Assembly (NCBI GenBank): GCA_029250925.1
Contig: JAQXEH010000052.1
Coordinates: 1-64,000, forward strand
Source: Hellea sp.
GTDB lineage: Bacteria > Pseudomonadota > Alphaproteobacteria > Caulobacterales > Maricaulaceae
DNA length: 64,000 bases
Direction of reading: 5' to 3'
Numbering within the stretch: the first letter of the stretch is position 1; each line of letters begins with the position of its first letter. The notes beneath the pieces were generated by a model. That model was not told where the DNA came from. It made no database searches and worked only from the letters and a program-made list of their open reading frames with translations. Shown piece by piece: positions 1 through 64,000 of this stretch. The translations under genes were made by a program, and so were the position numbers.

Positions 1-1521
1 CCAACCCGCTCCTTTAAATCCATATGTTTCTGGCCCAGATTGCGGCTCATCATAAGTAACCATAACAAGATAAGTTGGATCATCATAAGGAAATGCCCCA
101 ACAAACGAAGTAACTAAACGATCTTTATCATAACCACCTTTAGTTGGCTTTTCAGCAGTTCCCGTTTTTCCTAATACACCATAACCTAGAACATCCGCAT
201 TTTTTCCAGTTCCGTGAGTAACAACGTATCTCATCATATCTTTCACTGAATTTGATGTTTCAGAAGAAAATACTCGCCGAGTTTCCAGCTGTGAGTTGGG
301 GTTATATTTTAATATGGTGGGCGATATATATAAACCATCATTAAGCGTAGCGCCTATAGCAGATGCTAAGGCCAAAGGAGTAACCGAAATGCCATGCCCG
401 TATGATACAGTAACTGTTGTTAAATCAATCCAATTGGATTGCAATTGAGGCTTAGTGCTTTCAAATAACTCTATAGGAGCCCTATCAAATAAACCTAATT
501 CTTGTAAGTATTTTTTTTGCTGGTCACCACCTACCCTTAAGGCCAACATAGCAGTTCCCCGATTAGAGCTCTCAGCTAATATTTCAGGCATAGCAAGGGG
601 AATTTTACTTGGGTGGTCATCACGAATAAATTTATTACGAACTCTAAAGGGCTCATGAACTGGATAAGTTTCTGTCAAGGAGGACACTTCATCCTCTAAA
701 GCCATGGCCATTGTTAGAGGCTTGAAAACTGAACCCAAATCGTAGGTGGACATAGTTGCATTATTAAATTCATCTCTAGGGTCAGATACCCCTGGATTGT
801 TCGGGTCATAATTTGGCAAACTGACCATAGAGAGTATTTCACCGGTCTTAATGTTTAAAACAATTCCTGCATTGGACAGAGAGCGGTGCTTTTGCATACC
901 ATTTCGCAACGCATCATAAACAGCATACTGCACGCGCATATCAATTGAGAGATTTATTGCTTCAAATTCACCCGATGATAGTTCTTTGTTAAAGGCACGC
1001 TCGGACCCTGCTGTACCGATGAGATCAGGGTCAGTGTGGCCCACTATGTGAGATGCTAGATTTCTACGAGGGTAAACCCTTTTTAATTCTTCACGAAAAG
1101 TTACTCCGGGTAGACCAAGCGCAAATAAAGCTTGCCGCTCCTTTGGATTAAGACCTCGTTCAATTCGTACAAATGATTTTGGTGAATTTATTCGCTTAGA
1201 TAAGTCATTAACGTCAAGCAAAGGTCTCACTGAAGAAATTTTTTGTATAGTTTCTGAACTATTCCAAATTTTTTTCGGTTCAACGTAAAGAGAATAAGTT
1301 CTTAAAGTAGTTGCCAGCACTTGACTGTTGCGGTCGTGTATATCAGCCCTAAAAGTTTCAACCGATGAAGAAAGAAAATTAGAGGCCTGCTTTTTACCAG
1401 ATAGGGAAACAAAGCCCAGCCTAATTATTACTAATAATAAAATTAACACAAAAAGAGCTACGCCAAACTTAATTCTCACGCGTGCCTCAGCTATAGGTTT
1501 AAAATCATCCTCCAAAAACAT
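1..1521 (-). CDS. ftsI: Peptidoglycan D,D-transpeptidase FtsI / PBP3, 3' end runs off the window
   Basis: Hand translation of the minus strand from ATG at 1521 gives MFLEDDFKPIAEARVRIKFGVALFVLILLLVIIRLGF...; contains NIKTGEILSMVSLPNYDPN and the STYDLGSVFKPLT (SxxK) region; lies downstream of ftsL/rsmH/mraZ. Absent from the ORF track because it has no stop inside the window. Confidence 0.93.
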   Translation of the reverse strand, partial: MFLEDDFKPIAEARVRIKFGVALFVLILLLVIIRLGFVSLSGKKQASNFLSSSVETFRADIHDRNSQVLATTLRTYSLYVEPKKIWNSSETIQKISSVRPLLDVNDLSKRINSPKSFVRIERGLNPKERQALFALGLPGVTFREELKRVYPRRNLASHIVGHTDPDLIGTAGSERAFNKELSSGEFEAINLSIDMRVQYAVYDALRNGMQKHRSLSNAGIVLNIKTGEILSMVSLPNYDPNNPGVSDPRDEFNNATMSTYDLGSVFKPLTMAMALEDEVSSLTETYPVHEPFRVRNKFIRDDHPSKIPLAMPEILAESSNRGTAMLALRVGGDQQKKYLQELGLFDRAPIELFESTKPQLQSNWIDLTTVTVSYGHGISVTPLALASAIGATLNDGLYISPTILKYNPNSQLETRRVFSSETSNSVKDMMRYVVTHGTGKNADVLGYGVLGKTGTAEKPTKGGYDKDRLVTSFVGAFPYDDPTYLVMVTYDEPQSGPETYGFKGAGW

Positions 1522-1558
1522 GGTACTGTTTTTTTCAAAAGAGGCGCCGTTGTTAAAC

Positions 1559-1897
1559 TTAATCAATCTTGGCCTCCCTTAACGTGAATTCATTTACTAT
1601 ATCACCGATTGATATAATGTTCTCTGAGCTTATAGGTTGAAGCTTTAGGTAAATATCTGACAAATTTCTCAGGCGGTCAGGGTTCTCTAAAAATGCAATT
1701 TCAGCCTTAAGTACTCTTATGGCATTTTCCTCCTTAAGCACCAGACGCTCTAATCTTAGAACCTCTTGATTTGCAGTTTGTGATCGTGTTTTTACGTAGT
1801 ATAGAGCAATAATTAATGCCACCCCAATTATGAGCATAAAAATTCCTGTCATGCGGCGTGCAATATGTAAATTATTAGGAATATAAACTTCACTCAT
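1559..1897 (-). CDS. ftsL: Cell division protein FtsL-like
   Basis: 112 aa with one N-terminal TM segment and a coiled-coil, between rsmH and ftsI. Confidence 0.8.
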   Translation of the reverse strand: MSEVYIPNNLHIARRMTGIFMLIIGVALIIALYYVKTRSQTANQEVLRLERLVLKEENAIRVLKAEIAFLENPDRLRNLSDIYLKLQPISSENIISIGDIVNEFTLREAKID

Positions 1898-2873
1898 GAT
1901 AATTTCCTATCTGGTCCAGCCCAATTACATCGGGCAACAATCGGTCGTCTGCTTTGAGTGGGATTTTATCTGTTCTTATAGCATATCGTAGTTTTGCAGA
2001 TCTTGAACGCGGGTTTTCTTTGATTTCATTTTTCTGAGGTTTGATTACAGACCTTTTTCCATCGATAAAACTTTGTTCAGTGGCAACTTTCTTTTGCTCA
2101 GGCGCATAACGAGACACTGAGGCCGTATCTCCTGTGCGTCTTCTTAAAAATGACTTTACTATTCGGTCTTCGAGAGAATGAAAAGTTACAACCAATAATC
2201 TTCCACCTGGCTTGAGGACCCTTTCAGCCGCACAAAGACCTTTATACAGTTCACCTAATTCATCATTTATAAAAATCCTTAGCGCCTGAAATATACGGGT
2301 GGCTGGATGTATTTTTCCACTTCGTCCTAATGTTTTTTCAATAATAGAAGCAAGGTCAGCTGTAGTTTCTATGTATTTAGTCTGTCTAGAGCTTATAATG
2401 GCACCAGCAGCTCTACGCGAGTATTTTTCCTCCCCATAAACCCTGAAAATTTTTACTAAGTCATCATAGGGTAGTAAATTTACAGCATCCGCAGCAGAAG
2501 CGCCCTTAGTGCTCATTCTCATATCTAAAGGTCCTGAGCGCATAAAAGAAAAACCTCTTTCTGCACGATCGATCTGCATAGAGGAAACACCGATATCCAT
2601 AACGACTGCATCAACCCTTGGCAGATCAATTCTGTCCATTTCTGAAAACTTAGTTTCTATCAAACTAAATCGATTGCTATATTTAACTTGCAATTCTTCA
2701 GCCCGATTATGGACATTTGGATCGCGATCTAAGCCTATTACATTACACATTTTTGCGTTTAAAAAAGCTTCGCTATACCCACCATTACCGAATGTAGCAT
2801 CAACATATAAACCGCTATCTTTTAAATCCATTGCTGCGATTACTTCCGGCAACATAACTGGATAATGCATCAC
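1890..2873 (-). CDS. rsmH: 16S rRNA (cytosine(1402)-N(4))-methyltransferase RsmH
   Basis: HYPVMLPEVI...DATFGNGGYSEAFL, GVSSMQIDRAERGFSF, VVTFHSLEDRIVK motifs. Confidence 0.96.
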   Translation of the reverse strand: MMHYPVMLPEVIAAMDLKDSGLYVDATFGNGGYSEAFLNAKMCNVIGLDRDPNVHNRAEELQVKYSNRFSLIETKFSEMDRIDLPRVDAVVMDIGVSSMQIDRAERGFSFMRSGPLDMRMSTKGASAADAVNLLPYDDLVKIFRVYGEEKYSRRAAGAIISSRQTKYIETTADLASIIEKTLGRSGKIHPATRIFQALRIFINDELGELYKGLCAAERVLKPGGRLLVVTFHSLEDRIVKSFLRRRTGDTASVSRYAPEQKKVATEQSFIDGKRSVIKPQKNEIKENPRSRSAKLRYAIRTDKIPLKADDRLLPDVIGLDQIGNYHE

Positions 2874-3340
2874 CTAACACCTCCAGAATTGATAGTTTTT
2901 AAGATGTGTCGACTTTCTCTAGCAAACGCCAAAATGGAATCCCTTCTCTCCTCGAGTAATTCAGGATTCCAAATTTCAAAACTTCTACCCAGACCCACAA
3001 AAGTTACCCTACCATTAAGCCTTGCAAATTCATGCATATCCTTAGGTAAAGATACACGCCCGCCACCATCAAATGCCAATTGTCGTGATGAAGCAAATAT
3101 TGCATATTGTAGCGCTGAACGTTCAGAGTCGTAATGTTCCTTTCGGTCCAAAGAAGCTTGGAAGTCCTCCATTAAAGATACACCACCACCCTCTAAATAG
3201 TTTCCATCAAGACTGGGCCAAATAACAATTCCATCAAAGGGTGATCTCATACTATCATTAGTTATTGTAGAACGAAAATCGGCTGGCACAGAGACACGCC
3301 CCTTTGCGTCTAAAATATTTGTCACGGTTGACAAGAACAT
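2870..3340 (-). CDS. mraZ: Transcriptional regulator MraZ
   Basis: MFLSTVTNILDAKGRVSVPADFR; start moved from 3352 to the internal MFLS; dcw position. Confidence 0.92.
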   Translation of the reverse strand: MFLSTVTNILDAKGRVSVPADFRSTITNDSMRSPFDGIVIWPSLDGNYLEGGGVSLMEDFQASLDRKEHYDSERSALQYAIFASSRQLAFDGGGRVSLPKDMHEFARLNGRVTFVGLGRSFEIWNPELLEERRDSILAFARESRHILKTINSGGVR

Positions 3341-3383
3341 GAAAACACCCACTTCAAAGCAAGGAATTTAATAAATATTTGTA

Positions 3384-3409
3384 TGGGATAACATGGGATT
3401 GTATGGGAT
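3384..3409 (+). promoter_or_regulatory. Three TGGGAT direct repeats at exact 10-bp period, candidate MraZ operator
   Basis: tatgggataacatgggattgtatgggata; TGGGAT at 3384, 3394 and 3404, 44 bp upstream of the mraZ start. Confidence 0.7.
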
Positions 3410-3505
3410 ACAATGCCAAATTAATAAAAAATTAGTAATTTTATATAGATTTAACAACAGAAATTATTCTGAATTTTTGCGTTATAAAAAAGGGAAAGTT
3501 TAAAT

Positions 3506-3872
3506 GTCGTAGGGCCTATAAGCCGGGTTCTGTATCTGCAAATGCAGTGATGATCATTCCTCTAGTAGCATTATTACTAATACTCTCAAGCGACGCACCC
3601 GAACAGCGATGATAAAGCACATCACATGCCGTTCCTATTTGGTCTTGCTCCAGATGGGGTTTACCATGCCGCTAAAGTTACCTTCAACGCGGTGCGCTCT
3701 TACCGCACCCTTTCAGCTTTTCCTAGGCATGCCTAGGTAGTTTTCTTTCTGTGGCACTATCCCTAAACTGACACATATGTATCAATTTGCCGGGCGTTAC
3801 CCGGCATCCTGCTTTATTGGAGCCCGGACTTTCCTCGAATAATAATTACTCGCGATCACCCAACCCTACGAC
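3506..3872 (-). ncRNA. rnpB: RNase P RNA, bacterial type A
   Basis: Minus strand has GAGGAAAGTCCGGGCTCC, GGGTGCGGTAAGAGCGCACCGCG and ACAGAACCCGGCTTATAGGCCCTACGAC; termini gtcgtaggg/ccctacgac pair. Confidence 0.96.
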
Positions 3873-3937
3873 AGAAATAATTAAGCTTTGTTTTAACACA
3901 CAAGTCAAGATAGACTATAAAAAAAAGAGGTAATTAA

Positions 3938-5656
3938 ATGCGAAAACTTTTGAGCTTCATTATCGTGTTGGCTTTATTTGGATATGGTGAAAATTCTTAC
4001 TCCCAAAAAGAAAGTATAACCATATATCAAGCAAATAAAGTCTTAACTGTTGACCCAAAAATGGCTGAATCTGAAGCAATCGCAGTCAATAAATATGGAA
4101 AAATAATTTCAGTTGATACCTTTAGTAACCTCAAAGACAGATTTTATAACGCAGAAATAAATTATAAATTTAGAGACAAAGTTATTATACCCGGCCTTAT
4201 AGATCCGCATGTCCACATGACATTAGGTTCTATGATGTATGGCCTAGACTTTATTCCTCCTTGGGAAATGGAAACCCCATCCGGAAAAGTTAAGGGCCTT
4301 TCAAACAAATACGATCTGATTGAAAGAATTACCGAATTAGAAAAAAATTCGCAAGATGGTCCTCTCATATTATATGGCTACCATGATCTAGTCCAAGGCA
4401 AACTTTCACGAGAAGACTTAGATAAAATTTCACAAACGCGACCTATATTTATTTGGCACTATTCTGGCCATGACTTTTATCTTAATTCCGCTGCAATTAA
4501 AAAATCAAATCTTTCAAAAAAACTCGCAAATAAGTTCGATGGCATAGGCTTGAATGAAAATGGGGAGTTAAATGGAAGAATTTATGAAGATGCAGCTTTA
4601 GCTTTATTTAAAACGTTAGCTCCAGAACTAATGTCCTCCTCCCACATAAAAAAGGGATGGGAAGGCTATGAAAACATTTTATCAAGATCAGGAGTAACTT
4701 CAGTCGCAGAAATGGGGTATGGTATTTTTGGAATTCAAACCGAAGATTTTTTCACAAACAACTTTTATACGGAAGAAGACCATTATCGTCTTTTTCAAGT
4801 ACCCGAACACAGGGCATTTAATAAAGAATTTGGTGAGAACAAAATAAAGAAAATAAACGAGCTAAGTAAGGAAAAAGGCAGAAGTGCTCGAGTCTTGAAA
4901 CAAGTGAAACTATTTACTGATGCAGCATTTTATTCTCAAACAATGAAAATGTTAGAGCCCGGTTACATAGGAGGTCAAAGCAGTGGAAAAACAGGACTTT
5001 TAGTTACTGAACCCAATAAATTGGCTGACACAATAAAAGAGTACTGGGATGAAGGTATTGATATTCATATCCACTCTAATGGAGACGCGGCTCAAGATGT
5101 CACACTCGACGCATTCGAAAAGCAAAAGGGAGGGAGCAAGGGTCAGCGTTTCATAATAGAACATGGAGGTCTATTTTTACCAGAACAGATATCCAAAGCA
5201 GCAAAGTTAGGGGTTGGTCTATCAGTAGCCTCCCACTACGTAAAATACATGGGAGATGATTATAAAGACGCTATAGGCAAAAAAACACAATATATAACAC
5301 CTCTTGCTTCCGCATTTAAAGCTGGGATTCATACCACATTGCATTCAGATGCACCGCTAGCACCTCCCCAACCACTTGTAGCCGCAAGCGTCCACATGAC
5401 GCGAAGAACGAGGCAAGGTAATATAAGTACTCCAAGTGAAAGGATTACTCCGGTGCAGGCGCTAAGAGCAATTACAATTGAAGCCGCTTGGTCTTTAGGT
5501 TTAGATAAAGAGATCGGATCGATTGAAGTAGGCAAGAGAGCCGATTTCACCATTCTCGATGAAAACCCACTGACTACAAAGGCAGAAGAATGGCCAAATA
5601 TTAAAATTCATGGGACATTTGTGAATGGAATTTTTAAAAAAATAAATATTAAATGA
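3938..5656 (+). CDS. Exported YtcJ-like amidohydrolase
   Basis: N-terminal signal peptide; IPGLIDPHVHMT, DIHIHSNGDAAQD, FIIEHGG, C-terminal GSIEVGKRADFTILDENPL. Confidence 0.88.
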   Translation: MRKLLSFIIVLALFGYGENSYSQKESITIYQANKVLTVDPKMAESEAIAVNKYGKIISVDTFSNLKDRFYNAEINYKFRDKVIIPGLIDPHVHMTLGSMMYGLDFIPPWEMETPSGKVKGLSNKYDLIERITELEKNSQDGPLILYGYHDLVQGKLSREDLDKISQTRPIFIWHYSGHDFYLNSAAIKKSNLSKKLANKFDGIGLNENGELNGRIYEDAALALFKTLAPELMSSSHIKKGWEGYENILSRSGVTSVAEMGYGIFGIQTEDFFTNNFYTEEDHYRLFQVPEHRAFNKEFGENKIKKINELSKEKGRSARVLKQVKLFTDAAFYSQTMKMLEPGYIGGQSSGKTGLLVTEPNKLADTIKEYWDEGIDIHIHSNGDAAQDVTLDAFEKQKGGSKGQRFIIEHGGLFLPEQISKAAKLGVGLSVASHYVKYMGDDYKDAIGKKTQYITPLASAFKAGIHTTLHSDAPLAPPQPLVAASVHMTRRTRQGNISTPSERITPVQALRAITIEAAWSLGLDKEIGSIEVGKRADFTILDENPLTTKAEEWPNIKIHGTFVNGIFKKINIK

Positions 5657-6561
5657 GTATTCCTAACATCGATGAAATTAGGTTTGAACTTAGTAGTGGT
5701 TCCGAAGCAGCACTTTCCATATCACTAGCACTGATGATGTTTGCGGTGGCGCTAAGCTTGAAATTAGAACACTTTCGTTTTTTTAAAGAAAATCCAAAAA
5801 TATACTTTACAGGAGTAATATCACAAATTATTTTTTTACCCGCGTTAACGGTTATATTATGCTCTCTTACAAACCCTCATCCTAGTGTAGCACTTGGAAT
5901 GATTTTAATTGCCTGCTGCCCAGGCGGCAATGTGTCAAATCTATTAACAATGTTTGGAAAAGGTAATACTGCCTTATCCGTTTCCTTAACTGCGACAAGC
6001 AGTCTAGCTGCAGCTTTCATAACGCCGCTATCTATTATTTTTTGGTGCGGGCTTTATAAGCCTACTCAAAATCTATTATCCGAAATAACTTTTGATAAAC
6101 TAAATTTTTTATTCAACACATTCCTGATCTTAGCACTCCCCTTACTAATAGGTATTTCTCTACTTTATTTATCTCCCGCGTTTGCCAAAAAAATTCATAA
6201 GTCAGTATCCCTCGTTTCTGCATTTTCTTTACTAACGATTATAGTACTCTCGTTTATCGAATATTTTGAAGTCTTTTTACAAATTGGTATGGGTATAATA
6301 GCCTTGATTATTACTCACAACACATTGGCATTTATGCTTGGTTACCTTTCAGGGTTGACATGTAATGCTTCTAAGGCCTCTGCACGCTCACTTACTTTTG
6401 AAATAGGCATTCAAAACTCAGGGCTAGGGATAGTAATTTTACTCACACAACTTGAGGGAATTGGAGGAGCAGGCATAGTTGCAGGTTTGTGGGGTATTTG
6501 GCATATAATTGCAGGGGTATTCTTGGTGAGCTTTTTCAAATGGAAAGATAGTTATGTATGA
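5653..6561 (+). CDS. BASS (bile acid:sodium symporter) family transporter
   Basis: Polytopic membrane protein with CCPGGNVSNLLT and FEIGIQNSGLGIV motifs. Confidence 0.88.
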   Translation: MSIPNIDEIRFELSSGSEAALSISLALMMFAVALSLKLEHFRFFKENPKIYFTGVISQIIFLPALTVILCSLTNPHPSVALGMILIACCPGGNVSNLLTMFGKGNTALSVSLTATSSLAAAFITPLSIIFWCGLYKPTQNLLSEITFDKLNFLFNTFLILALPLLIGISLLYLSPAFAKKIHKSVSLVSAFSLLTIIVLSFIEYFEVFLQIGMGIIALIITHNTLAFMLGYLSGLTCNASKASARSLTFEIGIQNSGLGIVILLTQLEGIGGAGIVAGLWGIWHIIAGVFLVSFFKWKDSYV

Positions 6562-8332
6562 TCTTAAAATAATTGGTGGATTAATTTATGATGGAAAGGG
6601 AACCAAACCATTCAAAGCAAATATTGCTATTAAAGATGGCATTATTATTGAGGTCGGTGAATGCAAGCTGGATTCCAGAGAAATAATAATTGCGAATGAC
6701 TACATAATTACTCCAGGATTTATTGACCTGCATACCCATTACGATGGTCAGATATCATGGGACGAAGAGATGAAACCCTCAGTTAACCATGGAGTAACAA
6801 CTACTGTTTTAGGAAACTGCGGAGTAGGCTTTGCTCCCTGCCGGAAAAGTGACAGAACCAAACTAATTAATTTAATGGAAGGAGTTGAAGATATTCCGGG
6901 AACTGCACTTCATGAGGGTATAACTTGGGAATGGGAAACATTTCCTGAGTACATGGACGCTATAGATGCCTTGCCTCATACTATTGATTTTGCAGTGATG
7001 GTACCACATGATCCATTGCGAGTTTATGTCATGGGTGAAAGAGCAGTCTCTAATCAACCCGCGACAAAAAAAGATATATCTCAAATGAAGGAGTTAACAA
7101 GAGAGGCGCTTGAAGCTGGGGCTATCGGTTTTTCGATTGGTCGGAGTGACTTTCATAAAAGCTCTAAAGGCGAATGGACGCCTGGCTCAGAGGCAGGTAA
7201 AAGTGAACTAGTAGGAATTGCATCTGCATTCAAAGGATTAAAGCATGGAGTACTTCAGGCCGTAAATGATTTCGACATGCTGAGACCAGAGGATAATTTC
7301 GATAAAGAATTTGACCTAATGGAAGATTTTTTTATGGCAGCCTCTAGCCACAAAGGATCAATTTCATTGATGGAGAGAGATTTTGCCCCTAATGACTGGA
7401 AACAGATTATAAAACGCACAGAAGGTATGAATAAAAATGGCTCTGATATATATTTTCAGGTAGCGCCAAGAGCAATTGGTTCCTTTGCTGGCTTAGATTG
7501 CACATTCCATCCATTAATGGCATTTCCAAGTTATATTGAGATAAGCGGTAAACCTTTATCTGAAAGGGTAGCTATTCTGAGAAAAACTGAGTTCAGAAAT
7601 AAAATATTATCAGAGACCCCCCAAAAGCTTTCAGGTAAAAATAGCTCCATACCTCCAATGATTGACTTATTAATTGAAAATTTTGAGCAGATAGCTGAAA
7701 AACAATTTAAATTAAATTATGAAGGCCATGTTGATTATGAACAAAGTCCTAAAAACTCAATTGCATCGTTAGCAAGACAAAACAATTTGAGTGTATGGGA
7801 ACAAGTATATAATATGCTGCTTGAAGATGATGGCAAAGCTTTAATCTATTATCCTGTTTATAACTATTATGAAATGAACTATGATAATGTACTCGCAATG
7901 ATGAGACATCCACAGTCACTCATGGGACTATCAGATGGGGGAGCTCATGTAGCCACTATATGTGATGCAAGCTTTTCGACTTATTTATTATCTCACTGGA
8001 CTAGAGACAGAATCGCACAAGGACTTGAGGGGATTGACCTATCTAAAGCAATTATGATGCTAACATCAAAAATTTCTAATTATCTAAATCTTGATGATAG
8101 AGGAATCATAGAGTCTGGAAAAAGGGCTGATATAAATATTATTGATTACGAAAAACTATCACTTGATATGCCTAAAATGGTCGCAGATCTACCTACAGGA
8201 AGCCAAAGGCTATTACAGGGCGTTCGAGGATATAAATATACAATTGTTAAAGGTGAAAAGGTTATTATAAATAATGAATTAACCAATGCCCGACCGGGAA
8301 GGCTTATAAGAGCAGGAAAATATATTAATTAG
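6554..8332 (+). CDS. N-acyl-D-amino-acid deacylase-like amidohydrolase
   Basis: [59 protein letters not shown]. Confidence 0.85.
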
Positions 8333-9063
8333 ATTTCTAATAAACTTTTTATTATCTCCATTGTCATAATATCTATTATTCCGTCCACCTGGTCTTGACG
8401 GTACCGCCTTTGAATAGCAAAAATGATATCAACCGTATTCTGGTCCATGACGCCATTAACACATGCGGAGTAACCCAACTTAGCTAAACCTGTCTGAACA
8501 ATAGATATGACTCTATCTCTATCATTTAATTCAAATAAAACTCTACGATCATTAGTCTTAATTAGAGGCCATTTTCCCAGGCCTTTGGATGCCATATGTT
8601 GCCAGGGGAAGTGCTCGCCAGGATCCTTCTTTCTTGAAGGAGCAATATCACTGTGACCAAGAAATTCGAGCCTGCCATGTTGATTAATTATTCTTTTTGA
8701 CAAAGCAATTACTGCGTTTAATTGTTCATTTTTATATTCAGGTATTCTTCCATCCGCATTTAAATAGTTGTGACCACCGTTGACAATTTCTATACCTATA
8801 GAACAGGAGTTTATATCCTTTTCTCCCTTCCAACTCGAAATACCAGCATGCCAAGCGCGCTTATTTTCAGGTACCAATTGATAGATTTCACCATTTTCAA
8901 ATACTAAATAATGAGAACTTACTTTAGATTTTTCATCACAAAGTCTATCCAAAGCTTCTTTGCCCGTTTTCATGCCCGTGTAGTGCATTACTAACAATGA
9001 TATAGGCAGAGCCCTATGATCAAAGTTGGGGCTGTGAGAACGAAATATTCTCAAATCACTCAT
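8329..9063 (-). CDS. N-acetylmuramoyl-L-alanine amidase, AmpD-like with C-terminal peptidoglycan-binding-like domain
   Basis: VMHYTGMKTGKEALDRL...SSHYLV, SIGIEIVNGG, FLGHSDIAPSRKKDPGEHFPW. Confidence 0.9.
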   Translation of the reverse strand: MSDLRIFRSHSPNFDHRALPISLLVMHYTGMKTGKEALDRLCDEKSKVSSHYLVFENGEIYQLVPENKRAWHAGISSWKGEKDINSCSIGIEIVNGGHNYLNADGRIPEYKNEQLNAVIALSKRIINQHGRLEFLGHSDIAPSRKKDPGEHFPWQHMASKGLGKWPLIKTNDRRVLFELNDRDRVISIVQTGLAKLGYSACVNGVMDQNTVDIIFAIQRRYRQDQVDGIIDIMTMEIIKSLLEI

Positions 9064-9080
9064 TTTTTTCTTCCATAAAT

Positions 9081-9938
9081 TTAACCAGGAGTCCTTTTAG
9101 CAATAACATAAACACAAGGTATAATCAGTAGGGCACCCAGATAATAGCGCAGATATATAACCTCCCCTAAAAATATAACACCTAAAATACATGCAAATAG
9201 AGTTTGAATTAGCGTTAGGGGCACTATCATTGATACATCATACTTTTTTATTAACCCAAAATATTGCCCATGCGCAAATATTGAAACAAAAACTGCCGCA
9301 TAACCCCCAGCAATAAGTAATTTCCATTTAGCAATCTCATAGGCATAAAATTGACCATCTTCGAAAAGCATTGTTGTTAATCCAGAAAAAACAAACACCA
9401 AAACTGCCATCCATGCAACATATTGTTGCCATGCTACTTTGCCAACACCTTTCATCAAAACAGAACCTGTGGCTAAGGATAAATAAGCGCAAACTATCCA
9501 AACCAGACCTATATCAAACTGTAAGGCATTGGGCTCATAAATCATCAACATAGTACCAGATAACGCTCCCAAAATAGCGAGTAACCTTACACGCCCTATT
9601 CTCTCATTTAAAAACAGAACTGAAAGAATTGCAGCAAATGGAATTAGCATATGGGAAACAATAGAGCCACCGGAAGCAGGTGCAGTTTGCAATCCTGTAT
9701 ATAAAAAACCTAAATGCACTGGCCCTACGAACAAACAAACTAAAGAAAGTCTTTTCCATTTGTTCGGCAAGGGCTTCAATAAAAAAGGAAACATGATTAA
9801 AATTGCAAAACAACTTCTAATAAACGCTAAAAAAAATGGAGGAATTGGTGCAGAGGATAAAGCCCATGCACTTATTACAAAATTCCCCCCCCAGCAAAGG
9901 CAACACAATAATATAATTAAAAAATCAACCTTTCGCAT
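9081..9938 (-). CDS. EamA/DMT family transporter
   Basis: About 10 TM segments; CLCWGGNFVISAWAL; likely start is the internal MRKVDFL. Confidence 0.87.
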   Translation of the reverse strand: MRKVDFLIILLCCLCWGGNFVISAWALSSAPIPPFFLAFIRSCFAILIMFPFLLKPLPNKWKRLSLVCLFVGPVHLGFLYTGLQTAPASGGSIVSHMLIPFAAILSVLFLNERIGRVRLLAILGALSGTMLMIYEPNALQFDIGLVWIVCAYLSLATGSVLMKGVGKVAWQQYVAWMAVLVFVFSGLTTMLFEDGQFYAYEIAKWKLLIAGGYAAVFVSIFAHGQYFGLIKKYDVSMIVPLTLIQTLFACILGVIFLGEVIYLRYYLGALLIIPCVYVIAKRTPG

Positions 9939-9974
9939 GGGATTGCATAGCAAGGAGCATTAATTGGTCAAGAA

Positions 9975-10328
9975 CTAATCCTCAACTGACCATCCATCAG
10001 GTGTATTATGGGCTTCAATAATTGGGCCATCTGAAGCATTTGAGTCTTTAGAATACTTAGATCTTTTTGTTTTTGCGTTTGGTTCACCCCGAAACGCCTT
10101 AGTGGATCTAAAAAGGGGTGAGCGGCCGCCTGATAGTCTCGAGCGAAGCTTTAAGTAGGTAAAAATGATTAGTCCAAAGAAGAACAAAATAAGCAATGAG
10201 AGAAAAACAATCCCTGACAAAACAAAAGTCAAAAATACACTTATCATCAACGCCAAAATAAATATAGTATTTTTCACTATTCGTGAAAGGAGAGTATTTT
10301 GACTAATTATGTTTTTAATGAATTCCAT
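9975..10328 (-). CDS. Hypothetical membrane protein
   Basis: Intact ORF with two hydrophobic segments and a basic tail, in a run of same-strand genes. Confidence 0.6.
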   Translation of the reverse strand: MEFIKNIISQNTLLSRIVKNTIFILALMISVFLTFVLSGIVFLSLLILFFFGLIIFTYLKLRSRLSGGRSPLFRSTKAFRGEPNAKTKRSKYSKDSNASDGPIIEAHNTPDGWSVED

Positions 10329-10393
10329 ACCTATTACTTTGGTGTGCTACATTCAAAGGTCAATAGAAAGAATAAAAGAACATAACAAATTAG

Positions 10394-11074
10394 TTATTCT
10401 TCACTTCGCTGAGAAAGAATTTCTGAATATGCTTTATTTACCATAGCCATCTTATGGTTAGCTAGACCTACCAATTCAATAGGTAATCCACGGGCCATCA
10501 TCGTATCAGGATGACTAGAGGATGCCATGCGCCTATATGCGCTTTTAAGTTCTAAGTCAGATACAGACTCATCAATACCTAAAATTAAGTAAGGGTCATC
10601 CGCTGCTCTTCCCAAATGAGTTGCCTTTACCCGACTAAAATCTCTACTTGATAGACCAAACTCATCAGCAACTCGCTCAAGAAAAAATATTTCAGAAGTC
10701 ATAACTACACCATCAGCCAAGGCAATATGAAACAGCCCATCAAGTACTCCCTCAAGAATTGAGGGGCTTAACTTGAACCGTTTATATATTATTTTAGCAT
10801 ATTTTTCATAACCCAATGTTGATTGACGGGCTAAATTAAAAAAACGTCCTATTGTTTCTTCATTCTCTGGGCTTGCCTTAAAAACTCTTTTAAAGGCATC
10901 AACCTCACTTTTACTCACTGAGCCGTCTGCTTTCGCCATTTTAGCTCCAAGTGCTACTAATGCAGCTACCACGCCTGCCTCATCAATACCTTCAGAATAA
11001 CCATAATTATGATTTGCAACCTGCGGACCAAAAAGCTTCGCACCAGCATAAAATATTCTTTGCCAAATACTCAT
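10394..11074 (-). CDS. TerB-like / DnaJ-domain protein (DjlA-like)
   Basis: TerB-like ALVALGAKMAKADGSVSKSEV; C-terminal J-like domain DPYLILGI...LKSAYRRMASSSHPDT. Confidence 0.82.
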   Translation of the reverse strand: MSIWQRIFYAGAKLFGPQVANHNYGYSEGIDEAGVVAALVALGAKMAKADGSVSKSEVDAFKRVFKASPENEETIGRFFNLARQSTLGYEKYAKIIYKRFKLSPSILEGVLDGLFHIALADGVVMTSEIFFLERVADEFGLSSRDFSRVKATHLGRAADDPYLILGIDESVSDLELKSAYRRMASSSHPDTMMARGLPIELVGLANHKMAMVNKAYSEILSQRSEE

Positions 11075-11143
11075 GATCTAATTTTGCCCCAATGAAGTAA
11101 ACTCATCAAGCAAAGAAATAAAAAAATAAAATAGGAACTTTTG

Positions 11144-12802
11144 TTATCTATCAAATTTAACAAATTTTAATTTTTTTGGCATATCAGCATCAGGACCCAG
11201 TCTTCTTTTCTTATCTTCAATATAATCAGCAAAATTTCCCTCAAACCATTCCACGTGGCTATCACCTTCATAAGCTAGTATATGTGTTGCAACACGGTCC
11301 AGAAAAAATCTATCATGTGAAATGACTACAGCACAACCTGGAAACTTCTCTAAAGCAACTTCTAAAGAAGCTAAAGTTTCTCTATCCAGATCATTTGTGG
11401 GTTCATCCAAGAGCAACAAGTTTGCAGGTCTGGTTAACATTTTAGCAAGATTTACACGGTTTCTTTCACCACCTGAAAGCTGGCCAACATTTTTCTGTTG
11501 ATCTGTACCTTTGAAATTAAAGGCTCCTAAATATGCTCTAGAGGGCACTTCTCTTTTACCAAGCTTTAAAATATCTAATCCGTCCGATACTGCCTCCCAA
11601 ACATTTTTGTTGTTATCTAAAGCATCTCGGTTTTGATCAACATAACCCAACTCAACTGTTTGCCCAACTTTAAACGTTCCGCTATCGGGCTGCTCCTCAC
11701 CTGTGATCATCTTAAATAGAGTTGTTTTACCTGCACCATTTGGACCAATAACTCCAACAATTCCACCCTTCGGGAGTTTGAATGAAAGGTCTTTTATCAA
11801 TAGCTTATCTCCGAAGCCTTTCTTAATATTTTCAGCTTCGACAACTATGTTTCCTAACCTTTCACCCATGGGTATACGAATATCAGCATGGCTAACAACC
11901 TCATTATCCGCTTCATCTCTTAATTTTTCATAAGCTGATAATCTAGCCTTTGATTTAGTTTGACGGGCCTTAGGGTTAGATCTAACCCATTCCAGTTCAC
12001 GCTTTAATGTTTTCGTCTTAGAATCGTTTTCTCGGCCCTCTTGATCCAATCTTTTGGCCTTAGCAGCTAACCACGATGAATAGTTGCCCTCGTGTGGATG
12101 TGCTTTTCCTCGATCAATTTCTAGTGTCCAGTTTGTAATATTATCCAGAAAGTATCGGTCATGGGTGATGAGTATTATTGCTCCAGAATACTTCACCAGA
12201 TAATTTTCAAGCCAATTTACGGTTTCAGCATCTAAATGGTTGGTAGGTTCATCAAGTAGTAATAAATCAGGCTTAGATAATAAAAGCCTACATAATGCCA
12301 CTCTTCTTGCTTCTCCTCCGGATAGGTTATTCACTGGACTATCTTTAGGAGGGCAGCGCAATGCCTGCATAGCCATTTCAATCTTTGAATCGATATCCCA
12401 AGCATCTCTACCATCAACTTCATCTTGAAGCTTTGTCATTTCGTCTAATATTTCGTCAGAGTAATCCTCAGCCATCTTCATGGCAACTTCATTATATCTG
12501 TCAAATATTTGTTTATCCTGACATCCCTCAATTATATTTCCCCATACATCTTTGTCTTTATTCAAACGGGGCTCTTGGGGCAGGTAACCGACCCTCGTTC
12601 CTTCAGCAGCCCAGTGCTCTCCTGCAACTTCAGTATCATTCCCTGCCATTACTTTCATTAGAGTCGACTTACCAGCGCCATTAACACCAATTAATCCAAT
12701 TTTGGCATCGGGATAAAAGGACAGGTGAACGTTATCAAGAATTGTCTTGTTGCCAAACTTTTTTGTGAGGCCTTGCATATGGTAACAGAATTGACGTGCC
12801 AA
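11144..12802 (-). CDS. ettA: Energy-dependent translational throttle protein EttA (ABC-F)
   Basis: Two Walker A (GVNGAGKST, GPNGAGKTT) and two LSGGE signatures; typical 552 aa length. Confidence 0.94.
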   Translation of the reverse strand: MARQFCYHMQGLTKKFGNKTILDNVHLSFYPDAKIGLIGVNGAGKSTLMKVMAGNDTEVAGEHWAAEGTRVGYLPQEPRLNKDKDVWGNIIEGCQDKQIFDRYNEVAMKMAEDYSDEILDEMTKLQDEVDGRDAWDIDSKIEMAMQALRCPPKDSPVNNLSGGEARRVALCRLLLSKPDLLLLDEPTNHLDAETVNWLENYLVKYSGAIILITHDRYFLDNITNWTLEIDRGKAHPHEGNYSSWLAAKAKRLDQEGRENDSKTKTLKRELEWVRSNPKARQTKSKARLSAYEKLRDEADNEVVSHADIRIPMGERLGNIVVEAENIKKGFGDKLLIKDLSFKLPKGGIVGVIGPNGAGKTTLFKMITGEEQPDSGTFKVGQTVELGYVDQNRDALDNNKNVWEAVSDGLDILKLGKREVPSRAYLGAFNFKGTDQQKNVGQLSGGERNRVNLAKMLTRPANLLLLDEPTNDLDRETLASLEVALEKFPGCAVVISHDRFFLDRVATHILAYEGDSHVEWFEGNFADYIEDKKRRLGPDADMPKKLKFVKFDR

Positions 12803-13039
12803 TTTATGCTCCGTTTTTGTTGAATTTACTAAAAGATAATCGCGATATGCGTTGAGTTTATTTTAAATGCAAGTACTTGTAGTTAATTATTCGATTTACT
12901 TGCAACAATAAAAAGCTTGCCCAGTCAAAATATTGAAACTAAATTATTTTTTTACATGTAAATGTAGCTAGAAATAAGCAGTATCATTTTGTCATAGTTC
13001 TTAAGCAATCGCATTGAATTAGAAATACTAAGGAAAATC

Positions 13040-13657
13040 ATGAAAAGTAATTTGCTGAATAAAATAATTGTTTTTGATTTTGATGGAACAATTACAACTA
13101 AAGATACCTTTAGATTATTCCTATTTTATCATTCAGGAATCATTAAATGGACAATCAATATGCTGAGCTTAACTCCTCACTTTTTATTTTATCTTCTCAG
13201 AATTATAGATCGCAACCAAATAAAAGCTAAAGTGGTCATGCAGTTTTTTAAAGATACCCCAAAAAACAAGCTTAATCATGATGCAAATAAGTTTGCAAAA
13301 GAAGTTATACCTAAGTATATAAGAAAAGATGCTCAAAAGTACCTTGATAGTTTAAAAGGTGGTAATGAGAAAATTATATTATGTAGTGCATCCTTATCTA
13401 TTTATTTAAAAGCTTGGGCTGCCGGTCAAGGCATAATCTATGTTTTCGGTACAGAACTAGAGCAAAATGATGAAAATTACACCGGAAAAATAGAAGGTGA
13501 AAATGTCTGGGGTCAAGGGAAAGTAAATAAAATAAATTCAGAACTGTTAGAGTATGAGTTCATTATAACTGAAGCTTATGGTGATAGCCGTGGAGATATC
13601 GAAATGTTAGCCCTAGCGGAAAAATCTTTTTTTAAGCCTTTTAGGGAAACCATTTGA
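13040..13657 (+). CDS. HAD-IB family hydrolase
   Basis: VFDFDGTITTKDTF, ILCSASL, AYGDSRGDIEML motifs. Confidence 0.8.
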   Translation: MKSNLLNKIIVFDFDGTITTKDTFRLFLFYHSGIIKWTINMLSLTPHFLFYLLRIIDRNQIKAKVVMQFFKDTPKNKLNHDANKFAKEVIPKYIRKDAQKYLDSLKGGNEKIILCSASLSIYLKAWAAGQGIIYVFGTELEQNDENYTGKIEGENVWGQGKVNKINSELLEYEFIITEAYGDSRGDIEMLALAEKSFFKPFRETI

Positions 13658-13790
13658 AATTAACAATTTTTATTCGTTAAAATACATGACATATCTACTA
13701 ATGGTTCATTATTAACACAATATTTTTCCATACGCATGATTTTAATTAAAAGCATAACGTTTTGATTTTATTTATTTGATACAAACCACG

Positions 13791-13820
13791 TTGACACTGG
13801 CTCAAGCGACTGTATATAGA
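13791..13820 (+). promoter_or_regulatory. Candidate sigma70 promoter for rplU-rpmA
   Basis: TTGACA (13791-13796), 16 nt spacer, TATATA (13813-13818). Confidence 0.55.
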
Positions 13821-13918
13821 GCTCGCTTTGGTCAACGAGTCTCGTAACCTATTGGTCAATTTTTATATAAAGGAAAAAGTATCATTCAGATACTACTTCC
13901 ATCTAAAAGGATAAATAA

Positions 13919-14230
13919 ATGTTTGCAGTCATAAAAACAGGCGGTAAGCAGTATAAAGTTACTAAGGACGATATTATTATCGTTGAGAAACTAGAAGCTG
14001 AAACTGGTAATAAGGTCTCTTTCAACCAAGTACTAATCACTAGTAATGATGGTGCAGTCAAAGTCGGAGAGCCTACTGTCAAAGGCGCTTCAGTAGAGGC
14101 TGAAGTCATCGAGCAACGTAAAGCCGCGAAGGTTTTAGTTTTTAAAAAGAAGCGTCGTCAAACCTACCGCCGCAAACGCGGGCACCGTCAAAATGAAACA
14201 GTCGTGAAAATCACGTCTATTACAGCTTAA
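13919..14230 (+). CDS. rplU: 50S ribosomal protein L21
   Basis: MFAVIKTGGKQYKV...KKRRQTYRRKRGHRQNETVVKI. Confidence 0.97.
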   Translation: MFAVIKTGGKQYKVTKDDIIIVEKLEAETGNKVSFNQVLITSNDGAVKVGEPTVKGASVEAEVIEQRKAAKVLVFKKKRRQTYRRKRGHRQNETVVKITSITA

Positions 14231-14251
14231 ACACTTACCTGGAGAAGGAAT

Positions 14252-14521
14252 ATGGCACATAAAAAAGCCGGCGGTTCGTCAAACAATGGACGTGATAGTG
14301 CAGGTCGTAGACTTGGTGTAAAAAAGTCTGGTGGTCAATCAGTAATACCTGGTAACATAATAATCCGCCAACGTGGCACAAAATATTATCCTGGTACAAA
14401 CGTTGGAATGGGAAAAGACCATACTCTTTTTGCACTTAAAGGAGGCCGCGTAGAGTTCACAACAAAGCGAAACCAAAGAACTTTTGTTTCTGTAGACGAA
14501 CTATCTAAAGCTGCTGAATAG
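14252..14521 (+). CDS. rpmA: 50S ribosomal protein L27
   Basis: [29 protein letters not shown]. Confidence 0.98.
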
Positions 14522-14556
14522 AAATTTCCATCCTCACAGGTATTATGAGATTATTA

Positions 14557-14586
14557 GGGAACCGGCATCTCGGTTTCCTTTTTTTA
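14557..14586 (+). terminator. Rho-independent terminator after rpmA
   Basis: gggaaccg-gcatct-cggtttcc followed by a T-run. Confidence 0.8.
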
Positions 14587-14768
14587 TTTGTACTCAGTAA
14601 CTATGGTTAATTAAATTTAAAACCTTACGAATATTATTTGTAAACTCTATGAATATTCATAGATCTCTTAATTAATCTCGATTGTTGAGGAATTGTTAAA
14701 AATAGTAGTATAGCACTTAAAACATATACAGCACACAGTTATTAAGGTAACTGAACACTACACAATAG

Positions 14769-16960
<2,192 letters not shown>

Positions 16961-16961
16961 A

Positions 16962-18242
16962 ATGCCAAATTTTAACGCAGCGAACAACTTATCAGAATAT
17001 ATGAATGAACTTGGTAGATTAGCTCGAAAGTCCTACTCTGAACTTCGAATTACTGACAGTAGTACCAAAAATTATGCTTTAAAAAAAATGGCAGAAGAAA
17101 TTCGTAAAAAAGAGAAACAAATACTTGTAGCCAATGAGCTGGACATATCTCGAGCAGAGGATAAGTCTATTTCAGGTTCACTTTTGGATAGGCTTAAGCT
17201 TAATAGTAACAGAGTTAACGATATCGCAAATAGTCTTGAAAAAATAGCTCTTCTTCCAGACCCAATAGGCTCAATTGACGAAAGTTGGACACAACCCAAT
17301 GGATTAATATTTTCTAAAGTTAGGGTCCCAATTGGCGTCATAGGAATGATATATGAGAGCCGTCCAAATGTAACCTCCGATGCTGCTGCACTATGTCTCA
17401 AGTCAGGAAATGCATGCATATTGAGGGGAGGATCTGAAGGAGCAAGTTCAAATAAAGCTATACATAAGGCACTAACAATAGGTTTAGAAAAGTCTGGACT
17501 TCCAAAAGAGACCATCCAATTAGTAAACACAACAGATAGGGCTGCCGTTGGCCTTTTATTGAGTGGTCTAGAGAAGAATATTGATTTGATAATTCCGCGT
17601 GGAGGCAAAAATTTGATAGAGCGCGTGCAGAATGATGCTAGAGTCCCTGTACTCGCACACCTCGAAGGTCTGTGCCATTCTTATGTTCACTCACAAGCGG
17701 ACTTAGATAAAGCTGAGGCGATAATCTTAAATGCAAAACTTCGCAGAACAGGCATATGTGGAGCAACTGAAACAATGTTAGTTGATAAATTAATTGCGCA
17801 CAAAGCTCTCAAGCAAATTGGAAAACAGCTTATCAATAATAATTGTAAAATTCTTGGTGACAAAGCATCTCAAGAGATCTTACCTAATATTATATTAGCT
17901 AAAGAAAGTGATTACATCACAGAACATTTAGCACCCGTTCTTAATGTCAAGATTGTAAAAAATATAGATGAAGCTATTAGACACATCAACCATTATGGTA
18001 GTGGACACACGGATGCAATTATCACAGAAAATGAAAATTGTGCGGCACATTTTCTCAAAAATGTAGATAGTGCAATCTGTATGCATAATACATCAACCCA
18101 ATTTGCTGATGGTGGAGAGTTTGGGTTTGGAGCTGAAATTGGAATTGCAACGGGTCGTTTACATGCTCGTGGCCCTGTAGGCGCCAAACATCTCACAACA
18201 TATAAATATCATGTCACTGGAAATGGCCAAATACGAAACTAA
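16962..18242 (+). CDS. proA: Glutamate-5-semialdehyde dehydrogenase
   Basis: GVIGMIYESRPNVTSDAAALCLKSGNACILRGG; LRRTGICGATETMLV. Confidence 0.97.
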   Translation: MPNFNAANNLSEYMNELGRLARKSYSELRITDSSTKNYALKKMAEEIRKKEKQILVANELDISRAEDKSISGSLLDRLKLNSNRVNDIANSLEKIALLPDPIGSIDESWTQPNGLIFSKVRVPIGVIGMIYESRPNVTSDAAALCLKSGNACILRGGSEGASSNKAIHKALTIGLEKSGLPKETIQLVNTTDRAAVGLLLSGLEKNIDLIIPRGGKNLIERVQNDARVPVLAHLEGLCHSYVHSQADLDKAEAIILNAKLRRTGICGATETMLVDKLIAHKALKQIGKQLINNNCKILGDKASQEILPNIILAKESDYITEHLAPVLNVKIVKNIDEAIRHINHYGSGHTDAIITENENCAAHFLKNVDSAICMHNTSTQFADGGEFGFGAEIGIATGRLHARGPVGAKHLTTYKYHVTGNGQIRN

Positions 18243-18823
18243 TGAGAAATCTGGATAAATTATCAATTGGGGTATTTGGAGGCTCTTTTAATCCTGCACA
18301 TGATGGGCATATGCATGTTGCTTCTTGTGGACTACGTGAATTAGCACTTGATAGGATATGGTGGATAACCAGCAAGCAAAACCCCCTTAAAAATAAACAA
18401 ACTGAGTATGATAAACGTGCTAATAGTATAAAGTCCCTTGGGCTAAAAAAGCGAATGGAAATCAACCACATAGAAAAAAAAATGAATATTCAATACTCCA
18501 TACAAATGATTAAAGCTTTAAAAGTTAGAAGCCCTAATACAAAATTTATTTTCTTAATGGGCGCTGATAATTTAAGCCAGTTCACTAAATGGAAATGTTG
18601 GAAAGAAATAACGTTGTTGGTTCCCATTGCTGTGGTAGCGAGACCGGGCTACGGCTTGAAATCTCAACTTTCTCCAACCGCACGTTATTTGAGCAATCAT
18701 CGAGTGCCAGGACACAAAGCACATACTCTTAAATATAAATCCCCCCCCACATGGACCTTCATAACACCCCCACTAAATAAAAATTCATCATCAACAATGC
18801 GCAAAGATATAGCTAATGCTTAA
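18242..18823 (+). CDS. nadD: Nicotinate-nucleotide adenylyltransferase
   Basis: GVFGGSFNPAHDGHMHVA, FLMGADNLSQFTKWKCWKEI, SSSTMRK. Confidence 0.94.
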   Translation: MRNLDKLSIGVFGGSFNPAHDGHMHVASCGLRELALDRIWWITSKQNPLKNKQTEYDKRANSIKSLGLKKRMEINHIEKKMNIQYSIQMIKALKVRSPNTKFIFLMGADNLSQFTKWKCWKEITLLVPIAVVARPGYGLKSQLSPTARYLSNHRVPGHKAHTLKYKSPPTWTFITPPLNKNSSSTMRKDIANA

Positions 18824-18854
18824 AGCTTATGGTATATGTTGGATCTAATTATTT

Positions 18855-19289
18855 ATGGAGCTTAAACTGACTGAATCAGAAACTGTGAGCATGCCTTCTC
18901 CCCAAGACTCAAAAGAGTCTCGCGATCTCGCCAATTTAATACTCGATGTGCTTGATGAACACTCAGCACAGGATATCATAGAAATTGATATTAGAGGAAA
19001 ATCCTCCATATCTGATTATATGATTGTTGCATCTGGAAGGTCTAACAGGCACGTTGGCGCATTGAGTGATTACTTAATTAAGTCTCTAAAAAATATAGGA
19101 AAGAAAAATATAGGTATCGAGGGGCTCAAAAGTTGCGATTGGGTGCTTATTGACGTGGGAGATGTGATAGTGCACCTCTTTAGGCCCGAAGTTCGAGCCT
19201 TTTATAATATTGAAAAAATATGGTCTATGCCTAGCCCAATGAATATAGATGAAAAAATTCAATATGACCCTGAGAATACGGAAGCCTAA
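18855..19289 (+). CDS. rsfS: Ribosome silencing factor RsfS
   Basis: SDYMIVASGRSNRHV, SCDWVLIDVGDVIVHLFRPEVRAFYNIEKIW. Confidence 0.95.
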   Translation: MELKLTESETVSMPSPQDSKESRDLANLILDVLDEHSAQDIIEIDIRGKSSISDYMIVASGRSNRHVGALSDYLIKSLKNIGKKNIGIEGLKSCDWVLIDVGDVIVHLFRPEVRAFYNIEKIWSMPSPMNIDEKIQYDPENTEA

Positions 19290-19760
19290 GTGAAAATCAT
19301 ACTTCGAGCTGATGGTATAATCCGGTCAGGGCCCGAACGTTTACTGATTGATGATTACATCAAAAGAGCAAACTCAACATCACGCTCCGTAGGTTTCCTG
19401 AACGTACTTGAGGAACAAATAAACTTAAGGGCAGTTAAAACGATCACAGAAAAAACAAAAATACTACTACGCTACAATTCATTAAACGAAAGATTAATAA
19501 TCTTAGATGAAAGGGGAAGACAACCAACATCTAAGCAAATATCCGAACAATTCTCAAAATGGCGCGATAACAATATTAAAAAATTAATACTTGTTATTGG
19601 AGGGGCTGATGGCTTCGATCAAACCAATGTCCCAAATGAAGTTACCAGATGGGCTTTTGGTCAACAAACTTGGCCACATAAAATGGTTAGAGCTATGGCT
19701 GCTGAACAAATTTATAGAGCAATATCAATTTTATCATCCACGCCTTATCATCGAGAATAG
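19290..19760 (+). CDS. rlmH: 23S rRNA (pseudouridine(1915)-N(3))-methyltransferase RlmH
   Basis: GTG start; LDERGRQPTSKQISEQF, LVIGGADGFD, TWPHKMVRAMAAEQIYRA. Confidence 0.94.
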   Translation: MKIILRADGIIRSGPERLLIDDYIKRANSTSRSVGFLNVLEEQINLRAVKTITEKTKILLRYNSLNERLIILDERGRQPTSKQISEQFSKWRDNNIKKLILVIGGADGFDQTNVPNEVTRWAFGQQTWPHKMVRAMAAEQIYRAISILSSTPYHRE

Positions 19761-19780
19761 ATTTTAAAAAGTAAGTTCAC

Positions 19781-20953
19781 ATGAGATCATTTTTTTTAAT
19801 ATTGATAATGATGATACCTTTTGCTCCTTGTTATGGACAAGATTTAAACCTTGGGGACTTAGAAAAAATAACAGCAGCTAAAAATAAAGCACGCCTTAAA
19901 AGCGAGGCTCTTTCAAAAGAAAAGAAAGATATTTCTTCTGAGCTTTCAAGCCTTAAAAACCAACTAATTGAAACAGCATCTATTGTGAAAAGTTATGAAC
20001 TAGAAAGCATTTCTTTAGAAAAGCAAAAACTTAATTTATCGACATCCGAAAAAACTTTAAAAGAAAAGGTTTACGGTGATCAAAAAACATTAATTCGTTT
20101 GCTATCAACTTTACAGAGAATAGAGAACAACCCGCCTCCATTATCCATAAATCAGGTAAAAAATTCAGCTGAGTCTACACAAGCCGCAATTTTGGCATCC
20201 GCATTAGTTAAAGAACTTGAAAAAAGAGCAAATACACTAGCTAATAACATATCTGAACTAAAAAGGGTTCAAGATGAAGTTATGTCTAATCAGTCAAAAC
20301 TTGCTGCTAATGAGAACATACTTAAAAAACGCAAAAAAAAGATTGATCAATTAATAATTACTAAAAAAGAACTCAAAGTAAACGTAGAATATGAAGAAGA
20401 AAAAGCAATAAGAGAAGTAGAGAATTTAGCTTTAAAAGTGAATTCATTAAAAGAACTAATAGAGGCACTTGAAAAATCAGCAGCAAGTATAATACCCAGA
20501 ATTAAACCCAAAAAAATGGGGCATACTCCAAATTCAAAGGTAAACAACTCTGTATCAAATAACATTGGCGCTGAATTCTTATTACTTAAAGGTAAACTTA
20601 ATAAGCCTGTAAATGGAAAACTTACATCAAGATATGAAGGCAATAATAAAGGCTTAACTTTTTCGGCTCGCTCTAAATCGCAAGTAAATTCGCCAATAAA
20701 TGGAAAAATAGAGTTCTCAGGTGCATTTAAAAACTACGATAATATTGTCATTATAAATGCAGGTGAAGGATACTTTGTTGTATTCACAGGAATAGGAGAA
20801 ATTTTTATAAATACCGGTGAAACTACGCGTATCGGCGAGCCTTTAGGTGAAATGCCTTTTGACGAAAATAATAAAACTAATTTGTATGTTGAGTTTAGAA
20901 GAAATGGAAAAACAATAAATCCTACCCCATGGTTTACTAATATTTTAAAATAA
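19781..20953 (+). CDS. EnvC-like murein hydrolase activator (coiled-coil + M23-like domain)
   Basis: Signal peptide, long coiled-coil, C-terminal LytM-like domain; rlmH-envC-ctpA order. Confidence 0.84.
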   Translation: MRSFFLILIMMIPFAPCYGQDLNLGDLEKITAAKNKARLKSEALSKEKKDISSELSSLKNQLIETASIVKSYELESISLEKQKLNLSTSEKTLKEKVYGDQKTLIRLLSTLQRIENNPPPLSINQVKNSAESTQAAILASALVKELEKRANTLANNISELKRVQDEVMSNQSKLAANENILKKRKKKIDQLIITKKELKVNVEYEEEKAIREVENLALKVNSLKELIEALEKSAASIIPRIKPKKMGHTPNSKVNNSVSNNIGAEFLLLKGKLNKPVNGKLTSRYEGNNKGLTFSARSKSQVNSPINGKIEFSGAFKNYDNIVIINAGEGYFVVFTGIGEIFINTGETTRIGEPLGEMPFDENNKTNLYVEFRRNGKTINPTPWFTNILK

Positions 20954-21073
20954 TAAAATTTAAAATATAAAATTTGCTAAACTAACTAAACCCTAAAAGC
21001 AGCTTACTCGTAAATAACCTGATAAGCTTTACATTTGACACGTCTATTATACAGTGAATACAGGAGTTAAATA

Positions 21074-22390
21074 ATGAAATATGTATTCCCACTATTCGCA
21101 CTAATATTTGCTGTATTTTTATATACCTCATCTAGTTTTAATAAAACTGCTATAGCATTTGACGGAAATACTTATGAAGACGCTTTTGAACAACTTGACT
21201 TATTTGCTGATGTCCTAGCACGTGTGAATAATGATTATGTCGCAGATATAAATAACTCAGAATTAATAGGTGAGGCTATCAATGGAATGTTACAATCATT
21301 GGATCCCCACTCTACTTATATAAACCCTAAAGAATATAAAAATTTACAAATTTCTACTTCAGGCGAGTATAGCGGGCTGGGTATGGAGGTAACCTTGGAT
21401 GAAGGATTTGTAAAAGTTATTAGCCCTATTGACGGCACGCCAGCAAAAAAGGCTGGAATTAAATCAGGTGATTACATCATAGAAATTAATGATGAAAGCA
21501 TAATTGGTTTGCCACTCTCAGAAGCTGTTGACTTAATGCGTGGTAAGCCAGGGCAGTCCGTAAAAATAACTATAGCCAGAAATAATGATGAAAAAATTGA
21601 GCTCAATCTCAAACGTGAAATAATTAAACGTCAAATAGTGTCATACAGCATAAAAGAAGGGTTAGCTTACGTGCGCATTTCCCAATTTAATGAAAATGCT
21701 TACCGTGAACTTAGTGTAGCCATATCGTCATTGAAAAAAGAAATGTCATCAGAAATACCAGGTTTAATATTAGATCTTCGAGGTAATCCAGGTGGATTGT
21801 TGGATCAATCCATTAAGGTAAGCTCAGCTTTTTTAGATGGAGGCGAAGTAGTTTCGACCAAAGGTAGGAACGAAAGCGACAACAGAAATTATAATGCTGA
21901 TATCGGTGAATTACTAAAAGGTGTTCCATTAGTTATTTTGATTGATGAGGGCTCAGCATCTGCTTCTGAAATAGTGGCTGGAGCAATTCAAGATCGAAAA
22001 CGAGGCTTGATAGTAGGAATGACATCATTTGGGAAAGGTTCGGTACAAACGGTTGTGCCTTTAAAGGGAGGAAAGGATGGTGCCATTAAACTAACAACAC
22101 AGCGTTATTACACTCCTTCAGGGGATTCCATACAAGGAAGAGGTATAACTCCTAACATATCAGTCGATTATTTACCCGAAGGTTCGAAAAAGACGAGTGC
22201 AAAAAAAGAAGCAGATTTGCCGAATACTCTGCCTATTGAAGCTGAAAAAACTCAAAAAGAAACAGATAGTACAAAGCAAATAGATTATCCACCCAATGGG
22301 TTTAAAATAGAGAGTGATTATCAATTAAAACGCTCCATAGAAATCCTCAAAAGTGGTACATATTTACATAAACTTAACAGCTCTACTTAA
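21074..22390 (+). CDS. ctpA: C-terminal processing peptidase, S41 family (copy 1)
   Basis: PDZ domain; EGSASASEIVAGAIQD...SFGKGSVQT catalytic region. Confidence 0.93.
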   Translation: MKYVFPLFALIFAVFLYTSSSFNKTAIAFDGNTYEDAFEQLDLFADVLARVNNDYVADINNSELIGEAINGMLQSLDPHSTYINPKEYKNLQISTSGEYSGLGMEVTLDEGFVKVISPIDGTPAKKAGIKSGDYIIEINDESIIGLPLSEAVDLMRGKPGQSVKITIARNNDEKIELNLKREIIKRQIVSYSIKEGLAYVRISQFNENAYRELSVAISSLKKEMSSEIPGLILDLRGNPGGLLDQSIKVSSAFLDGGEVVSTKGRNESDNRNYNADIGELLKGVPLVILIDEGSASASEIVAGAIQDRKRGLIVGMTSFGKGSVQTVVPLKGGKDGAIKLTTQRYYTPSGDSIQGRGITPNISVDYLPEGSKKTSAKKEADLPNTLPIEAEKTQKETDSTKQIDYPPNGFKIESDYQLKRSIEILKSGTYLHKLNSST

Positions 22391-23734
22391 ATGATGAACT
22401 TTTTTTTAAAGATTGAAGTCCATAAGATTATCTCCATCATAATAGTAGCTTTATTCTTTACTCTGTGGTGCCCATCTTTAGTTGCCAAAGCACAGGTTAG
22501 TAATAATAACCTTACTCTTGAGAAGCTAGAGCTGTTTGCGAATGTCTTCTACCACATTCGTGAAAATTATGTAGATGAAACAGATGATGAGGTGCTTATC
22601 CAGTCAGCATTGAATAGTGCTTTAAATTCATTAGACCCACACTCTGGGTTCAGCAACGCCTCTGATTTTCTAGAGCAAAAAAAAACTGAAAAAAGAGAAT
22701 ATGGTGGTTTAGGCATAGAGGTTTCACTCGAAAATGGAATCATCAAAGTAAACCACGCTATAAAAGATGGACCAGCATATATGTCAGGAATTCGTAAAGG
22801 TGATATGATCTCCTCTGTCGGGGGAGAGCCTGTAAAGGGGAAAACACTTGGAAAAGCAGTAGCGGGTATGAGGGGGGCCGCGGGCGAACCAATAAAACTG
22901 ATAATATTAAAACCAGACGATACCGAAGTTGAACTCAAAGTTGTTAGGCAAATAGTGCGCGGAAGAGCAGTAAGACACAGAATTGAAAAAGGTTATGGTT
23001 ATGTATACATAGAAACTTTCAATAACTCCAAATTAACCGACGATTTAATTGATGCACTTAATTCAATAACAAAGGGACTTAATGGAGATCTGCCAGGCTT
23101 GATAATTGATCTGCGAGGCAACCGCGGTGGTTTACTTGATCAATCTGTTAAAGTTTCAAGCTTATTTTTAGATGGTGGCGAGGTTTTATCTGCTAAGGGA
23201 AAAAAACTACAAGATACCCAGAGGTATCATGCTGAGCAAGGTGAGTTGTTCCCCGACACACCAATTGTAATTATAATAAATTCTGGATCTGCTTCTGCTG
23301 CAGAAATTGTGGCTGGAGCACTACAAGATAGGGGCAGAGCTGTAGTCATTGGTCGGCGTAGTTTTGGGAAAGGCTCTGTACAGTCTGTTATACCATTATC
23401 AAGAGACAAAGGTGCACTAAAAATAACAACTCAGCGCTATTATACTCCCTCTGGAAAATCTATCCAGGGGAGAGGTATTATGCCAGATGTATTGGTCGCT
23501 ATTACATCTGATACGGGAAAAATAAAAAAACGATTAAGAGAAGACAGCCTTCCGAACTCTCTATCAAATAAAGATGATACAAACTTCAATGAGGTATACA
23601 AAGAAATTATTTACCCTGGTGATGACTGGAATTCTTCAGATGATTTCCAGCTACATAAAGCAATTGAGTTATTATCTCTCGAACAATATGATGAGATAAT
23701 TGAGAGAAACATGAATATAGAAAATTTTAGCTAA
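22391..23734 (+). CDS. C-terminal processing peptidase, S41 family (copy 2)
   Basis: Tandem paralogue; SGSASAAEIVAGALQD...SFGKGSVQS. Confidence 0.92.
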   Translation: MMNFFLKIEVHKIISIIIVALFFTLWCPSLVAKAQVSNNNLTLEKLELFANVFYHIRENYVDETDDEVLIQSALNSALNSLDPHSGFSNASDFLEQKKTEKREYGGLGIEVSLENGIIKVNHAIKDGPAYMSGIRKGDMISSVGGEPVKGKTLGKAVAGMRGAAGEPIKLIILKPDDTEVELKVVRQIVRGRAVRHRIEKGYGYVYIETFNNSKLTDDLIDALNSITKGLNGDLPGLIIDLRGNRGGLLDQSVKVSSLFLDGGEVLSAKGKKLQDTQRYHAEQGELFPDTPIVIIINSGSASAAEIVAGALQDRGRAVVIGRRSFGKGSVQSVIPLSRDKGALKITTQRYYTPSGKSIQGRGIMPDVLVAITSDTGKIKKRLREDSLPNSLSNKDDTNFNEVYKEIIYPGDDWNSSDDFQLHKAIELLSLEQYDEIIERNMNIENFS

Positions 23735-23753
23735 TGAAAATGGTAAAAGACCT

Positions 23754-24224
23754 GTGAACTATCGACCAGCTGTGGGTGCAGCTATATTTAATAAAGATGG
23801 CCATATATGGCTGGGAAAAAGGTATGGTAAAAACGGCCTGTTTAGTTGGCAAATGCCTCAGGGTGGTATTGATAAAGGTGAGACACCAGAGTTTGCTGTA
23901 AAGAGAGAGGTTTATGAAGAAACAGGTATCTCTGATAATTTGATTATCAAAATCGGGGAAATAGATGAATGGTTATATTACAATATTCCTTTTAGCCTTC
24001 AAAAAAAAGACACTGCTGACAAATGGATAGGACAGAAACAAAGATGGTTTGCGTTCAGATTTCATGGTGAAGATAAGGAAATTAACTTAAAAATTCAAGA
24101 TAAACAAGAATTCTCTGAATGGAAATGGGTACCTCTATCAGAAATTGAGTCAAAAGTTATTCCGTTTAAACAGGCTACTTACAATAGAATAGCAAAGGAC
24201 TTTATGAAATATTCAGATATTTAA
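23754..24224 (+). CDS. rppH: RNA pyrophosphohydrolase RppH (Nudix)
   Basis: GTG start; WQMPQGGIDKGETPEFAVKREVYEETGI Nudix box. Confidence 0.94.
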   Translation: MNYRPAVGAAIFNKDGHIWLGKRYGKNGLFSWQMPQGGIDKGETPEFAVKREVYEETGISDNLIIKIGEIDEWLYYNIPFSLQKKDTADKWIGQKQRWFAFRFHGEDKEINLKIQDKQEFSEWKWVPLSEIESKVIPFKQATYNRIAKDFMKYSDI

Positions 24225-24241
24225 GTATTTAGCATCAACAA

Positions 24242-24784
24242 TTAAAGTGGCATCAGTTCTTTGTGCTTAGCCAAAGGCTTAGTAACGAATATACTATCTC
24301 CCTGACGAATTATACCACCAGTAATTACAACAGCCATTACTCCAGATTTATAACGCAATGTTCCGTCTGATTTTCTTTCAATCACAGATTCCAGTAAATT
24401 AGGATGAATTTTATTTAACTTATAACATGGTTTGCGAAGTCCGGTTAACTTAAGCGTAACGTTTCCTATGCGCAGGATAGTATCCAGTGGCAATCTAAGT
24501 AAATCAATGCCGCCCGTAACAACATTTTCTCCCATTTGCCCTGCTAAAATCTTTATATCTTTTTTTTTCAACTCAATAAATAATTCAGACTGAATTAAAT
24601 GCACCTGACGTAAGTTCGAAAGACCCGGTGTCTTCTTTTTATCATACAAATGTTGAACTGTCTCACCAGCATGCGCATCTCCCTCCACACCAAAATTGGC
24701 TAAAAGGGTAATTTCATGTTTTACAATTTTAGAAAAATTGTGCTTTTCATCGGAAGCAACAGCAATGACTTCCCCGATAGACAA
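24242..24784 (-). CDS. MOSC domain-containing protein
   Basis: GVEGDAHAG, GENVVTGGIDLLRLPLDTILRIG, LTGLRKPCYKL. Confidence 0.85.
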   Translation of the reverse strand: MSIGEVIAVASDEKHNFSKIVKHEITLLANFGVEGDAHAGETVQHLYDKKKTPGLSNLRQVHLIQSELFIELKKKDIKILAGQMGENVVTGGIDLLRLPLDTILRIGNVTLKLTGLRKPCYKLNKIHPNLLESVIERKSDGTLRYKSGVMAVVITGGIIRQGDSIFVTKPLAKHKELMPL

Positions 24785-24786
24785 GT

Positions 24787-25179
24787 TTAATTAGCTAACA
24801 CTTCTTGGAGACCATCAAGATTCTGTTGCATGGATAAAGCTGCTTCTCCTTCAAGAGAAACTAAGGATTCTCTGGCAAATTCAATATCATTTTTTATTTC
24901 TTCGCGATCAATATCATCTATAAGACAGGCTTTTTCTGCTAGTATAATTAACTCCCCTGTTGTTACATCAGCGAAACCACCTTGCACAAAAAATTTTACA
25001 TTTTCGTCAGAAAGATGTACATTAATAATACCAGTCCTGATGGCCGCCATTAAGGGTGCATGCATAGGGTGTATACCCATATCACCCTCAGTTCCAGGAA
25101 CATCAACATGAATTACCTCACCACTGAAAAGTTCGCTTTCAGGTGATACTAATGAAAATTTTAGAGTTGAAGACATCAA
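24787..25179 (-). CDS. atpC: F1 ATP synthase epsilon subunit
   Basis: KFSLVSPESELFSGEVIHVDVPGTEGDMGIHPMHAPLMAAIRTG. Confidence 0.96.
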   Translation of the reverse strand: MMSSTLKFSLVSPESELFSGEVIHVDVPGTEGDMGIHPMHAPLMAAIRTGIINVHLSDENVKFFVQGGFADVTTGELIILAEKACLIDDIDREEIKNDIEFARESLVSLEGEAALSMQQNLDGLQEVLAN

Positions 25180-25191
25180 ATGGAACCTTAT

Positions 25192-26715
<1,524 letters not shown>

Positions 26716-26723
26716 CTAGCTAT

Positions 26724-27623
26724 TTAAAGCGCTTCAGCGCCGGAAATAATCTCAATTAATTCAGATGTAATCTGAGCTTGTCGAGTTCGGTTAAATGTTA
26801 ATGTTAATTTATCAATCATGTCGCCCGCGTTACGCGTTGCATTATCCATTGCAGTCATTTTAGAACCCATCTCGCCAGCTTGGTTTTCTAAAAGTGCAGT
26901 AAATATCTGAGTATTAATATTTCTAGGAAGCAATACACGAAGAATTCCTACTTCGTCTGGTTCGTAAGAATATATTGACCCGTCAAGTTTTGTATCGGAA
27001 ACTGGTGATGGTGAGCTAGCATCCAAATCAACAGATGCAGGTATGATTGTCTTAGAAATAGCATTTTGCGTCATTACGTTTTCAAATTCAGAGTATATAA
27101 GTTTACATATGTCAAATTCATTATTTTCAAACATTTCCGTAATTTGACTACCAATTTTTTGGGATATTCCTGAGTGAATCTTACGCTCTTCCTTAAGTGA
27201 GACGTTGTGTACAATCTTATTAGCATGAGCTCTTTTCAGCTGGTCATAACCTTTTTTACCAATAAGAAAGAGCTTAACTGTTTTTCCCTGCTTCTCTAAA
27301 TCAAGTATTTCCTGATTAGCTTTTCTTACTATATTAGTGTTAAAGCCACCACATAAACCTCTATCGGCTGTGGCTACTACTAAGAGAAAAATATCTGTTT
27401 TTCCATTACCTTTGAGTAATTCAGGAGTGTCTCCAACATTCATCATAGAACTAGCTAAATTCTTGATTACTGAGTCAATTCTTTCTGAATAAGGGCGCGA
27501 TTTTTCTGCTGCCTCCTGAGCCTTTCGCAGCTTTGCAGCTGCAACCATTTGCATGGCCTTAGTGATCTTTTGAGTGTTTTTTACACTTTTGATCCTGTTC
27601 TGGAGGTCTTTTAAAGACGCCAT
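26724..27623 (-). CDS. atpG: F1 ATP synthase gamma subunit
   Basis: MASLKDLQNRIKSVKNTQKITKAMQMVAAAKLRKAQ. Confidence 0.97.
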   Translation of the reverse strand: MASLKDLQNRIKSVKNTQKITKAMQMVAAAKLRKAQEAAEKSRPYSERIDSVIKNLASSMMNVGDTPELLKGNGKTDIFLLVVATADRGLCGGFNTNIVRKANQEILDLEKQGKTVKLFLIGKKGYDQLKRAHANKIVHNVSLKEERKIHSGISQKIGSQITEMFENNEFDICKLIYSEFENVMTQNAISKTIIPASVDLDASSPSPVSDTKLDGSIYSYEPDEVGILRVLLPRNINTQIFTALLENQAGEMGSKMTAMDNATRNAGDMIDKLTLTFNRTRQAQITSELIEIISGAEAL

Positions 27624-27636
27624 TCTACTTACCTAA

Positions 27637-29169
27637 CTAAGCTTCAAACTGTTTTGAGAATGCATCTAGGGCGGACTTAAGTCGATCTTCGATACCTTCA
27701 GTTAGTTTCTTTTGAGATGCAATATCAGAAAGCAAAGACTTTTGCTCACTCTTTAAAAATGTCAGCAGGTTTGATTCGTAACGTTGAACGGACTTAACGG
27801 GTATAGCATCCAGATAACCGCGGGTACCAGCGTAAATTACTGCAACTTGTTCCTCCACCTGCAACGGAGAGAACTGAGGCTGTTTTAACAACTCTGTCAA
27901 CCGTTCACCACGGGCTAACAAAGCTTGAGTTGAAGCATCCAAATCTGATCCAAACTGAGCAAAAGCTGCCATTTCCCTATATTGGGCTAATTCACCTTTA
28001 ATAGGTCCAGCTACTTGTTTCATCGCTTTTATCTGCGCGGAGGAACCGACACGCGATACAGATAGTCCAACATTTAAAGCTGGTCTTATGCCCTGGAAGA
28101 ATAAATCTGTTTCCAAGAAAATTTGACCATCAGTAATAGATATAACATTAGTAGGAATAAAAGCTGATACGTCATTACCCTGAGTTTCAATTATTGGGAG
28201 AGCAGTCAGTGAACCGCTTCCGTTGTCTGAGTTTAGCTTAGCGGCTCTTTCCAATAGACGTGAATGTAGATAAAACACGTCTCCTGGATAAGCTTCTCTA
28301 CCTGGCGGGCGTCTTAGCAGAAGTGACATTTGCCTGTAGGCAACAGCTTGCTTTGATAGATCATCATAAATTATCAATCCGTGCATACCGTTATCTCTAA
28401 AGTATTCACCCATAGCGCATCCCGCAAAGGGAGCTAGGAACTGAAGCGGGGCTGGCTCAGATGCAGTAGCGGCAACAATTATAGAGTAATCCATCGCGCC
28501 ATTTTCTTCCAAAGTTTTCACAAGCTGGGCCACTGTTGAACGCTTTTGACCAATCACCACATATATGCAATACAGTTTGTCGTTTTCACGATCTTCATCA
28601 AATGCAGCCTTTTGGTTGAGTATGGCATCGACAGCAACAGCTGTTTTTCCTGTTTGTCTATCACCAATAATTAACTCACGCTGCCCGCGGCCGACTGGTA
28701 TCAAGGCGTCAATGGCTTTAATTCCGGTTTGTACTGGCTCATGAACGCCTTGTCGTGGCATAATCCCAGGAGCTTTTACATCAACACGTCTGCGTTCTGT
28801 AGATTTGATGGGCCCTTTTCCGTCAATAGGCTCTCCTAGTGGGTTCACTACCCTACCCAGTAACCCTTTTCCGACTGGAACATCCACAATTTCGCCAAGT
28901 CGTTTAACTGTATCGCCTTCTTTTATTCCCCTATCATCACCAAATATAACAGCGCCAACATTGTCATTTTCGAGATTTAACGCCATCCCTTTGATGCCTC
29001 CCGGAAACTCAACCATTTCACCGGCACCGACACTATCAAGTCCGTATATACGGGCAATACCGTCACCAACAGATAGCACCTGACCAACATCAGAAACCTT
29101 AGCTTCTTTACCAAAGTCCTTGATTTGCTTTTTTAAAATATTGGAAATTTCCGCAGCACGAATATCCAT
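27637..29169 (-). CDS. atpA: F1 ATP synthase alpha subunit
   Basis: [35 protein letters not shown]. Confidence 0.98.
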
Positions 29170-29172
29170 GAA

Positions 29173-29730
29173 CTATACCTCTTTTAGGGCTATTTTAAGA
29201 TCCTCAAGTTTAGTCTTGAGAGAACTATCGTAAAGTCGAGACCCAACCCGCACGATGAAACCACCTAGCAAGTCGGGATCGACACTTGTTTCAACATCGA
29301 CCTCTCGGCCGAGTGTTTTCTTTAAATTCGATTTAATTTCTTTTAATTGAGCAGTAGTCAGAGGCCTTGCGCTTGTGAGTTTGGCCAACTGCGTGCCTTT
29401 TCTATTTGCGACCAATCCTTGAAAAAAAGAAAGGATATCCAGCAAATCATGCGAACGGCGATTCTTGCTGACAGTGCCAATGAACTGTGTTGATAATTTA
29501 CTCAAACTCGCTGCTTTGGCAATAGACGTGAGAACTTCCACTTTTATATCTACATCAATAACAGGACTAGAAATAGCTTTCTGCAGATCCTTGGATTTCA
29601 ATAATATTGTCTTTAGGTTTGCAACATCATTCTCTATAATTTTCAATGACTTAGACTCACAAGCGAGATCAAGTAAAGCTTGAGCGTAGCGCTTAGATGC
29701 TTCCCCAGTGATGACTTCAATTTGTGACAC
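29173..29730 (-). CDS. atpH: F1 ATP synthase delta subunit
   Basis: SKRYAQALLDLA...DPDLLGGFIVRVGSRLYDSSLKTKL. Confidence 0.95.
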   Translation of the reverse strand: MSQIEVITGEASKRYAQALLDLACESKSLKIIENDVANLKTILLKSKDLQKAISSPVIDVDIKVEVLTSIAKAASLSKLSTQFIGTVSKNRRSHDLLDILSFFQGLVANRKGTQLAKLTSARPLTTAQLKEIKSNLKKTLGREVDVETSVDPDLLGGFIVRVGSRLYDSSLKTKLEDLKIALKEV

Positions 29731-29904
29731 TATGTAGAGCCTATTATTGTTAAGCTGCTTTTAAAAACAACCCGAAGAAAAAGTAGAGTATGAGCATAAT
29801 TAAAATCAAACTCTTAAAGTTGGTGCGGGCTTTAACATGACTATTTTTAAAAGCCAAGACTCAATAGACTGCGGCAATATGGCATGGTTTAATTATTATT
29901 GAAA

Positions 29905-32064
29905 TCACATGAAACTTTGAGGATCAATATCAATTTGAAGTTTGATATTTGCATGTATTTTAATCTTATCCTTCCATAGCTGCATGTATTTCGATAAATT
30001 AAAGTCTAACCTTGATTGCACCAGTATTCGCCTTCGGTAACGCCCTCGAATTCGACCCATTAGCGGTTCACTTGGTCCCAAAATTGTTAGATCATTGGCT
30101 TTTGGGGCAACAAAAATAAATTTATGTGCAAACACATCAGTTTTTTTTTCATCGGTACCAGAGATTATTACTGCTGCTAATTTACCAAAAGGCGGAAGGA
30201 GCAATGCTTCACGTAAATTTAATTCCGCATCTATAAAGCTGTTTCTGTCGCCTATTTCCAAGGCTGCTAATGCTTCATGTTCTGGTTGATATGTTTGAAT
30301 CAATGCGTGCCCTAGTTTTTTGGTTCTACCTGCCCTACCCGATACTTGGACTAAGGTTTGAAAAGTTCTTTCACCCGCTCTCAAATCCCCACCCGATAAG
30401 CTGAGGTCTCCGTCTATAACTCCAACAAAAGTTAAGTTAGGAAAATTATGACCTTTGACAACCATTTGCGTACCAATCATTATATCAATTTCTCCCTTTT
30501 CCATCCGTAACATTCTTGAGGCCAACTCCTCTGGATTACTGGATGTATCCGAAGAAAGTATTTCAACATTAGCATTAGGGAACAAAATAGAGACTTCTTC
30601 AAATATTCTCTCAACACCGGGACCGACTGATTTAAAAGATTCTTCAGCACCGCATTTTAGGCAAGTTTTCGGCATGGGCATTGAAAAGCCTGTGAGATGG
30701 CAAACTGCACGATTTGTGGACCTATGCTCTACCAGCCAACTATCTGTGTCTGGACTTTTTAACTTTTCTCCGCAACTTTGACATAAAATTAGAGGCGCAT
30801 ACCCCCTTCTGTTAAGATAAAGCATTGCCTGCTCTTTATTATCTAGCACTTTTTCAATCGCTAAAATCAACGGTTCTGATATAAATTTATTTTTTTTAGT
30901 CGGGAATTTTTTTAAATCCACCAATTCAACTTTTGGTAAAAAAGCAGAACCTGGTCTTTCTGGCAGAACGATATGTGCATACTTACCGCTTCTTGCATTT
31001 ACTAATGTTTCAAGGGCAGGTGTAGCAGATGCTAAAATAACCGAATGATTTGATATTTTGGATCGAACAACTGACATGTCTCTAGCGTTGTACTTGACCC
31101 CCTCCTCTTGTTTGTATGATGTATCATGTTCCTCATCAACAACTATCAGTCGTAAACTTTCAAATGGTAAATATAAAGCGGACCTTGCACCGACAACTAA
31201 CTTTGCACGGCCATGTGCTACCTCACGCCAGACCCTACGTTTTGCTGCAACAGTCATTTGCGAATGCCATGTAGCTGGCAATACTCCAAAACGCTTTTTA
31301 AATCGTGATAACGCTGCCTGAGTAAGTGAAATTTCAGGTACTAATATCAGCGCTTGTCCATTTTCTTTGATTGCCTCAGCTATAGCTTCAAAATAAACTT
31401 CCGTTTTTCCACTTCCAGTTACACCGTCAAGCAAGCTTACATTAAATTCTTTTTTTCTAACTTGTGAAACCAATTGCTCTGACGCTGAATGTTGGTCCAC
31501 AGTGAGATTAAGTTTACCATAATTAATTATTGGCTCATCGAAGAACTTATCAACCTGACGTATTTCAGAGATTAGTCCTCCAGATTTAATAAAGCTTCTA
31601 ACAACTCCGGGACTGATCTTTGCCCGTTTGGCTATTTCGTTTACTCGGGCTGGGAAAGGGCCTCCATTGTTTATCAAAGATAGTCTCGCCGTCGTTAACT
31701 TTGGAGGAAGGCTCTTGTTTAATGAAAAATAATTTACAACAGGGCTAGGATCAAGAGACTTTAAATTGCCTAAGACCATTTTAAGGACAAGACCCAAAGG
31801 AGCGCAATTGTATCTTGATGTCCAAAAAATAAATTCAATCATCTCTGCAGTTAATGGCTTAACTTTCTTGACTGATACCAGTTCTCTTAATTTTCTATTC
31901 TGCTTAGCTTTACCTAAACTCACTACCACACCTAATTTAATGTGACTCCCGATTGGTGCATAAACAAGTTTTCCAATTGCAATTTCAAAATCACAGGGAA
32001 CGCTGTAATCAAATGCGTTAGGAACATTTACAGGAAAAAGAATTTGAGCATTTTGCATAGCCAT
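29905..32064 (-). CDS. priA: Primosomal protein N' (PriA helicase)
   Basis: LLDGVTGSGKTEVYF, DEEHDTSYKQEEGVKYNARD, GPGVERIFEE, MVVKGHNFPNLTFVGVIDGD. Confidence 0.96.
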   Translation of the reverse strand: MAMQNAQILFPVNVPNAFDYSVPCDFEIAIGKLVYAPIGSHIKLGVVVSLGKAKQNRKLRELVSVKKVKPLTAEMIEFIFWTSRYNCAPLGLVLKMVLGNLKSLDPSPVVNYFSLNKSLPPKLTTARLSLINNGGPFPARVNEIAKRAKISPGVVRSFIKSGGLISEIRQVDKFFDEPIINYGKLNLTVDQHSASEQLVSQVRKKEFNVSLLDGVTGSGKTEVYFEAIAEAIKENGQALILVPEISLTQAALSRFKKRFGVLPATWHSQMTVAAKRRVWREVAHGRAKLVVGARSALYLPFESLRLIVVDEEHDTSYKQEEGVKYNARDMSVVRSKISNHSVILASATPALETLVNARSGKYAHIVLPERPGSAFLPKVELVDLKKFPTKKNKFISEPLILAIEKVLDNKEQAMLYLNRRGYAPLILCQSCGEKLKSPDTDSWLVEHRSTNRAVCHLTGFSMPMPKTCLKCGAEESFKSVGPGVERIFEEVSILFPNANVEILSSDTSSNPEELASRMLRMEKGEIDIMIGTQMVVKGHNFPNLTFVGVIDGDLSLSGGDLRAGERTFQTLVQVSGRAGRTKKLGHALIQTYQPEHEALAALEIGDRNSFIDAELNLREALLLPPFGKLAAVIISGTDEKKTDVFAHKFIFVAPKANDLTILGPSEPLMGRIRGRYRRRILVQSRLDFNLSKYMQLWKDKIKIHANIKLQIDIDPQSFM

Positions 32065-32115
32065 AAATTATGTTAGCAGAAATAAAAATAGAATCGCCCC
32101 CAAATGGAGAATACA

Positions 32116-32769
32116 ATGAAATTTTTTGTTGATAGTGCAGATATTGATGCCATCGCTGAGTTAAACGACATAGGGTTAGTAGACGGAGTAACGACTAATC
32201 CTTCAATTATCTCTAAGTCTGGAAGAGACTTCAAACAAGTTATATCAGAGATATGCAAAATTACAGACGGACATGTTAGTGCCGAAGTTGTTGCTTTAGA
32301 AGCGGAAAAAATGGTTGAAGAAGGGCGTCATCTACGAAAAATTGCACCTAATGTTTGTGTTAAACTGCCACTCACAATGGACGGTTTAAAAGCATGTAAC
32401 ATTTTATCTAAAGAGGGCACGCCCACCAATGTAACATTATGCTTTTCGCCAAACCAAGCACTACTAGCTGCTAAATGTGGCGCAACATATATATCCCCAT
32501 TTATAGGTCGGTTAGATGATATTTCCCTCGATGGCATGGAGCTAATCGAAGACATACGGACTATCTATGACAATTATGGCTATGAAACTGAAATATTGGC
32601 GGCGTCAATAAGAAGTGCAAATCATGTTAAAGAATGCGCAATTGTAGGGGCAGACGTGATAACGGCACCCCCAAAGGTTATTAAGGCTTTAGCAAGCCAC
32701 GCCCTCACTGATAAAGGGCTCGCGGCATTCATGGTTGACTGGAAAAAAACAGGCCAGACAATACTTTAA
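32116..32769 (+). CDS. Fructose-6-phosphate aldolase / transaldolase-like
   Basis: [45 protein letters not shown]. Confidence 0.93.
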
Positions 32770-32805
32770 GATTGAAAAATTAAACCTCAATAGTTAACTG
32801 AACTT

Positions 32806-33429
32806 ATGTCTTTAGAACTTTGGTTGGCTTTAGTTGCTTTATTTGGCGTTGGGGGTTTAACACCTGGACCTGCTGTAATGCTGGTTATGTCATCTTCTTT
32901 TAGATATGGTTTCAAATCTGCAATGGTTCCTGCCTATGGTATAGCCACTGCAAATTTAGTTTGGCTTTTAATGGCTGCTTCCGGTGCTGCTATTTTGGCA
33001 ACGAAATTTCCCAATGCATTCTTAGTTTTAAAAGGTATAGGCTTATTGGTGATATTTTACCTCGCATTATCAACTATTTTTGGTCCCCTACCAGATACAG
33101 TTGGTAAAGTAATAGATCCACCGCGTAAGAAAAACTTGTTTTCCAAAGGCCTAGCTCTACAATTATCTAGCCCAATGCCTCTGGTTTATTTTGGACTTCT
33201 TTTACCAAACTATTTTGATATATCATATTCTTTAAAAACCCAAGTTTTAGTGATGTTTCTAACAGTAACTATTACCGAGCTTATGGGTCTAGGCGTGTAT
33301 GCTTATTGTGCTCACAAAATAAGAGAATGGCTTAAACAAACCTGGGCGGCACGAATGTTTAATATTTTAATTGGACTGACAATGATAGCATCTGGAGTAT
33401 GGGCTTTAATGGCTACAACTGAATTTTAA
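32806..33429 (+). CDS. LysE family translocator
   Basis: VGGLTPGPAVMLVMSSSFRYGFKSA and TM pattern. Confidence 0.87.
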   Translation: MSLELWLALVALFGVGGLTPGPAVMLVMSSSFRYGFKSAMVPAYGIATANLVWLLMAASGAAILATKFPNAFLVLKGIGLLVIFYLALSTIFGPLPDTVGKVIDPPRKKNLFSKGLALQLSSPMPLVYFGLLLPNYFDISYSLKTQVLVMFLTVTITELMGLGVYAYCAHKIREWLKQTWAARMFNILIGLTMIASGVWALMATTEF

Positions 33430-33498
33430 ATCTTGTATTTGGTTTAAACAAAGTTAAATCAACAAGTAAATAGTCACTTAATTACGAAATGAATACGA

Positions 33499-34026
33499 AT
33501 GAATATAGATAATATTTCCCCAGGCATAAATCCTCCGAAAGACATAAATGTTATTATTGAAGTACCACTTGGGGGTGAACCCATAAAGTATGAGCTGGAT
33601 AAGGTATCAGGCGCAATGTTTGTTGACCGGTTTCTTTATACTGCGATGAGGTATCCATGTAATTATGGCTTCATACCCCACACATTATCAGATGATGGCG
33701 ACCCTACTGACGTCTTGGTAGTTGGCAATAGAGCCTTAATGCCAGGGTCAGTAATCAGAGCGAGACCCATTGGAGTACTGATGATGGAGGATGAAGCTGG
33801 TATCGATGAAAAAATAATAGCTGTTCCTCACCAAAAATTAACAAAATATTATGACTTAATTCAAAATTATACAGATTTGCCTCAAGTAATGCAGGACAGA
33901 ATACCTCATTTTTTTGCGCATTACAAAGATTTAGAACCAGACAAATGGGTGAAAATTTTAGGCTGGGAATCAAGAGAAAAAGCGCATGAATTGATTGAGA
34001 GTGGTCTGAAGGCTTGTAAGAAATAA
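33499..34026 (+). CDS. ppa: Inorganic pyrophosphatase (soluble family I)
   Basis: [38 protein letters not shown]. Confidence 0.97.
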
Positions 34027-34049
34027 ACAACAACTCATAATATTTTTTG

Positions 34050-34055
34050 TATAAT
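34050..34055 (+). promoter_or_regulatory. Candidate -10 box for an hppA leader transcript
   Basis: Perfect TATAAT about 210 nt before the hppA ATG; no convincing -35 seen. Confidence 0.4.
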
Positions 34056-34123
34056 ATAGGCTAATGTCTCTCAATAAGACTCTTGATTATGTCTCTTAAT
34101 TGCTTAAAGAGAACTTATTAACC

Positions 34124-34221
34124 GCGAGGGGAAGCGTTTATCAGTTTAGGATATGCGGCCAACTTTACTTTAGCGAGGGGAAGCGATTGTCTGTTTTAGG
34201 CAAACGGCCAACTTCATTACA
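34124..34221 (+). ncRNA. Tandem pair of 49-nt structured elements in the hppA leader, candidate riboswitch-like RNA
   Basis: gcgaggggaagcg at 34124 and 34173, cggccaac at 34156 and 34205, both offset by 49; intervening 19 nt diverge but can fold into a hairpin in both copies. Confidence 0.7.
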
Positions 34222-34265
34222 CATAAACCGTTAAATACGGTCTTAACTCTAAGGAGAGAGTAAAA

Positions 34266-36362
34266 ATGACTCTTAATCTTATCATAGCGGCGGGTATACT
34301 TGCTGTAATTTATGGTATCATAACACGAGCAAGCTTGATGAAGGCTTCAACGGGTAATGAACGAATGAATGAAATTGCTGGAGCGATTCAAGAAGGAGCA
34401 AAAGCATATTTAAATAAACAGTATAAGACTATTGCCATAGTTGGCGTTGTTGTAACAATTTTACTTTACGTATTATTTCAAAACGCAATAGCTCCTGTTG
34501 GTTTTGTTTTAGGTGCTGTTTTATCCGGTATAGCTGGCTATGTTGGAATGCTTGTTTCTGTGCAGGCAAATGTTCGAACTACCGAAGCTTCACGAGAAAG
34601 TTTAGGCTCTGGACTTAATGTAGCCTTTAAAGCTGGCGCAATAACAGGAATGCTTGTTGCAGGATTAGCTCTGCTAGGATTAGCTGTATACTACATGGTC
34701 TTAACTGGTCCTATGGGTGCAGATGCACGAGGAGTAATTGATGGCTTGGTTTCTCTTTCACTTGGCGCCTCACTAATTTCAGTATTCGCAAGGCTTGGCG
34801 GCGGTATATTTACTAAAGGCGCCGATGTTGGTGGAGATCTAGTAGGTAAGGTAGAAGCAGGAATTCCTGAAGATGACCCAAGGAATCCAGCAACAATAGC
34901 AGATAATGTTGGCGATAATGTTGGCGATTGCGCCGGTATGGCTGCTGACTTATTTGAAACATATGTTGTGACAATTGCTGCGACTATGGTTCTCGGTTCA
35001 ATCTTGTTTTCAAATGTAGGCTCTTTGGCTTTATACCCAATGGCCATTGCAGCATCTTGCATAATTACATCTATAATAGGTACATACTTTGTTAAGTTAG
35101 GAAAAAATTCCACAAATGTTATGGGGGCTCTATATAAAGGTCTTATAGCCACTGGTCTTCTATCCGCAGCTGCGATATATATCGTCACACGACATACAAT
35201 CGGTCTTGGAGAAATCGAAGGTACTGGTTTCTCAGGAATGGATCTGTTCTTTTGCTCAGTCATTGGATTGTTAATTACCGGAGCTATAGTTGTAATTACA
35301 GAGTACTATACCGGTGTTAACTACCGTCCAGTTAAGTCTGTTGCAGCAGCATCTGAATCTGGGCATGGCACAAATGTTATCCAAGGTCTTGCAGTATCAA
35401 TGGAAGCAACTGCGGTGCCAGTTTTAATAATTGTTTTTGGTATAATTGGAACATACGCATTAGCTGATCTTTACGGCATCGCAATAGCTGTTACTGCTAT
35501 GCTAGGCGTTGCAGGAATGATAGTTGCTCTCGATGCTTTTGGGCCTGTAACTGATAATGCAGGTGGTATTGCTGAAATGGCAGAACTTCCCTCAGAAGTA
35601 AGGAATACTACTGATACTTTAGATGCGGTAGGTAATACAACAAAAGCTGTAACCAAAGGCTATGCGATCGCTTCTGCTGGTTTGGGTGCTTTAGTATTAT
35701 TCGCTGCATACTACAAAGATGTCGAGTATTTTGCATCCAAAGCTGTAGAAGGTTCTTTTTTCTATGGATTAGATACATTGCAATTCAGCTTAACTAATCC
35801 TTATGTTATCATAGGCTTATTTATTGGTGGACTGCTTCCATATTTATTTGGTGCATGGGCCATGCAATCAGTAGGAAGAGCTGCCAGTGCAATTGTTGAA
35901 GAAGTTAGGCGTCAATTCAAAGCTGATCCTGGTATTATGAAAGGTACTTCGAGACCCGATTATGCGAAAGCTGTCGATTTACTCACAGGTGCTGCGATCA
36001 AAGAAATGATTAAACCTTCATTATTGCCAATTCTTGCTCCAATCGTTTTATTCTTTGCTGTGAAAATGACAGCGGGTAATGCAGCTGCTGTAGAAGCTTT
36101 AGGTGCAATGCTTTTAGGTGTTATTGTAACAGGTCTGTTTGTTGCTCTCTCTATGACCGCTGGTGGCGGAGCTTGGGACAATGCCAAGAAATATATAGAA
36201 GACGGTAACCACGGCGGAAAAGGTTCCGATGCTCATAAAGCATCAGTGACAGGAGATACTGTGGGTGACCCCTATAAAGATACTGCAGGACCAGCTGTGA
36301 ATCCGATGATAAAAATAACAAATATCATTGCTCTTCTTTTATTAGCTGTATTAGCTCACTAG
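34266..36362 (+). CDS. hppA: Membrane-bound proton-translocating pyrophosphatase, K+-independent type
   Basis: [56 protein letters not shown] has Lys at the position diagnostic for the K+-independent class. Confidence 0.97.
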
Positions 36363-36394
36363 CTAGTTCTAATTAAAACAAATAAAAAATCCAA

Positions 36395-36416
36395 CCCCGC
36401 CTAGGCGGGGTTTTTT
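36395..36416 (+). terminator. Rho-independent terminator after hppA
   Basis: ccccgcctaggcgggg followed by tttttt. Confidence 0.93.
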
Positions 36417-36494
36417 ATTGAAAAAACTTAACTATATTTAATTATACTTTTGCCTTAAATATGATAATGTTATTAAAATTAATGGAGTTTACAT

Positions 36495-37130
36495 ATGAAA
36501 ATTCAAAAAATTATCGCTTTATTTGTATTTTCAATCCTGGCTTCATGTACTACCGCCACACCTTATCAGCCAGCGTCAAAAACAGGTTCTTATGACGGCT
36601 TTAGTCAAACAAACATCGAAAAAGATAGGGTAAGAATAACGTTTGGAGGAAATTCTCTAACTGACCGTGAAACAGTAGAAAACTATCTTCTCTTTAGAGC
36701 AGCTGAAATTGCATTGGAAAAGAATTTCGATCACTTCATACTGGTAAAAAGAGATGTTGAAGAAAAAAAGCGTATAAGGACAACAACTAGTTCAAACTCT
36801 AGTATCTATGACCCATATTTTGGGTACAGTTTTTTTAGCCCAAATTTTGGTTGGAGCCAGAGATACCCATACTCTAGTTTCGGAGGCTTCTCATCTGCCA
36901 GGTTATATGGAAGAGCAAGGTTTGGACACAGAGGATTTGGATACGGATCCGCCTTTAGATACGATCCATTTTTTGATGATATCGAAATACGCGAAATAAT
37001 AAAATACAAGGCAACTGCAGAGGTGGTGTTTGGCGAAGGTAATAAACCAAAGGATAAAGAAAATGCATTCAATGCATCTGAAGTATATTCAAACTTAAAG
37101 GGTGAAATAATACGCCCAGAAATTAAATAA
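36495..37130 (+). CDS. Putative lipoprotein of unknown function, Gly/Phe/Tyr/Ser-rich centre
   Basis: FSILASCTT lipobox-like signal; low-complexity central region. Confidence 0.72.
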   Translation: MKIQKIIALFVFSILASCTTATPYQPASKTGSYDGFSQTNIEKDRVRITFGGNSLTDRETVENYLLFRAAEIALEKNFDHFILVKRDVEEKKRIRTTTSSNSSIYDPYFGYSFFSPNFGWSQRYPYSSFGGFSSARLYGRARFGHRGFGYGSAFRYDPFFDDIEIREIIKYKATAEVVFGEGNKPKDKENAFNASEVYSNLKGEIIRPEIK

Positions 37131-37155
37131 TTGCTAAAATTATCATAAACTATAC

Positions 37156-37182
37156 AAACCCGTTGCCTAGACGGGTTTTTTT
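37156..37182 (+). terminator. Rho-independent terminator
   Basis: aaacccgt-tgcctag-acgggttt plus T-run. Confidence 0.85.
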
Positions 37183-37198
37183 ATAAAATAAAATTAAA

Positions 37199-37270
37199 TT
37201 TCCTCTTGCGAATAATTCTCAATTGCACTATGCAGCTCTCTGCTAATGAGAATTATTCGCAATGAGGAAA
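37199..37270 (+). promoter_or_regulatory. Long inverted repeat made of two opposed Fur-box-like 7-1-7 sites
   Basis: TGCGAAT-A-ATTCTCA at 37207-37221; exact reverse complement TGAGAAT-T-ATTCGCA at 37247-37261; flanks tttcctc/gaggaaa extend the repeat with one unpaired t. Confidence 0.78.
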
Positions 37271-37275
37271 ATAAA

Positions 37276-39450
37276 ATGATTATCAGATCAAATACTAAAA
37301 CTTGTCGCAAACTACTAATTGGGGTAAGTTTATCAGTGCTTTCAAGCTCAATAGCAGTCGCCCAGACTGATACGGGATCTAACCAGGTTGAAGAAATTGT
37401 AGTAACCGGAAAATACTTGTTTTCAGATCAAGTTAATGCGCTTAAAAGCCCAACGCCTATCATCGACGTCCCGCAATCGCTTACCATTGTAACAGCCGAT
37501 CAAATCACAAACCAAGGTTTTGATAGTGTCGGAGACATCATCAATTATATCCCAGGCGTCACCAATTCTCAGGGCGAAGGTCATCGTGATTCAGTCGTTT
37601 TCCGAGGTGTTCGTTCAACAGCGGACTTCTTCGTCGACGGTGTGCGAGATGATGTTCAATATTATCGCGGTCTTTACAATATAGACCAAGTTGAAATTCT
37701 ACGCGGCGCCAATGCGCTCCTCTTCGGTCGCGGCGGAACAGGTGGGCTCGTTAATCGCGTCACAAAAAAAGGTCAAATTGGAGAACAGTTTACAGGTTAC
37801 AAGGCAGCCATCGATACATTTGGTGCCTTTGGAGTCGAAATCGATAGTAACTTTACAGCTAGCGATACTTCAGCATTTCGTATCAATGCTATGTATGAGA
37901 GCATGAATAACCACCGTGATTTTTATGATGGCGACCGAATTGCATTTAACCCAACAGCGCGTTTTGAACTGAGCCCTTCGTCCACAATCGATGTGTCTTA
38001 TGAATATATCGACAATGAACGTTTCATTGACCGCGGTATTCCAATTAATGATTTAGCCGGCGGCGACTTCCGGCCCGTTGAAGCTTTTGAAGACATTGTT
38101 TTTGGTGACGCAGAACTAAATAAAGCTGAAGTTCAGGCTCACATCTTACGCGCAACATTGACACAAGACTTTTCTGACAACTTCAAAGGTGTCTTTAACG
38201 CAACTTATAGTGACTTTGATAAGCTCTATCAAAACTTCTATGCACAAGACCTGCGCTCTTTAACGGCTGACAGGACAAGTGGTATAGTTCGTCTCGATGG
38301 TTATGTCGATACAACTCAGCGTAAGAGCTTTAACATCTCTGGTAACCTTATTGGTGAATTCGCTATGGGCGGTATTGAGCACACAATCGTGACAGGACTA
38401 GAATACCGGGGCACATCAAACAACAATGATCGTTTCAATCCAGAGTTTCCATTTGGGGCTGATGGCATAGGCGATGACCGTGAAGATTTTATTATCGCGC
38501 GTCCTTTAAATCTCTCTGGCGGTTCTGGCGTAGATGCTGACGGCAACGTATTTACTGTTGCATTCACTGACCTCAATGACCAAACAGAGTCAGATATTAA
38601 AGTCTTCTCTGCTTTCATCCAAGACGAAATAGCAATTTCTAATAACTTTGATATTATTCTGGGCGGACGGTTTGATAGCTTTGACATGTCAACAGATGAT
38701 ATTGGACGTAATGATAATGGCTTATCGCGTAGAGATGAAAAGTTTTCACCGCGTGCGGGTCTGGTTTTTAAGCCCCAAAAAAACATCTCTGTTTACGGTA
38801 GCTATAGCCAAAGCTTCCTACCTCGTACAGGAGGACAATTCGCAGGCCTCAGAAGATCTTCTCCTGGAAGTGTTCAAAGTGACATTCTCTCACCTGACGA
38901 ATTTGAAAATCTAGAAGGGGGTCTTAAGTGGGACTTGGTAGACGGCCTTAGCTTTACAGCGGCAGTTTTTAAAAATGAATCAACGCGTGCAACACGTGCA
39001 GATGTAAATGCAGACGAAACCGACGTGCAAGGATTGTCAGTTGATGGCTTTGAGCTTCAACTCGAAGGTGAAGTCACAGACCGTCTTTATGTTCGGGCAG
39101 GTTATGCAAATCTCACCGGCGAAACGTCTGATGGCGGAGTTACACCACGTGAATTACCCAAGAATACATTCTCAATTTGGAGTAATTATAAAGTCACAGA
39201 CCAATTTGGCTTTGGCCTGGGTGCTACTCATCAAGGCGAGGCACTGACAGGTAATGGAAGCGCAACCTTCCTTCCCTCCTTCACCCGTTTTGACGCTGCA
39301 GCTTATTATGATGTGAATGATTCTGTTCGTGTTCAAATCAATGTTGAAAACCTAACAGATACGTTATACTTCCCATCATCGCACAGCACTCATCAGGCTA
39401 CAGTTGGAGCTCCACTCAACGCACGCTTCACTGTCTCAGGACGCTTTTAA
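37276..39450 (+). CDS. TonB-dependent siderophore receptor-like outer membrane protein
   Basis: Signal peptide; plug domain DVPQSLTIVTADQI...GVRDDVQYYRGLYNIDQVEILRGANALLFGRGGTGGLVNRVTKKG; C-terminal ARFTVSGRF. ATG at 37276 preferred over 37246, which lies in the inverted repeat. Confidence 0.93.
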   Translation: MIIRSNTKTCRKLLIGVSLSVLSSSIAVAQTDTGSNQVEEIVVTGKYLFSDQVNALKSPTPIIDVPQSLTIVTADQITNQGFDSVGDIINYIPGVTNSQGEGHRDSVVFRGVRSTADFFVDGVRDDVQYYRGLYNIDQVEILRGANALLFGRGGTGGLVNRVTKKGQIGEQFTGYKAAIDTFGAFGVEIDSNFTASDTSAFRINAMYESMNNHRDFYDGDRIAFNPTARFELSPSSTIDVSYEYIDNERFIDRGIPINDLAGGDFRPVEAFEDIVFGDAELNKAEVQAHILRATLTQDFSDNFKGVFNATYSDFDKLYQNFYAQDLRSLTADRTSGIVRLDGYVDTTQRKSFNISGNLIGEFAMGGIEHTIVTGLEYRGTSNNNDRFNPEFPFGADGIGDDREDFIIARPLNLSGGSGVDADGNVFTVAFTDLNDQTESDIKVFSAFIQDEIAISNNFDIILGGRFDSFDMSTDDIGRNDNGLSRRDEKFSPRAGLVFKPQKNISVYGSYSQSFLPRTGGQFAGLRRSSPGSVQSDILSPDEFENLEGGLKWDLVDGLSFTAAVFKNESTRATRADVNADETDVQGLSVDGFELQLEGEVTDRLYVRAGYANLTGETSDGGVTPRELPKNTFSIWSNYKVTDQFGFGLGATHQGEALTGNGSATFLPSFTRFDAAAYYDVNDSVRVQINVENLTDTLYFPSSHSTHQATVGAPLNARFTVSGRF

Positions 39451-39534
39451 GAAGTATACAGCATCTATGCAATTTTAGATGTTAAATAAAATAAAAATCA
39501 GACACTTGATTTTTTATTAATTTAACGCGATATA

Positions 39535-39558
39535 GCGCGCCTCAGTGGCGCGCTTTTT
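39535..39558 (+). terminator. Rho-independent terminator after the TonB receptor
   Basis: gcgcgcc-tcagt-ggcgcgc-ttttt. Confidence 0.93.
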
Positions 39559-39586
39559 CGTGCAGTTATAATAGCAAGGATTTTTC

Positions 39587-39928
39587 ATGAGTTTACCAGG
39601 GCAAAATTTTAACGATCGCCTTAAAGAACAAAAGCAAGCTAAATTAGCTATGCTAAAGCGAGCCAAAGAAAAACAACTAGATCCCGAGCAAAAAGAAAAA
39701 CTTTTGAAAGAAAGAGCTATTCGCAACGAACAAAGAGCGAAACGGGAAACTGAAAAAGAAGCTGCACGTAAATTAAAGATAGAAAAATTAGCAATAGAAA
39801 AAGCTGAAAAAGACAGAAAAAATAAATTAGCTCAAGAGGCAGCTCAAAAAGCAAAAGTAGAAATGGAGCGTGCATCAAAGGCTCGTAGAGATGCTAAGTA
39901 TGCAGCCAGGAAAGCACGCAGACGTTAA
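39587..39928 (+). CDS. Small Lys/Arg/Ala/Glu-rich coiled-coil protein (DUF6481-like)
   Basis: MSLPGQNFNDRLKEQKQAKLAML... with highly charged helical composition. Confidence 0.65.
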   Translation: MSLPGQNFNDRLKEQKQAKLAMLKRAKEKQLDPEQKEKLLKERAIRNEQRAKRETEKEAARKLKIEKLAIEKAEKDRKNKLAQEAAQKAKVEMERASKARRDAKYAARKARRR

Positions 39929-40686
39929 ATCTTCCAACCCCAATATAAAGTTGCAATACCTCCAGAAAAATCTCTGTAGGAAACGTTTGAAAACCCAGAT
40001 TCCACAATCATATTAGAAAATTCATTTTGTTTTGGAAACTTACGTATAGATTCAACTAAGTATTGATAACTTTCAGCGTCACCCGCAAGCAAGTTACCAA
40101 TTTTAGGTATAAAGCTGAAAGAATAAGAGTCATAAATCTTGCGTAGATTTTTATCTTTAGGTGTTGAGAACTCGAGCACGAACATTCTTCCACCTGGTTT
40201 CAAGACTCTAAAAAATTGCTTCAGAGCGGACTGCCTGTCCGTAACATTTCTTATACCAAAAGCAATTGTGAGAGCGTCAGCATAGTTGTCGGGAAATGGA
40301 AGTTTTTGTGCGTCTCCGCAAACACGTGAAAGATTATCTTTATCTTTTGTTTGATCAATGCCGGCTAACAACATTTGATCATTTATATCACATATATACG
40401 CTATTGCAGAGCTTCCTCCGCGACGGACTCTAACCGCCTCAGCACGCTTTAAGAACCTTCGTGCTAAATCACCTGTACCTCCGGCTACATCAATCAGTAT
40501 CTCACCTGGCTGAGGGTTTATTTTTGTAATAGTTAGATTTTTCCACAAGCGATGTATGCCAAATGACATTGCATCATTCATTAAATCGTATTTTCCTGCA
40601 ACGGAATTAAAAACGTTTTTTACTCGTTCTTTCTTTTCTTCAACAGGTATCTCTTCATAACCAAAATCAACTGTATTTTTTTTCAT
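39925..40686 (-). CDS. ubiE: Ubiquinone/menaquinone methyltransferase UbiE
   Basis: VFNSVAGKYDLMNDAMSFGIHRLWK, DVAGGTGDLARRFL, IAFGIRNVTDRQSAL. Confidence 0.96.
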   Translation of the reverse strand: MKKNTVDFGYEEIPVEEKKERVKNVFNSVAGKYDLMNDAMSFGIHRLWKNLTITKINPQPGEILIDVAGGTGDLARRFLKRAEAVRVRRGGSSAIAYICDINDQMLLAGIDQTKDKDNLSRVCGDAQKLPFPDNYADALTIAFGIRNVTDRQSALKQFFRVLKPGGRMFVLEFSTPKDKNLRKIYDSYSFSFIPKIGNLLAGDAESYQYLVESIRKFPKQNEFSNMIVESGFSNVSYRDFSGGIATLYWGWKI

Positions 40687-40765
40687 ATTCCACGAATGCC
40701 TCCATTACGAAACTTTATCTAGACGACACACTAACGCACCGCAATAAGATACCCACAAATACCTA

Positions 40766-41536
40766 GTGAAGCCCTTGCTATCTTCTCAAAAAATGCGAAA
40801 ATTAAGAATGGTTAAAAATAAAAATATCGATTCGTTATTATTTACGGCATTTGTATGCTTTCTCCCGCTCATTGCTTCCGGGTGTAGTGATAATAAGGCT
40901 TTAAAGTCATCAGAAGTTGCTGAAGTAAACTTAGGTGCCTCTCCATATTTAATAAAAAATGACCACATCACAGGTTCAAAAGATGCACCAGTCACCATTG
41001 TTGAATATGCGTCAGTAGCTTGCGGTGCATGTGCCAATTGGCATAACCAAGTATACCCAGAACTTAAAAGTAAATATGTGGACACAGGTAAGGTGAGATA
41101 TGTCTTTCGAGAATTTATCACAGGAGTTCCAGAATATGCAGATGCTGGATTTATGATAGCACTTTGCGCCCCAGATGAAAATTACTTCAAAAATATTGCA
41201 CTGCAATTCAAACGCCAGCAACAAATATTTAAGATGGGATCAGAAGGTAAAGCACGTGAAGCATACATTGGTATCGCAAAGTCTGCAGGATTATCGGAAG
41301 ATAAGTTTGTAGAGTGTATGCAGAACCAAGAACTAAGATCTGAATATCGCGAAAAAATGCAATCAGGAAAAGACATGGGGATTAACGCGACTCCTACGTT
41401 CATAATAAACGGCAAACAAGAAAAAGTTTTCACCCTAGATTCCATTGAAGAAGTAATTACACCGATATTGAATGTAACAAAAATTGAAGAAAAAGTTACT
41501 ACAGATATAACTTCAATAGAGGTGGTTAGTGGTTAA
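40766..41536 (+). CDS. DsbA-like thiol:disulfide interchange protein, putative lipoprotein
   Basis: LIASGCSD lipobox; EYASVACGACANWH (CxxC); NATPTFIINGK. Start codon uncertain. Confidence 0.88.
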   Translation: MKPLLSSQKMRKLRMVKNKNIDSLLFTAFVCFLPLIASGCSDNKALKSSEVAEVNLGASPYLIKNDHITGSKDAPVTIVEYASVACGACANWHNQVYPELKSKYVDTGKVRYVFREFITGVPEYADAGFMIALCAPDENYFKNIALQFKRQQQIFKMGSEGKAREAYIGIAKSAGLSEDKFVECMQNQELRSEYREKMQSGKDMGINATPTFIINGKQEKVFTLDSIEEVITPILNVTKIEEKVTTDITSIEVVSG

Positions 41537-41541
41537 TCCTT

Positions 41542-44500
41542 ATGGGCTCCCTCGTATTTAATCAAATTAAGTTAACAGGTTTCAAGTCTTTTGTTGAGCC
41601 AACTGATTTTGTTATAAAGCCCGGCCTAACTGGAATTGTCGGCCCCAATGGTTGCGGGAAATCCAATTTACTTGAAGCAATAAGATGGGTTATGGGAGCT
41701 AACTCAGCAAAAGCCATGCGCGGCACTGCAATGGAAGATGTTATTTTTTCTGGCACCAAACAAAGGCCTGGCCGCAATCAAGCACATGTAACCCTAACAA
41801 TTGATAATAGTTCGCGAATTGCACCCTCTATTTTTAACGACAATGATACACTTGAAATTACAAGAATAATCACAAAAGGTAAAGGCTCCGCCTTCAAAGT
41901 TAATAATCGAACAGTTAGGGCCAAAGATGTACAGCTCTTATTTGCTGATGCTAGTACAGGGGCTAATTCCCCAGCTTTAGTCAGACAAGGACAAATTAAT
42001 GAGTTAATTTCGGCAAAACCATCTAACAGACGTCGTATTTTAGAAGAAGCTGCCGGCATATCAGGACTTTATTCACGAAGGCACGAGGCTGAACTTAGGC
42101 TTAAAGCTGCAGAAACTAATTTATCGAGGCTTGATGTAATCTTGGGACAAATAGAAAGTCAACTTCTATCATTAAAGCGGCAATCACGACAGGCGGCCAG
42201 GTATAAACGACTAGCAGGAGAAATACATGAATACAAAGCTCTATTGTGGCTTATTAGGTGGTCAGCAGCTCTTGAGGGGCAAGAGAATTCCATAGATAAA
42301 GTAAAAAAATGTGAAGAATTAGTTTCTGATACAACATTAAAAGCTGTAAACGCCCAGAACATAACAGAAAAACTGCGTATTTCGCTCGAGCCCAAGAGAG
42401 AGGAACAAATAATAGCCGCAGCGGTTTTAGGAAGGCTGAATGCCTCAAAAGAATCACTGGAGAATGAGGAGTATGCCGCCAAAACAGAATTGCGCAAACT
42501 TGAAACACAAAAGGAGCAACTAAAAACAGATCTAAATCGAGAGAAAGGCATTGTAGAGGATGCATCGATTGCAAAGGCAAGACTTGATAGTGAGTTTGAA
42601 AAATTAAACGCGGCTGAAGATATAAGTTTAGCATTACAAAAAGCAGCTCAAAACGCAGAGTCAGCAATATCAAAAAGGTCAAATTTAGAGAACGAATTTA
42701 ATGAATACACTCGAAAAATTGCAGACCAAATTGCAAGAAATGAATCAATTAACAAAGAAAAGCTACAAATAGAGGGGCGTCTCAAAGTACTTCGAGAAGA
42801 AGACGAAACAATTAATAATAAATTAGATGATATTAAAATAGAAAAAAATTCTAATGAAAATCTTTTTTCAGCTGAAGCAAAACAAGCACTCATTGATCTC
42901 GAAATTGCAAGAGAAAATGAGTTAAGCAGTACGGAAAAAAAGCAGAGCATTGAAAATAAGTGGAATCTTGCTCGGGAAATATTTCAAAAATCTCAAAATG
43001 TCCTATCTGCTCTTGTGGCAGAAAAATCAGCTCTAAAAAAAGTTATCACACGAGTGTACGACTCAAATTGGACTCCCGCCCTGTCAATGCTTGAAGTTAA
43101 AAAGGGTTATGAGTTAGCAATTGCAGCGTCGATGGGAGAAGATTTAGATGCAGCAATTGATAAAGAAGCAAAACTAAGGTGGTCTGGCGCGCCTACGCCA
43201 TCTCAACCTTTGCCGCCAGGTGTAGAATCAATAGCTAAATTTGTTAAAGCCCCCCTTGAACTGCATGCTAGAATGTCTCAAATAGGCGTGGTTGATTTCA
43301 AACAAATAGTTTCACTAGCTAGTACTCTAAAACCTGGGCAATGTTTGGTAACAGTTGAAGGGCATGTGGCTCGTTGGGATGGATTTGAAATAACAGCAGG
43401 AACAGAAACTTCCGCAGCAGTTAAACTTAAACAACAAGCAAGAATAAATGAAATAGTAGAAGAAATTACCCTAACTGAGTCAGAAGTTGATACTCATCAA
43501 TCTAATTTTGAAAAACTAAAAAATGACTTATCATTAGCCTTAGATAAGGCTAGGTCAGCTAAAAAAGTTATTCCTGAGCTAGAAAAACGTGAAAGAGCTG
43601 CTCAATTAGCTAAAGTAAAGTATGAAGCAGACTTATCCGCTCAGCTCATAAAAAAGCAGTCTCTCGTTGAACGCAAAGATCAAGTTAATAGTGAGATATC
43701 AAAATTAAATGCACAATATAAACCACTGGTTGAACTTCATGCAAACCTATCAAAAGTTGAAGACCTTTCCACAATACAGAATGACATATCCATAAAACTT
43801 AATAATGCAAGATCTATTGCAGACGAAAAAAGCGGACTTTATCAAGGCTTAAAAAATGAAATAGAAGCTAGGTCTCTGAGGCTTAAATCTGTTGTAGAGG
43901 AGAGATCAAATTGGAAAGTTCGCTCTGAAACAGCGGCCACTCGAGTAATTACATTAGAGGAACGGCAAAACGCAGTTGAACTCATTCTCAGTAGAGCTTT
44001 AAATAATCCAGATGAATTTAGTGATAGAAGAAATGAGCTTTTTAAAAAATTAGATAAAGCTGAAAAAAGACGTTCTAATTCAGCAGACTCTCTAGCAAAG
44101 GCGGAAGAAGAGTTTCAAGTAACTGATAGGACAGCTAGATCGTTAGAAGTTAAGGCAAGTGAAGCCCGCGAGGCGAGAGCATCGGCATTGGCGCATGAGG
44201 TGGCAGCTAAAGAAAAAGTAACAGAAACTCGAGCTCGTATAAACGAAGCTCTTCAGTGTAGTCCGGAGGAGCTACCGACGCATCTGATAAACCTTAAAGC
44301 AGAAAGTTCTCTTTCTGAATTTGATATTGAACGCAAAATAGACAGACTTACAAATGAGCGCGAAAAAATGGGTGGTGTAAATTTACGTGCTGATGAGGAG
44401 GCCAATGAGCAAAAAGATAAATTTGATCAATTAAATAAAGAACGTTTAGACTTACAGTCAGCGATAAATCGTCTAAGAGAAGGTATTAACGAATTAAATG

Positions 44501-44994
44501 CAGAAGGTAGGGAACGGCTTCTCAAAGCATTTGATATTGTAAATGAACATTTCAGCAAGTTATTTAAAACTCTTTTTGGCGGCGGGGAAGCCTCACTAGC
44601 ACTGACAGAGTCCGATGATCCGTTAGAAGCTGGACTTGAAGTAATGGTTAGTCCGCCTGGAAAAAAACTGGGTTCAATGTCTCTAATGTCTGGTGGAGAG
44701 CAAGCCTTGACAGCTACTGCCTTAATTTTTGCAGTTTTTTTATCAAATCCAGCTCCGATTTGCGTATTAGATGAAGTTGATGCCCCATTGGATGACGCTA
44801 ATGTCTCAAGGTACTGCAATCTTCTCGACGAAATGACAAAACAAACAAAAACTAAGTTTATAGCAATAACACACAATGCCGTTACAATGAGCCGAATGGA
44901 TAGGCTTTTTGGAGTTACCATGGCAGAACAGGGTGTATCTCAACTTTTATCAATGGAACTTAGAGATGCAAAAAAGCTAGTCGAAGAAGAATAA
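41542..44994 (+). CDS. smc: Chromosome segregation protein SMC
   Basis: [33 protein letters not shown], coiled-coils and hinge, [24 protein letters not shown]. Confidence 0.97.
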   Translation: [1150 protein letters not shown]

Positions 44995-45086
44995 TTCTGT
45001 ACAGATTGTCGCACTTACAACAATTAAGTTTATTTTCAATTAAATCAGTTACTTAGACTAAGGGTATCTCTGTTGACTTATACTTG

Positions 45087-45119
45087 TTCAGTGGGTAGGT
45101 TCCGCCCGCTTCAGTGGGG
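45087..45119 (+). promoter_or_regulatory. Candidate leader with alternative hairpins upstream of atpI
   Basis: Repeated ttcagtggg (45087, 45110) flanks cccgct (45105-45110), which can pair with either copy. Confidence 0.4.
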
Positions 45120-45156
45120 TTTAATCTAGATTCTGTTGAAGTACGAGTAAGCAACC

Positions 45157-45468
45157 ATGACCAAGAAAAACGGAATATCTCAAGAGACCAAAGAAGATCC
45201 ACTTAAAGTTTTTAATAACAAACTTAATGCTTTAAAAATGGATAACAAAAAACATGAGGTTGACGATAAAAGTTCTGGTATGGCAGCAGGCTTGAAGTAT
45301 GCAAGCGAGTTTTCCGCTGCTGTGTTAGTTGGTGTTTTCTTTGGCTATTTAGCTGATAAATTCATCGGAACTACACCGTGGGGATTGTTAGCGGGTTTAA
45401 TTTTTGGGTTTGGTGCAGGCGTCTTAAATGTTGTACGTGCTGCAAAAGAAGGAATGGATGGTATCTAA
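45157..45468 (+). CDS. atpI: ATP synthase protein I
   Basis: Two-TM protein GLKYASEFSAAVLVGVFFGYLADKFIGTTPWGLLAGLIFGFGAGVLNV, before atpB. Confidence 0.9.
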   Translation: MTKKNGISQETKEDPLKVFNNKLNALKMDNKKHEVDDKSSGMAAGLKYASEFSAAVLVGVFFGYLADKFIGTTPWGLLAGLIFGFGAGVLNVVRAAKEGMDGI

Positions 45469-45504
45469 TAGCTCTGACCTATTAGAACCAAAGAGGAAAG
45501 ACAA

Positions 45505-46269
45505 ATGATCGCTGCAGGTCTAGACCCTATTGCTCAGTTCGAGATCCACAAATTGTTGGAACTTAGTATTGGAAAGTACGACATTAGCTTTACCAACTCT
45601 TCCTTAATGATGGTAGTAGCAGTAGTATCGATATCGCTTTGGCTTTTGTTATCAAGTAAAAAATCTCTAGTCCCCGGAAGAGCTCAATCAATCGCAGAAA
45701 TCTCTTACGAGTTCGTAGCAAACATGGTAAAATCTGCTGCTGGAAAAGAAGGTCTACGGTTTTTTCCATTCGTCTTCACTTTATTCATATTCATACTTTT
45801 TGCAAATCTACTAGGAATGATCCCATTTTTCTTCACAACCACGAGTCACATAATAGTTACATTTACACTTGCAATGATGGTTATGAGCTTGGTAATTGGA
45901 TACGGCGTATTTAAGAATGGTTTTAAATTTCTAAAATTATTTTGGCCTTCAGGTATTCCAATGGCAATATTACCTTTTGTTTCAATTCTAGAGATAATAT
46001 CATTTGTTTCAAGACCAATTAGCTTGTCCGTTCGGTTATGGGCAAACATGTTTGCTGGACATATCTTGTTGAAACTATTCGCTGGATTTTCTATCATGAT
46101 GGTCACAGGCTTAGGATTTTTTCCAGGAGCATTAGGAGCAATCATTCCATACGCAATGACCTTAGCTCTCACACCACTAGAATTTCTGGTTGCATTTGTG
46201 CAAGCATACGTTTTCGCCCTGCTTACATGCGTTTATTTATCTGACGCACTGCATCCAGGACATCATTAA
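45505..46269 (+). CDS. atpB: Fo ATP synthase subunit a
   Basis: SLSVRLWANMFAGHILLKLF; FLVAFVQAYVFALLTCVYLSDALH. Confidence 0.97.
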   Translation: MIAAGLDPIAQFEIHKLLELSIGKYDISFTNSSLMMVVAVVSISLWLLLSSKKSLVPGRAQSIAEISYEFVANMVKSAAGKEGLRFFPFVFTLFIFILFANLLGMIPFFFTTTSHIIVTFTLAMMVMSLVIGYGVFKNGFKFLKLFWPSGIPMAILPFVSILEIISFVSRPISLSVRLWANMFAGHILLKLFAGFSIMMVTGLGFFPGALGAIIPYAMTLALTPLEFLVAFVQAYVFALLTCVYLSDALHPGHH

Positions 46270-46302
46270 CTGCAATTTAACGCTTTTCTATAGGAGATTA
46301 TC

Positions 46303-46530
46303 ATGGAAGCAGAAGCAGCAAAATACATCGGCGCAGGCCTTGCTTGTTTAGGTATGGCTGGTGCCGGTATCGGAGTAGGCAACCTTTTTGGCCAATACTT
46401 GTCAGGGGCATTAAGAAACCCATCAGCAGCTCCGGGTCAGTTTTCAAATCTTATTTTTGGATTTGCTGTTACTGAGGCCCTTGGGATATTCTCATTCGCA
46501 GTTGCACTCATATTGATGTTTGTACTCTAG
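46303..46530 (+). CDS. atpE: Fo ATP synthase subunit c
   Basis: 75 aa; [33 protein letters not shown]...[10 protein letters not shown]. Confidence 0.97.
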
Positions 46531-46557
46531 TAAAACTGAACCAACAAAGGCGTCGCT

Positions 46558-47124
46558 ATGCTTAATGCGATAACATTGATTGGGTTAAACCTTGCTCCCA
46601 CTGGATCAAAAAATGTTCATAGTGGAGAGCATGTGGAGGAAACACCGTTTCCTCCCTTTGACCCTACTTACTTTCCTAGTCAAATATTTTGGCTTTTGGT
46701 AAGCTTTTTTATCTTATACTTTTTGCTCTCAAAAATATTCTTACCCAAGCTATCTTGGGCAATAGAGGAAAGATCAGCAAAAATTTCAGACGACATAGAA
46801 AACGCTGAACGGATGCAGAGACTGGCACAAGAAGCAGAAACATCCTATACAGAAAGCCTAGCGCTAGCCAGAGCCAAATCTAACAGAGTAGCTGAAACAA
46901 CTCGCCAAGCAGTTGACGCTGAGCTAAAACTTGAAATGGATGCAGAAAATCAAAAGGCTAGCATCAAAGCAAAAGCTGCGGAGGATCATATAAAATCAAT
47001 TCGTAATAATGCTATGAAAAATCTAGAAATAGTCGCTTCTGATGTTGCGCAAACCGCGGTCGAGTCATTAACAGGCAGTAAAATAAAGATAGCGGACGTT
47101 AAAAAAGCCATTAAGGAAAGCTAA
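46558..47124 (+). CDS. Fo ATP synthase subunit b'
   Basis: FDPTYFPSQIFWLLVSFFILYFLLSKIFLPKLSWAIEERSAKISDDIENAERMQ. Confidence 0.93.
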   Translation: MLNAITLIGLNLAPTGSKNVHSGEHVEETPFPPFDPTYFPSQIFWLLVSFFILYFLLSKIFLPKLSWAIEERSAKISDDIENAERMQRLAQEAETSYTESLALARAKSNRVAETTRQAVDAELKLEMDAENQKASIKAKAAEDHIKSIRNNAMKNLEIVASDVAQTAVESLTGSKIKIADVKKAIKES

Positions 47125-47129
47125 AAGTT

Positions 47130-47627
47130 ATGCATTTTGATTTTGCCCTTAACAGCCCTACGATATGGGTATTCTTAGCTGTTTTAATTTTTCTTTTCCT
47201 CTTAGGTTACGCCGGGATTCATAAAAAAATTGCTGCATCTCTGGATGCTAGATCAGAGAAGATTAGGGATGAGCTTAAACAAGCTAGTTTGCTGCGAGAA
47301 GAAGCACAGCAGTTACTGGCGTCTTATAAAAATAGGCAAAAAGAGGCTGAAAACCAAGCTAAAAATATAATCAAACAGGCTCGTAAAGATGCAGAGAATA
47401 TGGCAAAAGCTGCCCGAAAAGAATTCGAGGAAAGGCTTAAGCGTAGAGAAGAACAAGCCGAAGCAAAAATCAAAGCAGCAGAAGCTCAGGCCATGCGTGA
47501 TGTAAAACTGAAAGCCGCAGACACCGCAATTTCGGCCGTAGAAAAAATCCTGAGATCAGGCAATATTGTAGACCATGACGATTTAATAAAAACCGGAATT
47601 TCTGAATTAGATAAAATCTCAAAATAA
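47130..47627 (+). CDS. atpF: Fo ATP synthase subunit b
   Basis: Single N-terminal TM plus coiled-coil; follows b'. Confidence 0.93.
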   Translation: MHFDFALNSPTIWVFLAVLIFLFLLGYAGIHKKIAASLDARSEKIRDELKQASLLREEAQQLLASYKNRQKEAENQAKNIIKQARKDAENMAKAARKEFEERLKRREEQAEAKIKAAEAQAMRDVKLKAADTAISAVEKILRSGNIVDHDDLIKTGISELDKISK

Positions 47628-47639
47628 ATAATAAATAGC

Positions 47640-49187
47640 CTAAGATCCATACCTCAGAACAGGCTTTCTTGCAGCTAACGTTTCATCAACCCTCTTAGTA
47701 GGAGAGTGTTGTGGAGCGGCTTTAAAGCTTTTTATATCTCCACTTTTAGCCCTATTAGCCAACCCTCGCATAGTAGCTATAAATCTATCGAGCTCGTATT
47801 TTGACTCACTTTCCGTCGGTTCTATCAACATTGCGCCATGTACGACTAAAGGAAAATACATAGTCATTGGGTGATAACCCTCGTCTATCATAGCTTTTGC
47901 AAAATCTAGCGTATCAACTCCTGTGTTTTCGAGGAATGTATCATCAAATAAGACTTCATGCATACAGTGGCCAGGGTAAGCCAGTGTCATTAAATCAGAT
48001 AGTGATGCTAATATATAGTTAGCATTAAGCACCGCATCTTCGGTTGCTTGCTTTAATCCATCTGAACCATGACTCATCATATATGATAGTGCCCTTGTAT
48101 ACATACCCATTTGACCATGAAATGCACATAATCTTCCCATACTAATATCATTAATATCTTCTATTAAGTCAAAACGACCACTTTTATCTTTGACCACATA
48201 AGGTACTGGCGCGTAATCTTTTAGAGCATCCGATAAAACAGTTGGCCCCGACCCAGGACCGCCGCCGCCATGTGGAGTTGAAAATGTTTTATGAAGATTT
48301 ATATGCATAGCATCTACACCTAAGTCCCCTGGCCTAACACGACCCACCAAGGCATTAAAATTGGCACCGTCACAATAAAAGTATCCACCTGCGGTGTGAA
48401 TGAGTTCGGAAATTTCGATTATATCACTTTCAAATAAACCACATGTATTTGGATTGGTTAACATGATCCCTGCTATATCATTATCACTTCCTAAATCACT
48501 TATCTTTAAACGCAGGACATCCATATCAATGCAGCCCTTGTCATTAGCTGGAAGTTCATCCACAAAAAATCCACACTGTACCGCAGTGGCAGGATTTGTA
48601 CCATGCGCACTTTCTGGAACAAAAACTCTTCGTTTATGACTATTTCCATCTGCATCTAAGCGAGCACGAATTGTCATCATACCACAAAGTTCGCCATGCG
48701 CTCCAGCCTTAGGCGTAAGCGCTACCGCGGGCATATTACATAGCTTTGTTAACCAATTCGACAACTCATACATAAGCTCAAGAGCACCTTGTACTGTTCC
48801 GATTGGTTGCAATGGATGCACATCTGAAAAACCTGGTAATCTCGCAACTTTTTCATTTAACCTTGGATTGTGCTTCATAGTACAAGATCCAAGTGGATAA
48901 ACACCTAAATCAATGGCATAGTTTTTTTGAGATAACCTTACATAATGTCGAAGAGTTTCAGGTTCAGAGAGCCCTGGAAGTTCAATATTTTTTGTTTGCT
49001 CCAGACCACCAAGGCGATACTTTATGCCTTTAGGTTCAGGAAAATCAATTCCTGTTTTATTAAAGCTACCCGTTTCAAATATTAATTTCGTGGCTTGATC
49101 TAATGCCTTATTACCCGAAAAGCTTTCAGATGCAACGCTGGTTATTGCCTTCGGTGCAGTTACCCTACCTTGGTTGTTCATGCTCAT
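47640..49187 (-). CDS. gcvPB: Glycine dehydrogenase (decarboxylating) subunit 2
   Basis: [44 protein letters not shown] (PLP lysine region). Confidence 0.97.
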
Positions 49188-50524
49188 CGTAATTCTTCCT
49201 CGAGTGCTTTACAGAGTGACTCAATGTCATGCTCATCAACAATTTCTGTTGCGCAAATTAGCAATATATCTTTTGGTCCAGCTTTACTTAAGCGGGAAAA
49301 TGGAACACCCCCCAAAATATTCTTATTAGCAAGCGAATGAACAACATCTTTAGCATTTTTATCAAGCTTGACTGTAAATTCGTTAAAAAAAGTATTATTT
49401 AATACTTTTGCACCTTTTATTTTATCAATTCTTGTAGCTAATAAGCTGGCACTCTCATGATTTAAGATGGCTAGCTTACGTAATCCATCCCCACCCAATA
49501 AACTCATATGAATTGAGAAGGCCAAACAACACAAACCACTGTTTGTACATATATTTGAAGTAGCCTTATCTCTTCTAATATGCTGCTCACGGGTAGACAA
49601 GGTTAGTACAAAGGCTCTATTCCCGGCGGCATCAATAGTTTCGCCGCAAATTCTTCCTGGCATCTGGCGTACATGTTTCTTGTTACACGCAAATAAACCC
49701 ACGTGCGGCCCTCCAAAATTGAGGCCAACGCCTATTCCCTGTCCTTCGCCTACAACAATGTCAGCTCCCTGCTCTCCTGGTGATTTTATAAGTCCTAAAG
49801 CAACCGGTTCTGTGAAAACAGCAATCAATAAAGCCTTATGCAGATGAGCCTTTTCTGCAATTGGGGTTAAATCAACAATTTCTCCAAATACATTTGGCGA
49901 CTGGACAACAACACATGCAGTTTCATCATCAATTAAGTCCAATACTTTATAATCAGAAGAAATCTTTTGTTCTAAAATACAGACATCAACGCCAACTGAT
50001 GATGCGAGAGTGTCAGTAGCTAAAGAGTAATGTGGATGCAGACCCGGAGCAATTATTGCTTTATGTTTACGCGTGACTCTCTTCGCCATTACTACCGCCT
50101 CAGCGCAAGCAGTTGAGCCATCATACATAGAAGCATTTGCAACTTCCATTCCAGTTAAGATTGCAACTTGCGACTGAAACTCGAATAGCACCTGAAGTGT
50201 ACCTTGGCTTATTTCGGGTTGATAAGGCGTATATGCGGTTAAAAACTCTGACCTTTGAATTAAATGGTCAACAGATGATGGAACATGATGCTTATAAGCT
50301 CCTGCACCACAAAAAAATGGAACTGAAGAAGCAGAAATAGACTTATTTGATAATTTTGTCATATGTTTTTCAACCTCTGACTCAGGCTGATGATAAGGGA
50401 GGTCTATTAATTCAGATAAACGTGCCTCTTTAGGAACACATCCAAACAAATCTTCTACATTTCTAACACCTATGACCTCTAACATCTCTGCTCGATCTTC
50501 ATTGTCCAAAGGTAGATAACGCAT
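49184..50524 (-). CDS. gcvPA: Glycine dehydrogenase (decarboxylating) subunit 1
   Basis: [20 protein letters not shown]...[41 protein letters not shown]. Confidence 0.97.
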
Positions 50525-50585
50525 ATAATTTTCCGTAAATGTATAGTTTAAAAATTTTTTAGATATTTAGAGTTAATAAGTAAAT

Positions 50586-50957
50586 TTAACTTGCAATACA
50601 GTAGGCGCTGTATTCGTCTTGACTCATTAAACTCTCTAAATCATTCAGGTCAGATATGGATATTTTTACAAACCATCCACCATCATCTGGAGATTCATTT
50701 ACTGTTTGAGGTTGATCTTCTAGTGTTTCATTCACACTCAGAACTTCCCCCGCGACAGGACTGTATACTTCAGAAGCAGCCTTAACAGACTCGACTACAG
50801 CAAGTTCCTCACCTTTTATTAGCTTCTTCCCTAACTCTGGGAGTTCTACATAAACAACATCCCCAAGTTGGGTAGCTGCATGGGAAGAAATTCCAATAAC
50901 GCCTACATTCTGGCTAACCCTTATCCATTCATGATCTTTTGTATAATAAACTGACAT
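50586..50957 (-). CDS. gcvH: Glycine cleavage system H protein
   Basis: YYTKDHEWIRVSQNVGVIGISSHAATQLGDVVYVELPELG...ELAVVESVKAASEVYSPVAGEV. Confidence 0.97.
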   Translation of the reverse strand: MSVYYTKDHEWIRVSQNVGVIGISSHAATQLGDVVYVELPELGKKLIKGEELAVVESVKAASEVYSPVAGEVLSVNETLEDQPQTVNESPDDGGWFVKISISDLNDLESLMSQDEYSAYCIAS

Positions 50958-50960
50958 GTT

Positions 50961-52106
50961 TTATCCCCTATAATATTTAGTACTTACAAATGGCATTTTA
51001 ACCACACTAGCAGGCATAGATTTGTTACGGATTACAAGATTTATGCGAGTACCCACTTTTTTAAATTTACCATTCACATAACCCATTGCAATTGGGCAAC
51101 CTAAGGTAGGACTATAACCGCCACTTGTTACTAGTCCAATTTGATTGCCTTCAGCGTCATGTATTTCTGTACCTGCGCGTGCAGGAACCTTGCCTTCAGG
51201 TCTAATGCCAACTAGTCTTTTGGAGTTCACATTCTCAATATCAGCAGTAATTCTTTTCACGCCTTTGTATTGCATGTTTGGTAATCTTCTGTTCTTTTGA
51301 ATTGACCATATAAGTCCCGCCTCAATAGGCGAGACATTTTCATTGATATCTTGACCGTAAAGACAAAGCCCAGCCTCAAGTCGCAAACTATCACGCGCAC
51401 CAAGCCCAATCATTTGAACATCTTCATTTTGCAAAAGTATATTTACTAAAGAGCGTACATCGCTATTTTTTACTGAAATCTCAAATCCATCCTCACCTGT
51501 GTATCCAGACCGAGAAACGTGACCCCAGATATTTGGTGTTAATGGAACATCAACTGATGACATAAATAATAAATCAGCAATTGATGAATTAAGTCTCGTA
51601 AGAATCTCAGATGCCTTAGGGCCTTGAAGGGATATCAAGGATAGAGAGTCATCCGCGATATCAATATTAATCCCCTCTGGCAAATTTTTCTTAATATATT
51701 CAAAGTCTTCTAGTTTCTTACCTGCATTAACTACCAAATATAGTTTATGTTCTTGCCCTTCAAACCCAAGACGACCAATCATCAAATCATCTATGATGCC
51801 TCCATCCGAATTTAAAAGCTGCGAGTACTTTTGTTTTCCAGGTTCCAAATTTGAAATTTCAGCAGGAATTAAAGTTTCTAAAGCCTTTGCAATACTTAAA
51901 AAACTCAAGTCGTCCGAATATAGAAAACACTGCCCCATGTGCGAAACATCAAACAATCCCGCCTTTGAGCGGGTATGTAAGTGCTCCTTTAATATGCCTA
52001 AGTCATAGTGAAGGGGCATATTGTAGCCTGCGAAGGGTACCATAACAGCGTTATTAGATAGATGAATATCGTAAAGTTTAGTTTTTAATAAATTATTATC
52101 AGGCAC
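50961..52106 (-). CDS. gcvT: Aminomethyltransferase (T protein)
   Basis: GTG start; AGLFDVSHMGQ, YTGEDGFEISV, RDSLRLEAGLCLYGQD. Confidence 0.96.
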   Translation of the reverse strand: MPDNNLLKTKLYDIHLSNNAVMVPFAGYNMPLHYDLGILKEHLHTRSKAGLFDVSHMGQCFLYSDDLSFLSIAKALETLIPAEISNLEPGKQKYSQLLNSDGGIIDDLMIGRLGFEGQEHKLYLVVNAGKKLEDFEYIKKNLPEGINIDIADDSLSLISLQGPKASEILTRLNSSIADLLFMSSVDVPLTPNIWGHVSRSGYTGEDGFEISVKNSDVRSLVNILLQNEDVQMIGLGARDSLRLEAGLCLYGQDINENVSPIEAGLIWSIQKNRRLPNMQYKGVKRITADIENVNSKRLVGIRPEGKVPARAGTEIHDAEGNQIGLVTSGGYSPTLGCPIAMGYVNGKFKKVGTRINLVIRNKSMPASVVKMPFVSTKYYRG

Positions 52107-52133
52107 AACTACACTTCCGCGTTTTGTGCCACC

Positions 52134-52317
52134 CGCTGTCTTTGAAACCTGAGAGATTCACTTAATGCTAATCTTAGCAAAAGCTTACTCCGTCGGTGGA
52201 AGATTACTCTAACCTTCACTTTCCAGCGTTTTAAACAACAAGCGGTCCGTTTTACCTGAGAGTTTCCGGTGGCGGTTGCTCCTTCGGTGGCGGGTTGATT
52301 CGCACTCTCCCGCTTGT
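52134..52317 (-). ncRNA. Tandem glycine riboswitch upstream of gcvT
   Basis: Minus strand: aptamer 1 ACAAGCGGGAGAGTG...CACCGAAGGAGCAA...GGAAACTCTCAGGTAAAACGGACCGCTTGT (52238-52317); aptamer 2 GCTGGAAAGTG...CCACCGACGGAGTAAGC...AATCTCTCAGGTTTCAAAGACAGC (52134-52227). Confidence 0.93.
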
Positions 52318-52387
52318 AATTGTTGAGTTCGTATTATACCTGAGGAATTATATGTCAATAAATATTTTTTAAGTGCAACGGTATTGT

Positions 52388-54169
52388 TTACATGCGCTCT
52401 GGAGCTTCAATACCGAGCATATATAAACCCTTCTCCAATTGCAGAAGTGTTAATTTAGCTAATGACAACCTTGAGCTCTGAAGATATCTTGGGGTGTCTT
52501 CGGATAGTATTGGACACTCAGCATAAAACCTAGAAAATGCCTGTGCTACTCTATAAACGTGGTCGCATAGTATATGCGGTAAATACTTAGACGCCGCACT
52601 TGACGTTGATCTTCCAAAAGCATCTAATGCTATTAGTAGCTCTTTTTCCGAACTGTGGGATAGCTCGATATTTTTATCATCAAAATCAATACTCGCGGAT
52701 ACAGCCTTTCTAAGTATGGATTTAATGCGCACGACTGCGTAGAGTAAATAAGGCCCTGTTTTGCCCTCAAACGATGTGAAACGTACGGGATCAAATGTAT
52801 AATTAGTTAGACGTTGGTTCTGTAAGTCTGCAAATTTTAAAGCCGCTAATCCAACTTTTCGTGCAATTTCTGATCTTTCCTTACTATCAAAGCTTATACC
52901 TATACCAGACTCTTCTAATCTATTTTTCGCGGAAGTATTCATAATATCCAAAAGGTCCTCCAAACGCAAAACACCTCCTTCTCGAGTTTTAAATGGTTTC
53001 CCGTCTTTACCATTCATAGTACCAAAACCCACATGATAAAGTTGATCAGGATGAAACCAGCCCGCCTTCGATGCAGCGCGAAAAACTTGCTCAAAGTGTA
53101 AGGCTTGCCTCTGATCAACTACATAAATGATAAGGTCTGGATTATTTATTTCTTTTCTGTCCACTAATGTGGCCATATCAGTAGTGTGGTATAATACAGC
53201 ACCAGAACTCGCTAAAAGCATTACAGGCGGTATATCTAATTTATCATCTTCTTCTTGAACTCTTATTATTAGCGCACCGTTGTCTTCTTCTGTAATCTTC
53301 TTCAGTTTAAGCTCTTTAATCATTTCTGGAATTAATGGATCAACGCACGCTTCGCCTTTCCATAGGTCAAATTCCACTCCAAGCTTCCCATATCCAACCT
53401 TTAGTGCAGCCACTGATACGGATATAAAGTGCTCCAACAGAGCACGATATCCTGCCCTACCCGATTGTAATTCAGCAGTGGCAATTCTCGACAATTCCAT
53501 TCTATCGGTATCATTTTTGGCAGCAACACTAGCTTGAGGGTAAAGTCGAGCTAAGTCATCCATAGTTACAGGAGATGTATCGGGAAACCCTGAAGCTATA
53601 TTTTCGTCAAAATATGTTAGGCTAGGCTGCTCAATTTGTAATTCAGATATAAGGTGACCCATCTGCAAACCCCAATCGCCCATATGCACATCCCCGATAA
53701 CATTATGTCCCTGGGCTCTCAAAATTCTTTTAATAGATTCACCAATTACTGCAGATCTAAGATGTCCAACATGCATCGGTTTCGCTACATTGGCACCGCC
53801 ATAATCGATTATGACTGACAAAGGTGGTTCCTGCTTGATACCATAATTTTCGTCAAGAAGCAGCTCCGAGGCACGCTCACGTAAAGAAATAACTGAAGGG
53901 TAGATATTTATAAAACCTGGGCCCCCAATTTCTAACTTATTAATCATCGGATGATCTCGAAGCTTTTCAATTACTGATAATGCAACATCTTTTGGGGCAA
54001 TATGTTTTCCTTGTTTTTTGGATATGCCTGCCGCACGCATAGCACCATTACATTGATAAGGTGCACTACCGCGTGAACTTTCTTGCACGCCCCCTAGTTC
54101 TTCAGGATAACCAATATTGACAAAAGCTTCTCGAAATAATTCGTCAAATGTCTCTAATATTGATGGCAT
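52388..54169 (-). CDS. argS: Arginyl-tRNA synthetase
   Basis: DYGGANVAKPMHVGHLRSAVIGESIKRILRAQGHNVIGDVHMGDWG. Confidence 0.96.
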   Translation of the reverse strand: MPSILETFDELFREAFVNIGYPEELGGVQESSRGSAPYQCNGAMRAAGISKKQGKHIAPKDVALSVIEKLRDHPMINKLEIGGPGFINIYPSVISLRERASELLLDENYGIKQEPPLSVIIDYGGANVAKPMHVGHLRSAVIGESIKRILRAQGHNVIGDVHMGDWGLQMGHLISELQIEQPSLTYFDENIASGFPDTSPVTMDDLARLYPQASVAAKNDTDRMELSRIATAELQSGRAGYRALLEHFISVSVAALKVGYGKLGVEFDLWKGEACVDPLIPEMIKELKLKKITEEDNGALIIRVQEEDDKLDIPPVMLLASSGAVLYHTTDMATLVDRKEINNPDLIIYVVDQRQALHFEQVFRAASKAGWFHPDQLYHVGFGTMNGKDGKPFKTREGGVLRLEDLLDIMNTSAKNRLEESGIGISFDSKERSEIARKVGLAALKFADLQNQRLTNYTFDPVRFTSFEGKTGPYLLYAVVRIKSILRKAVSASIDFDDKNIELSHSSEKELLIALDAFGRSTSSAASKYLPHILCDHVYRVAQAFSRFYAECPILSEDTPRYLQSSRLSLAKLTLLQLEKGLYMLGIEAPERM

Positions 54170-54178
54170 TGAGAAATC

Positions 54179-54769
54179 TTAGCCCTGACCCACTGAAACA
54201 CGAAAGCGTTTTCCTTGTGTATTAAATTCCCTTTGCTCAGGAGTTAAAACAAAGCCCACAATAATTTCAAAGTTTTCTCCTGATGTACCAGCTTTAGCGC
54301 GAGGAATAGTTATTTTATTGATACGTTCTGTTACAGTCACTCTATTCGTACCTGCTGGAAACCTTACTTGAATAGGAAAAGTTTTTTTATTTATTACTCC
54401 AATATTTTTTCGGGTTACAGCCACGAAGTATTCATACTGAACTGTAGCCTTAGCATCGGACGCAGGACCACGCCCAAAACTTATATCCATCTCGAGGTCG
54501 CCTTCTATTGGCTTATCACCGTAATAACGACAGAGACTACGTACCTTTTGAAATTCACCTGTGAAACCCACATTCGAAAAAGTCTCAGTATCATCTAAAA
54601 ACTCAACAATTCGCGAGGCATCATAAAGAGCAAAAGCTCTGGGACAGGGCCCAGGATTAGCATCGGCTGCTTCACCAATCTGTAATATTTCTTGCGTACT
54701 CCTACAGCCACCTAAGCTTATAATTATTATAGAGAACAATATTAGTGTTACTATTTTCGGAAATTGCAT
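54179..54769 (-). CDS. Putative lipoprotein of unknown function
   Basis: IIIISLGGCRSTQ lipobox, globular domain. Confidence 0.7.
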   Translation of the reverse strand: MQFPKIVTLILFSIIIISLGGCRSTQEILQIGEAADANPGPCPRAFALYDASRIVEFLDDTETFSNVGFTGEFQKVRSLCRYYGDKPIEGDLEMDISFGRGPASDAKATVQYEYFVAVTRKNIGVINKKTFPIQVRFPAGTNRVTVTERINKITIPRAKAGTSGENFEIIVGFVLTPEQREFNTQGKRFRVSVGQG

Positions 54770-54906
54770 TATATTATCCCAAATTTATTAAATATCCAGA
54801 GTCACCACTATAGCTTGATAGGAATGAGTCTGCTAGGTCATAACAGATATAAATACGTCTGCAACGCTGAAGATTAAGTATGACAAGTAATTTGGAGATT
54901 ATTACC

Positions 54907-55860
54907 ATGGAGAATAGCACCACAAAAAAAGTGCTTCTAGCAGCTCCGAGAGGTTTTTGTGCAGGTGTAGACCGAGCAATTCAAATAGTAGAAAAGTCAA
55001 TACAAAAATACGGCGCACCCGTTTACGTACGACATGAAATTGTTCATAACCGTCATGTGGTTAACAGGTTAGTCAATTTAGGTGCTATCTTTGTTGAAAG
55101 CCTAGAAGATTGCCCCAATGACAGACCTGTTGTTTTCTCTGCACATGGTGTCCCTAAATCAGTTCCTAGGAAAGCAAAAGCAAGAGAAATGAATTACCTT
55201 GATGCGACATGTCCACTTGTATCAAAGGTTCACGTTGAAGCAGAAAAACATGCAAAATCTGGTCATCATATTTTATTAATAGGCCACTCGGGGCACCCGG
55301 AAGTCGTTGGAACCATGGGGCAATTACCTGAAGGCAATATATCACTTATTGAAACTGATCAGGATGCCCTAAGTTTTAAATCTGATCCTTATGAAAGTCT
55401 TGCTTTAGTAACTCAAACGACACTTTCCGTTGACGATACATCACACATAATCGACATATTAAAAGGTCGCTTTCCGGATATTGCTTTGCCATACAAAGAG
55501 GATATTTGCTATGCTACAACAAATAGACAATCAGCAGTTAAAGCAATAGCAGAAAAATGTGACTTATTACTCGTAATTGGTTCAGTGTCTTCTTCTAACT
55601 CAAAACGTCTTGTCGAAGTTGGAGATAAAGCAGGTGCTAAGAATTCAATGTTAATTTCAAGTTCTGATAGTATAGATTGGAAAATTGTAGACAAAGCAAA
55701 TGTTATAGGTCTTTCTGCAGGGGCAAGTGCGCCAGAATATTTAACCGATGGCGTTATCGCAGCTTTAAAATCAAAATACAAAATTGAAATCAATGAAGTC
55801 GAGGTAACCAAAGAAAAAGTAATTTTTCGCCTGCCAAGAAAGTTACACAACGTTGAATAA
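54907..55860 (+). CDS. ispH: 4-hydroxy-3-methylbut-2-enyl diphosphate reductase
   Basis: [51 protein letters not shown]. Confidence 0.97.
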
Positions 55861-56311
55861 TAAAATTACATTAACAATTTATACAGATGGTGCATGTTCG
55901 GGAAACCCAGGTCCTGGAGGCTGGGGAGTCTTATTGCAATACGGAAACAAAGAAAAGACACTCAAGGGTGGCGATCCTAACACAACGAATAATCGAATGG
56001 AGATGATGGCAGCAATAAAAGCCATCGAAGCAGTTAATGAAACCTACACTGGTGAAATTATTCTATGGACTGATAGCACTTATGTTATGAAAGGCATTAC
56101 AGAATGGATACATGGCTGGAAAAAGAAGAATTGGATAAAGTCGGATAAAAAGCCGGTTGTTAATACTGACCTTTGGAAAGTCTTAGATAACCTTAATTCG
56201 CAAAAAAATATTCAATGGAATTGGGTCAAAGGGCATGCCGGCGTTGAGGGAAACGAACGTGCAGATGAGCTGGCTAGACAAGGGCTCGAAGAGATTAGAT
56301 TCTTGAGTTAA
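55853..56311 (+). CDS. rnhA: Ribonuclease HI
   Basis: [57 protein letters not shown]. Confidence 0.96.
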
Positions 56312-56340
56312 ACTAACTGCTCAATCAACGTAGCTCTTAA

Positions 56341-56823
56341 CTAAAGGTTTTCCAATAAGTAATCTGCTGCTGATACTTTAAATTCTCCGCCATTTTCAAC
56401 AAAAACGTTTTCGACAATTGTGTCATTGATTACCATAGCATATCTTTGAGAGCGACTACCCATACCAAAACCTGAACCATCCAATTCAAGTCCTACAGCT
56501 TTTGCGAAACTTCCATTGCCATCCGCCAAAAGTATTATTTCTCCTTGAAGGCCTTGATCTTTACCCCAAGCATCCATCACAAAAACATCATTTACCGACG
56601 TACATGCGATCGTGTCTATTCCCTTCTCTTTAAATTCACTGACTAGGTTTTTATAGCCAGGTAAATGCTTTGCAGAACAAGTAGGTGTAAATGCACCTGG
56701 TACAGCAAATAGCGCTACTCTCTTTCCATTAAAAAGAGTTTCTGAGTCTATAGGCTCAGGACCGTCGGGTCCCATAGTCATAAAATTAGTTGAGGGAATT
56801 TTATCACCTTTTTGAATAGACAT
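56341..56823 (-). CDS. Peroxiredoxin (Prx5-like)
   Basis: VALFAVPGAFTPTCSAKHLPGY; RSQRYAMVINDTIVENVFVE. Confidence 0.92.
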   Translation of the reverse strand: MSIQKGDKIPSTNFMTMGPDGPEPIDSETLFNGKRVALFAVPGAFTPTCSAKHLPGYKNLVSEFKEKGIDTIACTSVNDVFVMDAWGKDQGLQGEIILLADGNGSFAKAVGLELDGSGFGMGSRSQRYAMVINDTIVENVFVENGGEFKVSAADYLLENL

Positions 56824-56931
56824 ATTTTCTCCTGTTTTAATTAGCTAGTATTTAGTCTCATAATAAGTTCTATTACAAGGACTGGATAGTAAAATTATGT
56901 GATTATATATGTATTAGACCTAAAGATATCT

Positions 56932-57510
56932 TTAGATAAAAGTGTCTGAAGCAATCCTTGAGTAAATATAATGATCCTCCCATTTCCCATTAATTTTCAA
57001 TTTTTGACGTGAAATGCCCTCTTTTTTGTAACCCAAGGCTTTGAGTATAGAAATTGAAGGAGTATTTTTGACCATTACCGCTGCCTCAACTCTATTTAAG
57101 GACAACTCATCTAAGCAGAAATTGGTTACTGCTGATACAGCTGATTTACCAAAATTTAAGCCCGCATATCGTTCTCCAATCCAGTATCCAATTTTTGCAG
57201 TTTGTGAGATGTGTCTTTGAATATCTAAAATATTACAAACACCTATCATTCGCATATCTTTTGAACGAAATACATTAAAGGGTAAAGCCTTACCGGAGCG
57301 AACCATTTTATTATAACCTCTTAATCTTTTTAAATATGTTTTTTCTAATAGATATAGGTCACTTCTCTCTGGTTCCCACGGTTTAAAATAACTTATATTG
57401 TTTTCTCTCAAACTAACCCATTCATTAAAATCATATTTAGTTGGGAGGCATAGAGTTACTGATGCCTCACACCAATTACCCTTTAGAGTAATATCTTTAT
57501 CAATTTTCAT
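56932..57510 (-). CDS. GNAT family N-acetyltransferase, RimJ-like
   Basis: IGYWIGERYAGLNFGKSAVSAVTNFCLDELSLNRVEAAVMVKNTPSISILKALGYKKEG. Confidence 0.85.
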   Translation of the reverse strand: MKIDKDITLKGNWCEASVTLCLPTKYDFNEWVSLRENNISYFKPWEPERSDLYLLEKTYLKRLRGYNKMVRSGKALPFNVFRSKDMRMIGVCNILDIQRHISQTAKIGYWIGERYAGLNFGKSAVSAVTNFCLDELSLNRVEAAVMVKNTPSISILKALGYKKEGISRQKLKINGKWEDHYIYSRIASDTFI

Positions 57511-58237
57511 TATGGAATTTTAATCTGCCTGCCCTATTGTGAATAATAAAATATATTATCATCAGAATAATTGCAAAACTATACCATGTAAGCATGTAAT
57601 CCAAGTGATTGTTTCTTATATCAGGCCGGAGAGGCGGGAGGTACTCATTATCAAGGTCTGTTGACTTTGCATCAATGTAAAAACTCATATCAGCATTAAC
57701 GCCGGCTATTTCGTCCCATGGATGACTATTAGGTAACTGGTTAAAACCAAACCACCTATTTTCAGATGGGGTATTTCGTGGCGCACCTTGTACAACCTCT
57801 CGGGCTAACCTTATATAACCGACAACTGGTAAGTCACTACCTTGCATTTTGTTAATATAACCTAATTTATCAACATCTTTTATAGTTTCAAAACTAGAAA
57901 AAACTGTAATTTCTGATTCAGTGATAGGCCGGAATACTCGCCAGCTTATGTTCCTGTTTTCCGATGTAAAAACAAAAAAATGAGCATCAGAGAATTGGCT
58001 AGTATTTCTTAATACTACGCGACGGAAATCAACTGGTGCCCCACTAGAAACAGCTTTCTGTACTTCTTTTAAAGAATAAAAAGGCTCAGAAACAGCGGCA
58101 CTCTCAACTTCAGCAAGCAAGTTAGTCTTCCATTTGAGGCGTTCGTATTGCCATGTGCCTAATTTAATAAGAATAAACAAAAAAAGAAGCACAATAGCTG
58201 TTAACCATGGCATAGGATTAAAGTGTATTCGTCTCAA
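57500..58237 (-). CDS. SURF1 family cytochrome oxidase assembly protein
   Basis: LGTWQYERLKWK; two terminal TM segments; cox cluster. Confidence 0.88.
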   Translation of the reverse strand: MRRIHFNPMPWLTAIVLLFLFILIKLGTWQYERLKWKTNLLAEVESAAVSEPFYSLKEVQKAVSSGAPVDFRRVVLRNTSQFSDAHFFVFTSENRNISWRVFRPITESEITVFSSFETIKDVDKLGYINKMQGSDLPVVGYIRLAREVVQGAPRNTPSENRWFGFNQLPNSHPWDEIAGVNADMSFYIDAKSTDLDNEYLPPLRPDIRNNHLDYMLTWYSFAIILMIIYFIIHNRAGRLKFHNEN

Positions 58238-58614
58238 AGATCTATCTCTGAAGATTTAATTTCCAAAGCTTTATGTTTCCATTGTAAGTTGAATATTACA
58301 CCTCGCATTACTCTCAGCAAAAATAGAGAAGCAAATACTATTATTGGTATCCATACAGCAAAGGTTAGCCACATTGGAGCATTTAAGACCATAGAAAAAC
58401 CCAATGCCATAGGTACGATAAATATACTCACAATAAATATTACAAAGACCGCTGGCCCATCCCCGGCATCCTCATTTGGAAAGCTTTCCCCGCATGCAAG
58501 ACAATTTTTTTCGAAAGTTAAAAACTTTTTGAATATTTTACCTTCACCACATTTGGGACAGGCTCCTCTTAAACCTGTAGTAAATGGAGATAAACCCTCA
58601 TTGCTAATGAGCAA
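58234..58614 (-). CDS. DUF983 family protein
   Basis: CPKCGEGKIFKKFLTFEKNCLACGE plus two TM; downstream of coxC. Confidence 0.88.
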   Translation of the reverse strand: MLISNEGLSPFTTGLRGACPKCGEGKIFKKFLTFEKNCLACGESFPNEDAGDGPAVFVIFIVSIFIVPMALGFSMVLNAPMWLTFAVWIPIIVFASLFLLRVMRGVIFNLQWKHKALEIKSSEIDL

Positions 58615-59569
58615 CTCCGTTCATCGCAAAAATAATATATACAAAAGCAAAAAGAAATAACCAAACGACATCAACGAAGTGCCAGTACCAAGCAGCGGCC
58701 TCAAAACCAAAATGTTTCTCAGGTTTAAAACCACCTTTAAGCAGTCGTACCCAACACACAAACAGAAATATTGTACCTATTAAAACATGGAAGCCATGAA
58801 AACCTGTAGCCATAAAGAAAGCTGAACCGTAAGCATTGTTGCCTATCCAAGCTTCATGACCACTTTCACGTAGATGAAATAGCTCGGCGTACTCAATTAA
58901 TTGTAACCAAGTAAAAATAATACCTAAAGCAATTGTAAGGAATAGACCCCATTTAGCCCCTTTTCTATCGTTATGCATCAATGCGTGGTGAGCCCATGTA
59001 ACAGTAGTACCAGATAACAACAAAATTAAGGTATTCATTAAAGGCAGATGCCAAGCATCTACTGATGTAACACCAGGGGCCATAGAATCGGCATAACCTG
59101 CGGCATTTTCAAGAATATCAGGGTTCCAAGTTGCGCGGACCTTATGAAAAAGGCCTAATTCAAAGAACATCCAAAACCATCCAACAAAGAACATTGCTTC
59201 CTGCATGATAAACATAATCATACCGTAGCGAAGGCCAATGTCTACAACGGGGGTATGATCACCGGCAGCTGATTCAGCAGCAACATCTTTCCACCAGCCG
59301 TACATAACATATGCGGCGAAGAGACAGCCCACCAAAAGAATTATCCAACCACCAGAAAGTGAACCGTCTCCTGTTAATGATGACTTCAGTGTGTCTAATC
59401 CGTTAGCAAAGAACCACTCAGCCATTGGGGACGAGCCTGTACGGTCTACTAGTCCAGCAAAGAATGTAACCATACCAAGTCCCCATACCAATGCAGCACA
59501 CCCAGATAAAAAGGGCCACGGACTTGGTGGTATCAAATGATAATCGTGTTCAACAGCATGACCCGCCAT
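58604..59569 (-). CDS. coxC: Cytochrome c oxidase subunit III
   Basis: EAMFFVGWFWMFFE; FHGFHVLIGTIFLFVCWVRLLKGGF; AAAWYWHFVDVVWLFLFAFVYI. Confidence 0.96.
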   Translation of the reverse strand: MAGHAVEHDYHLIPPSPWPFLSGCAALVWGLGMVTFFAGLVDRTGSSPMAEWFFANGLDTLKSSLTGDGSLSGGWIILLVGCLFAAYVMYGWWKDVAAESAAGDHTPVVDIGLRYGMIMFIMQEAMFFVGWFWMFFELGLFHKVRATWNPDILENAAGYADSMAPGVTSVDAWHLPLMNTLILLLSGTTVTWAHHALMHNDRKGAKWGLFLTIALGIIFTWLQLIEYAELFHLRESGHEAWIGNNAYGSAFFMATGFHGFHVLIGTIFLFVCWVRLLKGGFKPEKHFGFEAAAWYWHFVDVVWLFLFAFVYIIFAMNGVAH

Positions 59570-59663
59570 AAATACCTCTGATTTAAGTGTATCCTTGATT
59601 CGAATACGTTCATTGTCATCACCCTATAAACAAGGTCAGACCTGCCTGCAACAGTCTAGTGTA

Positions 59664-60227
59664 TCAGTTTAGTAGCTCGCGGCCTTGCGCCGCAGTTAGG
59701 TCATCATTTGCACCTTTTACATCGAAAAAAGTGTACGAGAGGGTTATATCTTTTACATCAGCTAATCTTTGATCCTCGTCTAACTGTGGATCAACAAAAA
59801 ATATAACCGGCATCGATATCTCCTCGCCTGGCTCAACGCGCTGCTCAGTGAAACAGAAACATTCTGTTTTGATAAAAAAAGGCGCAGCCTTTATAGGAGT
59901 TACGTTAAATGTGGCAGTACCAATCATGGGTTTATTACTTATGTTTTTTACCTTGTAGTAAGCTAAACCTGTTTGGCCGAGTTTTACAGACATATCAGTT
60001 TGTTCAGGTAAAAAATCCCAAGGTAGGCCATTTACATTTGAGTCAAAACTCACTTTTACTTTTCGTTCAAGTATCTCTGATAAATTATCTTCCGAATAGC
60101 CAGTCGTACCCCCGTAACCAGTTATACGGCAAAAAGTATCATAAAGAGGTTTTGATGCAAATCCTAAGCCAAGCATCGCAACGCTTAGGACTACTAGGTA
60201 TACAAGAGTCTTCTTATTAGCTGACAT
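59664..60227 (-). CDS. ctaG: Cytochrome c oxidase assembly protein Cox11/CtaG
   Basis: PLYDTFCRITGYGGTTG, KTECFCFTEQRVEPGEEISMPVIFFVDP; start set at ATGTCAGCTAATAAG. Confidence 0.95.
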   Translation of the reverse strand: MSANKKTLVYLVVLSVAMLGLGFASKPLYDTFCRITGYGGTTGYSEDNLSEILERKVKVSFDSNVNGLPWDFLPEQTDMSVKLGQTGLAYYKVKNISNKPMIGTATFNVTPIKAAPFFIKTECFCFTEQRVEPGEEISMPVIFFVDPQLDEDQRLADVKDITLSYTFFDVKGANDDLTAAQGRELLN

Positions 60228-60381
60228 TAGGAATGATTCCACTAGAAACCATGGTAATAAATACAAAAACCATAAATAAACTTAGCCCAATCGCCATTGC
60301 AACATTTCGCTTTCTACGAGCATCGAGTTCATCTTTGGATGGCTTGTGAAATTTCGTAGGCTTATCTCTATATTCTCGCAT
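60217..60381 (-). CDS. CoxF-like small single-TM protein, missed by the ORF track
   Basis: Hand translation: MREYRDKPTKFHKPSKDELDARRKRNVAMAIGLSLFMVFVFITMVSSGIIPNVS* (54 aa); overlaps the cox11 start by 11 nt. Confidence 0.82.
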   Translation of the reverse strand: MREYRDKPTKFHKPSKDELDARRKRNVAMAIGLSLFMVFVFITMVSSGIIPNVS

Positions 60382-60604
60382 ATGACATTCTCATGGTAAT
60401 TTACAACACAATACAACAATCTCATTTAGCATGCCGTATGGCGTAGTGTCGCTGGTTTGGTAAATTTATAACAACAGCTTCTGATAGTTTGCATCATACA
60501 TACTGTAATACCATTCGTTTTATAGTTTTTTCGTGTAATATACCGGTAACTATTTTTTAAAATAAGACAGATGGTTATATTGATAATAGAAGCATTTAAC
60601 TAGC

Positions 60605-61591
60605 TTAAACTAGCAAAGCCTCAGCAGCTAAAACACCAAATATCGCAAAAAGATATACAATCGAATAAGCAAATAAATTTCGTGCAGCTCTATCTCCCGA
60701 TTTAACAGCATAAAGAGAAGTCTCACTATTTTTGTTGGGAATTCCTCCTGCCTGTGACCTCCAAACCTTAAATGCCAAAGTAACAAATGCTAAGTTTAAA
60801 GGTATTGAGCAAATTGCATATAAGTCTCCTGCAAGACCTGAAAACATCGGAATAGTAGCTATTACAAAAAGCGCTAAAGAATAAATCATAATTTGGTTTC
60901 GTGTTGAAACAGGGCCTTTTACATTAGGCATCATAGGTATTCCAACTTTAGCATAATCTATTGTTTTATAGAGTGCTAGTGCCCAAAAGTGAGGCGGAGT
61001 CCAAATAAAAATTAGCAAGAAAAGTATTACTGAATTAAAGGATATGTCTCCTGTTACAGCTGCCCATCCTATCATTGGCGGAAATGCGCCAGCTGCACCC
61101 CCAATAACAATATTTTGCGGGGTCCTGCGTTTGAGCCATATGGTATAAATCACTAAATAAAAGAAAATAGTAAATGCCAATAGCGCAGCAGCAACGAGAT
61201 TAGATGCGATATAAAGCATCCAAACAGAAGCCAAACTAACCAATACACCAAACCCTAATGCAGCTCTTGGACGCATTTTACCCTGGGGGATAGGACGTTT
61301 TTTTGTTCTAGACATCTCTGCATCAATATCTGCATCGTACCACATATTAAGTGCTCCTGATGCCCCTGCTCCTGCTGCAATACATAAAATAGATGCAAAA
61401 GCGTTCCATAATGGCATACTTCCAGGTGCAAGAACTAGCCCAGCCCAGGCTGTAAATACAACCAAACTCATAACTCTAGGCTTCATTAGAGCAAAGAAAT
61501 CAGAGGGTCTAGCTAAGGAAATACCAGATGTATTAAAGGCCACATCGTTAAATGTGACCTTCGGATCGATATTATTTATATTACTTCTCAC
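60605..61591 (-). CDS. ctaB: Protoheme IX farnesyltransferase
   Basis: [43 protein letters not shown]. Confidence 0.96.
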
Positions 61592-63207
61592 TAGTGCTCA
61601 TCGTTTTGTTCAATACGAGGTAACGTATTAAACTGATGATAAGGAGGAGGAGAACTTAGTGTCCACTCTAAAGTTGTAGCACCATCCCCCCAATAGTTAG
61701 CGCCAGCAGGGCGTTTTCTAATGAAGGCCTCAACTAGCATCAGCAGGAAAAAACCTACTCCTGCGAGTGTTATGTAAGCACCAAATGATGAAACCTGATT
61801 CCAAAGCTCAAACTCTTGAGGGTAATCAACATATCTCCTTGGCATTCCATTAAGTCCTAGGAAGTGCTGCGGGAAGAATATAACATTTACGCCGATAAAA
61901 AATAACCAAAAGTGTGCGGCTGCAAGCCACTTATTATACAAGTAGCCTGACATTTTACCAAACCAATAATAAAAACCGCAAAATATTCCAAAAACAGCTC
62001 CCATGGATAATACATAGTGGAAATGTGCAACGACGTAGTAAGTATCATGTAAAGCTACATCTACACCTGCATTAGCAAGCATAACGCCTGTCACTCCTCC
62101 GAGTACAAACAGAAATATAAAAGCTAAAGCCCACTGCATCGGTATCGAAAAGGATATGGACCCACCCCACATTGTTGCAAGCCAAGAAAATATTTTTACG
62201 CCAGTTGGTACTGCGATTACAAGAGTTGCTGCTAGAAAGTAGGCCTTCAAGTCAACATCCATACCTACAGTGTACATGTGATGTGCCCAAACCACAAAGC
62301 CAACAACACCAATCGCCACCATAGCGTATGCCATACCTAGGTAACCAAAGATTGGTTTTTTTGAAAACGTAGATACAACATGTGAAACCATCCCGAATGC
62401 TGGAAGAATCATAATATAAACTTCAGGATGCCCAAAAAACCAAAATAAATGCTGGAACATCTCTGGGTCACCGCCCATGGCTGGGTCAAAAAAACCAGTG
62501 CCTCCATCAATTCTATCAGTGAATAACATGAATAATGAAGCTGCAAGAACCGGGAGTGCGAGCAGCAGCAAAAATGCTGTAACTAAAACAGACCAAGCGA
62601 ACAAAGGCATCTTATGCATTGTCATTCCTGGAGCACGCATGTTTAGTATAGTCGTAATAAAGTTGATCGCGCCAAATATTGAAGAAAAACCAGCAGCCAA
62701 CAAGCCTATGATAATAAAGTCGAATGCTGGACCGGGAGCTCCGCTGGTTGAAAGCGGGGGGTACATGACCCAACCTCCACCAAAGCCATTTCCAGAGGCA
62801 GAGCCTGGCACAAAGAAGCTTATAAGTAAGCAAATTAACGCCACAGGAAGAAGCCAAAATGATAGATTGTTCATTCTAGGGAACGCCATGTCCGGAGCAC
62901 CGATCATAATAGGAACGAACCAATTACCAAATCCGCCTATGACAGCAGGCATAACCATGAAAAAAATCATAATTAGGCCATGCATAGATGCGAAAACGTT
63001 ATAAGCATGACCGTTTTCAAAAATTTGAATGCCTGGCTCAGAAAGCTCCATTCGCATCATGAATGATAAGTAACCGCCTATAATACCCGATATAATTCCA
63101 AATATTAAGTATAGCGTACCTATATCTTTGTGGTTAGTTGAATAAAACCACCTTGCAAAAAAGCCTGGTTTTCCATCGTCATGATCGTCATATCCAATAC
63201 CTGCCAT
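61591..63207 (-). CDS. coxA: Cytochrome c oxidase subunit I
   Basis: [58 protein letters not shown]. Confidence 0.98.
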
Positions 63208-63217
63208 GATCTAACTC

Positions 63218-64000
63218 CTAATCCTGTAACACAATTGAGCCGTTGTCATATGAAACGACAGCTGTTGTAAATGCTCCGTCATTCGCAACCCAAGATTGAA
63301 AATCTTCTTTGCTGACCACTTCTATTTCTATAGGCATCTTGTAATGGTTAACTCCGCATAATTCAGAGCACTGACCGAAATATGTTCCTTCTTTTCCGGG
63401 GTTAACTTCAAACCAGGTTTCATTTATCCTGCCTGGTACGGCGTCCATCTTTATTCCAAATGCCGGCACGGCAAATGAATGCAAGTTGTTTGAAGAAGTT
63501 ATTAAGACTTTGATTTTAGTGTCCACAGGAACGACTAAAGATGCATCTGTCTTTAATAAATATAGGTCTCCAGCATCCTCTTTTTCAAGCGGATTTGAAA
63601 TAAATGACTCCACATTTGGGTGATCTGGGTAGGCATATTCCCAATTCCAAGTATTACCAGTTACTTTAATTGTCATCTCTGTTTCAGGAAGCGCATCTTG
63701 GAAATACAACAAACGCATGCTTGGTACAACCATGACTAACAGTATTATAATGGGTACTATTGTCCAAGCAACCTCAAGGCCTACATGATGGGTCGTTTTA
63801 GAGGCAGTTGGATTTCTTTTTGCGGAAAAACGAAACATAATCCAGCCCATCATAACCATCACGAAGAGAGTGATGCCTAGTATAATCCAAAAAACAAAAT
63901 TATGTAGCTTTGTAAGCTCTTCCATGACTGGTGTAGCCGCATCTTGTAACCAATATCCGCCATCCGTGGGTTTGTTTGCAAAAGCGATACCTGGCATTAT
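63218..64000 (-). CDS. coxB: Cytochrome c oxidase subunit II, N-terminus runs off the window
   Basis: CuA motif FGQCSELCGVNHYKMPIEIEV; open toward the window edge. Confidence 0.96.
   Translation of the reverse strand: MMPGIAFANKPTDGGYWLQDAATPVMEELTKLHNFVFWIILGITLFVMVMMGWIMFRFSAKRNPTASKTTHHVGLEVAWTIVPIIILLVMVVPSMRLLYFQDALPETEMTIKVTGNTWNWEYAYPDHPNVESFISNPLEKEDAGDLYLLKTDASLVVPVDTKIKVLITSSNNLHSFAVPAFGIKMDAVPGRINETWFEVNPGKEGTYFGQCSELCGVNHYKMPIEIEVVSKEDFQSWVANDGAFTTAVVSYDNGSIVLQD

Follow-up and report, generated by a model that had tools for sequence, protein, structure and literature searches.

Several riboswitch classes couple two like aptamers to one expression platform, among them the glycine, guanidine-II and NAD+-I riboswitches (PMC9481103). 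The cooperativity of the dual glycine aptamer has been reviewed, guanidine-II (mini-ykkC) RNAs form two small, very similar tandem hairpins whose joint use leads to cooperativity, and NAD+-I riboswitches always carry two highly similar aptamers (PMC9481103). The Na+ riboswitch (DUF1646) is associated with genes for metal-cation transport and osmoprotection, and the main text describing it mentions neither hppA nor pyrophosphatase (PMC9337991).

By sequence inspection, two RNA units of 43 nt with a spacing of 49 nt lie in the leader of the membrane pyrophosphatase gene hppA, within a 64-kb stretch of Hellea sp. DNA that we term the window (the whole of the DNA analysed). The element shares one trait with each of the systems above. 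As in the glycine riboswitch (RF00504), two homologous aptamer-like domains sit side by side with one expression platform; as in guanidine-II RNAs, they are small, near-alike hairpins in tandem; as in NAD+-I RNAs, similar domains are paired; and as with the DUF1646 RNA, a cis-acting RNA precedes an ion-transport gene. However, a unit here is a single hairpin interrupted by an internal loop, differing in sequence and fold from the glycine riboswitch, and its conserved bases lie in that internal loop rather than in the apical loops as in guanidine-II. The gene context differs from that of NAD+-I RNAs, to which cmscan found no match, and both consensus and fold differ from those of the Na+ riboswitch.

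A scan with the 4227 models of Rfam 15, the check proposed in the original prediction, returned nothing at the window units (E ≤ 10) or at the units of 12 leaders (E ≤ 5), and the same scan recovered RNase P and a glycine riboswitch in the same window as positive controls. We take the DUF1646 motif to be among these models. Membership in RF00504 is ruled out, as that family matches only at 52233-52322 and not at the units. Guanidine-II membership is ruled out by the absence of the conserved four-base apical loops, by a middle of 11 to 50 nt and by the lack of a cmscan match. Membership in the Na+ class, which the original prediction had placed first, is rejected and a Na+ switch is unlikely, because Rfam gives no match and because the target gene encodes a proton pump rather than a component of sodium biology. 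Where searched for these terms, the main texts of freely accessible structured-RNA discovery papers, of a review of tandem riboswitches and of the Na+ riboswitch paper contain no relevant mention of hppA or pyrophosphatase, and a literature phrase search gave, among the papers listed, none on an hppA leader of this kind, the 2017 list of 224 candidate RNAs being covered via Rfam only. The element thus appears to be a new class of a known kind, the RNA itself being apparently undescribed.

The hppA leader and its two units

The features of the locus, together with the two control RNAs, are as follows.

3503-3871, minus strand: bacterial RNase P class A RNA, RF00010 (Rfam scan)
33499-34026, plus strand: ppa, soluble inorganic diphosphatase (NF002317, 280.5 bits), directly upstream of hppA
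34083-34088, plus strand: putative -35 element TTGATT (from the upstream sequences of 43 leaders)
34124-34166, plus strand: unit 1, outer parts (GCG; P1 5′ strand GAGG 34126-34129; P1 3′ strand CUUU 34163-34166)
Unit 1, 5′ loop side, plus strand: GG 34130-34131; AAG 34132-34134
Unit 1, P2, plus strand: CG 34135-34136 and UAUC 34139-34142, with GAUA 34150-34153 and CG 34156-34157
Unit 1, 3′ loop side, plus strand: G 34158; CC 34159-34160; AA 34161-34162
34173-34215, plus strand: unit 2, outer parts (P1 5′ strand GAGG 34175-34178; P1 3′ strand CUUC 34212-34215)
Unit 2, 5′ loop side, plus strand: GG 34179-34180; AAG 34181-34183
Unit 2, P2, plus strand: CG 34184-34185 and UUGUC 34187-34191, with GGCAA 34199-34203 and CG 34205-34206
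Unit 2, 3′ loop side, plus strand: G 34207; CC 34208-34209; AA 34210-34211
34212-34219, plus strand: proposed switch strand, CUUCAUUA in the window and CUUCAUAA in most relatives (P1 3′ strand of unit 2, extended)
34227-34241, plus strand: small hairpin ACCGU-UAAAU-ACGGU, matching the variable hairpin enclosed by the anti-SD helix of relatives
34251-34256, plus strand: Shine-Dalgarno (SD) sequence AAGGAG of hppA (from sequence, a short distance 5′ of the ATG at 34266)
34266-36362, plus strand: hppA, membrane H+-translocating pyrophosphatase of the K+-insensitive type (ORF; NCBIfam; GNTTKA; PDB 8b37)
52233-52322, minus strand: glycine riboswitch aptamer, RF00504 (63.8 bits, Rfam scan)

The units do lie ahead of hppA as predicted, although the ppa-hppA intergenic region spans 239 nt (34027-34265) rather than about 200 nt. 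Between the end of ppa at 34026 and the hppA start at 34266, the ORF list holds no other forward frame of at least 60 aa. The product of hppA carries the GNTTKA signature of K+-insensitive H+ pumps, and its best PDB match is such a proton pump (8b37). The name of the NCBIfam ‘sodium-translocating’ model is generic, and the V-type H+ model also scores above its cut-off for this protein. Because hppA is of the K+-insensitive proton-pump type, neither Na+ nor K+ is suggested as the signal. In some other families (L239, L246 and L250), apparent ppa C-termini are likewise seen ahead of hppA.

The two copies (34124-34165 and 34173-34214) are 79% identical over 42 nt. The sequence agrees with the description first given of them: they are exactly 49 nt apart and share an identical 13-nt 5′ core, GCGAGGGGAAGCG, and an identical 8-nt 3′ core, CGGCCAAC. 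The 5′ core does not occur again within the 64-kb window, even when one mismatch is allowed. The middle between the cores has diverged yet can still fold, and the stems reported there (UAUC/GAUA in copy 1, UUGUC/GGCAA in copy 2) are borne out; between the copies, one A-U pair is replaced by G-C in a double change, and one U-A pair becomes U-G. The 3′ core is longer than first noted and runs on into CUU(U/C), the true ends of the units being 34166 and 34215. Because their single-sequence folding energies are ordinary (z = 0.41, -0.93 and 1.14), the two window copies alone would not prove a functional RNA; the evidence for this comes from conservation. Nearly all of the 43 leaders described below share a CTTGA-type hexamer some 38-44 nt before unit 1, which suggests that the hppA transcript probably starts just before unit 1.

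Conserved fold and distribution

In each unit, the outer helix P1 (GAGG/CUUC) leads into the internal loop GGAAG/GCCAA, which may include a GG/CC step, and then into the covarying hairpin P2, which begins CG/CG and is variable in the pairs above. The cores are therefore not single-stranded-like as originally proposed; they form the outer helix and perhaps the GG/CC step. From 67 units we built an alignment (A1) and a covariance model (R1), which matches unit 1 at 34122-34169 (E 6.2e-13) and unit 2 at 34171-34218 (E 1.3e-12), the window copies being among its building sequences. RNAalifold applied to the units alone predicts P1 plus P2 unprompted.

In A1, 81 cells of P2 are changed on both sides compared with 24 in shuffles, in line with the earlier view that this is a functional RNA with a covarying stem and not a decayed duplication. 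Across the whole structure, 95.1% of cells are paired, compared with at most 49% in slid controls. A rough, home-made tree-aware covariation test places two P2 pairs as the best-covarying column pairs of the entire alignment, with E values for P2 pairs of 0.03-0.07 over all column pairs. Variation in P1 is mostly one-sided, mainly G-U exchanges, and is not significant in this test; P1 is thus a predicted helix, supported by pairing compatibility plus a few compensatory cases. Its forms include GAAG/CUUC, GGAG/CUUC, GGGG/CUCC and GAGG/UCUC besides GAGG/CUUC, and the GG/CC and CG/CG steps are invariant and so uninformative on pairing. At one P1 position G-U pairs predominate (49 of 67 units). 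Because these would be A-C mismatches on the other strand, the conserved molecule is the sense-strand RNA. The loop sequence CGGCCAA is identical in 85/85 units, and GGAAGCG in all. Apical loops, in contrast, show no such conservation, and the middle that separates the cores differs among units in sequence and in length (11 to 50 nt, with all remainders modulo 3).

A simple pattern scan found both cores in 17 of 61 relatives, compared with 1 of 61 for the same pattern read backwards. Conservation upstream of hppA in related genomes, which the original prediction called for, was observed more widely with R1: at E < 1e-8 the model detects the element in 43 of the 137 genomes from the window's family, the carriers belonging to 7 genera. 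Neither of the outcomes that the original prediction listed as refuting it was seen. Public records matching the window's relatives belong to Hellea, Litorimonas, Algimonas and Robiginitomaculum. Wherever hppA is assembled, the element adjoins it on the same contig, and the next gene is hppA in every true case; weak matches at L253 and L153-L156 were rejected as copies since these are not hppA leaders. Among the matches listed by an exact-pattern scan of contigs, most of those outside the window's group lack stem and context and are attributed to chance. No convincing copy turned up outside the family in samples of the class (385 genomes), the phylum (399) and the order (200). Within family genomes, the R1 search found no second copy of the element elsewhere.

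Exactly two units are present in 42 of 43 distinct leaders, 44-81 nt apart; the remaining leader has a decayed first unit. R1 likewise finds exactly two matches per genome, except in the genome with the decayed unit and in one assembly with two hppA loci, which is probably mixed. The single leader with a decayed first unit (L061, G454:C14) retains GCTGGGAAAGCG...GCGACCAGCC upstream of an intact unit, and recalls the ‘ghost’ aptamers of glycine riboswitches.

The gene hppA itself is nearly universal in the family (130/137 genomes), and the motif is absent in any version from the hppA leaders of sister genera and families. Sampled hppA genes that carry the element group in a single clade (support 100/100); most simply, the element would then have a single origin with that hppA lineage. 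Several of the hppA leaders L199-L204, L212, L220, L222, L224, L225 and L248, which come from element-free genera in the same family, have in common a different, G-rich beginning, roughly ‘GCATAGTCC...CGGGGAGGGC(C/T)TG...TGATTC...’, that directly follows a -10-like box. They may represent another structured hppA leader, unrelated to the present one; aligned quickly, these leaders yielded no consensus fold, and Rfam gave only sub-threshold matches in those loci.

A helix that competes with P1 of unit 2

The CUUC strand of unit 2 has a second potential partner: in 33 of 43 leaders it can form a helix with the hppA SD region or start codon whose energy is -5 kcal/mol or lower. This helix and P1 of unit 2 are mutually exclusive. 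The original prediction did not include this alternative pairing, which provides the best evidence for how the element works. In many leaders (genera g1, g2, g6 and g18), the P1 3′ strand of unit 2 plus AUAA is complementary to UUAUGGGGAG at the SD, whereas in most leaders of genus g9 the switch strand is complementary to UGUUAUGA across the start codon. Variants in genus g19 are changed on both sides (CUUCAUUAU/AUAAUGAGG, CUUCAUU/AAUGAGG and, in a start-codon version, UUCACUA/UAGUG), and a further compensated variant is CUUCAUG/CAUGGGG. The inner hairpin enclosed by the anti-SD helix covaries in relatives (alignment A2).

The competing helix has a mean energy of -6.70 kcal/mol, compared with -4.26 ± 0.22 kcal/mol for dinucleotide-shuffled targets. 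When unit 2 is given with its 3′ flank, RNAalifold predicts, again unprompted, P2 and the anti-SD helix instead of P1. Furthermore, P1 of unit 2 is invariant (GAGG/CUUC in 43/43 leaders), whereas P1 of unit 1 occurs in eight sequence forms yet keeps its pairing in 40 of 42 first units, as is predicted if the unit 2 strand has two partners. In most leaders the anti-helix state lies at or near the energy minimum and the dual-aptamer state about 3-12 kcal/mol higher, a computed gap that a ligand could bridge. The computed change in SD accessibility is modest in many leaders, and in some of the start-codon type it is in the wrong direction.

The window's AT-rich clade (L005, L010 and L011) has an anti-SD helix of only 4 bp (CUUC/GGAG), as do a few other leaders, and computed SD accessibility there is nearly equal between states (0.42 versus 0.44). 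Both aptamer-like units are intact in this clade, and the platform is, as far as the sequence tells, degenerated or changed in form. Because the helix is 4 bp and computed SD accessibility is independent of the aptamer, the mechanism has its least support in this genome, and it therefore rests on the relatives. The hppA start region of the window can form its own hairpin at 34251-34285 (AGAGAGU..AUG..ACUCUU) with coding bases opposite the SD, and similar hairpins are seen in other leaders; this may be a second layer of translation control.

Interpretations of the element

The element is real, conserved and structured, and very probably regulatory. The sequences themselves show that it is conserved and strictly linked to hppA, that P2 covaries, that P1 is kept paired and that a competing helix can form; switching, its ON direction, ligand binding and cooperativity we infer. 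We propose that the hppA mRNA begins with a cis-acting RNA switch, in which two homologous aptamer-like units, each with helix P1, the strictly conserved loop GGAAG/GCCAA and hairpin P2, would act through a single expression platform fed only by the CUUC strand of unit 2. As long as the aptamers are unfolded, translation would be blocked by pairing of CUUCAUAA with UUAUGGGGAG in the SD region or, in one genus, of the switch strand with UGUUAUGA at the start codon. Stabilization of the aptamers would let P1 capture CUUC, freeing the ribosome-binding site and turning hppA ON. Most likely, the internal loops would bind a small ligand that provides this stabilization, and the two units would cooperate as in a cooperative dual-aptamer riboswitch.

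On balance, we favour as probable an orphan riboswitch candidate in which two tandem aptamers serve a single translational ON platform and for which a small-molecule ligand is predicted. The leader contains a conserved, structured, aptamer-like domain with covarying helices, and in 33 of 43 cases a platform mutually exclusive with it, a platform that looks degenerate in the window's own leader. The narrow distribution, with one gene in one bacterial family, counts against this reading.

The strongest competitor is a site for an RNA-binding protein. The GGAAG/GCCAA loops would be two sites, as for a dimer, through which the protein stabilizes P1 and controls hppA translation. Tandem, identical internal-loop sites with variable apical hairpins fit a protein equally well, as does a single gene target. 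However, no second copy exists in the genomes, for example at the gene of the regulator itself, and autogenous control is unlikely because the hppA product is a membrane enzyme. The units have neither the G-A/A-G pairs of kink-turns in their internal loop nor a conserved hairpin-loop sequence like that of CsrA sites. A kink-turn site in particular is ruled out, since the 3′ side of the loop (GCCAA) lacks the GA needed for tandem G-A/A-G pairs. We regard a protein-binding leader as unlikely, though worth weighing.

A structured leader that protects the mRNA 5′ end, fixes the translation level or acts as a thermosensor, all without a specific effector, would suit an element that appears to begin at the transcript 5′ end and whose two states are near in energy in several leaders. 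Neither protection nor melting needs an invariant loop (CGGCCAA in 85/85 units, GGAAGCG in all), however, and the retention of two complete copies in 7 genera implies that something specific is recognized, so that we consider this decidedly improbable. Paired transcription-factor operators or a decayed duplication without RNA function would account for a direct repeat near a promoter, but are highly improbable given inter-core lengths of 11 to 50 nt whose ends keep pairing by compensatory change, G-U wobbles with sense-strand polarity, units downstream of the putative promoter and a conserved partner of the switch strand at the SD or start.

For the riboswitch candidate, the sole target, a PPi-driven pump, would point to PPi, energy state or a PPi-linked inhibitor as the signal. 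Pyrophosphate, the substrate of the pump, is the lead candidate ligand, and only a lead. It is rather doubtful that the specific version holds, in which tandem aptamers would bind PPi (probably as a Mg-PPi complex) cooperatively and permit translation only when PPi accumulates.

To our knowledge, bacterial sensing of pyrophosphate or energy state for the control of membrane pyrophosphatases has not been established. The element described here appears to be an orphan riboswitch candidate that combines an uncommon dual-aptamer design with a narrowly defined binding loop, a testable switch and just one, informative, target gene. That a single switch strand is set against either the SD or the start codon, depending on genus, is an example of a platform re-targeted while the aptamer stays fixed. 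The element makes directly testable how bacteria sense PPi or energy state to control their membrane pyrophosphatases.
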